Source: Pseudomonas brassicacearum (GTDB lineage Bacteria; Pseudomonadota; Gammaproteobacteria; Pseudomonadales; Pseudomonadaceae). Taken from it: 64,000 bases of DNA. The notes under the pieces are model-generated. The model made no database searches. It was not told where the DNA came from and worked only from the letters and a program-made list of their open reading frames with translations. The position numbers were made by a program, and so were the translations under genes. This document shows positions 1-64,000 of the stretch, piece after piece. Where the stretch lies: positions 6,513,562 through 6,577,561 of the forward strand of contig NZ_CP045701.2 of assembly GCF_009601685.2 (NCBI RefSeq), given 5' to 3'. Each line of letters starts with the position of its first letter. Position 1 is the first letter of the stretch.

Positions 1-1
1 C

Positions 2-139
2 GCCACCCTGACCTTCAGCGGTGTGTCGAAGGATTCTCGCTTCGACAAGGGCGAAGCGTTCAGCGAAAGCTGGAACATGGAACGTGCCCAGGGCGATGAC
101 CAGCCTTGGCTGGTGGCCGGTATCCGCCAGAACGGTTGA
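2..139 (+). CDS. Tim44-like domain protein, C-terminal end (partial)
   Basis: Only the last 45 codons are inside the window; the frame enters from the left edge and stops at TGA 137-139. The fragment reads as a beta-rich end with SFSGVSK-like and ESWNMERA stretches and finishes PWLVAGIRQNG. From memory of pseudomonad proteins this is the C-terminal end of the Tim44/MBA1-like domain of a membrane-anchored protein of unknown role. A rho-independent terminator follows 33 bases later, so this is the last gene of its transcript. The family call rests on a short piece and is moderately sure. Confidence 0.6.
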   Translation, partial: ATLTFSGVSKDSRFDKGEAFSESWNMERAQGDDQPWLVAGIRQNG

Positions 140-171
140 ACCTTTGCCCGTTTTGCATGTTGAAATAAAAG

Positions 172-196
172 AACCCCGGCTCAGGCCGGGGTTTTC
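172..196 (+). terminator. Rho-independent terminator after the Tim44-like gene
   Basis: A 9-bp perfect stem AACCCCGGC / GCCGGGGTT with a TCAG loop is followed by TTTTCT on the + strand. It sits between the partial Tim44-like gene and the SUKH gene. Confidence 0.9.
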
Positions 197-279
197 TATT
201 TCGCGGTTGCATCTATAGCGAGCTACTGTATAAACCGCTCCATATAAAACCGCGCCATCGAGAAAGAGGATCCCCGGAC

Positions 280-687
280 GTGGAAGAAATCATCGAACAA
301 TTGCGTGAAGCCAACGAGCCCGTACCGGTCCCGCTGGAGTTGCCCGACGAAGACTTGCTGGTAGAGATCGAAGAGCAGCTGTTCATCGATATCCCATTCG
401 TCTTCAGGGAGTTTTTGCTGACCGTCAGCGATGTCGTCTATGGCAGCCTGGAACCGGTGACCGTCACCGATCCACAATCCCACACCTACCTGCCAGATGT
501 GGCCGCCAATGCCTGGGATGCCGGCGTCGACCGCAGCCTGATCCCGATCTGCCAGGACGGCGACGATTATTATTGCGTCGAGGAAGACGGCACTGTGGTG
601 CTCTGGCAGGCCGAAGAAGAACTGATCGCCGAAGAGACCTGGGAATCGGTCTGGCACTGGGCCCGGGATGTCTGGCTGGAAAGCTGA
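280..687 (+). CDS. SMI1/KNR4 (SUKH) family protein
   Basis: 135 residues starting at GTG 280, with an AGAGGA ribosome site nine bases upstream. It is very acidic. The core IDIPFVFREFLLTVSDVVYGSLEPV and a late W-rich segment (SVWHWARDVWLES) match the SUKH fold of SMI1/KNR4 proteins. Members are often immunity proteins for contact-dependent or polymorphic toxins, but no toxin gene lies next to it here. Many pseudomonads carry a stand-alone SUKH protein, so a housekeeping role is equally possible. Function unproven. Confidence 0.75.
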   Translation: MEEIIEQLREANEPVPVPLELPDEDLLVEIEEQLFIDIPFVFREFLLTVSDVVYGSLEPVTVTDPQSHTYLPDVAANAWDAGVDRSLIPICQDGDDYYCVEEDGTVVLWQAEEELIAEETWESVWHWARDVWLES

Positions 688-699
688 GCCCACCGCCGG

Positions 700-2463
700 T
701 CAATGCCCGGACGAGTCCTTGTGGTTGTCCAGGGTTTCAAGCAAGGCCACCTGCATTCGCGTATGCAGGCGGATGAACCAGCGCCAGAGCAGTGCCGCCA
801 CGGCAGTCGCCACCACGGCGATCAGTACGAGCAACTTGTTGGTCGGCAGAATGCTGGCCGACAAGGCTGCCAATAGCAGGAAAATCACCAGCAGCGAGAG
901 AATCGGGATCACTTCGGCGATCACCCGACGCACTCGCTGGGTGTGGCGGCCAGCCATTTCCGGTTTCACACCCATCTCTGCCAGCAGCATCGACAGCGCC
1001 TTGAGCTTGCGATAGGCGGCGATCAGGAAGGGTAGCGACAGCAGCAACGCACCGCCCCAAATCAAGGCCTTCTGCCAGCTCGGGTCGCTGATCCACGCTT
1101 GCAGGTAAGCCGACATTCGCTCGGCGAAATAACCGCCCGAAACAAAGATCGCGATCACCAACGCCAGGTTGACCCCAACCTGCAGCAAAATCCGCCGGAT
1201 CATCGACGCCACCATCGCACCTTCACCATGGGGCTGGATACTGCGCAGCCATTCGCCATACATCCCAAGCACCCGCGTCAGCCGTTGCGGCATGAACGTT
1301 GCCAACTTGACGGACAACGGGTCAGCGGCCCGGATCAGGTACGGCGTCAGCAGTGTGGTCAATACCGAGACGGCAACCGCGACCGGATAGAGGAAATCGC
1401 TGGTGACCTGCAGGGTCATCCCCAACGACGCAATGATGAAAGAAAATTCGCCGATCTGCGAAAGCCCCATCCCAACTCGCAGCGAGGTGCGTCCGTCGTT
1501 GCCGGCGATAAAGGCCCCGACGCCGCAGGACAACATCTTGCCGAGCACCACTGCGCCGGTAATTACCGCAATCGGCCAGGCGTATTGCAGCAATATCGCC
1601 GGGTCGAGCATCAGCCCGATGGCGACAAAGAAGATCGCGCTGAACAGATCCCGCACCGGCTCCACCAGCCGCTCGATTTTCAGCAGTTGCCGGGACTCGG
1701 CCATGATCGCACCGATCAGGAACGCCCCAAGCACCATGCTGTATTCCAGCTTCACCACCAGCAGACAGAAGCCGAAACACAGGCCCAGCACGGTAATCAG
1801 TAGCATTTCGTTGCTGTCGAACTTCGCCACGTAGGCCAGCACCCTCGGCACCAGCAAAATACCGATGACCAAAGCGACGATCATGAACAGCGACAACTTG
1901 CCTACCGTGGAGAACACTTCGCCGGAGCTTACGGTGCCGCTGACGGCAATGCTCGACAGCAAGGCGATGATGCCAATGCCCAGGATGTCCTCGACGATCA
2001 ACACCCCGAAAATCAGCTGCGCGAAGCGCTCGTTCTTCATCTTCAGGTCGTTGAGGGCCTTGACGATGATGGTAGTGGAGGAAATGGCCAAGATCGCGCC
2101 GAGGAACAGCGAGTCCATGGTGCTCCACTCGAACCAGCGGCCGATTTCATAACCGATCCAGATCATCAGCACGATTTCGAGGAACGCCGCGATGAAGGCC
2201 GTGGCCCCGACCTTGAACAGTTTGCGCAGGCTGAATTCCAGGCCCAGGCAAAACATCAGGAAAATCACCCCGAGCTCGGCCAGGGTCCTGATCGTGTCTT
2301 CGTCGTGGATAAAACCGAACGGCGGCGTATGCGGGCCAATGATGAAGCCGGCCACGATGTAGCCCAGTACCACCGGTTGCTTGAAACGATGAAAGAGTAC
2401 GGTTACCAGCCCCGCAGCCATCATGATGATCGCCAAGTCTTGAATGAAACTGATGGCATGCAT
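700..2463 (-). CDS. KefB-type monovalent cation:proton antiporter
   Basis: 587 residues from ATG 2463 (MHAISFIQDLAI). The reading frame is open to 2835, but the extra N-terminal stretch is unlike the family. The first ~390 residues form the Na+/H+ exchanger fold: an alternating glycine-rich membrane segment (VLGYIVAGFIIGPHTPPFGF), a LAELGVIFLMFCLGLEFSLRKL segment and a dozen hydrophobic spans. Where KefB/KefC and YbaL carry a C-terminal TrkA-N (RCK) domain, this protein has only about three more membrane spans and a short tail, so it lacks nucleotide or glutathione gating. It probably exchanges K+ or Na+ for H+ in the inner membrane. It is divergent from the thioesterase gene. Confidence 0.85.
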   Translation of the reverse strand: MHAISFIQDLAIIMMAAGLVTVLFHRFKQPVVLGYIVAGFIIGPHTPPFGFIHDEDTIRTLAELGVIFLMFCLGLEFSLRKLFKVGATAFIAAFLEIVLMIWIGYEIGRWFEWSTMDSLFLGAILAISSTTIIVKALNDLKMKNERFAQLIFGVLIVEDILGIGIIALLSSIAVSGTVSSGEVFSTVGKLSLFMIVALVIGILLVPRVLAYVAKFDSNEMLLITVLGLCFGFCLLVVKLEYSMVLGAFLIGAIMAESRQLLKIERLVEPVRDLFSAIFFVAIGLMLDPAILLQYAWPIAVITGAVVLGKMLSCGVGAFIAGNDGRTSLRVGMGLSQIGEFSFIIASLGMTLQVTSDFLYPVAVAVSVLTTLLTPYLIRAADPLSVKLATFMPQRLTRVLGMYGEWLRSIQPHGEGAMVASMIRRILLQVGVNLALVIAIFVSGGYFAERMSAYLQAWISDPSWQKALIWGGALLLSLPFLIAAYRKLKALSMLLAEMGVKPEMAGRHTQRVRRVIAEVIPILSLLVIFLLLAALSASILPTNKLLVLIAVVATAVAALLWRWFIRLHTRMQVALLETLDNHKDSSGH

Positions 2464-2740
2464 GTCGGGGCTCCCTGTTCTAATGACGCACTGCAGAGCT
2501 GGAGAAATCCGTTTCCTCTGTAGGAATTGCCCTCGCAACGGGCTTTTGAAGGGTAACACCGCGACTTCCGACGAAAAGACGGTGCAATATATGGAAACAG
2601 ATCCCTCGGCGCGTGACGGCAACCACGGGCGCAGCGTCCCGATATCGGTGGTTTTTAAAACCTGGTGACCTGTTCGCAGGCCACGCACCAGCACCCGCAG
2701 AGGTGCACTCCCGAATGACTGCCTTGACCGTGAGTACGTT

Positions 2741-3226
2741 ATGGAACCCGGAAATGCCCAGCTGTCGATGACGGTGTTGATGACCCCCGATATGGCCAAC
2801 TTCTCTGGCAATGTCCATGGCGGCACCTTGCTCAAATACCTCGACGAAGTCGCCTACGCCTGCGCCAGCCGCTATGCCGGGCGCTACGTGGTGACCCTGT
2901 CGGTTGACCAGGTCATCTTCCGGGAGCCGATTCATGTCGGCGAGCTGGTGACCTTCCTGGCATCGGTGAACTACACCGGCAACACGTCGATGGAAGTGGG
3001 CATCAAAGTCGTGACCGAAAATATTCGTGAACGCTCGGTACGCCACACCAACAGTTGCTTCTTCACCATGGTTGCGGTGGATGATCAGCGTAAACCCGCC
3101 GCCGTGCCGCCCTTGCAGCCGCACAACAGCGAAGAAAAACGCCGCTACGAACAAGCCCAGCAACGCCGGCAGATTCGCCAGGAACTGGAAAAGCGTTATC
3201 AGGACATCAAGGCAGACGGGCCATAA
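2741..3226 (+). CDS. Acyl-CoA thioesterase, hotdog fold (YciA/BACH type)
   Basis: 161 residues. The motif MANFSGNVHGGTLLKYLDEVAYACASRYAG is the hallmark of the 4HBT hotdog family, with the catalytic Asp in LKYLDEVA, followed by VTLSVDQVIFREPIHVGELV. It hydrolyses acyl-CoA thioesters to free CoA and fatty acid; chain preference cannot be read from sequence. The last ~45 residues are a charged, Q/R-rich helical tail not needed for the fold. It has its own promoter region, shared with the divergent antiporter gene. A REP palindrome lies just downstream. Confidence 0.9.
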   Translation: MEPGNAQLSMTVLMTPDMANFSGNVHGGTLLKYLDEVAYACASRYAGRYVVTLSVDQVIFREPIHVGELVTFLASVNYTGNTSMEVGIKVVTENIRERSVRHTNSCFFTMVAVDDQRKPAAVPPLQPHNSEEKRRYEQAQQRRQIRQELEKRYQDIKADGP

Positions 3227-3245
3227 CGGATCGCCGAAGCTCAAC

Positions 3246-3334
3246 TGTGGGAGCGAGCTTGCTCGCGATCGCGATGTCACAGCCAACATCTATGTTGAAT
3301 ATGACGTCCTCATCACAATCAAGCTCCCACAGGC
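3246..3334. repeat. REP palindrome pair (degenerate REPIN)
   Basis: Left arm TGTGGGAGCGAGCTTGCTCG, right arm AAGCTCCCACA, about 50 bases between. It is the typical intergenic GTGGGAGC element of fluorescent pseudomonads; the right arm is eroded. It lies between the convergent thioesterase and pdxY genes. Confidence 0.8.
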
Positions 3335-3346
3335 GGCTTGCATTGA

Positions 3347-4219
3347 TCAAAGGCTGATCGGCACAGCCTCGAACCGCACCCGTGGATGGGCGATCCGGTC
3401 CTGGGCGCGGACCAGTTCCAGCTCATAGCTGGTGCAGGCCTGGGTTTCCAGCAGCACTTCATGCACCGCCGCGGCAGTGAATTCGAGCGCCGCCACCAGG
3501 CTGTCCCCCAACAGTATCCGCGCCAGGAACAACCCCGAGGTCAGGTCACCCACGCCCACCGGCTGGCGCGGGAACGCCAGCAGCGGACGGCGCAGGTGCC
3601 AGCTACCGTCGGCAGTCACCAGTAGCATTTCGAAGCTGTCATCGGGTTTGCCGGGGTAGACCAGGTGCTTGACCAGTACCGCCTTGGGTCCACGGGCCAG
3701 CAATGCCCGGGCCATGGCCAGGCAGTCCAGCAAAGACTGCGCCTTGCGTCCCGAAAAACTGTCCAGCTCCAGTTGGTTCGGGCACAAGAAGTCCGCCACG
3801 GCAGCGGCTTCTTCCAGGAGAAATTCACTCACCTCGGGCGCCACGATGCAGCCCTTCTCTGGATGCCCCATGACCGGGTCACACAGGTACAGCGCCTTCG
3901 GATTGGCGGCCTTGATCCGCGCCACGCCCGTCAGGATCGCCCGCCCTTGAGCCGCGCTGCCCAGATAACCGGACAACACCGCATCGCACTGACCCAGCTC
4001 ACCGATGGCCGCAATGCCTTCCACCAATGCCGGTATCTGCTCCGGTGCAAGCACCTCCCCGGTCCATTGGCCGTATTGGGTGTGATTGGAAAATTGCACG
4101 GTATTGAGCGGCCAGACGTTCGCCCCGACCCGCTGCATCGCAAACACCGCGGCACTATTGCCGGCGTGACCGAACACCACGTGGGACTGAATGGCAAGCA
4201 GATGAGGCGTACGTTTCAT
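3347..4219 (-). CDS. pdxY: Pyridoxal kinase PdxY
   Basis: 290 residues from ATG 4219; the open frame runs further upstream, but [21 protein letters not shown] is the standard start. PdxY phosphorylates pyridoxal with ATP to pyridoxal 5'-phosphate in the B6 salvage pathway. Diagnostic segments are [34 protein letters not shown] and [17 protein letters not shown], the last being the ribokinase-family anion hole with the catalytic Asp (GVGD). Length matches the usual 288-290. It is a single-gene unit, convergent with the thioesterase and divergent from the DUF3301 gene. Confidence 0.95.
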
Positions 4220-4338
4220 GCGGGAAGTTTCCGTAAAACGATTGAAATTCAAGCCGCGCAGTATGCGACTAAACACAGCCTGTACGACAGACCGGCGAGA
4301 CAGTTAAGCTGGCAGCAACTTGTTGGAGCGCTTCGTTC

Positions 4339-4761
4339 ATGCTGACCCTTGGAAACATTTTCGTGCTGATGCTGCTGGCTACCGGCGGCGCCTGGCTGTG
4401 GCACAACCATGGCTTGCGCGAACGGGCGTTGGCGAGGGTCATGCAGCATTGCGCCAACCTCAAGATCGAGTTGCTGGACGGCAATGTGGCGCTGAAAAAA
4501 ATCGGTTTCGTGAAAGACGCCAACGGACGACGACGCCTGGCTCGCGTCTACACCTTCGAGTTCACCGTCACCGGCGAAAGCCGCCATTCGGGCACCATCA
4601 CCCAGTTTGGCGCCCACAGCGCGCACATCGAGCTGGCGCCCTACCCGATGCCCTTCGAAGAAACACCGCCAACGCCGATTGAACCGATCCAGACCAGGCC
4701 CAGGGCTGAAGTCATCGAGTTGAGCCAGTGGCGCCAGGAACACAACAAGTGGAAGCCTTGA
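4339..4761 (+). CDS. DUF3301 domain protein, single membrane span
   Basis: 140 residues with a hydrophobic N-terminal segment (residues 4-20) acting as uncleaved anchor, then a positive patch and a conserved core LLDGNVALKKIGFVKDANGRRRLARVYTFEFTVTG, which I recognise as DUF3301. The C-terminal 40 residues are proline-rich and variable. A GGAG site precedes the ATG. Function unknown. It is convergent with the CobW-family gene, 12 bases apart. Confidence 0.8.
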   Translation: MLTLGNIFVLMLLATGGAWLWHNHGLRERALARVMQHCANLKIELLDGNVALKKIGFVKDANGRRRLARVYTFEFTVTGESRHSGTITQFGAHSAHIELAPYPMPFEETPPTPIEPIQTRPRAEVIELSQWRQEHNKWKP

Positions 4762-4773
4762 AACACGGCTGAC

Positions 4774-5739
4774 TCAAGCACACTGACAATTCACCAGCCC
4801 GGCTTGCAGGCGATCAACGTCTTGCGGCTGATCGAAAATCAGCTCGATTCGAGAATCCTGGCGCCACTCACTGGCTTGCCAGCCCAGCGTCGTCCCCTCC
4901 AGTGCGTTGGCTGAAACCCAACCGTCGACACTGTGGATAACCATTTTCGCCCGCTTCCAGTCTTGCTCTTGCAGCCATCGCGTCAGTGCCGCTGCATCGA
5001 ATTGCTGGCTGGGGTGCCAGCGCCAACCAATACTCCAGCCACCGTCCTGCTGCTGATACAGGCAGATCGGCAGCGTGGGGTCGGACCAAATAGCCGGTAA
5101 CTGGCCCAAGCTCTTCGGCAGATTCAAGATAGCCACAGCCCCACTGCCCCGAGCCGCAAGCCCTGGCAATCGCTCGATCGGCAGCGCAGCCTGCTGCGTC
5201 CAGTACAACGCACGCCCAGGCAGTTGCGCCGTCAGCCGTTCGCGATCGGCTTGGGTGAGGGTCTCGGACTTGTTCAGCACCAACAGTCCGGCCTCCGCCA
5301 GGGTTTGTCGCTGCGCGTCGGGCAAAGGCTTGCCGTCTGCCATCGCCTGGGCATCCAGCACCAGCACGCAGGGTTGCACCGCCAGCACGCCGAGCCATGG
5401 TGCTTCATTCAGTTGTCGCATCAACTGCACCGGATGGCCCAGGCCCGAGGGTTCGATGAACAGCCGATCCGGCCGGGCCTTGCGCAGCAAACGCCCAAGA
5501 CCGATCTGAAACGGCGTGCCGTTGACGCAGCACAAGCAACCGCCGGCCACTTCGCCCAGTGCGATACCATCGCCGGCCTGGGTCAGCAACGCGGCATCCA
5601 GGCCGATCTGACCGAATTCATTGATCAGCACCGCCCAGCGCTCATCGGCCGGGCGCTGCGCCAGCAGATGCCTGATCAGGCTGGTCTTGCCGGCGCCCAA
5701 AGGACCGGCGATGACATGGGTGGGAATGTGCTGCAACAT
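4774..5739 (-). CDS. CobW/COG0523-family GTPase, zinc-responsive context
   Basis: 321 residues. Walker A GPLGAGKTS lies at residues 12-20 and the metal-binding CLCC motif at C68-C70-C71 in GGCLCCVNG; NKSE (NKxD-like) serves guanine recognition. These are the defining features of G3E metallochaperone GTPases. The C-terminal CobW_C domain (WHPSQQFDAAALTRWLQEQDW) is present. Placement beside a ZigA-type paralogue, a DUF1826 gene and Zur boxes suggests a zinc chaperone used during zinc starvation; substrate protein unknown. Its start codon is only 27 bases from that of the divergent secreted-protein gene, so any transcript from further upstream would run antisense to that gene. Confidence 0.88.
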   Translation of the reverse strand: MLQHIPTHVIAGPLGAGKTSLIRHLLAQRPADERWAVLINEFGQIGLDAALLTQAGDGIALGEVAGGCLCCVNGTPFQIGLGRLLRKARPDRLFIEPSGLGHPVQLMRQLNEAPWLGVLAVQPCVLVLDAQAMADGKPLPDAQRQTLAEAGLLVLNKSETLTQADRERLTAQLPGRALYWTQQAALPIERLPGLAARGSGAVAILNLPKSLGQLPAIWSDPTLPICLYQQQDGGWSIGWRWHPSQQFDAAALTRWLQEQDWKRAKMVIHSVDGWVSANALEGTTLGWQASEWRQDSRIELIFDQPQDVDRLQAGLVNCQCA

Positions 5740-5766
5740 AATCGGCGGCTTTCGATGGAGGTGAAT

Positions 5767-6120
5767 ATGCGAATGATCGGCTGGTTGTTACTGGCACTGA
5801 CGTCGAACCAGGCATTGGCCCAGGCTTGCGTGGTCCGCAGCCAGGCGGAACGGCTGGATGTGAAAGTCTGCCAGCAGAACCGCAACATCCCGCAGAAGCT
5901 GTTTGCCGACGGTTTCTGCCAGCCAAACCTTGCCGGCCAGAAGGTCGAGGTGCAATACGTCGATCAGTGCCCTGGCGGCGCGTTCGGCGTTTGCAGCAAC
6001 GCCCAGGTCGCCAATATGCCTTACCGCCAGGATATTCACTATTACGGCGTGGCGACCGATGCCGCTTACCTGCAGCCATTTTGCGAAGGGCAGAGCCAGG
6101 GCACCTGGCTCAAGCCTTAA
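5767..6120 (+). CDS. Small secreted six-cysteine protein of unknown function
   Basis: 117 residues from ATG 5767 with a strong GGAGG site. A signal peptide (MRMIGWLLLALTSNQALAQA) leads to a mature chain of about 97 residues with six cysteines, probably three disulfides in the periplasm. No catalytic motif is recognised. It sits on the opposite strand between two zinc-block genes (DUF1826 and the CobW-family gene), with start codons 27 bases from one and stop codons about 10 bases from the other. I recall homologues at similar loci in other pseudomonads, so it is likely real; role in metal starvation is inference. Confidence 0.75.
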   Translation: MRMIGWLLLALTSNQALAQACVVRSQAERLDVKVCQQNRNIPQKLFADGFCQPNLAGQKVEVQYVDQCPGGAFGVCSNAQVANMPYRQDIHYYGVATDAAYLQPFCEGQSQGTWLKP

Positions 6121-6136
6121 GCCTTAAGCCTTAAGC
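6112..6136. repeat. Tandem heptamer (TTAAGCC)x3
   Basis: AAGCC is followed by three TTAAGCC units spanning the stop codons of the secreted-protein gene and the DUF1826 gene. It supplies both stops and probably arose by slippage. Confidence 0.7.
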
Positions 6137-6784
6137 CAGCCAATCCAGCGTGAGAATCAATCGACGCTCTCCCGGCGCGGGATCCGGAGAGCGATGGATC
6201 AGGCCAAGCCCTTCGTTACCGTGCCACTTTTCGCCTTTAAGCAAACCCACATCACCGCAACGAAACTGCTGGATCACGCTCGGATCACTGGGCTCAGCCT
6301 CAGGCTCGGCAAGGCGTCGCCGGTCCATGGCGCCTTCCTTGAGCCACTGGCTGCCGACACCCGCATAGGTGGTCAGCAGCCGCACCGGCACATGGTCAAC
6401 GTGAAAGCGCGGGCACATGGCCTTGTCCAGTGTGCGCAGGCGCAGGCCGACACGTTGCGCACCCAACAGGCAGGCAAATGCACTGACCAGCCAGGCAACA
6501 TCGGCGATAAAACCTTCATAGCCTTGCAAGTCTCTGAAACCCGCGGCCAGGCCCAGCAGCGCTGGCGGGGTGTCTTCCTGCGGCAACTCGAGCACCCGTG
6601 ATTCGGCCAGCGGCTGGTCCATCGCCAGCACCATGGCCGCAAAATCGCTGATATGTGCAGGAAGCTGACGCTGCCAGACCGCCAGGTTGGTGCCGTCGTC
6701 CAGGATCTGCGTGAATATCCCTGGCGTATCCTCTTGGACCTGCCGTACCCGCACCGCCCTTTTCAGACTAGGCGCCAGCATCAT
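6131..6784 (-). CDS. DUF1826 domain protein
   Basis: 217 residues. The conserved DUF1826 features are WQRQLPAH near the start, [34 protein letters not shown] in the middle and [24 protein letters not shown] towards the end. The HVDH and EKWHG residues could bind metal or resemble a 2-oxoglutarate-oxygenase-like pocket; no activity is established to my knowledge. Its ATG overlaps the zigA stop (ATGA), so the two are translationally coupled and share the Zur-controlled promoter at 8069. That makes it a zinc-starvation protein by context. Confidence 0.85.
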
Positions 6785-7989
6785 GCCGCGACCTCTTCAT
6801 GCCACGGGCCGAACGGATCCGGCAACAGGCGCCAACTTTCAACACCGAGGGCCATTTCCGCGTCAGTGAGCAGGCAAGCGTCCAGTTCAGCGGCGAGTTG
6901 GCCAAAATCGATATCCTGGCCAATGAAGACCAGCTCCTGGCGGCAATCGCCTGTGGCAGCAAGCCAGTTCTTCATGATCGCGGCTGTACTTTCTTCATCC
7001 TGCGGCCATTGGTTTTTCGGCACGAACCGCCACCAGCGCCCGGCGAAGCCATGCCGCATCAAGCCACCGGCCTGGGACCAACTGCCCGCCTCCTCAGGTT
7101 TGCTGGCCAGCCAGAAGAACCCCTTGGAGCGCAGCAGTTTGCCATTGGGCCACGGACGGTCGATAAAATTGAAGAACCGCTCGGGATGAAACGGCCGGCG
7201 AGCCCGATAGGCGGTCGAGGCGATGCCATATTCCACGGTTTCCGGCACGTGCTCGCCACGCAGCTCCTGTAGCCAGCCAGGGGCCTGGGCGGCGCGTTCG
7301 AAGTCGAAAAGGCCTGTGTCGAGAATCCTGCCCAACGGCACCTGCCCCATGACCATGGGGAGGATCTGCGCCTGGGCGTTGAGGCGCCGCAGAATTGCGC
7401 TCAATTCTTCTCGCTCATGCTGGCTGATCAGATCGATCTTGCTGATCAGAATCACGTCGGCAAACTCGATCTGTTCGATCAGCAGGTCGGTGATCGAGCG
7501 TTCATCCTCCTCACCCAGGGTTTCACCCCGTGACGCAAGGCTTTCGGCGGCTTGGTAATCGAGCAGGAAATTCACACCATCGACCACCGTCACCATGGTG
7601 TCGAGCCGCGCCACATCGGCCAGGCTTCGACCTTCTTCGTCACGAAACGTGAAGGTTTCTGCCACGGGCAACGGTTCTGAAATGCCCGTGGATTCGATCA
7701 ACAGATAATCGAAACGCCCTTCCCTGGCGAGTTGCCCGACCTCTTCGAGCAAGTCTTCGCGCAACGTGCAGCAGATGCAGCCGTTGCTCATTTCCACCAG
7801 TTTTTCTTCGGAACGACTCAGGGTGACATCTCGCTGGACTTCGCTGCCATCGATGTTGATCTCGCTCATATCGTTGACGATCACCGCAACTCGCAAATTG
7901 TCGCGATTACGCAGGACGTGGTTGAGCAGTGTGCTTTTGCCGGCACCGAGGAATCCAGAAAGGACGGTTACGGGAAGACGATTGGGCAT
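6781..7989 (-). CDS. zigA: Zinc metallochaperone GTPase ZigA
   Basis: 402 residues from ATG 7989 ([20 protein letters not shown]); the open frame extends five codons upstream. GTPase Walker A GAGKST is at residues 15-20, CICC at C71-C73-C74, ESTGISEP follows, and the long C-terminal CobW_C domain ends around WHEEVAA. Length and sequence fit the ZigA/YciC branch of COG0523, which delivers zinc during starvation. First gene of zigA-DUF1826, read leftward from a perfect Zur-type palindrome 80 bases upstream. The shorter CobW-family paralogue at 4774 may belong to the same regulon. Confidence 0.93.
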
Positions 7990-8068
7990 CAGGTATATCC
8001 TCATCGGGCGGCCGCTTCGACTACGGCTCGTTTCCAGGTTTGGCTGGGGTCAGGGTCACGGCATTTTA

Positions 8069-8083
8069 TGTTATAGTATAACA
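8069..8083. promoter_or_regulatory. Zur box between zigA and the divergent secreted-protein gene
   Basis: Perfect palindrome TGTTATA-G-TATAACA, matching the core of the gammaproteobacterial Zur operator (TGTTATANTATAACA). It lies 80 bases before zigA and 50 before the gene at 8133, so it could repress both. Confidence 0.9.
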
Positions 8084-8132
8084 ACGCAATTCAACCAGCC
8101 CCCACCGTCCCCCATTGGTCTGAGATCACTCC

Positions 8133-8525
8133 ATGCGCAATCATTTGAAATTCGTATTGGCGAGCGCGTTGTTGCTGTGGGTATTAAGCGCTTCAGCCCA
8201 AAGCTCGCTCTTGGCTAATTGCACCCGAAGTGCAAATTTGCTGGCGTGCGTGGATCTCCAAGGCAATGCCTACAGCGTTGCGACCGCGGGAAACACTATT
8301 TATTTACGGGGTTTTGAAGCGGCCAGTCGTCGTTATTGGGCGCAAACGAACAGTCGTTACGGTCAGCTCACATTCTTTACTGGCTTGGCATCGGATGGAG
8401 AAAGCTGGGTCGGATATAGCCGGCGTGTGGGCTGGACGACTCTCAATCGTTTCTCGAGTTCTGGCGGTAGCGCGGGCGCATTTGTATGCGGACGCATGAA
8501 CGGGTGTCAGGACTCATCGCGCTGA
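8133..8525 (+). CDS. Small secreted protein under a Zur-type operator, function unknown
   Basis: 130 residues. A clear signal peptide (MRNHLKFVLASALLLWVLSASAQS) precedes a mature chain with NCTRSANLLACVDLQGN, two cysteine pairs, and an aromatic/glycine-rich middle (YWAQTNSRYGQLTFFTGLASDGESWVGYSRRVGWTT). No enzyme motif is visible. G+C is lower than its neighbours. It reads away from zigA, with the Zur palindrome about 50 bases upstream, and a second Zur box lies just downstream before folE2. A periplasmic or surface role in zinc limitation is inference. A parS-type site starts at its stop codon. Confidence 0.75.
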   Translation: MRNHLKFVLASALLLWVLSASAQSSLLANCTRSANLLACVDLQGNAYSVATAGNTIYLRGFEAASRRYWAQTNSRYGQLTFFTGLASDGESWVGYSRRVGWTTLNRFSSSGGSAGAFVCGRMNGCQDSSR

Positions 8526-8541
8526 TGTTTCACGTGGAACG
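8526..8541. promoter_or_regulatory. parS: parS-type site (ParB binding)
   Basis: TGTTTCACGTGGAACG differs from the palindromic consensus TGTTYCACGTGRAACA only at the last base. It overlaps the stop codon of the preceding gene. It is one of three such sites in the window, about 47 kb from parAB. Confidence 0.85.
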
Positions 8542-8595
8542 TGAACGTTTAGGGAGATGAAACTCCTTTCATGGAAAAGGTTTCTTTAAATTCAT

Positions 8596-8610
8596 TGTTA
8601 TACTATAACA
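8596..8610. promoter_or_regulatory. Zur box upstream of folE2
   Basis: Perfect palindrome TGTTATA-C-TATAACA, identical in both half-sites to the box at 8069, ending 31 bases before the folE2 start. It should repress folE2 and the coupled ABC transporter genes when zinc is sufficient. Confidence 0.92.
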
Positions 8611-8641
8611 TCTAATTTTGAACCTTCGATGGACCTTGACC

Positions 8642-9538
8642 ATGAACGCGTTAACCCTGCCCGACGTCGCTGCGCAGGCTTCACGTCAAACCCTGCCCCT
8701 TGATTGGGTGGGCATGTGTGGCATCGCAACGCCGGTGCTGATTGACGGCCAGCGTCTCAGTGCAATGGCCGATGCGGGTGTCAGCCTTGATGACGCTGAG
8801 GCGCGCGGCATTCACATGTCACGTTTATACCTGGCGCTAGAGCTGCTTGAAGAGACCACGCTGTCGCCAGCGTTGTTGCGCCGAATCCTGCAGCAGTTTC
8901 TCGATAGTCATGAAGGCTTGTCCCACGCGGCATCGCTCAGTGTGCATACCGATCTGCTGCTCAAGCGTCCGGCACTTATCAGCCCATTGATGGGTTGGAA
9001 ACGCTATCCAGTGAGCATCGAAGCCCACTTGAAAAACGCAGTGTTCCACGTGGAACTGAACATTCAGATCCCCTATTCCTCCACCTGCCCTTGTTCGGCC
9101 GCACTTGCTCGGCAATTGATCCAACAGCAATTCGTCGACGACTTCGCTAACAAGAAACTTGAGCATGCCGAAATCCTGGCCTGGCTAGGTTCATCGAACG
9201 GCATTGTCGCCACCCCTCATAGCCAACGCAGTACGGCGACCCTGAGCCTACGCCTGAACGCCGATGCCGACGATTTGCCGCTGCAGTCGTTCATCAACGA
9301 AGCCGAAGCAGCCCTCGGCACCGCTGTGCAGACCGCCGTCAAACGTGCCGATGAACAGGCCTTCGCCCTCGCCAACGGCCAAAACCTGATGTTCTGCGAA
9401 GACGCCGCGCGGCGATTAAGCACAGCCCTGCGTCGGTCACCCGATATCGTTGCGCTGAATGTGCGCGTCGTTCACGCCGAAAGCCTGCACGCCCATGACG
9501 CCGTGGCGCAAAGCTGCTGGACCCGGGACGCGTCATGA
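8642..9538 (+). CDS. folE2: GTP cyclohydrolase FolE2 (zinc-independent, type IB)
   Basis: 298 residues from ATG 8642 (MNALTLPDVAAQ); a TTG 24 bases upstream is in frame but less likely. The enzyme converts GTP to 7,8-dihydroneopterin triphosphate, the first step of folate synthesis. FolE2 replaces zinc-dependent FolE when zinc is scarce. Family marks are the VGMCGIATPV start, VSIEAHLKNAVFHVELNIQIPYSSTCPCSAAL (with the CPCS active-site cysteine) and the late NGQNLMFCEDAARRL. The gene is preceded by a Zur box and overlaps the next start by four bases. A parS-type site lies inside it at 9042. Confidence 0.96.
   Translation: MNALTLPDVAAQASRQTLPLDWVGMCGIATPVLIDGQRLSAMADAGVSLDDAEARGIHMSRLYLALELLEETTLSPALLRRILQQFLDSHEGLSHAASLSVHTDLLLKRPALISPLMGWKRYPVSIEAHLKNAVFHVELNIQIPYSSTCPCSAALARQLIQQQFVDDFANKKLEHAEILAWLGSSNGIVATPHSQRSTATLSLRLNADADDLPLQSFINEAEAALGTAVQTAVKRADEQAFALANGQNLMFCEDAARRLSTALRRSPDIVALNVRVVHAESLHAHDAVAQSCWTRDAS
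9042..9057. promoter_or_regulatory. parS: parS-type site inside folE2
   Basis: TGTTCCACGTGGAACT keeps the full inner palindrome and differs from consensus only at the last base. It is 516 bases from the site at 8526, both within the zinc block. Confidence 0.88.
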
Positions 9539-10203
9539 TCAACTGCCAAGCGCTGTGCTGGGGCGCCCCCGGACAACCCCTCACGCCACCCCTCGCCATG
9601 CAGCGACCGGCCGGCAGCCTCACCGCCATCATCGGTGCCAACGGCTCGGGCAAAAGCAGCCTGTTGAAAGTGTTCGCGGGCCTGCAAAAACCGATCTCCG
9701 GCAAAGTCACCCTGGAGGTTCCACGCCGCGGAGGGGTTTCGTTCATGCCGCAGCAACAGCATCTGGATCGGCAATTCCCCATCAGTTTGCAAGAGTTGGT
9801 GGCCGCCGGTTCCTGGGGTAATCGACACACGCCAGCCATGCGAAGGCAATTGCTCCAGACCGTACTGGCCGACTGGGCGTTGACCGGCCTGGAGCATCGT
9901 CCATTAATGGCGTTGTCTGGAGGCGAACTGCAACGCGCCCTGCTCGCTCGCCTGAGCTTGGCCGAAGCGCCACTGCTGTTGCTCGACGAACCCCACGCCG
10001 CCCTCGACGAACAAGGCCAGGCGCTGCTGTGGAAACACATTCATCAATGGCATGCCGCGGGCAGAACCGTGGTGGTGGTGTGCCATGATCTGGCAGCGGT
10101 CCGCCAACATATTCCCCATACGCTGCTGATCAGCAGCACTGGCTGCGTACTAGGCCGCAGTGTCGACTTGATCGCCCAACAACCTCTGACGTGGGTGGCC
10201 TGA
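9535..10203 (+). CDS. Metal ABC transporter ATP-binding protein (ZnuC-like)
   Basis: 222 residues. It carries Walker A GANGSGKSS (residues ~34-42), Q-loop SFMPQQQ, signature LSGGELQRALLARL, Walker B LLLLDEPHAALDE and the switch histidine in VVCHDLA. It energises zinc (or manganese) import. Its start overlaps the folE2 stop (ATGA) and its stop overlaps the permease start (TGATG), so folE2-ABC-permease-binding protein form one coupled unit behind the Zur box. It is slightly short compared with ZnuC, lacking the usual C-terminal extension. Confidence 0.92.
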   Translation: MINCQALCWGAPGQPLTPPLAMQRPAGSLTAIIGANGSGKSSLLKVFAGLQKPISGKVTLEVPRRGGVSFMPQQQHLDRQFPISLQELVAAGSWGNRHTPAMRRQLLQTVLADWALTGLEHRPLMALSGGELQRALLARLSLAEAPLLLLDEPHAALDEQGQALLWKHIHQWHAAGRTVVVVCHDLAAVRQHIPHTLLISSTGCVLGRSVDLIAQQPLTWVA

Positions 10204-11069
10204 TGCTTGCGGTCACTCATCTCTGGCAACCGTTTCAAGAGTTTGTCTTCATGCGCAGGGCCTTGCTTGGCGGCCTGGTGCTGGCGTGCAGCACGGCGCC
10301 GTTGGGTGTGTTCCTGATTCTTCGGCGCATGAGTTTGATCGGCGACGCCGTGGCGCACGGTATTCTGCCTGGCGCCGCCCTCGGCTTCTGGTTTGCCGGG
10401 CTGAGCCTGCCCGCCCTGACTGTTGGCGGCCTGGGCGCGGGCCTGAGCATGGCCGGGCTCGCCGCCTGGATTACCCGGCGTACCGGTCTAAGAGAGGACG
10501 CCAGCCTCGCGGCGATTTATCCGATTTCCCTGGCGGCCGGCGTGTTGATTCTCGGCATGGCCGGTAAACGCCTGGACTTGCTTCATCTGCTGTTCGGCTC
10601 GGCCCTGGCGGTAGACGGTCCGACACTCACCGGCATGCTCTGGGTTTCCGGTGCCAGCCTGGTGGCGATGGCATTGATTTACCGACCGTTGCTGCTCGAT
10701 ACCCTGGACCCACTGTTCCTGCAAACTGTCAGTCGTCTCGGCCCGTTGGCCCATGGCGTGTTCCTGACCCTGGTGGTGTTGAACCTGGTGATCGGCTTCC
10801 AGGCCATCGGTGCGTTGATGGTGGTTGGCCTGATGATGTTGCCGGCCGCCGCGTCGCGATTCTGGAGCCGTCGCTTGCCGCTGCTGATGCTGATCGCGGG
10901 GCTGCTTGGTTGCCTCTCGGTGTGGCTTGGCCTGTTGTTGTCCTTCTATTACTCACTGCCCAGCGGGCCGTCCATCGTGCTGGTGGCGGGCGGATTGTAC
11001 CTGCTTTCGGTGGTATTCGGTCCGGTGCACGGTTTGCTGCGCCGCCCGCCTTTGCTCACATCCCAATGA
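10203..11069 (+). CDS. Metal ABC transporter permease (ZnuB/MntB-like)
   Basis: 288 residues, nearly all hydrophobic with eight or nine membrane spans. The ABC-3 family motif near the N-terminus (GVFLILRRMSLIGDAVAHGILPGAALGF) and VIGFQAIGALMVVGLMMLPAAASRFW are present. The start ATG shares one base with the preceding stop. It should form the channel for Zn2+ in the inner membrane with the ATPase upstream and the binding protein downstream. Confidence 0.92.
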   Translation: MLAVTHLWQPFQEFVFMRRALLGGLVLACSTAPLGVFLILRRMSLIGDAVAHGILPGAALGFWFAGLSLPALTVGGLGAGLSMAGLAAWITRRTGLREDASLAAIYPISLAAGVLILGMAGKRLDLLHLLFGSALAVDGPTLTGMLWVSGASLVAMALIYRPLLLDTLDPLFLQTVSRLGPLAHGVFLTLVVLNLVIGFQAIGALMVVGLMMLPAAASRFWSRRLPLLMLIAGLLGCLSVWLGLLLSFYYSLPSGPSIVLVAGGLYLLSVVFGPVHGLLRRPPLLTSQ

Positions 11070-11080
11070 GGTGTTTCCCA

Positions 11081-11956
11081 ATGCGCGTTCTGCTCGTGCT
11101 GTTCACTCTGATGCTGTCCATGTCTCTGTCCGCCGCCGAAAAGCTTCAGGTGGTGACCAGCTTCAGCATCCTCGCCGACATGACCCGACAGGTCGGCGGT
11201 GAGCATATCCACATCACCAACATGGTCGGGCCGGACGCCGATGCACACACCTACGAACCCACTCCAGACGACGCCAAGGCATTGCTCAAGGCAAAATTGA
11301 TCATCAAGAATGGACTGGGCTTCGAGCCCTGGTTGGATCGCCTGGTAACCAGCACTGAAACCACGGCTCCGGTGATCAGCGCCAGCCATGGCGTCATTCC
11401 GCGCTCACTGGATGAGGATGGCGAGACCATCCCCGACCCGCACGCATGGCACAACCTGGCGAACGCCGAGCTTTATGTCAGCAATATCACCAAAGCATTG
11501 GAAGCTGCCGACCCGGCCAACAAGGCCGACTACGAACGCAACAGCCAGGCGTATCTGAAGAAAATCTATGCCTTGCTCGCCGAAGCCAAGGCCAAGCTCG
11601 GTGCGTTGCCACCAGGCAATCGCAAGATCGTGACCTCCCACGACGCATTCGGTTACCTGGGCCAGGCCTATGGCATCGAGTTCATGGCGCCTCAGGGTTT
11701 ATCCACAGAGCGTGAACCATCGGCGGCAGAAGTCGCGGCGCTGATTACCCAGATCCGCCAGGCTAAGGTCAAAGCGGTGTTCATGGAAAACATCAAGGAC
11801 GCACGCCTGCTCAAGCAAATCGCCGACGAGAGCGGTGCGCACATCGGCGGCACGCTGTACTCCGATGCACTCGCGGCTAGCGGACCGGCCAGTACCTTTA
11901 CGGGTCTGTTCGAATACAACCTCAATACGTTGTATGAGGCGCTAAGTCGGCCTTGA
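11081..11956 (+). CDS. Metal ABC transporter substrate-binding protein (ZnuA/cluster A-I type)
   Basis: 291 residues from ATG 11081, chosen for the GAGGTG ribosome site; an in-frame ATG at 11066 overlapping the permease stop would add five residues. A signal peptide (to about SLSAAE) leads into KLQVVTSFSILADMTRQVGG. Likely metal ligands are the His in DADAHTYEPTPDD, the His in DPHAWHNLAN, the His in TSHDAFGYLGQAYGI and a late acidic residue. The His-rich loop of classic ZnuA is missing, so metal choice (Zn or Mn) is not certain from the protein alone; the Zur box points to zinc. Confidence 0.9.
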   Translation: MRVLLVLFTLMLSMSLSAAEKLQVVTSFSILADMTRQVGGEHIHITNMVGPDADAHTYEPTPDDAKALLKAKLIIKNGLGFEPWLDRLVTSTETTAPVISASHGVIPRSLDEDGETIPDPHAWHNLANAELYVSNITKALEAADPANKADYERNSQAYLKKIYALLAEAKAKLGALPPGNRKIVTSHDAFGYLGQAYGIEFMAPQGLSTEREPSAAEVAALITQIRQAKVKAVFMENIKDARLLKQIADESGAHIGGTLYSDALAASGPASTFTGLFEYNLNTLYEALSRP

Positions 11957-11965
11957 TAGAACATT

Positions 11966-12036
11966 TGTGGGAGCAAGGCTTGCCCGCGGGCGATGCACCG
12001 AGTTGTCTGCATCGCGATGCAAGCCTTGCTCCCACA
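11966..12036. repeat. REPIN between convergent genes
   Basis: TGTGGGAGCAAGGCTTGCCC and its inverted partner GCAAGCCTTGCTCCCACA enclose a 33-base spacer. Situated between the convergent binding-protein gene and the DUF3617 gene, it may act as a bidirectional end structure. Confidence 0.88.
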
Positions 12037-12066
12037 GATTCTTCAAACGATTACTTCATACCCGCT

Positions 12067-12588
12067 TCACGCCCTCGGCTTGACCGTTCCGCAATCCTGC
12101 CCCAGCCACACCGCGCGAGTGTCGAGGCTGCCGTTCTGCTGGATGCCGGTGGCATTGAAAGTGCCGTTGACCTTGGTGGTGAATTCACGATCGCTCTGGA
12201 ACGTCGCGACGCCATTACCCTGGGCTTTCGGGCAACTGAAGCGAAACTTCCACTGATTGCCGGTACGCTCGGTGATCTGCTGCTTGCAACCCGATTGCGG
12301 GTCTTGCAGCGGAATGTCATTGGTTTGCACCTGCGCCGGGGTCAGGCAGACACGAATACCTTTACCGCCCATGGTGATGCCCTGCTTCTCCAGCATCGCT
12401 CGCTGCTCCGGCGTCATCTGGTTCTGCACCTGGCCCAGGATCAGCTGCAGGTCCGGCAGGTTCTGGTTATCGACCTTCATGTTACTGGTGGTCAGCTCCC
12501 ATAAACCCGGCTGGAGCATCTGCGCCTGAGCCGCCATCGGAACCGACAACCCCATTGCCAAGACCACACCCAGCAGACGAACATTCAT
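12067..12588 (-). CDS. DUF3617 domain secreted protein
   Basis: 173 residues from ATG 12588 (MNVRLLGVVLAMGLSVPMAAQAQ signal peptide). The frame is open much further upstream, overlapping cls, but only this start gives a secretion signal. Mature-chain marks LQPGLWELTTSNMKVDNQ, MLEKQGITMGGKGIRVCLTPAQV and QSGCKQQITERTGNQWKFRFSC fit DUF3617 of many proteobacterial periplasmic proteins. Function unknown. It stands alone, convergent with the metal transporter genes. Confidence 0.85.
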   Translation of the reverse strand: MNVRLLGVVLAMGLSVPMAAQAQMLQPGLWELTTSNMKVDNQNLPDLQLILGQVQNQMTPEQRAMLEKQGITMGGKGIRVCLTPAQVQTNDIPLQDPQSGCKQQITERTGNQWKFRFSCPKAQGNGVATFQSDREFTTKVNGTFNATGIQQNGSLDTRAVWLGQDCGTVKPRA

Positions 12589-12729
12589 TGCATAAACTCC
12601 AAAGGACAGGTGGCCGTTAGACGCCGCCCACAGGCTTCGGTTCAGGCTTGGGACGAGTGAATTAAATCGCGACATTCGCCATGGAACATGGTCTGTTAAG
12701 CATTGAAACCTCCGGAGCAAGAATGCCCC

Positions 12730-14169
12730 ATGGATTATTTCGGCCCGCATGTTTTCGGTTACCTGATCGCGCTGCTCCACACCCTGGGTTCCATTGCCGC
12801 CGTCCACGCCGTCTTGACGGTGCGCACGGCCCAAGGCTCGATTGCCTGGGCCCTGTCGTTGCTGTTCATACCCTACCTGACCTTGATTCCTTACCTGGTT
12901 TTCGGACGCAGTACCTTTGATGGCTACATCAAGGCGCGCCGACAAGCCAATGAAGAGATGCGCAAGGCGATCTCCGAGCTCAACTGGCGACCGTGGGTCG
13001 AAGAGGCCCTGACCGCCCGCGCTTCCCAGGCCTACGACTCGTTGCGGGCCATGCCCCAGCTGGGGCGCACACCGTGCCTGGCGAACAATCAGGTGCGCTT
13101 GCTCGTCAATGGCCAGGCCACGTTCGAGGCGATCTTCCAGGCCATCGATAACGCCCGGCAGGCCGTGCTGATTCAATTTTTCATCATCCACGATGATCGC
13201 CTTGGCTTACGCCTGCAGGCACTGCTCCTGAAAAAGGCCGCCGAAGGCGTGGCGGTGTATCTGCTTTATGACCGCATTGGCAGCCACTCCCTGCCCCACC
13301 GCTACGTCCAGGCGCTGCGCGACGGTGGTGTCCACGTGAAAGCCTTCGCCACCCGCAGTGGCTGGCTCAACCGGTTCCAGGTCAACTTTCGCAACCACCG
13401 CAAGATCGTGGCGGTGGATGGCGTTCTAGGCTTCGTCGGCGGGCACAACGTGGGCGATGAATACATGGGCGAAAAGCCCCCCCTGGCGCCGTGGCGCGAC
13501 ACCCATGTCGAAGTCCGCGGTCCGGTGGTGGGGAGCATGCAAGAGTCGTTTGCCGAGGACTGGTTCTGGGCGGCCCGTTCGCTGCCCCCGCTGATCCTGC
13601 CGGACACCTACCCGGACGACGGTGTGCTCTGCCAGTTGCTGACCAGCGGCCCGGCCGATGCCTACGAAACCTGCTCGCTGTTTTTCGTCGAAGCAATCCA
13701 TGCGGCCAGCGAGCGAGTCTGGATCACAACGCCTTACTTCATCCCCGACGAAGCGGTGTTCGCAGCCTTGCGCCTGGCGGTACTGCGCGGGGTGGATGTG
13801 CGCATCCTGCTGCCCTCGCGGCCGGACCACAAGATCGTCTACGCCGCATCCAGCCTGTATGCGTTTGAGGCGGTGCGGGCCGGTGTGCGGATGTTCCGTT
13901 ACACGCCGGGCTTCCTGCATCAGAAGGTGGTGCTGATCGACCGGGAAATCAGCGCCATCGGCAGTGCGAACCTGGACAACCGTTCGTTCCGCTTGAATTT
14001 CGAAGTCATGCTGCTCACGGTGGATATCCGGTTCGCCACCGAGGTCGAGCAGATGCTTGAGCAGGACTTCGCCCAAGCCGTGGAAATCGACAAACAGGAA
14101 AGCCGGGAGACCCACCGCCTGCAGAAGATCGGCATGCGGATCGCCCGGCTCATTTCCCCGATTCTTTAA
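12730..14169 (+). CDS. cls: Cardiolipin synthase
   Basis: 479 residues from ATG 12730. Two N-terminal membrane spans ([20 protein letters not shown] and [20 protein letters not shown]) precede two phospholipase-D domains with motifs HRKIVAVDG (around 221) and HQKVVLIDR (around 397) plus GSANLDNRS. It condenses two phosphatidylglycerols into cardiolipin and glycerol at the inner membrane. Length equals the usual pseudomonad ClsA. An in-frame TTG at 12703 could extend it by nine residues. It converges on cfa with a four-base overlap of the stop codons, pairing two membrane-lipid modifying genes. Confidence 0.95.
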
Positions 14170-15353
14170 GGGGTGTAGATGTCGTCGCGGGTCCAGGGCA
14201 GTTCATGGCTACCGTCGGCGTGGGCCTTCACCGCCAGGATCTGATGCAGATTGATCCAGCCCTTGGCGAACGCGTAGGCGCAGCCGGCCAGGTACAGACG
14301 CCAGATCCGCAATGCCTGCTCCGACACCTCCTTCGACGCAGCCTCGAGGTTGTCCTCCAGGCGTTCACTCCAGTGATCGAGCGTGCGCGCGTAATGCAGG
14401 CGCAGGCTTTCCACGTCGACGATCTCCAGCCCCGCTTCGCTGATCTGGGCGGAAATCATCGACAGGTGCGGCAGCTCGCCGTTGGGGAACACATATTTCT
14501 CGATGAAATCGCCTGCGCCACGACCGACCGGACGACCGTCGGTGTGCTTGGCGGTGATGCCATGGTTCATCACCAACCCGCCCTCGCGCACGGCGCCGAA
14601 CAGCGTCTTGCAGTACTGCTCGAGGTTGGCGTGGCCGACGTGCTCGAACATCCCCACACTGACCACTTTGTCGAAGCGACCGTCCTGCGGCAGGTCGCGA
14701 TAATCCAGTAATTGCAACTCGACCAGATCCTCCAGGCCCTCTGCCTTGACCCGTTCCTGAGCCAACGTCAGCTGCGCCTTGCTCAGGGTAATACCGAAGA
14801 CCTTGGCACCGAACTCGCGCGCAGCGTAACGCGCCAGACCACCCCAGCCGCAACCGACATCCAGCAGATAGTCACCCGGCTGCAATCGCAGCTTGCGGCA
14901 CAAATGGCGGAATTTGGCTTGCTGGGCCTGTTCGAGGGTTTCACTGCCCGTCTCGAAATAGGCGCAGGAATAGGCCATGTCACTGTCGAGCCACAGCTGA
15001 TAAAACGCGTTGGAAAGATCGTAGTGATAGGAGATCGCCTTGGCGTCGGTTTCCTTGTCGTGGAGCGATCGCACCGGCAGGTTGTCGGCGTCATCCTCGA
15101 GCAATGCCTGGCTCCATTCATCGCAGACACGAATGACTTCGTGAATCGAACCTTCGAGCTCCAGTTTGCCCTCTACGAAGGCGGCCCCCAGCGCATCAAG
15201 GCTGGGATGGGTGAATTGCGCGACCATTTGTGGGTCCTTGACCACGATCGTGACACTGGGGTCGTCACCCAGTGAAAATTCATGGCCATCCCAGAGCCGT
15301 AACCGAAGCGGAAGGTGCAGATTCTGTAAGGCCGGTGGAAGTTGCGCGAGCAT
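14166..15353 (-). CDS. cfa: Cyclopropane-fatty-acyl-phospholipid synthase
   Basis: 395 residues from ATG 15353. The enzyme transfers a methylene from S-adenosylmethionine to cis double bonds of membrane phospholipid acyl chains. It shows the SAM-binding [19 protein letters not shown] motif ([10 protein letters not shown]), [44 protein letters not shown] and a C-terminal [12 protein letters not shown]. An N-terminal SCP-like lipid-binding part ([18 protein letters not shown]) is present. It overlaps cls tail to tail by four bases. Confidence 0.94.
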
Positions 15354-15537
15354 GAATAAACCCCCTTGTTTCAGACGTCTGAAATGAGGGTAGACCATCA
15401 TAGAAAAATAGCAGGCTATCGAATTTATAGCCTTTATCTATCACTGCCCCAAATTCACTCCTTGTGCCGGGTACTGCCAGTATGGGTACGCCCTCTCCAA
15501 CAGAGACTGCAAGGGTGACGCACAGTTCGCCAAGGGT

Positions 15538-17454
15538 TTATCCAACGGTTCCCTTCGCTTGGATTTTCAGGAGTGGCTCCTGGAACCGCAGCAATCGCCC
15601 TGCATTACCTAACACTAGCAGGGTACTGAGATTGTGCAGCAGCGCAGCGATCATCGCCCCCGCCGCGCCGAGCCAGCCGAAGGCGGCAAACGCGACGATT
15701 GCCAGCGTCCAGCCCAGGCCAATGATCACGTTGACCTGCAACGTGCGCCTGCATTGACGACTCAATCGCACACAGGTGCCGAGGCGCCGCAGGTCGCTGC
15801 CGATCAGCACGATGTCTGCCGACGCCAGGGCAATGTCTGCACCGCCGGCTCCCATGGCGACACCCACCACCCCAGCCTTTAGCGCCAGGGAATCGTTGAT
15901 GCCATCGCCCACCACCATAGGGCGGAACCCATGGTCGATTTCAGCCATGACCCGCTTGAGTTTGTCTTCCGGCAGGGCCTGGGCTTGCAAATCGCCAATG
16001 CCGACATCCCTGGCCAAGGTCGTGGCCACACTCTGGCGGTCGCCGGTCAACAGCAACTGCCGCCCCAGGCCCAGCTCGCGCAGCTCGGCCATGGCAACCC
16101 GTGCCTCCGGCTTGACACTGTCGGCCAACAACAGCCAGGCGAGGAATTGCCCGTTCAGGGCCAGGCCGGCAATCGGGCCATCGTGCTCAGGGATCGTTGA
16201 GGTTTGAATACCCAACTGTGCAAACAACTCCGGCCGCCCAAGCGCCGCTTCGCCCTGGTCGGTCATCGCGACCACGCCCAACCCTTGGCGCTCATGGATG
16301 TCCGTCAGCGCCAGGCAGTTTTCCTTTTCCACCAGTCCTGCCAACGCTCGACTGACCGGATGACTGCTGGCCGAACCGAGGCTGGCAGCCAAAGGCAGCA
16401 ACGATAGAGGAGCATCCTGGGCATGTTCGATGGATTGCAGGCGCAGGACGCCGAAGGTCAGAGTACCGGTCTTATCGACCACCAACGACGTCAGGTCCGC
16501 CAGTTCTTCCAGGAAGGCCGAGCTGCGGATCAGGATCCCGTGGCGCGCTGCCACCGCGATCCCGGCAATGGCGGTGGCCGGGGCCGACAGCACCAACGCA
16601 CAAGGACAGGCGGCAACCAACACCGCCAGCATCGCCTGGGCATCGTTGGTCACGAACCAGGTCACCGCCGCCAGCAACAACACCAGTACCAGGTAACTGC
16701 CGGCGTAGCGTTCCAGCAAGCGAGTGATGGGCGGCTTGGAGCGTTCGGCGTTTTGCATCAGGGCGATGACCTTGCCCAAGGTGGATTCTTCGCCGGTACG
16801 GGTCACTTCCAGGCGTAGCAAGCCATCCAGATTGATCGCGCCACCAAAGACTTCAGTGCCGACCACAGCCTCCAACGGCACCGACTCACCCGTGATGGGC
16901 GCGGTGTCGAGGCTGGCCTGGCCGGACAACACCAGACCATCGGCCGGCACCCGGTCGCCAGCGCGCACCTCCACGACATCGCCGGGCTGAAGCGTCGCGT
17001 TGTCGACATCAATGATCGAACCGTCGGCCTGTACCTTGCGACCTTGGCTGCGGGTCAGTTGGCCAAGGGCATGGATCGCCTCCTGGGAGCCAATGACGCT
17101 GCGCTCTTCCAGCACATGCCCGAAGATCATGATGATCGGCAACAATGCCGCCGTCAGCAAGTCGCCAGTGGCCCAGGCACCGAGCATCGCCAGGGCGATG
17201 AGTTGGTCAGTAATCCCGTGCAGGCTTGGATAGCGCAAGCTGTACCAAGCCGAACGCATCACCGGCACCGCCACCAACAGCGAGGCGAACCCCAACAGCA
17301 GTTGGCTGACTCCGCTCTGCTCCGGCGACCAGGCGCGCCATACCAGGCCCAATGCGAGCAAGCCGAGGGCGAGCATTGCCAAAGTCAGTTGCCGGGCGGC
17401 GATGCGTTGTTCCGTCGAGGACAACATCGGTGCAGCGCTGGTTTGGGCGGTCAT
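15538..17454 (-). CDS. Heavy-metal P1B-type ATPase without N-terminal metal domain
   Basis: 638 residues. Actuator TGES at 188-191, transmembrane CPC at 283-285, phosphorylation site D327-KTGT, HP at 365-366 and hinge GDGINDS from 516 are all present, so it should be an active metal exporter. The N-terminal heavy-metal-associated domain with CxxC of ZntA/CopA is missing; the chain starts directly with membrane spans. The last span has HNLSTLLVLGNAGRLL, which does not settle the metal. It is the fourth gene of a coupled operon with three SPFH proteins (ATGA overlaps), one of which has a histidine-rich cytoplasmic tail that could supply the missing metal-capture function (inference). Confidence 0.9.
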   Translation of the reverse strand: MTAQTSAAPMLSSTEQRIAARQLTLAMLALGLLALGLVWRAWSPEQSGVSQLLLGFASLLVAVPVMRSAWYSLRYPSLHGITDQLIALAMLGAWATGDLLTAALLPIIMIFGHVLEERSVIGSQEAIHALGQLTRSQGRKVQADGSIIDVDNATLQPGDVVEVRAGDRVPADGLVLSGQASLDTAPITGESVPLEAVVGTEVFGGAINLDGLLRLEVTRTGEESTLGKVIALMQNAERSKPPITRLLERYAGSYLVLVLLLAAVTWFVTNDAQAMLAVLVAACPCALVLSAPATAIAGIAVAARHGILIRSSAFLEELADLTSLVVDKTGTLTFGVLRLQSIEHAQDAPLSLLPLAASLGSASSHPVSRALAGLVEKENCLALTDIHERQGLGVVAMTDQGEAALGRPELFAQLGIQTSTIPEHDGPIAGLALNGQFLAWLLLADSVKPEARVAMAELRELGLGRQLLLTGDRQSVATTLARDVGIGDLQAQALPEDKLKRVMAEIDHGFRPMVVGDGINDSLALKAGVVGVAMGAGGADIALASADIVLIGSDLRRLGTCVRLSRQCRRTLQVNVIIGLGWTLAIVAFAAFGWLGAAGAMIAALLHNLSTLLVLGNAGRLLRFQEPLLKIQAKGTVG

Positions 17455-18503
17455 TGTCCGGCTCCCTGGATGATCAGGCGGGCATCGTCTTTCGGGTCGA
17501 CCGTGGTCACTGAACCGGCCTGGCGAAGGATGGCAGGCATGCGTTCGCGATACAGACGCAGCAGCATTTGCGGATCGCTGCCTTGGGTCTTCGCCAGGCC
17601 GAGCACCGTGGCGGTGTCGGCCGAAGCCTTGGCGAGTCGTTCGCTGGCCTGGGCATGGGCGACTTGCACGGCACGGTCGGCGTCCTGGCGGGCGGCCTGG
17701 GTGAGCTTTTCGGCTTCGGTGCGCGCGTTGGCCACAGCTTTATCGGCTTGCTGGCTGGCCGTCAGTACCGCGTTGAAGGCGCTGACCGCCGGCCCCGGCA
17801 GACTCGATTGCACATCGACCCGCACCACTTCGATCCCCAACCCCTGCCCCGTCGACGCTAGGTCAGCCAGGCGTCGGTTAAGCCCCTGCACCAGATCGCC
17901 ACGCAAGCGTTCGCGACGTTCGGCCGCCTGGTTATCGCTGCCCATCAGTTCGGGGCGCGCCACCAGAATGGTGTCCAGGTCCCGAGCTGCGGTCAGGGCC
18001 ACGGCACTGCGGGTCGCCAGCCGGTCCAGTGCCGGCAGGACATGCTCACCTTGCAAGACGAACGCGTAAGGGTCGGTGACTTTGTAGAACACTCGCACAT
18101 CGAGTTGCACGACGCCGGCATCACCGGTCAATAAATAACCAGAACCGGCCAACGCATCGCTGACCGGCGTGGCGAAACTGGCAACACGATCAGCCTGCAA
18201 GGCCGCATCCGAGCGCAGCAGATTTTCCACCCGCCGCTCCAGCACCCGATCCGCCGCCGGCAACAAGATCACTTGTTCCACAGGACGAGGCCACGCCAAC
18301 AAGAGGCCGGCATTCTGGATTCGATCCAAGGCTCCAAAGTGCAGCACCACCGCACGATTCTGCGGATCGATCTGCCGCACGTTGGAAAAAACCCAGGCCA
18401 ACGCTGCCAACACCGTGACGACGTAAAGGGCAAGAAATGCCAGGCGTCCGGCCTGGATCCACGGACTGGATAACTCATTTGTTCCACGTGGAACCAAACT
18501 CAT
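17451..18503 (-). CDS. SPFH/band 7 membrane protein, HflC/HflK-like (third gene of the SPFH-ATPase operon)
   Basis: 350 residues. One N-terminal membrane span (residues ~18-40, LAFLALYVVTVLAALAWVF) is followed by the band 7 domain (VRQIDPQNRAVVLHFGAL to LGIEVVRVDVQSSLPGP) and a long Ala/Gln/Arg coiled coil (KAVANARTEAEKLTQAARQDADRAVQ) ending in a hydrophobic-polar tail. This is the architecture of HflK/HflC-type complexes that cage FtsH; it is too divergent to be the standard pair. Start and stop overlap its neighbours by four bases. A parS-type site overlaps codons 3-8. Confidence 0.85.
   Translation of the reverse strand: MSLVPRGTNELSSPWIQAGRLAFLALYVVTVLAALAWVFSNVRQIDPQNRAVVLHFGALDRIQNAGLLLAWPRPVEQVILLPAADRVLERRVENLLRSDAALQADRVASFATPVSDALAGSGYLLTGDAGVVQLDVRVFYKVTDPYAFVLQGEHVLPALDRLATRSAVALTAARDLDTILVARPELMGSDNQAAERRERLRGDLVQGLNRRLADLASTGQGLGIEVVRVDVQSSLPGPAVSAFNAVLTASQQADKAVANARTEAEKLTQAARQDADRAVQVAHAQASERLAKASADTATVLGLAKTQGSDPQMLLRLYRERMPAILRQAGSVTTVDPKDDARLIIQGAGQ
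18480..18495. promoter_or_regulatory. parS: parS-type site in the first codons of an SPFH gene
   Basis: TGTTCCACGTGGAACC keeps the full inner palindrome and differs from TGTTCCACGTGGAACA only at the last base. It encodes residues 3-8 (L-V-P-R-G-T) of the SPFH protein at 17451-18503. Confidence 0.88.
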
Positions 18504-19543
18504 GGTTGTGTTCCACCTTTGCCTTCCACGGAAACAGGACCGTCCACCAGCACACGGAATGGCGCCGCATCGGTGCGCAAAATCAGCTTCGTGCCTGGGC
18601 TGACGATCGTGCCCAAGGTGTCCAGCGAACGGAGCAGGTTGTAGAGCTGCGGGGAACCTGCGTACGCACGGCCATAGATCTGGGCCGCCTCTACTCGCGA
18701 CTGGGCTTCGATATCCGCGGCCTTCACCGTGGCATCGGCTTGCATGACTCGCGCATCACGCTCCGCGGCGGAGCGAATCTGCGCCGCTTCGCGCTTGCCG
18801 ATGGCTGTGCGTTCGGTGGCGATGGTCTCACGCTCGGCGCGCATGCGATCCACCGTCGCCGTCAGTGTCACCGAGGGCAAGGTCAGGCGTTCGACGCCGA
18901 CTTGCAACACCCGCACGCCATAAGTGGTGAGCAACTGTTGATCGATCTGCTGACGCAGCTGGGCTTCGAAATCGGCGATGCGCACCTGGCTGGCATCGGT
19001 GTTGACCAGGTTCGCCAGGTCAAAACTGGCGGCCGTGGTTTCCAGCGCCGAGCCGACGAATGTACGAATCTGCCGTGCGGCTTCGTCCGGTTGGTTCTGC
19101 ACCGCACGCATGAAACGCTGCACGTTGTCCGGGTCTCCCTGCACCTGCCAAGCCACGTAGGCCTGGACGATGATCCGCAGCCCATCACGGGTGCCGACAT
19201 CCTGCAGGCCACTGGATGTAGTGCGCAGTCGCAAATCTACCGGGATCGCCGCCTCGAACGGCGCCGGCCAGCGCCAACCCAAGCCAGGTTGCAGCAACAC
19301 CCGCGCTGGATTGCCGAAACGGGTGATGACCGTGGCCTCCCCCGAACGCACTTGCACCAGGCTTGCGGCCGCAACGGCAAACGCCACCAACAGCGCCGCC
19401 CAACCCATCCGTCGCCACGGGAACGGACCGGCTTGCTGCGGATCGCCATGATGGTGGTGATGATGATGGCCATGGTGATGACCGGAATGGCCGTGATCGT
19501 GACCAGCGTGGTCGTGGTGATCGTGTGAAGAGGACTGGCTCAA
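18500..19543 (-). CDS. SPFH/band 7 membrane protein with 17-histidine N-terminal tail
   Basis: 347 residues. Residues 7-32 contain 17 histidines interspersed with Asp and Gly, an extraordinary metal-binding tail on the presumed cytoplasmic side. A single membrane span (~48-64, WAALLVAFAVAAASLV) and a full band 7 domain (VRSGEATVITRFGNPARVLLQPGLGWRWPAPFEAAIPVDLR) follow, then a helical stretch rich in Ala, Arg and Glu (AERETIATERTAIGKREAAQ) and a C-terminal LGTIVSPGTKLILRTDA as in HflC. It is second in the operon, with four-base overlaps at both ends. The tail suggests a sensor or donor for the ATPase; untested. Confidence 0.87.
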   Translation of the reverse strand: MSQSSSHDHHDHAGHDHGHSGHHHGHHHHHHHGDPQQAGPFPWRRMGWAALLVAFAVAAASLVQVRSGEATVITRFGNPARVLLQPGLGWRWPAPFEAAIPVDLRLRTTSSGLQDVGTRDGLRIIVQAYVAWQVQGDPDNVQRFMRAVQNQPDEAARQIRTFVGSALETTAASFDLANLVNTDASQVRIADFEAQLRQQIDQQLLTTYGVRVLQVGVERLTLPSVTLTATVDRMRAERETIATERTAIGKREAAQIRSAAERDARVMQADATVKAADIEAQSRVEAAQIYGRAYAGSPQLYNLLRSLDTLGTIVSPGTKLILRTDAAPFRVLVDGPVSVEGKGGTQP

Positions 19544-21501
19544 TGGGCAGCTCCTGGCGGGACAGGGTTACGCGGCGACGCGGGGTCTGCCGGCAGCGTG
19601 AAGGTACGCAAGTCGATGGTCGGCCCGTTGCCGTTGCCGCCCAGGCGATGGTCGAGAATCAGCAACCGGGCATTGGCGAGGCCCTGGCTCAGTTGACCCA
19701 GGTAGTGTTCCAGCACAAAAGCGTGCCCCGCCGTGGCGTAGGCTTTGCGGTCGGCATTGAAGCGCAAGTCGGCGGCCTGGGCAGTTGCGTTGATTTCCCG
19801 GGCGGTGGCCGTGGCCTGGTCATGGGCGACGCTGGCTTGCAATTTCGCCTGGTTCGTCTGTTCCGCCGCCGCGCCGCGCTCTCGAGCGATCAATGCCTGC
19901 GCGCCGATCTGCGCCGCCTGAACGCCGTGGTAGGCGTTGGCCGCTCCGGCCGGTGGATGAATCGCCTCCACGACCGTTGCCAGGATTTCCACGCCGCTGT
20001 CGAGCGATTGCAAGTCAGCCTGGACGGCGCGACCGATTTCGTCGGCGAGGCTGACACGGTCCGCGCCCAACAAACCGTCCAGCGTGCGCGACGCGAACTC
20101 ATGCACCAGGATGCGGCTGGCGGTGCTGCGAATCAGCGTCGGCACATCGGCGCTGTTGTAGGTCGCCGCCAACGCCGCGGCGTCCGTCAAGCCGATGCGG
20201 TAGACGAAGCGCACGTCCATGTTGACGATCTGGAAGCTCTGCTGGTCGGCACGACGACTGGCAATGACCTGGGACTTGTCATTCACATGGCTGGCGTCCC
20301 ACAACCGATTGGCGATTGCCGGTGCGGGTCCCTCCGCCGGTTCAGCCTCGACCACTGCCCGACTCTCCGCGACGCTGGTGGCCAGTTCATGCACAACGCC
20401 ATTCTCGACGTTGAGCACCCTGCCCCACGGCCAAGGCAACGCGACATGCAAGCCCGGGCCGAATACCTCTACCGGTTTGCCGAAACGCTCATAGATGCCA
20501 CGCCCCTGCAGCGGCACTTCGTGCACGCCCGTCAGCAACCAGCCCACCAGCACCACCAGCGCCAACACCGGCAAAAAAGCCCGGCGCATGTAACTGAAGG
20601 CCCAGATCTGGCGCAGGTCGATGCCAAAACGGTTGTGCAGTTCATGTTGCAAGGCCAGCCACGGTTGCGGCGGCCAGCGCAGCAGATCGGCGATGACGCT
20701 GCGGCCCAGCAGCGTCGGTTCCAGGGCGTCCCGGCGTGGGATGAATAACGACAGCACCGCGCGCAACAACAACTCTGCCGCCACCAGCCCCGGCAGCAAC
20801 CCCATCAGGACTGCCAGGCGCGTCGGCCAGAGGGACGTTTCTGCGCCGAACAACAAGCACAAAGCGCCAAGCACCAGCACGATGATCGCCACCCGCGTCA
20901 GTTGCGCCAGCGGCGGCGCTTCCGGCCATTCCACGGGAGATTGCTGGGCCAATTGCCGCTCGAACACCAACAGCCCGAACGCCAACAACAACGACAACAC
21001 CGCCCCCACACTGGCCGAGCCACCGAGGGCGGCAGCCGGCAGTTGCAAGTTCCAGGCTTGTTCCAGGCCCAGCAATACCAACACTGACCAACCCGCCAGC
21101 CACAACGCAGGCGCACCGATTTGCTTCAGCAGACCGACCCCGCGAGCCCCCATTCGCTCCAGCAGCCGCTCATACCAACCCAAGTTATCAACAGGCTCGT
21201 TTTCCGTCGGCAGGTTATCCACAGCCGGCAGCAGCGCCCTGCTACGCCATTGCGTGACCCACCAGGCCGATTGCAGACCTGCCACCAGCACCAGCAGTCC
21301 CGCAACTTGGCTGACCAGCAGCACCGGCCACAACGATTGCGGCGAAAACACCCCGATAAAAAACGCCAGTAACAGGCCCACGCCCGCCACGCTTCCCAGG
21401 CCGAAAGCAATCTGCTTCAAGCGGCGTCCCTGAAACGACGCGCGCTGAAAACGCGGCCATTGGGCCACCTGTGCCCCTTCGACATCAAGATCGACTTGCA
21501 T
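19540..21501 (-). CDS. Polytopic SPFH/band 7 protein (HflK-like), first gene of the SPFH-ATPase operon
   Basis: 653 residues, about twice the length of HflK. The N-terminal ~320 residues have six or seven hydrophobic spans (for example QIAFGLGSVAGVGLLLAFFIGVF, LWPVLLVSQVAGLLVLVAGL, AGWSVLVLLGLEQAW, VAIIVLVLGALCLLFGA, LALVVLVGWLLTGV). The band 7 domain begins at VPLQGRGIYERFGKPVEVFGPGLHVALPWPWG, continues through MDVRFVYRIGLTDAAALAATYNSADVPTLIRS and ends in a coiled coil (AAEQTNQAKLQASVAHDQATATAREINATAQ). This fusion of a membrane array with an HflK-like domain is unusual. It leads a unit of four genes all joined by ATGA overlaps; the promoter must lie in 21502-21700. Confidence 0.85.
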   Translation of the reverse strand: MQVDLDVEGAQVAQWPRFQRASFQGRRLKQIAFGLGSVAGVGLLLAFFIGVFSPQSLWPVLLVSQVAGLLVLVAGLQSAWWVTQWRSRALLPAVDNLPTENEPVDNLGWYERLLERMGARGVGLLKQIGAPALWLAGWSVLVLLGLEQAWNLQLPAAALGGSASVGAVLSLLLAFGLLVFERQLAQQSPVEWPEAPPLAQLTRVAIIVLVLGALCLLFGAETSLWPTRLAVLMGLLPGLVAAELLLRAVLSLFIPRRDALEPTLLGRSVIADLLRWPPQPWLALQHELHNRFGIDLRQIWAFSYMRRAFLPVLALVVLVGWLLTGVHEVPLQGRGIYERFGKPVEVFGPGLHVALPWPWGRVLNVENGVVHELATSVAESRAVVEAEPAEGPAPAIANRLWDASHVNDKSQVIASRRADQQSFQIVNMDVRFVYRIGLTDAAALAATYNSADVPTLIRSTASRILVHEFASRTLDGLLGADRVSLADEIGRAVQADLQSLDSGVEILATVVEAIHPPAGAANAYHGVQAAQIGAQALIARERGAAAEQTNQAKLQASVAHDQATATAREINATAQAADLRFNADRKAYATAGHAFVLEHYLGQLSQGLANARLLILDHRLGGNGNGPTIDLRTFTLPADPASPRNPVPPGAAH

Positions 21502-21722
21502 ACCACCCCAGCACTCGTGGCGCTCAAAATCCGGGCCCGTGGACAGACGCCACCGACGCTTCGTTACATGCCGTTACCTTATAACCATTACTGTGAAATT
21601 TCCGTTTTGAATTCTTCATGCCAAGGCCAGTGCCGACCTATTGACTTAAGCCTTGACCGAAATCGCTGGAAACGCTCATATTACGATCATAATTTTTTAT
21701 CAGGGCAAGCGGGAGAACAGCG

Positions 21723-23123
21723 ATGAGCAACTACGACGTGATCATTCTGGGCGGTGGACCCGGCGGGTATAACGCAGCGATTCGGGCCGGGCAGTTGGGG
21801 TTGAAAGCCGCCTGTGTCGAAGGTCGCGCCACCTTGGGCGGCACCTGCCTGAACGTCGGCTGCATGCCCTCCAAGGCCTTGCTCCACGCCTCGGAACTGT
21901 ACGAAGCCGCCATGGGAAGGGAATTCGCCAACCTGGGCATTGAAGTCAGCCCCACCCTCAACCTTGCGCAGATGATGAAGCAGAAGGACGAAAGCGTGGC
22001 CGGCCTGACCAAGGGCATAGAGTTTCTGTTTCGCAAGAACAAGGTCGACTGGATCAAAGGCTGGGGCCACATCGACGGGCCGGGCAAGGTGACCGTTACC
22101 GGCAATGATGGCGCCAAGACCGAACTCAGCGCCAAGGATATCGTCATCGCCACCGGCTCCGAACCCATGCCGCTGCCAGGGGTGGTCATCGATAACCAGC
22201 GCATCCTCGACTCCACCGGCGCCTTGTCCCTGAGTGAGGTGCCCCGGCATCTGGTGGTGATCGGCGCCGGTGTCATCGGCCTCGAACTGGGTTCGGTCTG
22301 GCGACGCCTGGGTGCCCAGGTGACCGTGGTGGAATACCTCGATCGCATCTGCCCGGGGGTGGACGCAGAAGCCGGCAAGACCCTGCAACGGGCCCTGGGT
22401 AAACAAGGCATCCAGTTCAAGTTGAGTTCGAAGGTCACGGGTGCCATTACTTCAGCCAGCGGCGTGCAATTGCAGATCGAGCCGGCGGCGGGCGGCGAAG
22501 CACAGGCCCTGGACGCCGACTACGTGCTGGTCGCCATCGGCCGTCGACCTTACACGCAAGGGTTGGGGCTGGAGAACGTCGGGCTGAGCATTGACCCGCG
22601 CGGCATGCTCGCCAACCAGCATCAACGCACCGAAGCACCCGGCGTCTGGGTTATCGGTGATGTGACGTCCGGACCGATGCTCGCCCACAAGGCCGAAGAC
22701 GAAGCCATGGTCTGCATCGAACAGATCGCCGGCAAGGCCGCCGAGGTCAACTATGCGCTGATTCCCAGCGTCATCTACACCCGTCCGGAACTGGCCAGTG
22801 TCGGCAAGACCGAGGAACAGCTCAAGGCTGAAGGCCGCGTCTACAAAGTTGGCAAGTTTCCCTTCACGGCCAACAGCCGGGCCAAGATCAACCACGAGAC
22901 CGAAGGGTTCGCCAAGGTCCTGGCCGATGAACGCACCGATGAGATCCTTGGCGTACACCTGGTGGGCCCGAGCGTCAGTGAGATGATCGGTGAATACTGT
23001 GTGGCCATGGAGTTCAGTGCCTCGGCCGAGGACATCGCCCTGACCTGTCACCCACACCCTACCCGCTCGGAGGCGTTGCGCCAGGCGGCCATGAATGTGG
23101 AGGGGATGGCGACGCAGATGTAG
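21723..23123 (+). CDS. lpd3: Dihydrolipoyl dehydrogenase (Lpd3 type)
   Basis: 466 residues with GGGPGGYNAA near the start. The redox pair is C42/C47 in GGTCLNVGCMPS, the NAD-binding site is VVIGAGVIGLELGSVWRRLG, and the catalytic base lies in HPHPT (443-447). It reoxidises dihydrolipoamide with NAD+, making it an E3 enzyme. It is not next to E1/E2 genes of any 2-oxoacid dehydrogenase, as known for the third Lpd of pseudomonads, so its partner complex is unclear. Single-gene unit; a GGGAGAACAGCG leader precedes ATG 21723. The palindromic repeat at 23188 follows. Confidence 0.95.
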   Translation: MSNYDVIILGGGPGGYNAAIRAGQLGLKAACVEGRATLGGTCLNVGCMPSKALLHASELYEAAMGREFANLGIEVSPTLNLAQMMKQKDESVAGLTKGIEFLFRKNKVDWIKGWGHIDGPGKVTVTGNDGAKTELSAKDIVIATGSEPMPLPGVVIDNQRILDSTGALSLSEVPRHLVVIGAGVIGLELGSVWRRLGAQVTVVEYLDRICPGVDAEAGKTLQRALGKQGIQFKLSSKVTGAITSASGVQLQIEPAAGGEAQALDADYVLVAIGRRPYTQGLGLENVGLSIDPRGMLANQHQRTEAPGVWVIGDVTSGPMLAHKAEDEAMVCIEQIAGKAAEVNYALIPSVIYTRPELASVGKTEEQLKAEGRVYKVGKFPFTANSRAKINHETEGFAKVLADERTDEILGVHLVGPSVSEMIGEYCVAMEFSASAEDIALTCHPHPTRSEALRQAAMNVEGMATQM

Positions 23124-23187
23124 GAACAACGCAAAGCCAGGGTGAACAATCTTTGTGGCCAGAGATTGCTCCCTCCGGACCGCGCCC

Positions 23188-23297
23188 GTAGGAGCTGACG
23201 AGTGAAACGAGGCTGCGATCTTTCCCCAGACACTTGAGTCTCAAGCGAAAGATCAAAAGATCGTCCGAACGCGGCCCGAGCCTTCGCCAGCTCCTAC
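23188..23297. repeat. Intergenic palindromic repeat of a second family (GTAGGAGCTG ... CAGCTCCTAC)
   Basis: GTAGGAGCTG at the left and CAGCTCCTAC at the right bound about 90 bases with an inner pair around GCGATCTTTC / GAAAGATC. It differs from the GTGGGAGC elements elsewhere in the window. It separates the convergent lpd3 and the gene ending at 23335. Confidence 0.8.
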
Positions 23298-23334
23298 AGA
23301 GCCGAGCCAGCGCCAAGCTCTGGCCACGCTCGAC

Positions 23335-25485
23335 TTAATTGGCCGCCATCCGCGCCTTGCGCCGGCGCCGACTGATCAATCCCAACCCCACCGCCACTAC
23401 CAGCACCAAACCACCCATTTGCAGCCAACCCTTGTAAGGTCGCAGCATCGAGCGGATCGGGTCCAGGGCCTGGGTCACGTAGCGTTTGTTCGCCGTGCCA
23501 AAGTCCGGTTCCTGGCATTGATGACCGAAATCCTCGGCCCAATCCACATACGGACCTTCCTTCACGTACCGTTGATACAGCGCGCTTTGCTCCTCGAGGC
23601 TGGAGTTGTACCCCACCGCTTTGCATAGCACCGCCGCAAACGCCTGGCTGGTATGCGGCAATTGATCCGCCGCCTGACTCGCCAACGCGGTGGCAACAAA
23701 CCGATAGTGGTAACGCACCTCAGGCTTCGCCGCGCTGGCCTGCTGGCGTTGCACTTCACCTTCGGCCACCAGCGGTCCGACCTTCAGCTCAACCGGTTCC
23801 AGGCTGTAGTTGCCGCCCAGGCTGGCGTAATCCGGCGCCATCTCATAGCCAAGCAACTCCATACCCCATTTGCGCGCCATCCAGGACGCATTGAAATACG
23901 CCTCGGCCCGTCGGGTTGGCCACCATTTGGACTCCGCGTCCTGGCGCAATTGCCCATAGGCGCGGGCCTTGTCCTGCAGGTCCGCGTTATCGAAATAAGC
24001 CGGCGCCTCATCAAAGCGCCCCTCCCTCAGCAAACGCCGGCCCAGCAGGTTGCGCAGACTCGCAGCCACCGGCAGCGGCACGTAGTTATCCCGATCCTCC
24101 TGGCTCAACGCCGGTGGCGCCGGGACTTGCGCGTCGACGTACTGCTTGAGCTCATCCACCGTGAGCACACGCTCTGCGACGGCGGCAGCGTCGTACCAAT
24201 AGTTGCTCTGGCTGCGATAAAGCTGATCGAAGGCTTGCAGGTAATCGCCGCGCTGCAAGGCCAGGATCGCACTTTCACCTTCGACCCGGCACTTGGGCTG
24301 CACCGACTCGAAGTTCCAATCCGGTGTCCGCCGGCTGCCCCAGGATTCATCGCTCGGAAACGCCTGGGCGGCCTTGGCATAAGCCGCCGCCGCGGCAACC
24401 TTGTCGCCGTCGCGCAGGGCCAGCTTGGCGTGCACCCACCAGGCCAGCCCCGTGTCGGAGGCCTTTTGCACAAACGCCTGGGCGCTGGCGTAATCGCCGT
24501 GCTGGTAACTCACCGCTGCCAAACGGTCGGCATCGTCGAGGCTGTCCCGGGCGTTGGCTTGCAACAGTTGGACGAGCCTTTTCTCACCCGAGGGTTCTTC
24601 ACCGTCCCACCAGCCGACGCGGCTGAGCAGGTAGGCGGTGACCAATCGCTGCACCGCCCTGGTTTTGAGCAATTCGCTCAAACGTTCATCCGGTTGGACG
24701 CTCAAATCACCGGCCAATTGCAACAACGAGCTGTAGCCGACCGCAGATCCTTGCAGGTTCTGGATCGCATACAGGCCGATGGCACTGTCCCAATCGTCAG
24801 CGGTGTAGGCCACCCGGGCTTCTTCGCCAAGGCTGGCGATGCCCAGCTCCAGCGGATCGCTGAAGCCGGCAATGCTCAACTCGCGGGCCTGGCGAAACGC
24901 CACTCGCGCCTGGTCCTGCAAGACCACGGGGTCGCCGCTGCCGGCCTCGGTGCTCACGGCGAACAAGGCCCGCCCCAGAGAGTACGCGGCCCAGGTGCTG
25001 CGCAACCGACGTTGGTCACCCGGTAACGCCAGCAATTGCTGGAATGCTTCCACGGCGCGCTGATGCTCACCAACGTGAAAAGCCGCCGCACCAATCGCAT
25101 ACAAGCGCAGCTCATCAGGCAGATTGGCCGCCTCGGCTGCCACCTGGTCGACATCGGTGAGGGCCCGCAGGCGCTCCACCACCGCTTGCTGCGGCGGGGT
25201 CAGGCCGATCTGCTCGGCCTGGTTGCGTTGTTCCACGTAGGAAGGCAGGTCGTCATAGCTGTAGTTCGGGTTGCGCGTCGCCTCGGTGGCCGGTTTGAGC
25301 CCGGCAATCGCCTGGCCAAGGCGGCTGACCTCGAAGCGAAAACTGCCTTCGGGCAATTCGGCCAACGACTGGGCGCGGTTATCCAGCAAGCGCATCGGGA
25401 AATCCGGCCCGCAGGCCAGCGCCGGGCCCAGGGGCAGGCACAGGCTCAGGCACAGCAAGTGACGAGGCCACCTACGGATAAACAT
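23335..25485 (-). CDS. Large exported, C-terminally anchored helical-repeat protein, function unknown
   Basis: 716 residues from ATG 25485 (MFIRRWPRHLLCLSLCLPLGPALACG); an upstream in-frame start would remove the signal peptide. The body is rich in Ala, Leu and Gln with TPR-like helical pairs (GAAAFHVGEHQRAVEAFQQLL, VSYQHGDYASAQAFVQKASDTG, ALQRGDYLQAFDQLYRSQS, LREGRFDEAPAYFDNADLQDKA). Near the end a membrane span (MGGLVLVVAVGLGLIS) is followed by RRRRKAR, so the domain should face the periplasm with the tail in the cytoplasm. It overlaps the DUF3142 lipoprotein gene by 14 bases, suggesting that the two act together at the envelope. Confidence 0.78.
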   Translation of the reverse strand: MFIRRWPRHLLCLSLCLPLGPALACGPDFPMRLLDNRAQSLAELPEGSFRFEVSRLGQAIAGLKPATEATRNPNYSYDDLPSYVEQRNQAEQIGLTPPQQAVVERLRALTDVDQVAAEAANLPDELRLYAIGAAAFHVGEHQRAVEAFQQLLALPGDQRRLRSTWAAYSLGRALFAVSTEAGSGDPVVLQDQARVAFRQARELSIAGFSDPLELGIASLGEEARVAYTADDWDSAIGLYAIQNLQGSAVGYSSLLQLAGDLSVQPDERLSELLKTRAVQRLVTAYLLSRVGWWDGEEPSGEKRLVQLLQANARDSLDDADRLAAVSYQHGDYASAQAFVQKASDTGLAWWVHAKLALRDGDKVAAAAAYAKAAQAFPSDESWGSRRTPDWNFESVQPKCRVEGESAILALQRGDYLQAFDQLYRSQSNYWYDAAAVAERVLTVDELKQYVDAQVPAPPALSQEDRDNYVPLPVAASLRNLLGRRLLREGRFDEAPAYFDNADLQDKARAYGQLRQDAESKWWPTRRAEAYFNASWMARKWGMELLGYEMAPDYASLGGNYSLEPVELKVGPLVAEGEVQRQQASAAKPEVRYHYRFVATALASQAADQLPHTSQAFAAVLCKAVGYNSSLEEQSALYQRYVKEGPYVDWAEDFGHQCQEPDFGTANKRYVTQALDPIRSMLRPYKGWLQMGGLVLVVAVGLGLISRRRRKARMAAN

Positions 25486-26665
25486 TGAAACCTCCTTGGT
25501 CAATTTTCGTACAGCGCGCCCAGCCGATTGCCCGTTGGCTGCCGGCAGCCAGGCGGCCTTCCTGAATGCGGGTGAAGGTAAGCAGTCCGGGGGTTTGTTG
25601 CAACGTATAACCGGCCAAGGCATCGACGCCGTCACACGCGCCAACAGCCAGCGTCAGGCGCTGGGGCCAAGGGCTGTCGAGATTGCCCTGGTTAACCAGG
25701 CGGATATCGTACAAACCGCCCTGCTGCTCCCACTGCAGTGCCAAGCGACTGTCCAGGTTGTCTCCCCGCGCGACGGCGCCGAGCGTGGTCAGGCTCCACG
25801 CCCGTCGGTCGCCGGCCAGCGGCAGGCGAAACCAGATCAACCCAGCGAGATGTTTCGGCGGATCGGCACGCAAATCTGCCGCAAGCCCGGCCACTTGTTG
25901 CGGATCGGCCAGCAGCTCCCGACGCTCACCGCCGCGATCGATCGGCACCTCGCTTTCCACCACCGGCACGCCGCTCTCCTGGGTCAACAGCGCCACGCCG
26001 TACGCCGGCAGGGCCAGATAAAACGGCCGTGTGGTGACGTCGCTCCAGCGTTGCGCCCACTGCCGGGCCTGTTTCGGATCGAACAATCCCTGCCGTGGAT
26101 CGCTCACCGCGTGGACCTGCAGCACGCTGCTGTCCACCGCTTCCAACAACCCCGGCAATGCTGGGCTGTCGAGCCAGGCCGGCAGCGCGGTAATACTCAG
26201 CCGCAGGTTGGGGGGCAGGACGTGGCGCAGTTGGCCGAGGAATTTTCCATAGGCCGGCAACCGTGCATTACCCGCATCGTGATCGATCTCCACACCTACC
26301 GGGGTCAGGCCTTGGGCTTGCCAATCGCCCAGCACTTGCTGGATCTGCGCGATCACCTCGTCCTGGTCCAAGGCCTTGAGCTGACCGTCCAGGCGAATCA
26401 CGGCGATCAGCGGACGGCCGTCAGCCTTGAGCAAGGCCGGATCGACCCGCGCACGGCTCCAGCCCGCCCCGGGAAAAGCCTGCAACGCCAGCACCCGCAG
26501 GCTGGAAAAGTCGTCATGACTCTGGCGCAACGCCAGCTCGTGGGCCGGTGTCCATTGGCGTTGCCAGATATAAAGCTGCTGATCGAGGGCCGGGGCCGGG
26601 GGCTGTTCGCAGCCCCCTGAAAGCAACACGGCGAGGGCCAGAGAGAACCGGAAAAGAACAGTCAT
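25472..26665 (-). CDS. DUF3142 domain lipoprotein
   Basis: 397 residues. The N-terminus FSLALAVLLSGGC gives a lipobox with Cys19, so it is a membrane lipoprotein. The body has YIWQRQWTPAHELALRQS, LTPVGVEIDHDAGNARLPAYGKFL and FYLALPAYGVALL, which I recognise as DUF3142, probably a (beta/alpha)8-barrel related to glycoside hydrolase folds. VEIDHD may carry catalytic acids (inference). It is the first gene of a two-gene unit with the anchored repeat protein downstream, overlapping by 14 bases. Substrate unknown. Confidence 0.8.
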   Translation of the reverse strand: MTVLFRFSLALAVLLSGGCEQPPAPALDQQLYIWQRQWTPAHELALRQSHDDFSSLRVLALQAFPGAGWSRARVDPALLKADGRPLIAVIRLDGQLKALDQDEVIAQIQQVLGDWQAQGLTPVGVEIDHDAGNARLPAYGKFLGQLRHVLPPNLRLSITALPAWLDSPALPGLLEAVDSSVLQVHAVSDPRQGLFDPKQARQWAQRWSDVTTRPFYLALPAYGVALLTQESGVPVVESEVPIDRGGERRELLADPQQVAGLAADLRADPPKHLAGLIWFRLPLAGDRRAWSLTTLGAVARGDNLDSRLALQWEQQGGLYDIRLVNQGNLDSPWPQRLTLAVGACDGVDALAGYTLQQTPGLLTFTRIQEGRLAAGSQRAIGWARCTKIDQGGFNVYP

Positions 26666-26748
26666 GAGGCCTTATCACCCATCAAAGTCCGGCAGATTAC
26701 CGCCACTCGGGTCCAAGCGAAAATGGTGCAGAGCAGATTTGATCCTGC

Positions 26749-26835
26749 TGTGGGAAAAAGGCTTGCCCGCGAAGCAGGCGCCCCGATCTCTGAAAGACCG
26801 CAGTGCCTTCATCGCGGGCAAGCCTTGCTCCCACA
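26749..26835. repeat. REPIN, left arm mutated
   Basis: Left arm TGTGGGAAAAAGGCTTGCCC and right arm GGGCAAGCCTTGCTCCCACA. The left arm has AAAA where other copies have GCA, so the outer stem is broken. It lies between GST and DUF3142 genes. Confidence 0.85.
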
Positions 26836-26866
26836 GTGAAATACTCCCCTCGCCACCGAATCCGTT

Positions 26867-27493
26867 TCAGGCGTGCCTTTGCAACCCGACAACCGTACGC
26901 GGCATGCCCACGAACCCGGGCAAGGCTTCGATCCGCGCCAGCCAGGCCCGCACATTGGCATAGTCCTCCAATGACACATTGCCTTCCGGTGCGTGGGCGA
27001 TGTAGCTGTAGCCAGCGATGTCCGCGATGGTCGCAGTGTCACCCGCCAGATAAGCGCGGCTGCTCAATTCTTGATCAATGACTTTCAGCACGTTGTGGGA
27101 ACGGGCAATTACGTCCTCGGCGTTGTAGGCTGCGCCAAACACCGTGATCAGCCGTGCCGTGGCCGGGCCGGCATGAATCGGGCCGGCCGCCGCCGACAAC
27201 CAGCGCTGCACCCGGGCGGCGCCGACTGGGTCGGTCGGCAGCCAGCGGCCCTTGCCATATTTGTGCGCCAGGTACACCAGGATCGCGTTGGAGTCCGCCA
27301 GCACCACGCCGTCATCGTCAATGACCGGCACCTGGCCAAACGCATTGAGCGCCAGGAAATCCGCCTGTTTGTGCGCGCCCTTGGCCAAGTCGACGAAGAC
27401 CTCTTCGACAGGCAGCCCGAGCAACGAAAGCATCAGTTGAACGCGATGGGAATGGCCGGAAAGCGGGAAGTGATAGTGCTTGATAGGGTTCAT
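26867..27493 (-). CDS. Glutathione S-transferase family protein
   Basis: 208 residues from ATG 27493 ([22 protein letters not shown]); the open frame further upstream lacks family similarity. An N-terminal thioredoxin fold with [31 protein letters not shown] (cis-Pro VPVI, glutathione-contacting DSNA) precedes an all-helical C-terminal domain containing [17 protein letters not shown]. Substrate unknown. The divergent-order LysR gene next to it is on the same strand and upstream; the 125-base gap is a candidate promoter region for LysR control. Confidence 0.9.
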
Positions 27494-27618
27494 GGTCGAC
27501 TCCGCTGCAAGTGACGCCATCAGCACAACGGCGTCGATGGGGTCATCTTCCGCTCCAGGCAAAAACAAGAGAATCACCCAGATATGCAATCCATTGTTTC
27601 AGCCTGAGAAACAATGCT

Positions 27619-28521
27619 TCAACCGCTCAAGGCCGGATGTTCGCGCAGTGCACTGACGACGAAATCGACAAAACTGCGCACCCGCGCCGGCGCATTGCGC
27701 CCGCCCTGGTACACCACATGGATCGGCAGAGGCGGCAATTCGAAATCGGCCAGGACGATTTCCAGTTCCCCAGCCGCCACGTTGCCTGCCACTTGGTAAG
27801 ACAGGACCCGCGTCATCCCCAATCCCTGGCAGGCGGCCGTGATCGCGGCCTGGTTGGCTGTCACCACCAGCCGAGGCACGGGCCGGACGGTCAACGGCTG
27901 GCCTGAATCGATGAAGGTCCAGCTTTTGACCTGACCGATGGCCGATGACGCCACCACCGGCATTCGCTCCAAATCCTCCGGATGCCGGGGTCGCCCGTGA
28001 CGGGAGAAGAAATCAGGGGCGCCGCACACCACCCGTCGCACTTCACCGACACGCACGGCATGCAGATTGCTGTCCGGCAGCTCGCCAATGCGCAGGGCAA
28101 CGTCGATGCCCTCCTCCACCAGGCTGACCGTGCGGTCCAACAACAAGGCGTTAATGCTGACCTCGGGGAACTGGTGCAAGTAATCCACCAGCAGCGGCGT
28201 GACGAACAACTGACCGAACAGCACTGGCGCGGTAATCGTCAACTGCCCACGGGGCTGGACATGGCTGCCGGCCGCCGAATCCTCGGCTTCCTGCAGATCG
28301 CTCAGGATCCGCCGACAGTCCTCGAGAAAACGCTGGCCGGCCTCGCTCAAGTACACATTGCGGGTGGTGCGCACCAGCAATGGCGTGCCGATCCGTTGCT
28401 CCAACGCCGCCACCGCCCGCGTCACGCTGGCCGCCGACAACCCCAGGCGCCGCGCCGCCGCCGAAAACCCCGATGCCTGGGCCACGGCAAGGAAAACCTG
28501 CATTTCCTGGAACCTGTCCAT
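27619..28521 (-). CDS. LysR family transcriptional regulator
   Basis: 300 residues. An N-terminal winged helix (MQVFLAVAQASGFSAAARRLGLSAASVTRAVAALEQRIGTPLLVRTTRNVYLSEAG) leads a periplasmic-binding-protein-like effector domain (GQLTITAPVLFGQLFVTPLLVDYLHQFPEV, EGIDVALRIGELPDSNLHAVRVGEVRRVVCGAPDF). It belongs to the CrgA/PA-type subgroup with the ALRIG motif. It lies just upstream of and in the same direction as the glutathione transferase gene, a likely target; effector unknown. Confidence 0.93.
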   Translation of the reverse strand: MDRFQEMQVFLAVAQASGFSAAARRLGLSAASVTRAVAALEQRIGTPLLVRTTRNVYLSEAGQRFLEDCRRILSDLQEAEDSAAGSHVQPRGQLTITAPVLFGQLFVTPLLVDYLHQFPEVSINALLLDRTVSLVEEGIDVALRIGELPDSNLHAVRVGEVRRVVCGAPDFFSRHGRPRHPEDLERMPVVASSAIGQVKSWTFIDSGQPLTVRPVPRLVVTANQAAITAACQGLGMTRVLSYQVAGNVAAGELEIVLADFELPPLPIHVVYQGGRNAPARVRSFVDFVVSALREHPALSG

Positions 28522-28717
28522 CCATCCCCCGATGAGAAATCCTGATACAAGTTTTCTGCGCGTCTCAAAGCAGCGCTACGCGGCCATTGTAGAGGCCTGG
28601 GCCAGTGAACCACAGCGTAGCGCAGCCAGACACCGGGACATTGGCTCGGCCAGGGGCGAATACCCTTGATACCATCCCGCCCATCATGACAATTTCATGA
28701 CCGAATGAAGAACCCTC

Positions 28718-28806
28718 TGTGGGAGCGAGCTTGCTCGCGATAGCGGTGTATCAGTCCATATGGCGTGCGACTGCCTGACGCTATCGCGAGCAAGCTCGCT
28801 CCCACA
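28718..28806. repeat. REPIN, well preserved
   Basis: TGTGGGAGCGAGCTTGCTCGCGATAGCG and its near-perfect inverse CGCTATCGCGAGCAAGCTCGCTCCCACA flank 33 bases. It occupies the 335-base gap between the divergent LysR gene and the LTA-synthase-like gene, so any promoter there must avoid or include it. Nothing else is seen in this gap. Confidence 0.92.
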
Positions 28807-28856
28807 GGGTAGGTGTGTTGTTCAATGGATTGGCTTCAACGAAAGGCCTGCTTTTT

Positions 28857-31067
28857 GTGAATTTTCTTCGTCGCGCTTCAGCCCACCCCCGCGCCACCCT
28901 CATCGCCCTGATTGGCTGCGTACTACTCGTCCCCATGGGCCTGCGTCTCGCCCTGGGCTGGTCCGACCCACTGGGCTATCTCTCGGACCTGGGTATCGGC
29001 GGGTTGCTGATCGTGCTGCTCCATCGCCGCCCCGGGTGGTTGGCTTTCCCGGTATTGCTGGCTTGGAGCGCGTTGACGCTGGCCAGCACCGAGCTGGTCA
29101 GCGCAGTCGGGCGGATGCCCAACCCTTCGGACATTCATTACCTGACCGACCCGCAGTTCGTTGAAAATTCCACCAGCGGCGGCTTCGCCCATCCCTGGCT
29201 GGCCGCAGTCCAGTTGGCCGCCCTGGTGCTCTGGCTGGTGACCCAGTGGACCAGCCGCCCACGCCAGGCGCCACGCTTGCCTCGCCACGCCTGGACCGTA
29301 CCCATGTTGTTCCTGTTGGGCCACGGCGCGCTGCAATCCTGGCGCCCGAGCGAGGCGGACCAATGGAACGTATTCAACCTGCCTCATCAACTCGTCACGG
29401 CGGGTATCGCCGCCGGGCAGGACCACGCCCGACAATGGCTCGACGGCGATACGGTGGACCCAGCCCCGTCGATGGAGGGGCTGACCCGCCTGGACCTCGA
29501 TGGCAACAGACTGCTGGCCGAACCGGGGCGTGCGCGCAACGTCCTGATCATCGCCCTGGAGGGCATTCCCGGCGCCTACGTGGGCGCCAACCGCCAGGCC
29601 TTGAAAAGCAGCTACCAGGAAAACCTGATGCCGCACCTCAGTGCCTGGGCCGAGCGCGGCATGAACACACCCGATTACGTCCTGCACAGCCACCAGACCA
29701 TCCGCGGCCTCTACGCGATGCTGTGTGGCGACTACGACAAGCTCGACAACGGCACGCCCAAAGGCGTCGAAATGCTCAACCAGACCCAGCGCAACCAGGC
29801 CTGCCTGCCGGCTCAACTGCGCCAGAATGGCTTTTCAACGCACTTCCTGCAGGGCGCGGGCCTGCGGTTCATGGCCAAGGACCGGATCATGCCGCACATC
29901 GGCTTCGATACGACCCTGGGCATGGAGTGGTTCACTCGTCCCGCCTACCTGGAATTCCCTTGGGGCAAGGACGACAAGACCTTCTTCGAAGGCGCGCTGG
30001 ATTACGTCGGGCAACTGCAGCAGGCGGACAAACCCTGGATGCTGACCCTGCTGACCGTCGGCACGCACCAACCCTACTCGGCCCCGGATGACTACCTGCA
30101 ACGCTACGACACCGCCAAGCAGGCGGCCGTGGGTTACCTGGACGACGCCCTGGAAAATTTCCTGACGGGCCTGGAACGCCAGGGCATCCTGGACAACACC
30201 CTGGTGGTCATCACCTCGGACGAATCCCATGGCATCGACGACGTGCGGCTGGCCTCGTCCTGGGGATTCAACCTGACGCTGGCGCCGGAGCCGTTGCCCA
30301 AAATCAAGTCAGGCACTTACGGCCACGTCGACCTGACCGCCTCGATCCTCGATTACTTCGGCTTTACGGTGCCCACGTCGTTGTCCGGCCGCTCGATGTT
30401 CAGGGACTACCCGACGGGCCGGGAAATCATGTCGTTCACCAACGGCCAGCTGCGCTACCACGACGGCAAGGGCACCTTTACCGAGTGCGACTTCCTCCAG
30501 CATTGCCGCTATTACACCAGCGCAGGCTTCATCGCCGACCGCGCCACCTATGGCGGGCAATACAGCGGCCGGCGCGCCAGGCTGATCGGCGCCCGGGCCA
30601 CGGCCCTGGACCAGACCCTGTTGCGCACGCCCTTGAACCAGCAATACCAGTTTGGCAGCGCGGATAAAATCCCGCTGCCGGCCCAGGTCACCAACGACTG
30701 GACCGACAACCTGATCGGTGCCCAATACCTGGAAATGCCCAAGGGCTCACAGACCCGCGTCAGCCTGACCATCCGCGCCGTGGATGAGCATGCCGCCTAC
30801 ATTTCCCTCAAGGCCAAGGAGTTCGAGCAGGATGTGCCGATGGACCTGCCGACAGACGTGGCGGTAACACCCGACCAGCCGCTGGTGATGAACATCCGTT
30901 TCGACAACCCGCAGCAGCGCAAGGCGTTTTCCTTCCATTTGCTCGGTCATGGCGTCGGCGCCATCGAGATCAGCGACTTCAGCGTCGTGACCGAACTGCC
31001 GGAACCGGCAGACCAGCCGCAATACCTGGACGATATACAGGAAGACAGCGAGGCCCAATCCAGCTGA
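28857..31067 (+). CDS. LTA synthase/sulfatase-family membrane protein
   Basis: 736 residues from GTG 28857 (MNFLRRASAHPRATLIALIG); an in-frame GTG at 28815 would add 14. Four or five N-terminal membrane spans precede a periplasmic alkaline-phosphatase-fold domain. Metal and nucleophile motifs of the family are NVLIIALEGIPGAYVG, SHQTIRGLYAMLCGDYD (catalytic Thr in HQT), TLLTVGTHQPY and VITSDESHGIDD. The family moves phosphoglycerol or phosphoethanolamine groups to polymers or lipids; Gram-negative members act in periplasmic glucan or LPS decoration, but the acceptor here is unknown. The last ~140 residues form an extra beta-rich tail. It converges on the nudK remnant. Confidence 0.85.
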   Translation: MNFLRRASAHPRATLIALIGCVLLVPMGLRLALGWSDPLGYLSDLGIGGLLIVLLHRRPGWLAFPVLLAWSALTLASTELVSAVGRMPNPSDIHYLTDPQFVENSTSGGFAHPWLAAVQLAALVLWLVTQWTSRPRQAPRLPRHAWTVPMLFLLGHGALQSWRPSEADQWNVFNLPHQLVTAGIAAGQDHARQWLDGDTVDPAPSMEGLTRLDLDGNRLLAEPGRARNVLIIALEGIPGAYVGANRQALKSSYQENLMPHLSAWAERGMNTPDYVLHSHQTIRGLYAMLCGDYDKLDNGTPKGVEMLNQTQRNQACLPAQLRQNGFSTHFLQGAGLRFMAKDRIMPHIGFDTTLGMEWFTRPAYLEFPWGKDDKTFFEGALDYVGQLQQADKPWMLTLLTVGTHQPYSAPDDYLQRYDTAKQAAVGYLDDALENFLTGLERQGILDNTLVVITSDESHGIDDVRLASSWGFNLTLAPEPLPKIKSGTYGHVDLTASILDYFGFTVPTSLSGRSMFRDYPTGREIMSFTNGQLRYHDGKGTFTECDFLQHCRYYTSAGFIADRATYGGQYSGRRARLIGARATALDQTLLRTPLNQQYQFGSADKIPLPAQVTNDWTDNLIGAQYLEMPKGSQTRVSLTIRAVDEHAAYISLKAKEFEQDVPMDLPTDVAVTPDQPLVMNIRFDNPQQRKAFSFHLLGHGVGAIEISDFSVVTELPEPADQPQYLDDIQEDSEAQSS

Positions 31068-31080
31068 GCGAAAAACGCGG

Positions 31081-31283
31081 CTAATCCAGCAACCGATGCA
31101 GCTTGGCGTACTGCAACAGCGTGATGGTCTTGCCGTCGCAAATCTCCCCGGTCTCGATCATGCCCAAGGCCTGGTCGAGGGGCAGCTCCAGCACTTCGAT
31201 CTCTTCGCCCTCGGCTTCCAGGCCACCGCCTTCGTGCTGCTTGTCTTCGTCGAAGTATTCGCCGACGAAAAATGCACCCGCTA
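31081..31283 (-). pseudogene. nudK: nudK (GDP-mannose pyrophosphatase) 3' remnant
   Basis: The minus-strand frame ending in TAG at 31081-31083 reads FFVGEYFDEDKQHEGGG..., then EIEVLELPLDQALGMIETGE and ICDGKTITLLQYAKLHRLLD. This matches the last ~65 residues of E. coli NudK-type Nudix hydrolases (EDIEVLELPFSQALEMIKTGEIRDGKT as I remember it). The other ~130 residues, including the Nudix box, are missing. Similarity begins at about 31272, directly after the nadE stop (TAA TAG at 31281-31286), so a deletion or recombination joined the two. No start codon other than the Met in LGMIETG lies in frame. Confidence 0.85.
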
Positions 31284-32117
31284 TTACAACGATACCGGAA
31301 CGCGGGGCAAGGCTCGTTTGTGGGCCGTCTTGAGGTAGGCGCGTTCAATGATCTGTCGCGCTTGCGGCGACACCTCTTCGCCCATCAGATACCCATCGAT
31401 TTCCTCGTAGCTGCAGCCATACGCCGCTTCATCCAGCTTACCGGGTACCAGGTCTTCCAAATCAGCGGTCGGAGCCTTGTGCACCAGATAGCCGGGGGCG
31501 CCCATCGCATCGGCCAATGATCTCACCTGAGTCTTCGTCAACCCGGACAGCGGGGCCAGGTCGCACGCGCCGTCGCCGAACTTGGTGAAAAACCCCATCA
31601 CCGCCTCCGCCCCATGATCGGTGCCAACCACCAACCCGTCGCTCAGATTGGCAATGGCGTATTGCGCCAGCATCCGTGCCCGGGCCTTGGCGTTGCCTTT
31701 GGCGAAGTCGATGAGCTCGGCGCCAGGCTGCAAACCATCGATTGCGATTTGGCTCATCAACCCGTCAACACAAGCGGCGATGTTGCTGGTGGTGATCGAG
31801 TCCGGCCGGATGAAGTCCAGGCAAGCCTGGGCGTCTGGCTCGTCGGCCTGGGCCTTGTAGGGCAACCGGACGGCGATAAAACGCGCCGCGTAGTCTTCAT
31901 CCCGCAATTGCTCCACCGTCAACTGGCATAGGCGGCCGGCGGTGAGAGAATCGACGCCGCCACTGATCCCCAGTACCAGGGACTTGCAACCCGACTCGCG
32001 CAAGATCTGCTTGATGAATTCGATGCGGCGGGCAATCTCGCTTGCTTCGCCACCCCGTGTGAGTTGACGGTCGATGCCCAGCTCCCGGGCAATGCGTTCT
32101 TGCACGAGCGTAGTCAT
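31284..32117 (-). CDS. nadE: NH3-dependent NAD+ synthetase
   Basis: 277 residues with PP-loop SGGVDS at 52-57. It adenylates nicotinate adenine dinucleotide and amidates it to NAD+. The [22 protein letters not shown] segment and the late [29 protein letters not shown] are characteristic, and it lacks a glutaminase domain, so ammonia is the donor. It is third of pncA-pncB-nadE, one base after pncB, under the NrtR box at 34035. Its stop abuts a nudK remnant; the C-terminal end ([10 protein letters not shown]) is the usual form, so the enzyme seems intact. Confidence 0.96.
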
Positions 32118-32118
32118 A

Positions 32119-33348
32119 TCAGGCTCCCAGCTGTGGATTGATCAGGGCAACGTTGAACACTTGGGCGGCGTACCGCAGAAACGACGCATCCTCGCAGACG
32201 TTCTTGATCGGGTCGTCGGAGAACTTCACGACCGGCTCACCGTGGACCCGCACCAGTTTCATGACGATGCTCAGCGGTTCGACACCGTCGACATCGCAGG
32301 CCAGACTGGTGCCCATGCCAAAACCGAATCTGGCCTTGCCGCGAACATGACGCAGGATCGGCAGGCACTTTTCGAAATTGAGGCCATCGGAGAACATCAG
32401 GTCCTTGGTGCGCGGGTCGATGCCCAGTTCCTGGTAACGCTCCAGCACCTTGTCCGCCCAGACGATCGGATCACCGGAATCCTGGCGCAGGCCGTCATAG
32501 AGCTTGGCAAAGTACAGGTCGAAATCCTTGAGGAAGAAGTCGGTGCTGATGCAGTCCGTCAGGGCGATACCGAGGCGGCCGCGATACTCGCGCACCCAGT
32601 TTTCCAGCGCCGCGTTCTGGCTCTCGCGCAAGCGCCCGAGTTGTTGATGCACCATCAGCCATTGGTGAGCCATTGTGCCGATCAGGGGCAGATTGAACTC
32701 ATAAGCCAAGTGAGCGTTGCTGGTGCCGACAAACACGCCAGGAAAATCGTTGCGCATGACATTCACCACTTCACGCTGGGCCCTGAACGACAGCCGTCGC
32801 CGGGTGGAGAAGTCTGAAACGCGAAACTCGGCGAGTTCTTCACGGCTGGCGTTTTTCTCCAGCCATTCGAACTTCTGGTACAGCTTGCGGGTGACGTCGG
32901 CCAACTCGACTTCGGGGTATTTCTCGCGGTTGCGCAGTTCGCTGACCATCGCCAATACCGGTTGCTCGAACATGATGCAGTGCAGCATCGGCCCACGGAC
33001 GCGGATGTGCAGTTGGCCGTCGACTTGCGAAACGTGTATGTAGCGCAAATTGAAGCGAAACAGGCCGAGAAACTGTTCGAAGTCCGGTGTCAGGTACTCG
33101 CGCAAACGCTTGTTGAACAGAAACCGCTGCTCTCCCTCGCGCAGTTGCAGCCCAGCGAGCTTCTCAAGCTCTACACGAATGTCCGGGATCAGGTGACCGA
33201 GCCGCTCCTTGGAACGCACGATGAACTGGTATTCCACCTCGACATTCGGGTGTTGGTGCAAGACCGCCTGCATCATGGTGAAGGTGTAGTAGTCGGTATC
33301 CAGAAGACTCTGGATGGTGCCGCTGGTTGAATCGAATGCACTGTCCAT
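32119..33348 (-). CDS. pncB: Nicotinate phosphoribosyltransferase
   Basis: 409 residues. PncB joins nicotinate and PRPP, with ATP hydrolysis, to nicotinate mononucleotide. [29 protein letters not shown] at the start, [14 protein letters not shown] (autophosphorylation-site region with FSTRRR), [25 protein letters not shown] and [28 protein letters not shown] are family signatures. Spaced 9 bases after the nicotinamidase gene and one before nadE: a salvage operon repressed by NrtR. Confidence 0.96.
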
Positions 33349-33357
33349 GGCGCTTCC

Positions 33358-34005
33358 TTATGCGTTTGCCAGGCGAATGGTTGCTTCGCGCGTCGCGGCA
33401 ACCGAGACGCCCGCTAGCCGCATGTCTTGAATGGCTTGATTGGCCCCCTCCTCACTGATGGCCCGGCAGGCTGGGAGGTGAATGATCACCTTGAAGCCGG
33501 CGGCGGCCAGTTGCAGAGCGGTGGTCTTGACGCAGAAGTCCAGCGCCAGCCCACCAACAATCACTTGCTGCACACCCAGGCCGTTCAGGTACTCGATCAC
33601 CCCGGTGGACAGCTTGCCGTGCAGGTCGTGGTAGCACGCGCCGTAGGGGTGCAAATCCGGCTCGACGCCCTTCCAGACGAAATAGTCGTAGTCGTAGGGA
33701 GTCGGCAGGTGATCCAGCAAAGCGAAACCTTCGGTGCCGGGAACGCAATGGCTGACCCAGGTGATGTCGGCATGCTCGAGCCCGGTCGGCACGAACATCT
33801 GTGCGTGATCGGCGACGACCCACGGGGCCAGGGGCGAATGGGCGTCCTTGCTGCCGATGCGAAGGCTGGCCAGGGAGGCAATGAAATTCAGCTCACCGGC
33901 AATCTGGTCACCGCCCGGCACTGGAAGCTCATCAGGGCATAGCGGCGTAAAGCTCTTTTGCGCATCGACATCGAAGGAAGCGGTTTTGCGGGTCAGGTTG
34001 TTCAT
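33358..34005 (-). CDS. pncA: Nicotinamidase
   Basis: 215 residues from ATG 34005, with GAGGAGAAACCCAGC in front; the frame is open upstream but crosses the NrtR operator. Catalytic triad D14, K112, C158 (DVDAQKSF, VWKGVEPD, ALDFCVKTT) and metal ligands in SKDAHSP identify the isochorismatase-fold nicotinamidase. It deamidates nicotinamide to nicotinate, feeding PncB. First gene of the leftward NAD salvage operon. Confidence 0.95.
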   Translation of the reverse strand: MNNLTRKTASFDVDAQKSFTPLCPDELPVPGGDQIAGELNFIASLASLRIGSKDAHSPLAPWVVADHAQMFVPTGLEHADITWVSHCVPGTEGFALLDHLPTPYDYDYFVWKGVEPDLHPYGACYHDLHGKLSTGVIEYLNGLGVQQVIVGGLALDFCVKTTALQLAAAGFKVIIHLPACRAISEEGANQAIQDMRLAGVSVAATREATIRLANA

Positions 34006-34034
34006 GCTGGGTTTCTCCTCTTCATGACCACGAG

Positions 34035-34051
34035 AGTACATAAGATGTACT
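34035..34051. promoter_or_regulatory. NrtR operator for the pncA-pncB-nadE operon
   Basis: Perfect inverted repeat AGTACAT-AAG-ATGTACT, 30 bases upstream of the pncA start. The same motif recurs at 34157 before nadD2-nrtR, and an NrtR gene is adjacent. Confidence 0.88.
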
Positions 34052-34156
34052 TTCGTAACAAGCCACGCCAAGAGAATATACTTAGATAAGCCTTTTATGT
34101 CCTTATCAAACGGTTAGTCAGAACGTAGGTTTTCATCCAAAAAACTTTGCTGTTAG

Positions 34157-34173
34157 AGTACATCTCATGTACC
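34157..34173. promoter_or_regulatory. NrtR operator for nadD2-nrtR
   Basis: Inverted repeat AGTACAT-CTC-ATGTACC (one outer mismatch), ending 15 bases before the nadD2 ATG. It is the second copy of the operator at 34035; the two face divergent units, implying autoregulation of nrtR. Confidence 0.86.
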
Positions 34174-34187
34174 AAATAGGATGAGCC

Positions 34188-34745
34188 ATGTTCGAGATTG
34201 CCCTTTATGGCGGCGCCTTCAATCCCCCGCACGCCGGTCACGCCCAGGTAATGATCGAGGCCTCACGCCTGGCCAGACGTGTGCTGGTGGTCCCCAGCTT
34301 GCGGCATCCCTACGGCAAGCAAATGGTCGACTATGACGTTCGCCTGAACTGGCTGGAATCGATCGTCGAAAAGGTGCAGCCACTGTGCTGCGCCGAAGTG
34401 CGTGCAAGCCGGGTGGAACAGGTCGTGGCCCGTGGCGTTGAAGGCGCAATCTACAGCTACACCCTGCTCGCCCATCTCGCCGACAGCCTGGCCCTGGACG
34501 GCAAGCGGATTGCGTTGGTGGTGGGCCAGGATGTCGCGGATCGGCTGCCGACCTTCTACCGCGGCCAGGAATTACTGGAGCGTTTTTCCATTCTTTGCGT
34601 GGAGGAAAAGATCCACGTGCGCAGCACGGTGGTTCGCGACCGACTGGCCTTGGGCAAGCCGATTCCCAGCGACTGGATGGCACCCGGCATGAACCCGTTA
34701 AACTATGACCTTTACGCTACCCACGGAAATCGACATGCCCACTAG
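34188..34745 (+). CDS. nadD2: Nicotinate-nucleotide adenylyltransferase paralogue NadD2
   Basis: 185 residues. Nucleotidyltransferase motifs YGGAFNPPHAGHAQ (residues 7-20) and RSTVVR (145-150, the IS/RSTxxR ATP-binding motif) are intact. It adenylates nicotinate mononucleotide to the dinucleotide, bridging PncB and NadE. It is distinct from the essential NadD found elsewhere in pseudomonads. Directly preceded by an NrtR box; its end overlaps nrtR by 11 bases. Confidence 0.9.
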   Translation: MFEIALYGGAFNPPHAGHAQVMIEASRLARRVLVVPSLRHPYGKQMVDYDVRLNWLESIVEKVQPLCCAEVRASRVEQVVARGVEGAIYSYTLLAHLADSLALDGKRIALVVGQDVADRLPTFYRGQELLERFSILCVEEKIHVRSTVVRDRLALGKPIPSDWMAPGMNPLNYDLYATHGNRHAH

Positions 34746-35442
34746 CACAGCCCCCGCACGCGGTTATCTGCACACCATCGATCTCTGTGTGCTGCGCTTC
34801 TGCCGGGAAACCCAGGCGCTGGAAATCCTCCTGAACCGACGGGAAGCCGAGCCGTTCGCCGGCCATTGGGCGCTGCCCGGGATCGTGGTCAATGGTGACG
34901 TCGAAGATCTCACGCTGAACGACGCCGTGGAGCGTTTGCGCAACTCAAACAAGGTAGGCATGCCGCTGGCCTGGATCGAACAGGTCGGTACCGTCGGCGA
35001 CGCGTTCCGCGATCCGCGCTGCTGGTCCTCCTCGACGTTCTACCTGGCGATTGTCAGCGATGCAGTCCAGCTCGCCGAACACCAGGGGTTTTTTCCGCTC
35101 AAGGATGTGGCCGACGCCTCGATCAAACTCCCTTTCGACCACAACAGTCTGGTGGCTGCTGTACAGGAGCGGTTGTTGTCCAAAGCCCTCTACAGCAGCC
35201 TGCCGCTGATGTTCCTGGGCCCGGAATTCAGCGCGCCGCAAGCGGTGAGCATTTTCTCCGTGGTGCTCGATCGTCCGGTGCTCAAGACCAGCATGCGCCA
35301 GCGTTTGCTGAAGATGACCGAGGCGGGTTATTTGCAAGAAACCGGTCGCAAAAAAAGCGGCGAAGGCGGCCGGCCGCAACGCACGGTGGAGAATCTCAAA
35401 CCGACCAGCGTTTATCTTTTTGATCGTTGTTTTCTGGAGTGA
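34735..35442 (+). CDS. nrtR: NrtR, Nudix-type repressor of NAD metabolism
   Basis: 235 residues from ATG 34735; an in-frame ATG at 34705 would add 10 and overlap nadD2 further. An N-terminal Nudix fold (VLRFCRETQALEILLNRREAEPFAGHWALPGIVVNGD) is followed by a C-terminal winged helix (KTSMRQRLLKMTEAGYLQETGRKKSGEGGRPQRTVENLKP). The Nudix box is degenerate (no GX5EX7REUXEEXGU), as in non-catalytic ADP-ribose-sensing repressors. It should bind the two operators at 34035 and 34157 and be released by ADP-ribose. Gene order nrtR-nadD2 // pncA-pncB-nadE matches other pseudomonads. Confidence 0.93.
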   Translation: MPTSTAPARGYLHTIDLCVLRFCRETQALEILLNRREAEPFAGHWALPGIVVNGDVEDLTLNDAVERLRNSNKVGMPLAWIEQVGTVGDAFRDPRCWSSSTFYLAIVSDAVQLAEHQGFFPLKDVADASIKLPFDHNSLVAAVQERLLSKALYSSLPLMFLGPEFSAPQAVSIFSVVLDRPVLKTSMRQRLLKMTEAGYLQETGRKKSGEGGRPQRTVENLKPTSVYLFDRCFLE

Positions 35443-35516
35443 CTTGTGCGTGCGGCCAGCACATCTTCCTGCCCCCGACCCCAAAGGCTAGGGGCTCTGC
35501 CGGATTCGAGAACAGC

Positions 35517-36674
35517 TTAGGAGAGGCCTTCGAGCAATCCGGCCTCACCCAGCAGGTCCACGATGACATGCTCATCAACCGCGTAGACACCACGAGAGGC
35601 TTTCCAGACCAGCTTCTTTTCCTGAAGGGCTATGAGTGCTTGCTGAACACCCGGCACTTCGACCTTTATATCGCGCTCTGCGATACCGGCCTGCTCCATC
35701 GCTTTCGCGTAGAGCTCCATGGTAGGTGCCTCGAAGGGCGCATAGTTATCGCCTTTGGCACTCATGACGCGGATAACGGCGGACTGAATAGGGGTCAGGC
35801 TATGAATAACTTTCTTAAGGTTTGCATTGAGCTCATCAGCTTGCGCCCGAACCAACAATGCGAATCGCTCGGGGATGGTTGCAGGGTCCAACGCAAAATC
35901 GAACCTGATCTCATCTGCGGCGGCACCTAGCAACTCAGGTCGATAACCACTCTCCCTGAACAACTCGAACACATTAAAGGGATCGAGCGGATGGGCGAGG
36001 TCGATATTCGCGCAGAACCAGTTGATGAACTCTTGATCCAGGGTTGGAAATTGAACCATGGAGGCCCCAAAGAAAGCTTGGTCCTTACTGTTTCGGAGCA
36101 TGGCGAGCTTGTCCCGGTTCGATCCGGTGCACACGATGCGCAGACCATGGTGCTTCGAACTGTTGAGTTCATCCCTTGCCGCTTTCAGTGCGAAAAGCGC
36201 AGCAACGCCTTCATCCGTGGTGATCGCATGTTGAGCTTCGTCGATCATCAGGACGATGATCTTCTTCGACTCATCCGAAAGCGCCGCAAGCGCGGTGGTC
36301 AAGTCGATGTCCTTGCCCAGCCCAATCTTGTCCAGACTGAAACTCAGGCCGCCGACCGTCACCTTCTCCATACCAGCACTTTTCGCCAGACGGGTTACGA
36401 ATCCTTCGCTCTGGCCAAAGGCTTCTCGGACAGCCTCTACGATGACCAAGCCAGGATCTTTCGTCAGGTCTTTCCAAAGATCGGCATACAGTACGATCGC
36501 TCCTGCTGCCTCCAATGCTGGCCGCAAATCTTCTCGAGCGAAGGTGGACTTTCCCGTACGCCGAGGAGCAGCCAGAAAGACGCCCGAACTGGCAGCGCTA
36601 CCAATGGCAACCTGCATGATCAGTTTTGATAGGCGGGCAGCCAAAACGGGACGGTGGTAAACGATCTCGACCAT
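35517..36674 (-). CDS. Orphan AAA-type ATP-binding protein, function unknown
   Basis: 385 residues. Walker A is A36-P-R-R-T-G-K-S-T44, with the first Gly replaced; Walker B is VLMIDEAQH (D145-E146-A-Q-H149), and a sensor-1 Asn lies in CTGSN (183-186). The DEAQH form occurs in AAA_22-like ATPases such as ExeA, MuB and TnsC/TniB. The C-terminal half (LTPIQSAVIRVMSAKGDNYAPFEAPTMELYAKAMEQAGIAERDIKVEVPGVQQALIALQEKKLVWKASRGVYAVDEH) resembles a winged helix. No transposase or partner gene flanks it. It is AT-richer than its neighbours, suggesting transfer. Six phased TATAGA repeats stand upstream. Confidence 0.75.
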   Translation of the reverse strand: MVEIVYHRPVLAARLSKLIMQVAIGSAASSGVFLAAPRRTGKSTFAREDLRPALEAAGAIVLYADLWKDLTKDPGLVIVEAVREAFGQSEGFVTRLAKSAGMEKVTVGGLSFSLDKIGLGKDIDLTTALAALSDESKKIIVLMIDEAQHAITTDEGVAALFALKAARDELNSSKHHGLRIVCTGSNRDKLAMLRNSKDQAFFGASMVQFPTLDQEFINWFCANIDLAHPLDPFNVFELFRESGYRPELLGAAADEIRFDFALDPATIPERFALLVRAQADELNANLKKVIHSLTPIQSAVIRVMSAKGDNYAPFEAPTMELYAKAMEQAGIAERDIKVEVPGVQQALIALQEKKLVWKASRGVYAVDEHVIVDLLGEAGLLEGLS

Positions 36675-36695
36675 TGGGAACCTCTGGCGGGATTC

Positions 36696-36789
36696 TATAG
36701 AAAATTATAGAGCGACTATAGATCAATTATTTTTAAGAGACGCCGAGTTCTCATTGGCAATTTATAGACAATTATAGAGGGACTATAGA
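36696..36789. repeat. Two triplets of helically phased TATAGA repeats (iteron-like)
   Basis: TATAGA occurs at 36696, 36706 and 36717, and again at 36763, 36773 and 36784. Both triplets use steps of 10 and 11 bases, about one helical turn, and start 67 bases apart. The near triplet ends 22-48 bases upstream of the AAA ATPase start, in its promoter region. It resembles a cooperative protein-binding array such as an autoregulatory operator or iteron. Confidence 0.8.
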
Positions 36790-37034
36790 CCGATCAACCT
36801 GAACCCGCCCAGCGCTAGTTTTTCCGATCCCGAAAGCTGTTGACGGTTGTAGCGTTGTCGCTTCAATTCATGTAATTGCTCTTGCAAGGCTTGGTAACGC
36901 TGCCAGCCATCGGCCACCAGTTGCAATGAATGCTGTTGTTTTCTAGCGGTTTCCAGCTTTTGGTGAATGTCGGTCAGATCATCATATGAAAATATTTTTT
37001 CATAATTGCGAGAATAATCGAGAAATACCTCCAG
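36783..37034 (-). other. Unannotated 83-codon frame, possible gene or C-terminal remnant
   Basis: Immediately after the TGA of the FAD oxidoreductase and in the same frame, the minus strand is open to TAG at 36783-36785. The translation is coiled-coil-like: DDLTDIHQKLETARKQQHSL, then QLVADGWQRYQALQEQLHEL, then KRQRYNRQQLSGSEKLALGG. There is no ATG, GTG or usable TTG near the front (CTG or ATT only), so it is either the tail of a truncated gene or a chance frame. Codons are AT-rich. Its stop overlaps the distal TATAGA unit. I do not recognise the family. Confidence 0.4.
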
Positions 37035-38471
37035 TCACTCCAGCCCGACGCTGAAAACCTTGCCGGGGTTCATCAGCCCGGCCGGGTCCAGCGTGCGCTT
37101 GATGGCACGCATCAGCTCCATCTCCAGAGGGTCCTTGAAGCGCACCGCCGCGTCCGGTTTGGCCTGCCCCAGCCCATGTTCGGCACTGATGCTGCCGTTG
37201 AAGGTGCTCGTCATCCGGTAGATGACTTGCATGATCGCGTGTTCGCGGGCCTTGAACGATGCGTCCGCATCGCCGACCGGCTTGCTGATGTTGTAGTGCA
37301 GGTTGCCGTCGCCCATGTGGCCATAGGAAACGATGCGCACGCCCGGGAAATCCTGTTGCAGGGCCTTGTCGGTGCGTTCAATGAATTCCGGGATCCGACT
37401 CACAGGCACGCTGATGTCGTGCTTGAGGCTGGGGCCTTCATGATTCTGCGCCTCGGAAATACCTTCGCGCAGCGCCCATAGCGCCGCGGCCTGTGCCTGG
37501 CTGCTGGCCAATACCGCATCGATGACCCAACCGTGCTCGAAGGCCTGGGCCAGGCCGTTTTCAAGCAACAGCGTCAAGGGCGCGTCGGGCACCGTGTCGC
37601 GCAGCTCGATCAAGGCGTACCAAGGGTGCTTCGTTTCCAGCGGATCAGTGCAGCCGGTCACATGGTCCAGGACAAAGTCCAGGCTCTGGCGCGACATCAT
37701 CTCGAAGCCCGTCAGGCGGTCGGCGCACAAGCTGCGAACATGACCGATCAAGTCCACCGCGGCCTGCGGCGAAGGCAGCGCGACCCAAGCAGTCGCCGTG
37801 CTGTGGGTCGCCGGAAACAGTTTCAGCACCGCAGCGGTGATGATGCCGAGCGTGCCCTCCGAGCCGATAAACAGATGCTTGAGATCGTAGCCGGTGTTGT
37901 CTTTACGCAAGCCCCGCAAACCGTTCCAGACGCGCCCGTCAGGCAGCACCACTTCCAGGCCGAGGGTCAGCTCACGCATGTTGCCGTAGCGCAACACAGC
38001 CGTGCCGCCGGCATTGGTCGCCAGGTTGCCGCCCACCGTGCAGCTGCCCTCGGCCCCCAGCGATAGAGGGAACAGGCGTCCGGCCTGACTGGCAGCATCC
38101 TGTAGCTGCTGCAGTATCACCCCGGCCTCCACCGTGATGGTTTCATTGGCCAGGTCGAGTTCACGGATGCGCTTCATCCGGCTCAAGGACAGCACCACCT
38201 GTCGACCGGAAGCGTCCGGAATCGATCCGCCGCACAACCCGGTGTTGCCCCCTTGGGGCACCAGCGCCACCCCGGCGTCATGGCAGAGCCGCACCACCGC
38301 CGCCACTTCCTCGGTGCTGCCAGGACGCACCACCAACGCGGCCAAGCCTTGATAAGCGTTGCGCCAATCGGTCAGGTAGCCCTGCATGAGTTCGGGATCG
38401 CGCACCAGCCCGGCGGGACCGACCAAACGCTCGATATTTTCGATCAACTCCTGACTCAACAGCGACGACAT
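37035..38471 (-). CDS. FAD-binding oxidoreductase (D-2-hydroxyacid dehydrogenase/GlcD type)
   Basis: 478 residues. The PCMH FAD-binding domain has VVPQGGNTGLCGGSIPD-like LVPQGGNTGLCGGS, LGAEGSCTVGGNLATNAGGTAVLRYGNMRELTLGLEVVLPDG and GSEGTLGIITAAVLKLFP; the C-terminal FAD-oxidase domain shows the metal-binding YGHMGDGNLHYNIS and EHGLGQAK. This is the group of D-2-hydroxyglutarate/D-lactate dehydrogenases. As the last gene of the talarate/galactarate operon it may oxidise a hydroxy-acid from that pathway; substrate not readable from sequence. Confidence 0.88.
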   Translation of the reverse strand: MSSLLSQELIENIERLVGPAGLVRDPELMQGYLTDWRNAYQGLAALVVRPGSTEEVAAVVRLCHDAGVALVPQGGNTGLCGGSIPDASGRQVVLSLSRMKRIRELDLANETITVEAGVILQQLQDAASQAGRLFPLSLGAEGSCTVGGNLATNAGGTAVLRYGNMRELTLGLEVVLPDGRVWNGLRGLRKDNTGYDLKHLFIGSEGTLGIITAAVLKLFPATHSTATAWVALPSPQAAVDLIGHVRSLCADRLTGFEMMSRQSLDFVLDHVTGCTDPLETKHPWYALIELRDTVPDAPLTLLLENGLAQAFEHGWVIDAVLASSQAQAAALWALREGISEAQNHEGPSLKHDISVPVSRIPEFIERTDKALQQDFPGVRIVSYGHMGDGNLHYNISKPVGDADASFKAREHAIMQVIYRMTSTFNGSISAEHGLGQAKPDAAVRFKDPLEMELMRAIKRTLDPAGLMNPGKVFSVGLE

Positions 38472-38480
38472 CGTACCTCC

Positions 38481-39638
38481 TCACGCACGCTGGCCAATCT
38501 CGACCTGTTGCGCAGTCCAACCGGCGACTTGGTCGCTGAGCGACAGGCCAAGCCCTGGCCGGGTCGGCACGAGCATGCGTCCGTCCCGGGTTTGCATACG
38601 CTCGTTGAACAGCGGCTCCAACCATTCGAAATGCTCGACCCAGGGCTCGCGGCTATAGGTGGCAGCCAAATGGATGTGCAACTCCATGGCGAAATGCGGC
38701 GCGATCATCAGCCCCGCTTGCTCGGCCAATGCCTGGACCTTGAGGTAAGGGGTAATGCCGCCAACACGGGGCGCGTCGGGCATCAGGTAATCGGCCGCGC
38801 GCAGCTTGATGAACTCCCAGTGCTCGGCAACGCTGGTGAGCATTTCACCGGTCGCGATCGGTGTATCGAATTGCAGCGCCAGCGCGGCATGTCCTTCGGC
38901 GTCATAGCAATCGAGCGGTTCCTCGATCCAGACCAGGTTGTACTGTTCCAGCTGGCGGCACATGCGCTGCGCCGTGGGCCGATCCCATTGCTGGTTGGCG
39001 TCGACCATCAGCGGAAAGGCATCGCCCAGGTGTTTGCGAATACTGCTGACACGGTGCAGATCCAGCGCCTGGTCTGGCTGGCCGACCTTGAGCTTGATCC
39101 CACCGATGCCCTTCTCTCGGGAGATATCGGTATTGATCATCAACTGATCGAGCGGCGTGTGCAGGAACCCGCCGGAGGTGTTGTAGCACTGGACCGAATC
39201 ACGATGGGCGCCGAGCAGACGGGCCAGGGACAGATTGGCCCGCTTGGCCTTCAGGTCCCACAGGGCGACATCGAATGCGCCGATGGCTTGTGTTGCCAGG
39301 CCGCTGCGCCCCACCGAGGCGCCGGCCCAGCAGAGCTTGTCCCAGAGCTTTGAAATATCGCTGGGGTTTTCACCGATGAGCGTGGGGGCGATTTCCTGGG
39401 CGTGGGCAAATTGCCCAGGCCCACCGGCGCGCTTGGAATAACTGAAACCCAGGCCGCGGTGGCCGTCTCTGGTTTCAATTTCCACGAACAACATGGCGAT
39501 TTCGGTCATTGGCTTTTGCCGACCGGTCAGCACCTTGGCATCGCTGATGGGATTGGCCAGCGGTAGAAATACCGACGCTATGCGCAGCCAACTGATGCGG
39601 TCGTCGTCGGCTGACGGAAGAGGGGTCGGGCTTGACAT
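38481..39638 (-). CDS. L-talarate/galactarate dehydratase (enolase superfamily)
   Basis: 385 residues from ATG 39638 behind GGAGG. The sequence follows the Salmonella L-talarate/galactarate dehydratase closely (LANPISDAKVLTGRQKP, SKRAGGPG, CYNTSGGFLHTPLDQL, GIGGIKLKVGQP with catalytic KxK, LMVDANQQWD, IEEPLD, TPIATGEMLTS, APHFAMELHIHLAATY). It removes water from galactarate or L-talarate to a 2-keto-3-deoxy-glucarate-type product in sugar-acid catabolism. It is downstream of a tripartite tricarboxylate-type transporter, which should import its substrate. Confidence 0.9.
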   Translation of the reverse strand: MSSPTPLPSADDDRISWLRIASVFLPLANPISDAKVLTGRQKPMTEIAMLFVEIETRDGHRGLGFSYSKRAGGPGQFAHAQEIAPTLIGENPSDISKLWDKLCWAGASVGRSGLATQAIGAFDVALWDLKAKRANLSLARLLGAHRDSVQCYNTSGGFLHTPLDQLMINTDISREKGIGGIKLKVGQPDQALDLHRVSSIRKHLGDAFPLMVDANQQWDRPTAQRMCRQLEQYNLVWIEEPLDCYDAEGHAALALQFDTPIATGEMLTSVAEHWEFIKLRAADYLMPDAPRVGGITPYLKVQALAEQAGLMIAPHFAMELHIHLAATYSREPWVEHFEWLEPLFNERMQTRDGRMLVPTRPGLGLSLSDQVAGWTAQQVEIGQRA

Positions 39639-39656
39639 GGCAGTCCTCCGGTTCGA

Positions 39657-39686
39657 CCGGCGCAATGCAAGATTGCATTGCGCCGG
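39657..39686 (-). other. Intercistronic perfect hairpin between tctA and the dehydratase
   Basis: CCGGCGCAATGCAA and TTGCATTGCGCCGG pair as a 14-bp perfect stem with a two-base spacer. No T-run follows on the minus strand, so it is more likely a transcript-stabilising or attenuating element than a full terminator. Confidence 0.75.
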
Positions 39687-39709
39687 CCAAAACCATGGGT
39701 TGAGCTGAA

Positions 39710-41230
39710 TCAGCTGCGCATCAGTTCAATGGCAGCGCTCTTCTTGTGACGGATCACGGTCACCAGGTGCCAGGAGACAGACACCGCGGCGAGGGCCAGG
39801 AAAGCGGCCGAGATGGGAGTGGTCAGGAAACCGCTGAAGTTGCCATCGGACAGCATAAGGCCGCGTCGCAGGTTGGTTTCCGCCATCGGCCCCAGGATGA
39901 AGCCGATGATGAACGGTGCAATTGGCAGACCGCTTTTGACGAATCCGTAGCCCAGCAAGCCAAACAGCAATACCGCCCAGACATCGAAGATCCGGCTGTT
40001 CAAGCCAAAAGCCCCGACCACGCACAACACCAGGATGATGGGCAGCAGGATGTGCTTGGGCACCGCCAGCAATTTGATGAACATGCGCAGGCCGTAGAAC
40101 TCGAGTACCAGCATGAACACCGAAGCCAGGATCAGCGCAGCAAAGATTGTGTAGACCAGCGGCGCCTGGCTGATAAACAGCAGGGGGCCGGGCTGGATGC
40201 CATGGATCATGAAACCGCCCAACAGGACAGCCGTGGTGGTATCACCAGGAATACCCAGGGTCAGCAGCGGGATCATCGCGCCGCCGATACCGGCGTTGTT
40301 TGCCGTTTCACTGGCAACCACGCCATCGATCGTACCTTTGCCGAATTCCTCCGGATGCTTCGATCGTTTCTTGGCTGCGATGTAAGAGACGATATTCGAC
40401 GTACCGGCACCGATGCCCGGCAGGATGCCGATGCCCAGGCCAATCAGCGATGAACGGGTGGCGTTCGGGAGTTGGCCGACAAATTCCTTCATCGAGAAAC
40501 CAAAACCTTTTACGCCTTTCATACTGACGTTCTGCGGTTTGGCCCGGTGACTCAGGCGCGCGCTTTCAGCGAACTTCAGCACTTCGGCGACTGCGAACAT
40601 ACCGATCATGACGGTGAGCATGGCGAAGCCGCCATTGAGGCTCGGCAGATCAAAGGTGAAGCGGCGAATGGCTTCGACCGGGGCGATCCCCACAGTGGAG
40701 AAGGCAAAGCCCAGGACACCGGCAAACAAGCCTTTGACCAGCGAGCCGGTGGACAGCGTGGCGATCAACGTCAGCGAGAAAATCGCAATGGAAAAGTATT
40801 CGTGCGGACCAAAGCTCAGGGCCAGTTCAGCCAGGATCGGGGCGATGAACATCAGCGCGGCGATGCTGAAAATCGTCCCCAGGAAAGAAAACACCACACC
40901 AACGCCCAAGGCCTTGACGCCCAGGCCCTTCTTCATCAGCGGCCAACCATCGAATGTCGTGGCGATGGAGGCCGGCGTTCCCGGTATGTTGAGCAATATC
41001 GCCGATATCAACCCTCCCGAGGTGGCACCGACAAACAGCGCGACCAGCAGCGCCAGGCCAGGGCCAGGGCCCATCGAATAAGTCAGCGGCAAACAGAGTG
41101 CGATAGCCATGGTGGCCGAGAGGCCGGGCACCGCACCAAAAACAATACCCACCGCCACGCCAAGGGCAATGAGGACAAAGACGTAGGGGGTGAGAACGGC
41201 ACCGAAGCCTTGCTGCATAAGTTCAATCAT
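39710..41230 (-). CDS. tctA: Tripartite tricarboxylate transporter, large permease (TctA)
   Basis: 506 residues with about 11-12 membrane spans. Family motifs are GVAVGIVFGAVPGLSATMAIALCLPLTYSM, VALFVGATSGGLISAILLNIPGTPASIATTFDGWPL, GILPGIGAGTSNIVSYIAAKKRSKHPEEFGKG and IPGDTTTAVLLGGFMIHGIQPGP. It forms the translocation pathway for a carboxylate, here probably galactarate, talarate or glucarate. Nine bases after tctB. Confidence 0.95.
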   Translation of the reverse strand: MIELMQQGFGAVLTPYVFVLIALGVAVGIVFGAVPGLSATMAIALCLPLTYSMGPGPGLALLVALFVGATSGGLISAILLNIPGTPASIATTFDGWPLMKKGLGVKALGVGVVFSFLGTIFSIAALMFIAPILAELALSFGPHEYFSIAIFSLTLIATLSTGSLVKGLFAGVLGFAFSTVGIAPVEAIRRFTFDLPSLNGGFAMLTVMIGMFAVAEVLKFAESARLSHRAKPQNVSMKGVKGFGFSMKEFVGQLPNATRSSLIGLGIGILPGIGAGTSNIVSYIAAKKRSKHPEEFGKGTIDGVVASETANNAGIGGAMIPLLTLGIPGDTTTAVLLGGFMIHGIQPGPLLFISQAPLVYTIFAALILASVFMLVLEFYGLRMFIKLLAVPKHILLPIILVLCVVGAFGLNSRIFDVWAVLLFGLLGYGFVKSGLPIAPFIIGFILGPMAETNLRRGLMLSDGNFSGFLTTPISAAFLALAAVSVSWHLVTVIRHKKSAAIELMRS

Positions 41231-41239
41231 GGCCGTCCC

Positions 41240-41713
41240 CTAGAAATCCAATAAACCGACCGGCAGGAGCAAGTCGAAGCCATGGCGAAAAATGTAAAAA
41301 ATCAAGACCGCGGAAATGATCGATATCAGCGCGTACAGGGGATGCTTGACCTTCTGGTCAGCGGGAGTCAAAACGATGAACTGAGCGTAGAGAAAAAGCA
41401 CGGTCATGATCACGAAACCCACGGTCTCCAGCAACGCTGTAAAAACCAGCACCAAGGCCAGGGATTTGATGACCGTTGGATAGTCAATCGACTCGGGCTT
41501 TTCGGCGGGCTCGGCCGTTTTGTCCGGCAGCTTTCGCCACGCCCACAATTGCAACGCACCCAACAGGCACAACGCGACAGCAAGTAACCAAGGCACGAAC
41601 GCGGCATCGACGAAACCACGACGCGGCAGGTTCAAGGTCAACACCAGATAAGCCACGCCGGCGCCGAGCATGGCCAGGCCGGTTAGCAGCTCGTTTCTTT
41701 TATAGGAATCCAT
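41240..41713 (-). CDS. tctB: Tripartite tricarboxylate transporter, small permease (TctB)
   Basis: 157 residues, four membrane spans (GLAMLGAGVAYLVLTLNLP, FVPWLLAVALCLLGALQLWAW, LALVLVFTALLETVGFVIMTVLFLYAQFIVL, LYALISIISAVLIFYIFRHGFDLLLP) and a short cytoplasmic Pro/Glu loop. Small partner of TctA in the same operon. Confidence 0.93.
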   Translation of the reverse strand: MDSYKRNELLTGLAMLGAGVAYLVLTLNLPRRGFVDAAFVPWLLAVALCLLGALQLWAWRKLPDKTAEPAEKPESIDYPTVIKSLALVLVFTALLETVGFVIMTVLFLYAQFIVLTPADQKVKHPLYALISIISAVLIFYIFRHGFDLLLPVGLLDF

Positions 41714-41794
41714 ACCGGCTCCTCTTATTGGAAAGGACTGGGCGTCAGGTGCTTGCCGCCCACGCGGCGCACACCCGACCCCCGTTACGCAAAA

Positions 41795-42766
41795 TTACTT
41801 CCCTTTACGCATCTCGTCCTTGAACTCCATGAAGCTGTCGCGGGTCTTGCTCAAGGTGGCAATAGCTTCTTCGGTGCCCTGGAAGCTGACCGGCTGCTTG
41901 AAGGATTTTTTCAGCTCTTCGGCGTATTCCGGCTCTTCGGTGATTTTCTTCATGGTGTCGGCCATTTTCTTGACGATGGCCGGGTCCGTGCCTTTCGGGA
42001 AAGCGACGACATAAGGCTTGTCCAGAATCAGATCCACGCCTTGTTCCTTGAAGGTCTTCACATCGCCCAGCAACGCGTTGCGCTCGGCGTTGGGTTGGCC
42101 AAGGGCAGTCATCTTGCCGCTGGCAATGTAATCCTGGACCGAGCCGTAGCTGATGGCGCCCAGGTCGATGCGCTTGCCCAGCAAGGCAACGATTTTTTCG
42201 GACACCGTGCCGCTGTCGACCATTTTCAGTTTCACGCCGGCGAGCTTCTCGAACATCAAGCCTTGCAGGTGAGAGAAGTTGCCCATCTCGGTGCCGTAGG
42301 TGATGGTGCCGGGCTTGGCCTTGGCTTGTTTGATCAGTTGGTCAAGGCTGTCGATGCCCGAGCTTTTCGCCGAGACGAACACCGCGCCTTTGTCGACGCC
42401 AGCGATGCAGGAGATATCAAGCGCATCGAAGCGGTCCTCCGACAGCCCCGCGACCTCGTTGACGATCAGCTGGCCGGTATGGGTGAACAAGATGGTATTG
42501 CCATCCGGCGCCGCGTTTTTGACCGCATCGGCGGCAATCGTCCCACCCCCGCCGGCCATATTGGTCACCACCATGGATTTGCCGGTGAGCTTGGTGAAGT
42601 ACTTGGCCATCATCCGTGCGTTGAAATCGGTGTCACCGCCGGCGTTGGCAATCACCACCACCTGCACCGGACGGCTTGGCCAGTCGCTGGCGTCGGTGGC
42701 CATTGCCGTGCCAGCGGTCAGGCTCAGAAAAGAGGCGATCAAAGAGGCGCAGAGTGTTTTCTTCAT
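41795..42766 (-). CDS. tctC: Tripartite tricarboxylate transporter substrate-binding protein (TctC/Bug)
   Basis: 323 residues from ATG 42766 with signal peptide MKKTLCASLIASFLSLTAGTAMA. WPSRPVQVVVIANAGGDTDFNARMMAKYFTKLTGKSMVVTNMAGGGGTIAADAV is the usual Bug-family entry. The NAGGDTD loop takes the place of the PPGGxxD loop that contacts the carboxylate. TctC feeds TctBA. First gene of tctCBA-dehydratase-FAD oxidoreductase, with a palindromic operator about 270 bases upstream. An 81-base gap separates it from tctB, which has only weak pairing. Confidence 0.94.
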   Translation of the reverse strand: MKKTLCASLIASFLSLTAGTAMATDASDWPSRPVQVVVIANAGGDTDFNARMMAKYFTKLTGKSMVVTNMAGGGGTIAADAVKNAAPDGNTILFTHTGQLIVNEVAGLSEDRFDALDISCIAGVDKGAVFVSAKSSGIDSLDQLIKQAKAKPGTITYGTEMGNFSHLQGLMFEKLAGVKLKMVDSGTVSEKIVALLGKRIDLGAISYGSVQDYIASGKMTALGQPNAERNALLGDVKTFKEQGVDLILDKPYVVAFPKGTDPAIVKKMADTMKKITEEPEYAEELKKSFKQPVSFQGTEEAIATLSKTRDSFMEFKDEMRKGK

Positions 42767-43202
42767 TATTGTTCTCCAGGTGCTGCCATTCATTGTGGGT
42801 TTGAAGTTGCGCAAGAAACGAGCACGCCCAGCGCTAACGCCTGACGAGGCAAGCGTGCGGGCCTGAACGTTGGGATCGGGGAATTGGATAGCAGTTGCGA
42901 GCCGGCATGGGGCTTTTTGCAACGAGAGAAAGGTAGCTGGCGCCCTGCGATAACGCGTGGGACCGGTGACCTGCAAAATCGCTGGGCGGTAGATGTAGAA
43001 GACATGACTGCGCCTTTCGTTTTTATTATTTTCTATGTCATACGTTGTCGTATGACTTGATATCATCACCTCTGTCCCGTGTTGTCAATGCAGTTGTTCG
43101 GCGGCTTGCCCTGAATACGACGAACAGGGCCGGCCGACCCAGGCGCGAATGAGCTCGGTTCCCAGCCTGACCCGGCATGAAGTCTAGTCGCCCCTAAAAA
43201 AA
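42767..43202. other. Long non-coding gap upstream of tctC
   Basis: No convincing gene on either strand. It holds the perfect palindrome at 43037-43056 and an AT-rich patch (TTTTATTATTTTCTATG) that could include the tctC promoter. No regulator gene is found nearby. Confidence 0.7.
43037..43056. promoter_or_regulatory. Probable GntR/FadR-type operator of the tct operon
   Basis: GTCATACG-TTGT-CGTATGAC is a perfect 8-bp inverted repeat with a four-base centre. It sits in the AT-rich region 271 bases upstream of tctC. Sites of this form are typical of GntR-family sugar-acid regulators, but no such gene is in the window, so it would act from elsewhere. Confidence 0.65.
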
Positions 43203-43223
43203 AACCCCCTGAATCAGGGGGTT
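43203..43223 (-). terminator. Rho-independent terminator of glmR-glmS
   Basis: AACCCCCTGA / TCAGGGGGTT stem; on the minus strand it is followed by a run of T (complement of AAAAAAAA at 43197-43204). About 53 bases after the glmS stop. Confidence 0.92.
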
Positions 43224-43244
43224 GGTTTCTATCAGCGTTTCGGA

Positions 43245-43305
43245 GTCGAGCCAGCAGGCAGGATCCGCTACATCCTTACTCAACCGTGACCGATTTCGCC
43301 AGGTT
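43245..43305 (-). other. Expected attTn7 region at the 3' end of glmS
   Basis: Tn7-family elements recognise the end of glmS through TnsD and insert roughly 25 bases past the stop codon, here near 43251, before the terminator. No Tn7 end is seen, so the site is empty. Placement follows established knowledge of the target, not a motif search. Confidence 0.5.
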
Positions 43306-45108
43306 ACGCGGCTGATCCACGTCGGTGCCCTTGAGCACTGCCACGTAGTACGACAACAACTGCAATGGGATGGTGTAGAGAATCGGCGACAGGATGTCGT
43401 GGATGTGCGGCATGTGCACCACGTGGGTGCCTTCGCCATTGGTCATGCCAGCCTTCTCATCAGCGAAGACAATCAACTGGCCGCCACGGGCGCGCACTTC
43501 CTGCAGGTTGGACTTGAGCTTTTCCAGCAGCTCGTTGTTCGGCGCGACGGTGACAACGGGCATGTCGTTATCCACAAGCGCCAGCGGGCCGTGCTTGAGT
43601 TCGCCGGCCGGATAGGCCTCGGCGTGGATGTAGGAAATCTCCTTGAGCTTGAGGGCCCCTTCCATCGCCACCGGGAACTGCGCGCCACGGCCCAGGAACA
43701 GGGTGTGGTTTTTCTCGGCGAACAGCTCAGCGATTTTTTCCACAGTGCTGTCCATGGCCAAGGCTTCGCCCAGGCGGGCCGGCAGGCAACGCAGTTCTTC
43801 CACCAGTTCGGCCTCGACGCCCTTGCCCAGCGTGCCGCGCACTTGGCCCAGGGCCAGCGTCAGCAACAGCAACCCCACCAGTTGCGTGGTGAACGCCTTG
43901 GTCGACGCTACGCCGATCTCACGGCCAGCCTGGGTCAGCAGGGTCAGGTCGGATTCGCGCACCAGCGAGCTGATGCCCACGTTGCAGATCGCCAGGCTGG
44001 CGAGGAAACCCAACTCCTTGGCGTTGCGCAGGGCGGCCAGGGTGTCAGCGGTTTCACCGGACTGGGAGATGGTGACGAACAGCGAATCGGGTTGCACCAC
44101 CACTTTGCGATAGCGGAACTCGCTGGCGACTTCTACCTGGCACGGAATACCGGCCAGTTCTTCCAGCCAGTAACGAGCGACCATGCCGGCGTGATAACTG
44201 GTGCCGCAGGCCACGATCTGCACGTTGCGGACCTTGGCGAACAACTCGGCCGCCTGTGGACCGAACGCCTGGACCAGCACCTGGTTCTGGCTCATGCGGC
44301 CTTCCAGGGTGCGTTGCACCACGGCCGGTTGTTCGTGGATTTCCTTGAGCATGAAGTGGCGGAACTCGCCCTTGTCGGCGGCTTCGGCACCGTCGCGGTA
44401 CTGGACGGTCTCACGTTCCACTTCTTTGCCGTCGAGGTCCCAGATCTGCACGCTGTCGCGGCGAATTTCGGCGATATCGCCTTCTTCCAGGTACATGAAG
44501 CGGTCGGTAACCTGGCGCAATGCCAACTGATCGGACGCGAGGAAGTTTTCCCCCAGGCCCAGGCCGATCACCAATGGGCTACCGCTACGGGCCGCCACCA
44601 GGCGATCAGGTTGTTTCGTGCTGATGACCGCCAGGCCATAGGCTCCGTGCAGTTCCTTGACGGTGGCCTTGAGGGCGACGGTCAGGTCCACCAGGTCCTT
44701 GAGCTTGTGATTGAGCAAATGGGCGATGACTTCAGTGTCGGTGTCCGAGGTGAACACGTAGCCGAGCGCCTTGAGCTGTTCACGCAGGGCTTCGTGGTTT
44801 TCGATGATGCCGTTGTGCACCACCGCCAGGTCACCGGAAAAATGCGGGTGGGCGTTACGCTCGCAGGGCGCGCCGTGGGTGGCCCAACGGGTGTGAGCGA
44901 TGCCCAGGCGACCGAGCAGCGGTTCGGCTTCCAACGCTTGCGCAAGCTCGCTGACCTTGCCCGGACGACGCATGCGTTCGAGCTTCTCGTCGTTGGTAAC
45001 CACCGCCACGCCGGCGCTGTCGTAGCCGCGATATTCCAGGCGCTTGAGGCCTTCGAGCAAGATTGCAGTGATGTTGCGTTCAGCAACGGCGCCGACAATT
45101 CCACACAT
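43276..45108 (-). CDS. glmS: Glutamine-fructose-6-phosphate aminotransferase
   Basis: 610 residues. N-terminal Cys2 ([12 protein letters not shown]) is the glutaminase nucleophile; [15 protein letters not shown] [18 protein letters not shown] and the SIS isomerase domains ([44 protein letters not shown], ending in AKSVTVE) complete the enzyme. It makes glucosamine-6-phosphate for peptidoglycan and LPS. It starts one base after glmR ends, so the regulator and glmS are cotranscribed. Confidence 0.98.
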
Positions 45109-45109
45109 G

Positions 45110-45886
45110 CTATTTCTCCTGGCTGACAGGCGCGCAGATCACGGTGATGCCGCGGGCCTGAATCTGATCGCGGGCCTCTACGGGCAGGCGATCATCGGTA
45201 ATGAGGGTATGGACGCTGCTCCACGGCAGCTCCAGGTTGGGGATCTTGCGGCCGATCTTGTCGGCCTCCACCATCACGATCACTTCGCGGGCAACCTCAG
45301 CCATCACACGGCTCAAGCCCAGCAGTTCGTTGAAGGTGGTGGTACCTCGAACCAGATCGATGCCGTCGGCACCGATGAACAACTGGTCGAAGTCGTAGGA
45401 ACGCAGGACCTGCTCGGCGACCTGGCCCTGGAACGACTCGGAATGAGGGTCCCAGGTGCCGCCGGTCATCAACAGCACCGGCTCGTGCTCCAATTCGCTC
45501 AAGGCATTGGCGACGTGCAGGGAATTGGTCATCACCACCAGGCCCGGCTGTTGGCCGAGTTGCGGAATCATGGCCGCCGTGGTGCTGCCGCTGTCGATGA
45601 TGATGCGCGCATGTTCGCGGATCCGCTTCACCGCGGCCCGGGCAATGGCGAGTTTGTACTTGGAGACGCTTTGCCCGTTATCGGCCACCAACTCCTGCGG
45701 CATCGGGACCGCGCCACCGTAGCGACGCAGCAACAGGCCATTGGTTTCCAGGGCGGCGAGATCCTTGCGAATCGTAACTTCCGAGGTTTCGAAGCGCTTG
45801 GCCAACGCATCCACACTGACCTCACCCTGCTCTTGGAGCAAGGCAAGGATGTTGTGACGGCGTTGTGGTGTGTTGCGTTTCGACAT
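45110..45886 (-). CDS. glmR: DeoR/GlpR-family regulator GlmR
   Basis: 258 residues from ATG 45886. A DeoR winged helix ([52 protein letters not shown]) is followed by a DeoRC sugar-phosphate sensing domain ([39 protein letters not shown]). Located between glmU and glmS, like the pseudomonad glmR, so it probably tunes glucosamine-6-phosphate supply. An upstream in-frame start would add 14 residues. Confidence 0.9.
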
Positions 45887-45987
45887 GGCGGTATAAGTTT
45901 CGATTCGAAAGATAACGTAAGCAATCAAAACCTATTGAAGGGATGTCGTCAAGGCAGGAGAAGAAAAATTCAGAAATCATGAGCGCT

Positions 45988-46077
45988 GTGTGCGAGCGGG
46001 CTTGCTCGCGAAGGCGGTCTGTCAGTTCAGGCTGTACCGTCTGACACGACCCCTTCGCGAGCAAGCCCGCTCCCACA
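45988..46077. repeat. REPIN between glmU and glmR
   Basis: TGTGCGAGCGGGCTTGCTCG and CGAGCAAGCCCGCTCCCACA flank about 50 bases; the left arm has GTGCGAG in place of GTGGGAG. It lies between the glmU stop and the glmR promoter. Confidence 0.9.
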
Positions 46078-46093
46078 GGGGGTTGTGGATAAC

Positions 46094-47461
46094 TTAGCTT
46101 TTCTTGATTTTCTCCGGGCGCTTCCAGCCATCAATATTGCGCTGACGGGCGCGAGCCACAGCCAGTTGGGACTTATCCACATCCTGATTGATAGTTGAAC
46201 CTGCGGCCGTGTTTGAACCATCACCGATAGTCACTGGAGCTACCAGAGAGTTGTTGGAGCCGATGAACACGTCTTCTCCAATGGTCGTCCGGTACTTGTT
46301 GGCGCCATCGTAGTTGCAGGTGATGGTCCCGGCGCCAATGTTGGTGCGGGCGCCGATTTCAGCGTCACCGAGGTAGGTCAGGTGCCCGGCCTTGGCGCCT
46401 TCGCCCAGGTGAGCATTCTTCAGTTCAACGAAGTTACCCACATGGGCACGGGCTTCCAGCACAGAGCCTGGGCGCAGGCGAGCAAACGGGCCGGCGTCGC
46501 TGCCCTCCCCCATGACTGCACCGTCGAGATGGCTGTTGGCCTTGATCACCACGCCTTTGCGCAGGGTGCTGTCCTTGATCACGCAGTTCGGGCCGATGAC
46601 CACGTCGTCTTCGATCACAACCTTGCCTTCGAGGATGACGTTGATGTCGATGACCACGTCGCGGCCCACGCTGACTTCACCGCGCACGTCGAAACGGGCC
46701 GGGTCGCGCAGGGTCACCCCTTGGGCCATCAGGCGGCGAGCGGCGCGCAACTGATAGTGGCGCTCCAGCTCGGCCAATTGCCGGCGATCGTTGGCGCCCT
46801 GCACTTCCATGGCGTCCAGCGGCTGCTCGGTGGCAACCACCAGCCCGTCGCCGACCGCCATGGCAATCACGTCGGTCAGGTAGTACTCGCCCTGGGCGTT
46901 GTTGTTCGACAGACGACTCATCCAGTCACCCAGGCGCTCGGCCGGCACGGCCAGGATCCCGGTGTTGCCTTCAGTGATCGCGCGCTGGGCCTGGTTGGCG
47001 TCCTTCTGCTCGACGATGGCGGTCACTTGGCCATCAACGTTACGCACGATGCGACCGTAACCGGTGGGGTCGTCCAGCTCGACGGTCAACAGGCCCAACT
47101 GTTGTGGCGCGACATGCTTGAGCAGGCGCTGCAAGGTGTCGACTTCGATCAGCGGCACATCGCCGTAGAGAATCAGCACCGTATCAGCCGTGATGAACGG
47201 CACGGCCTGGGCCACCGCATGGCCGGTGCCCAGTTGTTTGTCCTGCAGGACGAAATTCAAGTCATCCGCGGCCAGGCGTTCGCGCACCGCATCGGCACCG
47301 TGGCCAATCACCACGTGAATGCGCTGTGGATCAAGTTGCCGGGCGCTGTGGATAACATGGCCAAGCATGGAATTGCCGGCTACCGGGTGCAAGACCTTGG
47401 GCAGCGCCGAACGCATGCGGGTGCCTTGACCGGCCGCGAGGATAACGATTTCGAGAGACAT
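46094..47461 (-). CDS. glmU: Bifunctional N-acetylglucosamine-1-phosphate uridyltransferase / glucosamine-1-phosphate acetyltransferase
   Basis: 455 residues. The uridyltransferase half carries [22 protein letters not shown], the C-terminal half is a left-handed beta-helix with many hexapeptide repeats ([46 protein letters not shown]) and the acetyl-CoA site ([31 protein letters not shown]). It makes UDP-GlcNAc, downstream of GlmS in the pathway. It is separated from atpC by a terminator and from glmR by a REPIN, so it is its own unit. Confidence 0.98.
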
Positions 47462-47521
47462 GACTGGCTACCAATCCTGGGTGGTCAGCGGCTGCGACCA
47501 GATGATGAGTGTCGGGAAAAG

Positions 47522-47550
47522 AAAAAAGGGTAGCCGAGGCTACCCTTTTT
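47522..47550 (-). terminator. Rho-independent terminator of the atp operon
   Basis: AAAAAGGGTAGCC / GGCTACCCTTTTT around a short GAG loop; T-rich on both strands. It lies 27 bases after the atpC stop and 60 bases before glmU. Confidence 0.95.
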
Positions 47551-47576
47551 AATCAATCGCACAGAAAGCAGACGGC

Positions 47577-48002
47577 TTAGCCGCCGAACTTCTTGCGGAT
47601 CTGCTGGACGGTGCGCAGCTGAGCTGCGGCCTCGGCCAGACGTGCAGCAGCAGAACCGTAATCGAATTCCGCGCCTCGCTCGTGCAGGGCCTTCTCGGCA
47701 GCCTTGACGGCTTCCTGAGCGGAGGCTTCGTCCAGGTCGGCAGCACGTTGCACAGTGTCGGCAAGGACCTTGACCATGTTCGGCTGAACCTCGAGGAAAC
47801 CACCGGAGATGTAATACACCTCGGCTTCCCCGCCCTGCTTGATCAAGCGGATCGGACCTGGTTTCAGATTAGTGATCAGCGGTGCGTGACCCAGAGCGAT
47901 ACCAAGATCACCCAGCTCACCATGCGCAATCACCATCTCGACCAGACCGGAGAAAATTTCCCCTTCCGCACTGACGATATCGCAATGGACTGTCATAGCC
48001 AT
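47577..48002 (-). CDS. atpC: ATP synthase epsilon subunit
   Basis: 141 residues. N-terminal beta-sandwich ([53 protein letters not shown]) and a C-terminal helical hairpin. It forms part of the central stalk of F1 with gamma and inhibits wasteful ATP hydrolysis. Last gene of atpIBEFHAGDC. Confidence 0.97.
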
Positions 48003-48047
48003 CTGATTGCCTCAACCTAAATTAGCGCCCGTTGCCGGGCGCCGGGA

Positions 48048-49451
<1,404 letters not shown>

Positions 49452-50312
49452 TTAAACCGCGGCAGCGCCGCCGACGATTTCCGAGATCTCTTGGGTGATC
49501 GCAGCCTGACGCGCCTTGTTGTAGATCAGTTGCAAATCGCTGATCAAATCACCGGCGTTGTCAGTAGCGTTCTTCATCGCGATCATCCGCGCTGCTTGTT
49601 CAGCTGCGTTGTTCTCGACCACCGCCTGGTAGACCTGCGACTCCACGTAGCGGACCATCAAGCCGTCAAGCAGCTCCTTGGCATCCGGTTCGTAGAGATA
49701 GTCCCAGTGGTGCTTGAGTTCCTGTTCCGGGGTCGCCACCAGTGGGATCAACTGCTCCACGGTTGGATGCTGCGTCATGGTGTTGATGAACTTGTTGGAT
49801 ACCACGGACAGGCGGTCAATCCGGCCTTCCAGGTAAGCATCCAGCATCACCTTGACGCTGCCGATCAGATCATTGATCGACGGCTCTTCACCCAGGTGGC
49901 TGATAGCAGCGACGACGTTGCCGCCGAAGTTGCGGAAGAAAGCCGCACCCTTGCTACCAATCACGCACAGATCGATCTCGACGCCTTGTTCGCGGTTTAC
50001 AGCCATGTCCTTGACCAGGGCCTTGAACAGGTTGGTGTTCAAGCCACCACACAGACCACGGTCACTGCTCACCACGACGTAACCGACGCGCTTGATAGCA
50101 CGGTCGATCATGAACGGGTGGCGATATTCCGGGTTGGCGTTGGCCAGATGACCAATAACCTGGCGGATGCGCTCCGCATAAGGGCGGCTAGCAGCCATGC
50201 GCATTTGTGCCTTGCGCATTTTGCTGACCGCCACTTTTTCCATGGCGCTGGTAATTTTTTGCGTGCTTTTGATGCTCGCAATCTTACTGCGAATCTCTTT
50301 TGCGCCTGCCAT
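49452..50312 (-). CDS. atpG: ATP synthase gamma subunit
   Basis: 286 residues. [36 protein letters not shown] at the start, [17 protein letters not shown] in the middle and the late [45 protein letters not shown] form the paired coiled coil of the rotor shaft. Confidence 0.98.
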
Positions 50313-50362
50313 GTAACACCTATCAGGTTAGCAAGCGGGAGCCTTGCGACTCCCGCTGCGGC

Positions 50363-51907
50363 TTACCAGGTTTGGGTGGCCTTGAACTTCTCGATACCGG
50401 CTTTCATGCCAGCGTCGATTTCGTCATTGAAGTCACCCTTCACGTTGATCTTGGCCAACAAGTCGGCGTGATCGCGGTTGAAGTAAGCAATCAGCGCTTG
50501 TTCAAAGCTGCCGACCTTGGCGATTTCAACGTCAGTCAGGAACCCACGCTCAGCGGCATACAGCGACAGCGCCATGTCAGCGATCGACATTGGTGCGTAT
50601 TGCTTCTGCTTCATCAGCTCGGTAACGCGCTGACCATGCTCAAGTTGCTTACGGGTCGCTTCGTCCAGGTCAGAAGCGAACTGGGCGAATGCCGCCAGTT
50701 CACGGTACTGGGCCAGGGCGGTACGGATACCACCGGACAGCTTCTTGATGATCTTGGTCTGAGCGGCACCACCCACACGGGATACCGAAACACCGGCGTT
50801 CACAGCAGGACGGATCCCGGAGTTGAACATGGCCGATTCCAGGAAGATCTGACCGTCGGTGATGGAAATCACGTTGGTCGGAACGAACGCGGAAACGTCG
50901 CCAGCCTGGGTTTCGATGATCGGCAGCGCGGTCAGGGAGCCGGTTTTGCCGGTCACTGCGCCGTTGGTGAACTTCTCTACGTACTCTTCCGAAACGCGGG
51001 ATGCGCGCTCCAGCAGACGGGAGTGGAGATAGAACACGTCGCCTGGGTAGGCTTCGCGGCCTGGTGGACGGCGCAGCAGCAGGGAGATCTGGCGGTAAGC
51101 CACTGCCTGCTTGGACAGATCGTCATAAACGATCAGCGCGTCTTCACCGCGGTCGCGGAAGTATTCGCCCATGGTGCAACCGGAGTACGGTGCCAGGAAC
51201 TGCAGCGCTGGAGATTCCGATGCGCTGGCCGCCACGATGATCGTGTTGGCCAGGGCGCCGTTTTCTTCCAGCTTGCGAACCACGTTGGCGATGGTCGATT
51301 GCTTCTGACCGATGGCTACGTAGACGCAGAAAATGCCGCTGTTCTTCTGGTTGATGATCGCGTCGATCGCCAGAGCGGTCTTACCGATCTGACGGTCACC
51401 GATGATCAGCTCACGCTGGCCACGGCCGACAGGGATCATGGCATCGACAGCCTTGTAGCCAGTCTGTACAGGCTGGTCTACCGACTTACGCCAGATCACG
51501 CCAGGAGCAACTTTCTCGACCGCGTCGGTCTCGGTGTTGTTCAGCGGACCTTTGCCGTCGACAGGGTTGCCCAGTGCGTCGACAACGCGACCCAGCAGTT
51601 CCTTACCAACCGGAACTTCGAGGATGCGGCCAGTGCACTTGGCGCTCATGCCTTCGGCCAGCGACTGGTAGGCGCCCAGTACAACGGCACCTACGGAGTC
51701 TTGCTCCAGGTTGAGGGCCATACCGTAGACGCCGCCCGGAAACTCGATCATCTCGCCGTACATGACGTCGGCCAGACCGTGAATCCGCACGATGCCGTCA
51801 GATACGCTGACGACAGTGCCTTCGTTACGGGCTTGGGAGGTCACATCGAGCTTGTCGATGCGGCCCTTGATAATTTCACTTATTTCGGAAGGATTGAGTT
51901 GCTGCAT
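50363..51907 (-). CDS. atpA: ATP synthase alpha subunit
   Basis: 514 residues. Walker A GDRQIGKT at 170-177, VYVAIGQK, and the late [15 protein letters not shown]. Regulatory nucleotide-binding subunit of F1, interleaved with beta. Confidence 0.99.
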
Positions 51908-51928
51908 TGCTCTGCTGCCCCTTCAAAC

Positions 51929-52465
51929 TCAAGATTTCAATGCTTCGGCAAGTTTCGCGATTTTGCCGCGAATCGAGCCATCGATAACCAGGTCGCCGGC
52001 GCGGATTACAACGCCCCCTATCAGGGACTTGTCTTCCTCGACTTGCAGGCGCACTTCCCGGTTGAGTCGTGCACTGAGAACCTTGGCGAGTTTGTCTTGC
52101 TGTTCTTGGTTCAATGCAAAAGCACTGGTCACTTCCACGTCTACCGACTTCTCTTGCTCGGCCTTGTACAGGTCAAAAAGAGTGGCGATCTCCGGCAGAA
52201 GCAGGAGACGGTCGTTTTCGGCAACGACGTGAATGAAATTCTGTGCCTTGGCATCGAACTTGTCGCCGCACACGTCAATGAACGTGGCGGCCTTTTCTGC
52301 GCTCGTCAGTCGCGGGGCCTTGAGCACGCGCTGCATGGTGTCGTCTTGCGACACCGCTGCAGCCAGGCCGAGCATGGCTGACCAATTGGCCAGTTGCTGG
52401 TGGGCCTGAGCGTGCTCGAAGGCCGCCTTAGCGTAAGGTCGGGCCAACGTGGTCAGTTCTGCCAT
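51929..52465 (-). CDS. atpH: ATP synthase delta subunit
   Basis: 178 residues. An N-terminal six-helix bundle ([35 protein letters not shown]) and a C-terminal [65 protein letters not shown]. It holds the peripheral stalk to F1. Confidence 0.98.
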
Positions 52466-52477
52466 GATCGCCCTCGC

Positions 52478-52948
52478 TTAGATTTCAGCAGCCAGTTGGT
52501 TAACCAGCTCTGCGTGCGCGTTTTGATCGATTGTGGCACCCAGGATCTTAGAAGCACCGCCAACGGCCAGGGCACCCACTTGGGCACGCAGCGCGTCTTT
52601 GACACTGTTGAGTTCCTGTTCGATCTCGGCTTGAGCCTGAGCCTTCACACGGTCAGCTTCGACGCGAGCCTGTTCACGGGCTTCGTCGACAATCTGGGTA
52701 CCGCGTTTCTTGGCTTGCTCGATGATTTCAGCTGCCTGAGCTTTCGCTTCGCGCAGTTGATGACCCACTTTCTCTTGGGCCAACTCCAGGTCGCGAGCTG
52801 CACGGCTGGCAGCGTCCAGACCATCAGCGATCTTCTTTTGACGTTCGTGCAATGCCGCAATGACCGGAGGCCATACGAACTTCATGCAGAACAGTACAAA
52901 AATCAGGAACGCAACGGACTGGCCAATCAGGGTCGCATTAATGTTCAC
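52478..52948 (-). CDS. atpF: ATP synthase b subunit
   Basis: 156 residues. One N-terminal membrane span ([20 protein letters not shown]) followed by a long amphipathic helix rich in Ala, Glu, Lys and Arg ([42 protein letters not shown]). Dimer forming the peripheral stalk. Confidence 0.98.
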
Positions 52949-53006
52949 GCCAACACCTCGCAGTTACGTTGTCCATCACACCAATCTACTCGAGACATCC
53001 GAGTAA

Positions 53007-53279
<273 letters not shown>

Positions 53280-53395
53280 TTACGTCGTATGGTTTAGGTT
53301 TTTTAGATTAAAGCGGTAAAACAAATCGTTTCTCAGCCCGGTTCGGGCTCCTTCCCGTTTGACCGGGAAGGACATCAGACTAGTCGAGACTGGCC

Positions 53396-54689
<1,294 letters not shown>

Positions 54690-54837
54690 CGCTTTTGCTC
54701 TCCAATGATCGGCCGCCATAATTCAATAACTTGGCATAATTTGTGCCGACAAAATGCGCGCAGAGTATAGGGGCGGTTCTGCCCCTATTCAACTGTCAGG
54801 TAGTGATTTCCGACTGCGCGCTACAAGAGCAATTGTT

Positions 54838-55710
54838 TCAGCGAATGTGCGCAAGGACACCTTGCAGCTCATCGAGGGAGTTATAACCGATCACCAATTG
54901 CCCTTTGCCCTTCTTACCGTGGCGGATCTGTACCGCAGAGCCCAGGCGCTCGGCCAGGCGCTGTTCCAGGCGAGCGATATCAGGATCGGTTTTGGGGGCT
55001 TCGACAGGGGCCGGTTTGCCGCTCAGCCACTGGCGAACCAGTGCCTCGGTCTGGCGCACAGTCAGGCCTCGTGCGACAACATGTCGCGCCCCTTCAACCT
55101 GTTGATTTTCCGGCAAACCGAGCAATGCCCGGGCATGACCCATTTCCAGGTCGCCATGGGACAGCATGGTCTTGATGACTTCCGGCAAGGCAATCAGGCG
55201 CAGCAGGTTGGCCACGGTCACACGGGACTTGCCCACCGCCTCGGCAACTTGTTGCTGGGTCAATTGGAATTCCTGCTGCAAGCGCTGCAGGGCCACGGCT
55301 TCCTCGATCGGGTTGAGGTCTTCACGCTGGATGTTCTCGATCAGCGCCATGGCGATAGCCGTTTCATCCGGCACATCGCGGACCATTGCCGGGATGGTTT
55401 CCTGGCCGGCCTGCTGGCTGGCGCGCCAGCGACGTTCGCCGGCAATGATCTCGAAGCGCCCATTGGCGATCGGCCGGACCACGATCGGCTGCATCACACC
55501 CTGGCTCTTGATCGACTGGGCCAGTTCTTCCAGCGCCTGTGGGTCCATGTCCCGGCGCGGCTGGTATTTGCCGCGCTGGATCAGGTCCAGCGGCAAATGC
55601 TGCAACTCACGCTGATCGACCTGGACAGCCTGTTCTTCCAGCGAGCTGACAGTGGGACCGCTGAGCAGTGCATCCAGTCCACGTCCGAGACCTCGTTTCT
55701 TGACGGCCAT
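54838..55710 (-). CDS. parB: Chromosome partitioning protein ParB
   Basis: 290 residues. An N-terminal MAVKKRGLGRGLDALLSG tail (ParA contact), CTPase motifs (QYQPRRDMDPQALEELAQSI-like KYQPRRDMD; GERRWRASQQAG), a helix-turn-helix (LTQQQVAEAVGKSRVTVANLLRLIALP) and a C-terminal dimer domain. It binds parS and, as a CTP-dependent clamp, spreads along DNA for origin segregation. Candidate parS sites in this window are at 8526, 9042 and 18480. Confidence 0.97.
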   Translation of the reverse strand: MAVKKRGLGRGLDALLSGPTVSSLEEQAVQVDQRELQHLPLDLIQRGKYQPRRDMDPQALEELAQSIKSQGVMQPIVVRPIANGRFEIIAGERRWRASQQAGQETIPAMVRDVPDETAIAMALIENIQREDLNPIEEAVALQRLQQEFQLTQQQVAEAVGKSRVTVANLLRLIALPEVIKTMLSHGDLEMGHARALLGLPENQQVEGARHVVARGLTVRQTEALVRQWLSGKPAPVEAPKTDPDIARLEQRLAERLGSAVQIRHGKKGKGQLVIGYNSLDELQGVLAHIR

Positions 55711-55719
55711 GGGGTTTCC

Positions 55720-56517
55720 TTAAGTTGGCTGGGCTGCAGCGGTGCGAGGGTTGCGGCGCTGACGGCGAACCATCTCGCCCGCCAGGGCCAGGTAAGCCAG
55801 CGCACCACGGGATTGTTTGTCGTAGGCCAGGGCCGGCATGCCGTAGCTCGGCGCTTCGGCCAGACGGATGTTACGCGGGATGACGGTGTCGTAGAGCTGC
55901 TCGCCGAAGTGTTCCTTGAGCTGGGCCGAAACATCGTTCATCAGGCTCAGGCGCGGGTCATACATGGTCCGCAGCAGGCCTTCGACCTTCAGGTCCGGGT
56001 TCAGCAGTTCGGCGATGCGCTTGATGTTATCCACAAGGTCGCTCAACCCTTCCAATGCGAAGTATTCGCACTGCATGGGGATAATCACACCATCGGCCGC
56101 CACCAGGGCGTTGAGGGTCAGCATCGACAGCGACGGTGGGCAATCGATCAGGATGTAATCGTAGTTTTCCCGGATCGGCGCCAAGGCGCTGCGCAGACGG
56201 CTTTCCTTCATCTGCATTTCCAGCAGCACCACTTCGGCCGCCGTCAGGTCACGGTTGGCCGGCAGCAGTTGATAACCGCCATGTTCGGAAAAGTGCATGG
56301 CCTGGCCCAGATCGCACTCGCCGATCAGGACGTCGTAGATGGAGTTTTCCAGGCCATGCTTATCCACACCGCTGCCCATGGTAGCGTTGCCCTGTGGATC
56401 GAGATCGATCAACAGCACCCGGCGCTTGGTCGCGACCAGGGATGCTGCGAGGTTGATACAGGTGGTGGTCTTGCCCACACCACCTTTCTGGTTCGCTATC
56501 GCGAATACCTTAGCCAT
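55720..56517 (-). CDS. parA: Chromosome partitioning ATPase ParA (Soj)
   Basis: 265 residues from ATG 56517. Deviant Walker A KGGVGKTT (residues 11-18, signature Lys11), YDYILIDCPPSL, and LEGLSDLVDNIKRI. ATP-dependent DNA binding drives separation of ParB-parS complexes. It lies 18 bases after rsmG and 9 before parB in the mnmG-rsmG-parA-parB operon. Confidence 0.97.
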   Translation of the reverse strand: MAKVFAIANQKGGVGKTTTCINLAASLVATKRRVLLIDLDPQGNATMGSGVDKHGLENSIYDVLIGECDLGQAMHFSEHGGYQLLPANRDLTAAEVVLLEMQMKESRLRSALAPIRENYDYILIDCPPSLSMLTLNALVAADGVIIPMQCEYFALEGLSDLVDNIKRIAELLNPDLKVEGLLRTMYDPRLSLMNDVSAQLKEHFGEQLYDTVIPRNIRLAEAPSYGMPALAYDKQSRGALAYLALAGEMVRRQRRNPRTAAAQPT

Positions 56518-56535
56518 TCTTGCTTGTGTTCCCAA

Positions 56536-57180
56536 TCATGCCGTGCGGCGCAGTATCAGCAGATGGCGTTGGCCTTGGCAACCGGGTACGGCCAAGGCGT
56601 GTTCGCTATCGAGGTGGAAGTCTGCCGGCAATGCTACCAGCTCATCGGCCGGATGAACGCCCTTCATTGCCAGCCAGCGCGTATCGGCGTCGCCCAGGTG
56701 GCGAGTCCAGTTGCTGAAGTTCTCCATGCTGCTGAACGCCCGGGAGATGATCCCGTTGAACGGCTCGGCAGGTTGGAACGCTTCGACGCGGCTGTGGATA
56801 ACTTGCAAGTTATCCAGTTTGAGTTCGAGTTTGACCTGGGTCAGGAAGCGGGTTTTCTTACCGTTGCTGTCCAGGCAGGTCACTTGCGAGTCGGGAAACA
56901 GGATCGCCAGCGGGATGCCCGGCATGCCTCCGCCGCTGCCGACATCCAGCCAGCGACCGTCTTCGATGAAGGACATGACGCTGAGGCTGTCGAGCAAATG
57001 GCGCGAGACCATTTCGTCCGGATCGCGCACGGCGGTCAGGTTGTAGGCCTTGTTCCATTTGATCAACAACGCCAGATAACCTAGCAATTGCGCGTGCTGG
57101 GCTTCGGTCAGGCTGACGCCGAGCTGACGGGCACCTGTGGATAACTCTTCAGCGTGTTGCGAGGTGACCATCGAACTCAA
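56536..57180 (-). CDS. rsmG: 16S rRNA (guanine527-N7)-methyltransferase
   Basis: 214 residues. The SAM-binding motif [20 protein letters not shown], and [20 protein letters not shown] just before it, identify RsmG (GidB), which methylates G527 of 16S rRNA. ATGA overlap with the mnmG stop gives coupled translation. Confidence 0.97.
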
Positions 57181-59078
57181 GCGCTTTGCTCCAACTGGCG
57201 GCCGGCGCCGCGTTTTTTCAAATGAATCATCAACAGCGAGATCGCCGCTGGAGTGACGCCTGGAATGCGCGAGGCCTGGCCCAGGGTTTGCGGACGGGTC
57301 GCACCGAGCTTGCCCTGGATTTCTTTCGACAACCCGGAAATGCCGGTGTAATCGATATCCACAGGCAACTTGGTGTCTTCACTGGCGCGCAGACGGGCGA
57401 TTTCGTCCTGCTGGCGGTCGATGTAACCGGCGTATTTGGTCTTGATCTCGACCTGTTCGGCCACTTGTGGATCTTCCGCGCCCTGGCCGGTCACTTCCAC
57501 CAACCCGGCATAATCGATTTCCGGGCGGCTCAACAGGTTCAGCAGGTTGTATTCGTGGGTCAGCGGCGTGCCGAATTTCGCCGCGATAGCATCGCCCTGC
57601 TCGGTACCGGGACGAACCCAGGTGCTTTTCAGGCGCTGCTCTTCCAGCTCGATGCTCTCGCGTTTCTTGCAGAACGCAGCCCAGCGCACGTCATCCACCA
57701 ACCCCAGTTCGCGACCTTTCTCGGTCAAGCGCAGGTCGGCGTTGTCTTCACGCAGGATCAGGCGGTATTCGGCGCGAGACGTGAACATCCGATACGGTTC
57801 CTGGGTACCCAGGGTAATCAGGTCGTCCACCAGCACACCGATGTACGCCTCATCGCGGCGCGGGCACCAGGCTTCTTTGCCCTTGGCGAGCAATGCGGCG
57901 TTGGCTCCGGCGAGCAAACCCTGGGCACCAGCTTCTTCGTAGCCGGTGGTGCCGTTGATCTGCCCGGCGAAGAACAGACCGCCGATAGCTTTGGTTTCCA
58001 GGCTGTACTTCAAATCGCGCGGATCGAAGTAGTCGTACTCGATCGCATAACCCGGACGCACGATGTGCGCGTTCTCCATGCCACGGATCGATTGCACGAT
58101 CTGCAATTGCACGTCGAACGGCAGACTTGTGGATATCCCGTTCGGATACAACTCATGGGTGGTCAAACCTTCCGGTTCGATGAACACCTGATGGCTTTCC
58201 TTGTCGGCAAAGCGATGGATCTTGTCTTCAATCGACGGGCAATAGCGCGGGCCGACACCTTCGATTTCACCGGCAGCTGAATACATCGGCGAACGATCGA
58301 GGTTCGCCGCGATGATTTCGTGGGTGCGGGCGTTGGTGTGGGTGATCCAGCAACTGACTTGCCGTGGATGCTGTTCCTTGTTGCCCATGAACGACATCAC
58401 CGGGATCGGCGTATCGCCAGGCTGCTCGGTCATCACCGAGAAATCCACGGACTTGCCGTCGATGCGAGGTGGCGTACCGGTTTTCAGGCGCCCGACACGC
58501 AATGGCAACTCACGCAGGCGGTGAGCCAGAGCAATCGACGGCGGATCACCGGCGCGACCGCCGGAAAAATTCTGCAAACCGATGTGGATAAGTCCGCCGA
58601 GGAACGTCCCGGTGGTCAACACCACGGAATCGGCGAAGAAACGCAGACCCATTTGCGTGACGACACCGCGTACCTGGTCCTGTTCGACGATCAGGTCATC
58701 GGCCGCTTGTTGAAATATCCACAGGTTCGGCTGGTTTTCCAGAATTTCACGGACAGCGGCCTTGTACAGGACTCGGTCGGCCTGGGCGCGTGTAGCGCGC
58801 ACGGCTGGGCCTTTGCGGCTGTTCAATACGCGAAACTGGATACCGCCTTTATCGGTGGCCATGGCCATCGCGCCCCCAAGGGCATCGATTTCCTTGACCA
58901 GGTGGCTTTTGCCGATCCCACCAATGGCAGGGTTGCAACTCATGGCACCGAGGGTTTCCACGTTATGCGTCAGCAACAGGGTTTTTGCCCCCATGCGTGC
59001 TGATGCAAGTGCTGCCTCGGTACCGGCATGACCGCCGCCGATGACGATCACTTCAAAACGGGAAGGGAAATCCACCAC
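57177..59078 (-). CDS. mnmG: tRNA U34 carboxymethylaminomethyl-modifying enzyme MnmG
   Basis: 633 residues from GTG 59078, with a second GTG next to it (either could start). FAD-binding [28 protein letters not shown], the conserved [19 protein letters not shown] and [17 protein letters not shown] [24 protein letters not shown] identify GidA. With MnmE it builds the cmnm5 modification on wobble U of tRNA. First gene of mnmG-rsmG-parA-parB; DnaA boxes lie directly upstream. Confidence 0.97.
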
Positions 59079-59197
59079 GCACCTCGTGCCTGCTTAATTC
59101 AGGTAATTCGGAAATAGGTCTTGAGCCTGGCCAGAGCGTTTTTCGAGCCAGGTCGGCAAGTATAGGGACTTCCCCTTTCCTAAAGAACCCTTTGCAC

Positions 59198-59500
59198 AAA
59201 ATTTAACCAGCTGTGGAAAACTCACGGTTAAAGAAATTAAAAAGAAAGAAATTTATAAAACCTTTGTTTTTATGTTTATTCTTACTGAGCCCAGTATCTG
59301 TGGATAACGTTACACAGGCCTTTATTTTCAATGTGTACAGAGATTCAAAACCCTGTGGTCAGGTGGCCATGAGGGGTTTGGATAACCGGTGTAAGCCTGT
59401 GGATGAATGGGCATGTTATCCACAGGAGCGGTTATCTCCAGATTTGAAGGGGGTTTATCAACCGACCTCAATGGCAGTTATTCACAGGGCTTAATCCACA
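59198..59500. other. Origin-like DnaA-box cluster between mnmG and mnmE
   Basis: Perfect DnaA boxes (TTATNCACA) at 59299-59307 (minus), 59416-59424 and 59478-59486, with near-matches at 59212, 59377, 59398 and 59491. An AT-rich block at 59225-59285 could unwind. The pattern mirrors the cluster at 63.7 kb; established work on pseudomonads knows DnaA-box regions near both gidA and dnaA. The 562-base gap holds no convincing gene. Confidence 0.8.
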
Positions 59501-59580
59501 GAAAACCGCCGCGATGGACAGCCGCAGCGTCCACAGGCAAGCCGCCATCAAGGGCAATCGTTTCAAAAACAGAGGGGAAG

Positions 59581-59628
59581 AACCGGGTTTGCGTTGGACT
59601 CGAGAGGCTTCGAGGGCAAACCCGGTTT
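59581..59628 (-). terminator. Long hairpin downstream of mnmE
   Basis: AACCGGGTTTGC pairs with GCAAACCCGGTT (12 bp) around 24 bases that contain an inner CTCGA/TCGAG. It lies 12 bases after the mnmE stop. The run after it on the minus strand is T-poor, so termination may be weak; it may also insulate the neighbouring origin-like region. Confidence 0.7.
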
Positions 59629-59639
59629 GAAAAGCAGAG

Positions 59640-61010
59640 TTATTTACCGATGCAGAAGCTGGAAAAGATCCGCCCCAACAGGTCATCGGAGCTGAAGGCG
59701 CCGGTAATTTCCCCAAGGGCATGTTGGGCCTGGCGAAGGTCTTCGGCCAACAACTCACCCGCTCCCGCCAAGGTCAGCTGCGCGCGACCGTGCTCCAGGG
59801 CGGCGCTGGCATGGCGCAAGGCTTCAAGATGTCGCCGGCGGGCGCTGAAGCTGCTTTCCGAGGTCTGCTCATAGCCCATGCAGGCCTTGAGGTGTTCACG
59901 CAGCAATTCCAGGCCTTCGCCCGCCGCCTTCGCGCTCAGACTGATGGTCACATGGCCGTCGTTGCTGACTTCAAGGACAATCGCTTCCCCGGTCAGGTCG
60001 GCCTTGTTGCGGATCAAGGTGACTTTTGCCGGATCCGGGCGGACTTCAAGGAATTCAGGCCACAAGGCAAATGGATCGTCCGCTTCCGGTGCGGTGGCAT
60101 CCACCACCAGCAGGACCCGATCGGCTTCACCGATGGCCTTGAGTGCCCGTTCAACGCCGATTTTTTCCACCTGGTCCTCGGTGTCGCGCAAACCTGCGGT
60201 ATCCACCACATGCAGTGGCATGCCATCGATGTGGATATGTTCACGCAGGATGTCCCGGGTGGTGCCGGCGATCTCGGTGACAATCGCCGCCTCACGGCCG
60301 GCCAAGGCATTCAACAGGCTGGACTTGCCGGCATTCGGCCGCCCAGCGATCACCACGGTCATCCCATCGCGCAACAAGGCGCCCTGCCCGGCTTCGCGCA
60401 GTACTGTGGATAACTCATCGCGCACTTTATCCAACATGCTCAACACATGGCCATCGGCAAGAAAATCGATTTCCTCTTCCGGGAAATCAATCGCGGCTTC
60501 GACGTAGATCCGCAGGCCGATCAATTGTTCGGTGAGGTTATGCACACGCTGGGAAAACGCGCCCTGCAACGAACGCAATGCGTTGCGTGCCGCCTGTGCA
60601 GAACTGGCTTCGATCAAATCGGCAATCGCCTCGGCCTGGGCCAGGTCGAGTTTGTCGTTGAGGAATGCCCGTTCACTGAACTCACCCGGCCGGGCCAGGC
60701 GACAGCCCAGTTCCAGGCAACGCTTGAGCAGCATGTCCAGCACGATGGGGCCGCCGTGCCCCTGCAGTTCCAGTACGTCTTCGCCGGTGAACGAGTTCGG
60801 CCCCGGGAAATACAACGCCAGCCCCTCGTCGAGCACCTGCTGGTCATCACTGAAAAACGGGCCGTAATGAGCAAACCGCGGCTTGAGTTCACGACCGCTG
60901 ATAGCCTTGGCCGCGGCACTGGCCAAGGGCCCCGAAATACGGACGATGCCGACGCCACCGCGACCTTGGGCGGTGGCAACGGCGGCGATGGTTTCACGCG
61001 GTGCGCTCAT
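59640..61010 (-). CDS. mnmE: tRNA modification GTPase MnmE
   Basis: 456 residues from ATG 61010. N-terminal formyl-THF-binding domain ([20 protein letters not shown]), a G domain inserted in a helical domain ([41 protein letters not shown], switch [20 protein letters not shown]) and C-terminal CIGK with the catalytic Cys. Partner of MnmG. The frame begins six codons earlier, but [11 protein letters not shown] is the usual start. Single-gene unit between two hairpins. Confidence 0.97.
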
Positions 61011-61042
61011 AAACCGGTATCCAGACAAAAGTGGCAGATAGC

Positions 61043-61067
61043 AAAACGCCCCACTAGGGGGCGTTTT
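61043..61067 (-). terminator. Rho-independent terminator downstream of yidC
   Basis: AAAACGCCCC-ACTA-GGGGCGTTTT: a 10-bp perfect stem. On the minus strand it ends in TTTT. It lies 23 bases after the yidC stop and 33 before mnmE. Confidence 0.92.
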
Positions 61068-61089
61068 GTGTGGTTATCCACAGAGCAAG

Positions 61090-62772
61090 TTACGCCTCGG
61101 CTTTTTTCGTAGCCGCTTCGATCTTACGCGTGATGTACCACTGCTGAGTAATGGACAACACGTTGTTAACAACCCAGTACAGCACAAGACCTGCAGGGAA
61201 CCACAGGAAGAAGAAGGTGAAGATGATTGGCATCATTTTCATGACCTTCGCCTGCATTGGATCCGGAGGTGTTGGGTTCAACTGCTGCTGGATGAACATG
61301 GTCGCGCCCATGATGATCGGCAGGATGAAGAACGGATCCTTGATCGACAGGTCAGTGATCCACAGCATGAACGGCGCCTGGCGCATCTCCACGCTTTCCA
61401 ACAGCACCCAGTACAACGACAGGAACACTGGCATCTGCACAAGAATCGGCAAGCATCCACCCAGCGGGTTGATCTTCTCTTTCTTGTACAGCTCCATCAT
61501 GGCCTGGGACATTTTCTGCCGGTCGTCGCCATGTTGCTCTTTCAGCGCGGCCAGTTTCGGGGCCACGGCGCGCATGCGGGCCATGGATTTGTAGCTGGCG
61601 GCCGACAATGGGAAGAACAGACCCTTGATCAGCATGGTCAGGAAAATGATCGACCAGCCCCAGTTACCGACGATGCTGTGGATATGTTGCAGCAGCCAGA
61701 AGATCGGCTGGGCAATGAACCACAGGAAGCCGTAGTCCACAGTCAGCTCCAGGCCTGGGGACAACTCTTTCAGCACAGCCTGGCTTTTAGGACCGGCATA
61801 CAGAATGGCGCTGGTTTCGGCTTTCGCACCTGGCGCGGCAGTCAATGTCGGGCCGGTGTAACCGATGATGTAGTTGCCTTTGCTGTCCTTGCGCGTCTGG
61901 ACGATATTGTTTTCGCCCTTCTGCGCAATCCAGGCGGTTACAAAATAGTGCTGCAGCCAGGCAACCCAGCCACCTTGGACGGTTTCCTTGAGCTGGCCCT
62001 TGTCCATGTCCTTCATGGACACTTTTTTGTACGGCTCCGAACTTGTCCACAGGGCGGCGCCCAGGTAAGTCGCGGTGCCGGTGGCAGTGCTCGAAGACGG
62101 ATCGGAGCTGGCGTCACGCTTCAACTGCGCGAACATCGCACCGGACCAGGGCTGTGCGCTCTGGTTGTCGATCAGGTAAGAGACGGTTACGTCATACAGG
62201 CCACGTTTCAAGGTGAAACGCTTGATGTAGTTGACGCCATCCTTGCTGTACTTCAGGTCTACGACCAGTTGGTCCTGACCGTCAGCCAGTTGATAACTCT
62301 TCTTCTCGGCGGAGTAGATCGGGCGACCGGCCGGGTTCGAATCCGGGCCGTTCGTACCGATCAGGCCACTTTGGGCCAGATAGGTCCGCTCGTTACCGTT
62401 GTCGAACAACTGGAACGGGATTTCCGGATGATCCTGGCGACGCGGGTACAGCGGCAGTTTCAGCTGGGCAACGTCACCACCTTGTGGATCGATTGCCAGC
62501 TCAAGCACGTCCGTCTTGATCTGGATGAGATCTTTGCTTACGGCCACAGGGGCTTCGGCGGGAGCGCTGGTATCGCTTGCCGCGCGCGGGATGTCGTCAT
62601 TGCTGGCAGCGTTGTTGCCAACAGGGACATCCGGCAGGCTCGGTGCGGTATTGCTGGCTGCAACATTCTGAGTCGGCAGGGCAGCCTGGCCATAGTCCTG
62701 GTTCCATTTAAGGACCATGACGTAGGACACGATTGCCAGGGCGACGATCAGGATCGTGCGTTTGATATCCAT
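61090..62772 (-). CDS. yidC: Membrane protein insertase YidC
   Basis: 560 residues. An N-terminal signal anchor (IKRTILIVALAIVSYVMVLKW) and a large periplasmic domain precede five C-terminal spans with FFPLSAASYKSMARMRAVAPKLAALKEQHGDD (cytoplasmic coiled hairpin), NPLGGCLPILVQMPVFLSLYWVL and FLWFPAGLVLYWVVNNVLSITQQWYI. It inserts inner-membrane proteins alone or with SecYEG. Two bases after yidD. Confidence 0.98.
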   Translation of the reverse strand: MDIKRTILIVALAIVSYVMVLKWNQDYGQAALPTQNVAASNTAPSLPDVPVGNNAASNDDIPRAASDTSAPAEAPVAVSKDLIQIKTDVLELAIDPQGGDVAQLKLPLYPRRQDHPEIPFQLFDNGNERTYLAQSGLIGTNGPDSNPAGRPIYSAEKKSYQLADGQDQLVVDLKYSKDGVNYIKRFTLKRGLYDVTVSYLIDNQSAQPWSGAMFAQLKRDASSDPSSSTATGTATYLGAALWTSSEPYKKVSMKDMDKGQLKETVQGGWVAWLQHYFVTAWIAQKGENNIVQTRKDSKGNYIIGYTGPTLTAAPGAKAETSAILYAGPKSQAVLKELSPGLELTVDYGFLWFIAQPIFWLLQHIHSIVGNWGWSIIFLTMLIKGLFFPLSAASYKSMARMRAVAPKLAALKEQHGDDRQKMSQAMMELYKKEKINPLGGCLPILVQMPVFLSLYWVLLESVEMRQAPFMLWITDLSIKDPFFILPIIMGATMFIQQQLNPTPPDPMQAKVMKMMPIIFTFFFLWFPAGLVLYWVVNNVLSITQQWYITRKIEAATKKAEA

Positions 62773-62774
62773 GA

Positions 62775-63020
62775 TTACTCGGCCATCGAAGAAGAACGGG
62801 AGGTAGGGATAGGCGGAACCGGGTCATAACCGCCGGGATTCCACGGATGACAGCGACCTAAACGACGAAAGGTCAGCCAGCCACCGCGCAGTAGGCCATG
62901 ATTTTCTATGGCTTCATACGCGTAGCAGGAACAACTGGGGTAGAAACGACAGTGACTGGCCATCAAAGGACTAATGGCATAGCGGTAAAACTGGATCGGA
63001 ACGAGTGCCAGTTTACGCAT
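62775..63020 (-). CDS. yidD: Membrane protein insertion efficiency factor YidD
   Basis: 81 residues. An amphipathic start ([16 protein letters not shown]) leads to the conserved core [47 protein letters not shown] with its Cys pattern. Overlaps rnpA by eight bases, as in most bacteria. Confidence 0.97.
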
Positions 63021-63414
63021 CGGGACTGTCTACCCCTACAGTTTCGGTGTTGACTGCTGGTACTGGCTTGTTGCGTGCCAGACGCTTCCAGAGCTTGCCG
63101 AAATGCTGAATCAGTTCGGGGTTTTCTACGTCACCCAAACCTTTGCGCGCGACGATAACGATGTCCCATCCAACCAGTGAATCCTGGTTCAGGCGAAACG
63201 ATTCGCGCATCAGACGTTTGAGGCGATTGCGCTGAACGGAGAGCTTGACGCTCTTTTTCCCGATAACCAGCCCAAGTCGGGGGTGATCGAGATCGTTACT
63301 GCGCGCAAGGAGCAGGAGATTTTTCCCCGGAACCTTGCCGGTAGGGGAGTCAAAGACTGCCTTGAAATGCCGGGGTGTAAGCAAACGCTTTTCCCGACTG
63401 AAGTCCTGACTCAC
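63013..63414 (-). CDS. rnpA: Ribonuclease P protein component
   Basis: 133 residues from GTG 63414 ([20 protein letters not shown]); the open frame extends upstream through rpmH but only this start fits the family. RNR motif [16 protein letters not shown] is the RNA-binding signature. It helps the RnpB RNA to cut tRNA 5' ends. GGAG is only 2-5 bases before GTG, suggesting tuning of translation, with coupling to rpmH stop 19 bases upstream. Confidence 0.95.
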
Positions 63415-63430
63415 CTCCAGTGCCGGATTA

Positions 63431-63565
63431 TCAAACTGCCAGACGCGCACGACCTTTGGCGCGACGACGCGACAGGACGGCACGACCGTTCTTGGTAGCC
63501 ATGCGAGCACGGAAACCGTGGGTACGAGCGCGTTTGATAGTGCTTGGTTGGAAAGTACGTTTCAT
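63431..63565 (-). CDS. rpmH: 50S ribosomal protein L34
   Basis: 44 residues from ATG 63565 to TGA at 63431-63433; begins [14 protein letters not shown] and ends [12 protein letters not shown], the very basic and invariant L34. The gene is below the size most gene finders print. First gene of rpmH-rnpA-yidD-yidC; dnaA is expected just beyond the right edge on the other side of the origin. Confidence 0.98.
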
Positions 63566-63716
63566 GTCGTGTTACCTGGTTCGTCCACAACGGGCCGGAA
63601 TGGCCCCCGTTTTAAGAGACCGGGGATTCTAGAGAAAGCAAGCCTCTAGGTCAATTTCCAACCAGCGTTTCCTTTAAATAGATATCCAGGCACTTGGGCG
63701 GTTTCATCACACAGCG

Positions 63717-64000
63717 CTAGATATAGAAATAAAGAAGGGAATTATTTAAAGCTTTTCTGTAAAGCTTATAAAAGCAAGGCAGCCACCTCTCTGTGGATAA
63801 CCACGCTCAGGCCTTGTAATCCGCCATGTACAGAGAATGACAACTACAGGGGAAAGCAGTGGCCAGCCTGTGCTGCGCTGTCGGATAAGCTGTGCGTGGA
63901 ATGGCATGTTATCCACAGCCCAGTTATCCACCGACTTTCGCCCCCACTTGTGCAACGACCTCAGGCCCGGTTATCCACAGGGCTTATCCACTGACCGCCC
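63717..64000. other. oriC: Chromosomal replication origin (oriC), partial, beside rpmH
   Basis: Perfect DnaA boxes TGTGGATAA at 63792-63800 and TTATCCACA at 63909-63917 and 63971-63979, with one-mismatch boxes at 63924 (TTATCCACC) and 63984 (TTATCCACT). An AT-rich block (63717-63775, TTATTTAAAG, TATAAAAG) can serve as the unwinding element. Location between rpmH and the expected dnaA gene is the standard pseudomonad oriC position. It continues past the window edge. Confidence 0.88.

Follow-up and report, generated by a model that had tools for sequence, protein, structure and literature searches.

A conserved operon of three SPFH proteins and an HmtA-type P1B ATPase in Pseudomonas brassicacearum, a candidate zinc-starvation importer with its own SPFH assembly

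Results

Four overlapping genes in the same window as a zinc-starvation island

The window analyzed here is a stretch of 64,000 nucleotides of the P. brassicacearum genome. Open reading frames and Pfam matches (Band_7/SPFH in g1, g2 and g3; E1-E2_ATPase and Hydrolase in g4) confirmed the content and coordinates given in an earlier, sequence-only reading, which had placed three SPFH genes and a P1B ATPase at positions 15538-21501. That the ATPase has no metal-binding domain of its own was likewise borne out, with g4 giving no Pfam match to the HMA domain. The following features were used throughout:

19540-21501, minus strand: g1, 653 aa; polytopic HflK-like SPFH protein with 7 predicted transmembrane (TM) helices followed by Band_7 (332-544); counterpart PA2439 / PaFlo5
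18500-19543, minus strand: g2, 347 aa; HflC-like SPFH protein with TTG start, His-rich N-terminus (predicted cytosolic) and one TM helix; counterpart PA2438 / PaFlo6
17451-18503, minus strand: g3, 350 aa; another single-span SPFH protein, closest to the NCBIfam model HflK (score below cut-off); counterpart PA2437 / PaFlo7
15538-17454, minus strand: g4, 638 aa; P1B ATPase of the HmtA family without HMA domain, with a CPC motif and T101/T583/H607-N608 at the ZntA ion-path positions
21573-21585, minus strand: Zur-like box GTTATAAGGTAAC, lying 72-84 nt 5' of the g1 start
8070-8082, no strand assigned: palindromic Zur-like box in the zinc island, 0 mismatches
8597-8609, no strand assigned: second palindromic Zur-like box, immediately 5' of folE2, 0 mismatches
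4774-11956, no strand assigned: zinc-starvation island with two CobW/COG0523-type genes, DUF1826, FolE2 (GCHY-1), an ABC ATPase, an ABC-3 permease and a ZnuA-type binding protein (Pfam, open reading frames)

All three junctions of the operon overlap by 4 nt, as had been described, but not all of them read ATGA: this holds for g2/g3 and g3/g4, whereas the g1/g2 overlap reads TTGA because g2 starts with TTG. Overlap length was ruled out as the signal of fixed stoichiometry that it had been taken for, since it varies among loci. Of 49 resolved loci, 28 had a g1/g2 spacing of -4 nt and the remaining 21 a gap of 3-27 nt (55 loci were looked at and six left out, five without a start and L063, where the pick was a script artefact), and 13/40 genus loci had a g3/g4 gap of 11-107 nt, although the starts were script-chosen and some gaps are perhaps overestimated. 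With overlaps that are not conserved, no fixed stoichiometry can be deduced.

Conservation and spread of the operon

The order g1-g2-g3-g4 was kept in all 40 fetched genus loci, one of which (L044) has g1 split, and in 79 of 80 named loci, the exception being a short contig with g2-g3-g4 (L094); this conservation argues against a chance arrangement. The named loci represent 80 of 335, and P. aeruginosa is not among the 80. In 97/97 carrier genomes the ATPase and the polytopic g1 were found on one strand at a distance of 2.0-2.8 kb, a count that took in only ATPase matches of at least 73% identity and left out matches of 35-39% identity (ZntA-like pumps). These remote ATPases do occur without SPFH genes. 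All four genes were present in the three carrier genomes outside the family (3/3), and queries with g1, g2 and g4 each matched the identical 10 plasmids of 72,556, two of them typed conjugative. The carriers checked comprised chromosomes and plasmids from records with alpha-, beta- or gammaproteobacterial names, and among them the ATPase was never seen without the SPFH genes. The result set beforehand as speaking against a single unit, an ATPase mostly found without SPFH genes, was thus absent for close homologues, and judged by these sequence comparisons the four genes form a single unit, as originally proposed, and an evolutionary one. Pairwise distances among the four proteins also correlate, with r of 0.92-0.98 over 61 loci (no control gene).

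g1 was missing from 48/119 genomes in the genus sample, and the operon is therefore dispensable. A class-level sample of 274 genomes, with at most four candidates scored per genome, yielded no further carrier, and nothing matching the Klebsiella copy was found in complete E. coli genomes. The cassette of Paraburkholderia sprentiae is located ~3.5 kb from zinc/metal ABC-transporter genes.

A Zur-like box precedes the operon

The Zur-like box was the top-scoring site 5' of g1 in 41/41 genus loci including the window, matching at 9-10 of 12 bases, compared with a background mean of ~6.3 and maximum of 8 in coding windows. Scores of at least 9 were also obtained in 78/79 named loci, a set that overlaps in genomes with the genus set. 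The box before g1 is one of 3 GTTATANNRTAAC sites genome-wide, the other two falling in the window's own zinc island, and a reversed-pattern control matched the genome as often as the box pattern did (5 vs 5 strand matches). No box of this consensus was present at the four plasmid loci read, where best scores were 7-8; a Rhizobium-like locus (L160) reached 8, and the box of L057 was unconvincing. Overall, the four genes are probably turned on in zinc shortage. The metal role suggested by the sequence-only reading is, for zinc, supported by the Zur-like box, the island in the same window and the induction reported for the P. aeruginosa counterpart.

Counterpart in Pseudomonas aeruginosa

The window operon is the counterpart of the PA2439-PA2435 (hmtA) locus of P. 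aeruginosa. It has in common with PA2434-PA2439 the gene types and their order, a predicted Zur-type control (the box at all 41 loci and the three genome sites) and the ATPase, as g4 and the P. aeruginosa protein P0139 (cluster of 1424 sequences) share 81% identity across 620 aa; we infer P0139 to be PA2435 because the operon context is common. The two differ in that a PA2436-like extra small gene before the ATPase and a His-rich ATPase N-terminus were found at 9/14 sister-genera loci, including L060 (G513), whereas the window has neither; L060 was placed in the P. aeruginosa group on the strength of an ATPase N-terminus matching P0146, and it encodes neither P0146 nor P0139 exactly.

The view that no system of this make-up had been described did not hold, since Table 2 in the available text of PMC4542158 lists PA2434-PA2439 with HflK-like, two HflC-like and P1B ATPase gene types. 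The same text terms HmtA an importer and reports PA2434, PA2435 and PA2437-PA2439 as up 5.6-14.4-fold in a znuA mutant. In the accessible part of a review (PMC10393844), HmtA is described as a zinc/copper importer whose overexpression reportedly raised cell zinc and copper, with hmtA as an exception to Zur binding and an import activity in need of confirmation. Zur shifts the PA2439 promoter, hmtA mRNA was constantly low and added zinc had no repressing effect (PMC8531726). The cluster proteins rose under zinc depletion, not all significantly, according to the portion available of PMC11761036.

The SPFH half of the operon corresponds to PaFlo5-PaFlo6-PaFlo7 of PA14 (PA14_33070/33080/33110), mapped to PA2439/PA2438/PA2437 in a table within the available part of PMC9431628. 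Their deletion had slight effects under the conditions reported in a 2026 paper (PMC13086221), whose accessible text describes them as SPFH proteins lacking an established role, mentions zinc once (regarding FtsH) but no ATPase, hmtA, EDTA or transporter, and contains no zinc test of PaFlo5-7. No paper naming both HmtA and SPFH was found in the literature searched. Nothing relevant was found in an SPFH survey (PMC2636767), a Zur-regulon review (PMC6103462) or a COG0523 survey (PMC2770081), a Paracoccus zinc paper (PMC5387054) had no Hfl/SPFH term, and PA2439 was not found in the main text of PMC8041468. PMC4694147 names PA2439 just as a hypothetical protein adjoining a transposon hit that affected aggregation. 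The operon joins two literatures that were separate in this search, one dealing with HmtA, a puzzling importer among the P-type ATPases, and the other with PaFlo5-7, SPFH proteins of unclear role.

Histidine-rich N-termini and the membrane part of g1

The 17 histidines noted previously in the HflC-like protein are real, but the "tail" is the N-terminus of g2: they fall within residues 7-32, ahead of the sole TM helix (47-65), and are predicted to be cytosolic because of this position and the positive-inside rule. At every locus with N-termini read, g2, the ATPase or both had a His-rich N-terminus; some of the His counts include in-frame codons that precede the likely start and are not translated. 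A periplasmic His relay in g1 was considered and rejected, as the conservation of 7 of the 12 His in its SPFH part at 95% or more was not significant against other residues (P = 0.09).

In CDF transporters, TM helices 2 and 5 carry a D/HxxxD metal site. The structure model of g1 had a mean pLDDT of 62 and was confident in the TM part only; this part may resemble CDF zinc transporters (compared with YiiP, ZnT1, ZnT3, ZnT7 and SLC30A10), and the D/HxxxD site is absent from it. The g2 model, with a mean pLDDT of 45, was set aside for fold searching.

Discussion

On balance, we lean slightly towards a zinc-starvation ATPase importer that works in its own SPFH assembly, where we infer the assembly, the job of the His tail and the direction of transport in this species. 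In zinc shortage, release of Zur from the box 5' of g1 would let all four genes be expressed together. The three SPFH proteins, with HflK/HflC topology (N-terminus in, SPFH domain periplasmic), may assemble within the inner membrane into a hetero-oligomeric cage or ring; this would hold the ATPase and either protect its periplasmic entry or supply it with metal. The ATPase would then carry zinc, and perhaps copper too, from periplasm to cytosol, and the cytosolic His-rich tail of g2 would be placed at the exit point of imported metal, either as acceptor or as a sensor throttling import. On the sequence side, this reading draws on gene order, co-occurrence, the conserved Zur-like box, hydropathy topology, and the conserved ATPase signature and His-rich tails; for P. 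aeruginosa, it draws on published zinc-depletion induction, Zur binding and import activity. Import of zinc or copper by g4 itself is predicted from its likeness to HmtA. Two questions become testable: does a P-type ATPase import, and by what means, and what service does an SPFH cage provide to its membrane client? Should transport depend on the SPFH proteins, studies of HmtA by itself have dealt with an incomplete system.

A more ambitious version, possible but rather doubtful, is a self-contained, horizontally mobile machine with a zinc-importing P-type ATPase inside a dedicated three-subunit SPFH cage, His tails on scaffold or pump at the cytosolic exit side, and a scaffold membrane part perhaps derived from a CDF zinc transporter minus its metal site. 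To our knowledge, a P-type ATPase with its own SPFH cage would be the first such case.

The SPFH trio could instead serve as a second type of HflK/HflC complex, one that adjusts the zinc protease FtsH or shields membrane proteins from it in zinc starvation, with the ATPase merely co-regulated or a protected client. g1 and g3 match the HflK model, g2 matches the HflC model as well as E. coli HflC structures, and the available text of PMC9431628 and PMC11761036 points to an FtsH link. With the E. coli HflK/HflC cage and FtsH (7vhp, 7wi3, 9cz2), g1-g3 share the SPFH domain (Pfam), likewise predicted periplasmic, g2 and g3 share the single TM helix, and the g1 and g2 models share a long C-terminal helix. 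The operon differs, however, in six extra TM helices in g1, three subunits rather than two and a metal ATPase as partner, and all three proteins score below the NCBIfam equivalog cut-offs for true HflK/HflC (g1 55.6, g3 98.4 and g2 91.0 bits; TIGR01933 159.4, TIGR01932 134.4). Another adjacent SPFH pair in the genome (696563-698073) is probably the ordinary hflK-hflC, and a pure FtsH modulator would need no tie to one ATPase in every carrier. We consider this role unlikely.

P-type ATPases normally export, and P1B ATPases do so as a class. Export by g4 to the periplasm could serve detoxification or the loading of periplasmic zinc enzymes under scarcity, with the His tail gathering cytosolic metal. 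NCBIfam puts g4 in heavy-metal/cadmium subfamilies, and the ZntA-type pump encoded separately in the same genome also has a His-rich N-terminus. g4 shares the P1B core with ZntA (4umv, P1B-2; E 2.2e-71), and the membrane CPC of P1B-2 (ZntA/CadA) pumps is present at C283/C285 in 58/58 ATPase proteins. In contrast, ZntA E202, K693 and D714, which we take to be ion-path residues with functional roles, correspond to T101, T583 and H607 in 58/58 proteins (ZntA positions counted by hand on the alignment), whereas the separate ZntA-type pump has acidic and lysine residues there; the N-terminal HMA domain of P1B-2 is also missing from g4. P1B-4 (CoaT type) ATPases have SPC and HEGxT motifs. The P1B core is also shared with 7qbz (E 7.5e-76), presumably a P1B-4-type ATPase, but in this alignment g4 has CPC and HN-x-ST (HNLST) in place of SPC and HEGST, and g4 has no HMA domain. 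A toxic-metal exporter was ruled out as first choice because control of the Zur type, together with the induction reported under zinc shortage, fits acquisition, not detoxification. Considering also the reported rise in cell zinc and copper upon HmtA overexpression (accessible part of PMC10393844), export seems quite improbable and the label "exporter" of the sequence-only reading is probably wrong, the counterpart of g4, HmtA, being described as an importer.

It is very unlikely that the genes have only a promoter and past transfer as a group in common while their products never touch, the SPFH proteins serving general membrane organisation in zinc shortage. In favour of this view, trio deletion in P. 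aeruginosa gave slight phenotypes only, under the conditions reported in the available text of PMC13086221, and no interaction data were found; against it, the genes were never separated in the carriers checked and their protein distances correlate across the 61 loci, for which there was no control gene.

Gene content and junctions of the SPFH-ATPase cluster

The genome is a single contig of 6.58 Mb with the window at its end, and the best-scoring relative of the g1 product (96%) carries the name Pseudomonas brassicacearum. Gene calls and Pfam searches bore out the coordinates and gene content proposed in the sequence-only reading, which comprise four genes:

g1, 19540-21501, minus strand: SPFH domain (Pfam), near HflK (NCBIfam)
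g2, 18500-19543, minus strand: SPFH domain (Pfam), near HflC (NCBIfam)
g3, 17451-18503, minus strand: SPFH domain (Pfam), near HflK (NCBIfam)
g4, 15538-17454, minus strand: P-type ATPase domains (Pfam)

The NCBIfam equivalog cut-offs for HflK/HflC were missed by g1, g2 and g3 alike, and g4 scored above those of the heavy-metal and cadmium subfamilies; an HMA domain was absent from g4 in the Pfam scan. An ATGA overlap had been described at every junction: the 4-nt overlap is present at all three, with ATGA at two and TTGA at the first. The overlaps do not support the fixed stoichiometry deduced from them, as the g1/g2 overlap is kept in just 28 of 49 resolved loci and therefore says nothing on stoichiometry.

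The start of g2 (window 19541-19543, and relatives) is apparently TTG or GTG in all 49 resolved Pseudomonadaceae loci (of 55), with script-picked starts of TTG in 46 and GTG in three, and it is ATG in three of four annotated plasmid copies. Such a start may hold down the output of this HflC-like gene. In one relative locus (L044, genome G034) g1 is broken into two overlapping frames. A small extra gene between g3 and g4, PA2436-like and with a start resembling a signal peptide, was observed in 9/14 loci of sister genera (L056, L058, L060-L064, L066, L067) and is missing from the window; the L064 copy had zero Pfam matches.

The four genes as an evolutionary unit

Of the 119 genomes in the genus sample, 71 carried g1, and those 71 were also the ones with an ATPase of 75% identity or higher; 25 more genomes contained ATPases of 36-39% identity only. 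Both genes again occurred together in the family sample (the same 28/198 genomes, 3/19 genera). When the samples were pooled, g1 and the ATPase were spaced 2015-2811 bases apart on the same contig and strand in 97/97 genomes, and the presence of g2 and g3 between them was verified in the fetched loci (40 and 14). The ATPase used as the only query matched 5/244 genomes of the order sample, every one inside the family, and 11/398 genomes of the phylum sample, including three outside the family, all of which encoded the complete g1-g2-g3-g4 set in their fetched loci; for one of these (L160), named Rhizobium proteins were nearest to g1. Protein distances of g1 to g4 correlated across 61 loci (r 0.92-0.98, calculated without a control gene).

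Searched separately against 72,556 plasmid records, g1 (E limit 1e-60), g2 (1e-60) and g4 (1e-90) each matched the same 10. ATPase homologues lacking the SPFH genes in most genomes, a pattern the sequence-only reading had set against its proposal, were thus not encountered among close homologues, be it in the 97 genomes, the three outside the family or the 10 plasmids. The plasmids belong to Rhizobium (seven), Burkholderia ubonensis, Paraburkholderia sprentiae and Klebsiella aerogenes, and the gene order in four opened regions was HflK, HflC/SPFH, SPFH/HflK and P-type ATPase. A conjugative type was assigned to two of the 10, K. aerogenes pYD-K10_1 (L165) and B. ubonensis pMSMB2035 (L166), where a Tn3 transposase or IS transposases lie some kb from the cassette, which therefore probably moves between genera. 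The P. sprentiae cassette is preceded, a few kb upstream, by a gene for a GTP-binding protein and by four ABC-transporter genes of zinc/metal type.

A putative Zur box and a zinc-starvation island

Upstream of g1, GTTATAAGGTAAC at 21573-21585 agrees with the Zur-type palindrome at 10/12 positions. The best such site 5' of g1 scored 9-10 in 41/41 loci, whose coding windows had a mean of ~6.3 and a maximum of 8, and at least 9 in 78/79 named loci (whose genomes overlap with the 41-locus set). Scores were 8-10 in the 14 sister-genera loci (the AT-rich L057 being unconvincing), 11 and 10 in two distant gammaproteobacterial loci, 8 in a Rhizobium-like locus and 7-8, i.e., chance level, in the four plasmid loci. 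The pattern GTTATANNRTAAC has three sites in the genome, all within the window: one 5' of g1 and two in the zinc island. Since the backwards-read control pattern produced equal strand hits (5 vs 5), the position of the sites rather than their count is the telling evidence. The island (window 4774-11956) encodes two CobW/COG0523-type genes, folE2, DUF1826 and a three-gene zinc-type ABC transporter (ABC ATPase, ABC-3 permease and ZnuA-type protein); of its two palindromic Zur-like boxes, one lies at 8070 and the other at 8597.

The make-up of the system had been taken as undescribed; the gene cluster is, however, already known as P. aeruginosa PA2434-PA2439, according to passages of PMC4542158. 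These report that PA2434, PA2435 (HmtA), PA2437, PA2438 and PA2439 are up 5.6-14.4-fold in a znuA mutant and that the predicted Zur site is weak. Passages elsewhere describe Zur binding to the PA2439 promoter and hmtA mRNA that stayed low without repression by zinc (PMC8531726), name hmtA as an exception to Zur binding (PMC10393844), mark PA2437/2438/2439 (PA14_33110/33080/33070) as Zur regulon (PMC9431628) and report that zinc depletion raises the cluster proteins, some significantly (PMC11761036, a preprint). Together with these published data, the sequence evidence presented here forms the basis for the regulation and unity of the four genes. They are best explained as an ATPase importer for zinc starvation that has an SPFH assembly of its own, with an SPFH complex that tunes FtsH as a main rival.

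PA14 genes 33070, 33080 and 33110 are PaFlo5, 6 and 7, respectively, and their deletion lowers biofilm by ~20% and somewhat attenuates the strain in larvae (passages of PMC13086221); in the text of that paper 'zinc' occurs once, about FtsH, and 'ATPase', 'hmtA', 'EDTA' and 'transporter' have zero occurrences. Our literature search found no paper in which SPFH, P-type ATPase, HflK and operon come together, and none that deals with both HmtA and SPFH; an SPFH-ATPase complex was proposed in none of the passages found. Nor did the literature searched contain the idea of the cluster, itself already known, as one obligate, mobile SPFH-plus-ATPase system.

The g4 pump and its transport direction

The window ATPase and a P. 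aeruginosa protein of the HmtA family share 81% identity over 620 aa. HmtA is described as a zinc and copper importer after Lewinson et al. 2009 (passages of PMC10393844 and PMC8456098), a role for which confirmation is said to be needed (PMC10393844). The other main rival is that the ATPase pumps outward and loads periplasmic zinc proteins. In an alignment with ZntA (4umv), E202, K693 and D714 correspond to T101, T583 and H607 of g4 (positions counted by hand), which are invariant in 58/58 proteins, and the four plasmid ATPases retain the T, T and HN positions as judged by motif. Where the relative 7qbz has SPC and HEGST, the g4 family has CPC and HN-x-ST. Another pump encoded in the same genome, ZntA-type and 739 aa long, carries E, K and D in the corresponding regions. 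Together these features place g4 in a distinct P1B subgroup. The altered ion path of g4 fits an unusual transport direction without proving it. We infer import by g4 in P. brassicacearum, within a putative SPFH cage and with a presumed contribution of the His-rich tail.

Topology and His-rich tails

A hydropathy scan identified seven TM helices in g1, whose charge pattern predicts an inside N-terminus and a periplasmic SPFH domain, and a single N-terminal TM helix each in g2 and g3. Because of this g2 topology, its 17-His stretch (residues 7-32) is predicted to be cytosolic. The His-rich g2 N-terminus was present in 41/41 genus loci (window included), 14/14 loci of two sister genera, 3/3 loci outside the family and 3/4 plasmid loci. 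The exception is the Klebsiella plasmid locus, with 2 His in g2 and 5 His in the first 40 residues of its ATPase. A His-rich ATPase start also occurs in sister-genera, Rhizobium and Rhizobium-like loci and, within the window's own genus, in some deep members (L038, L040-L042), and g4 of the window is without one. The element can thus be carried by the scaffold, by the pump or by both of them, and may have one common purpose wherever it is placed. The modeled membrane part of g1 (window 20527-21501) resembles CDF zinc transporters without their metal site, a likeness that a helical bundle may show by chance.
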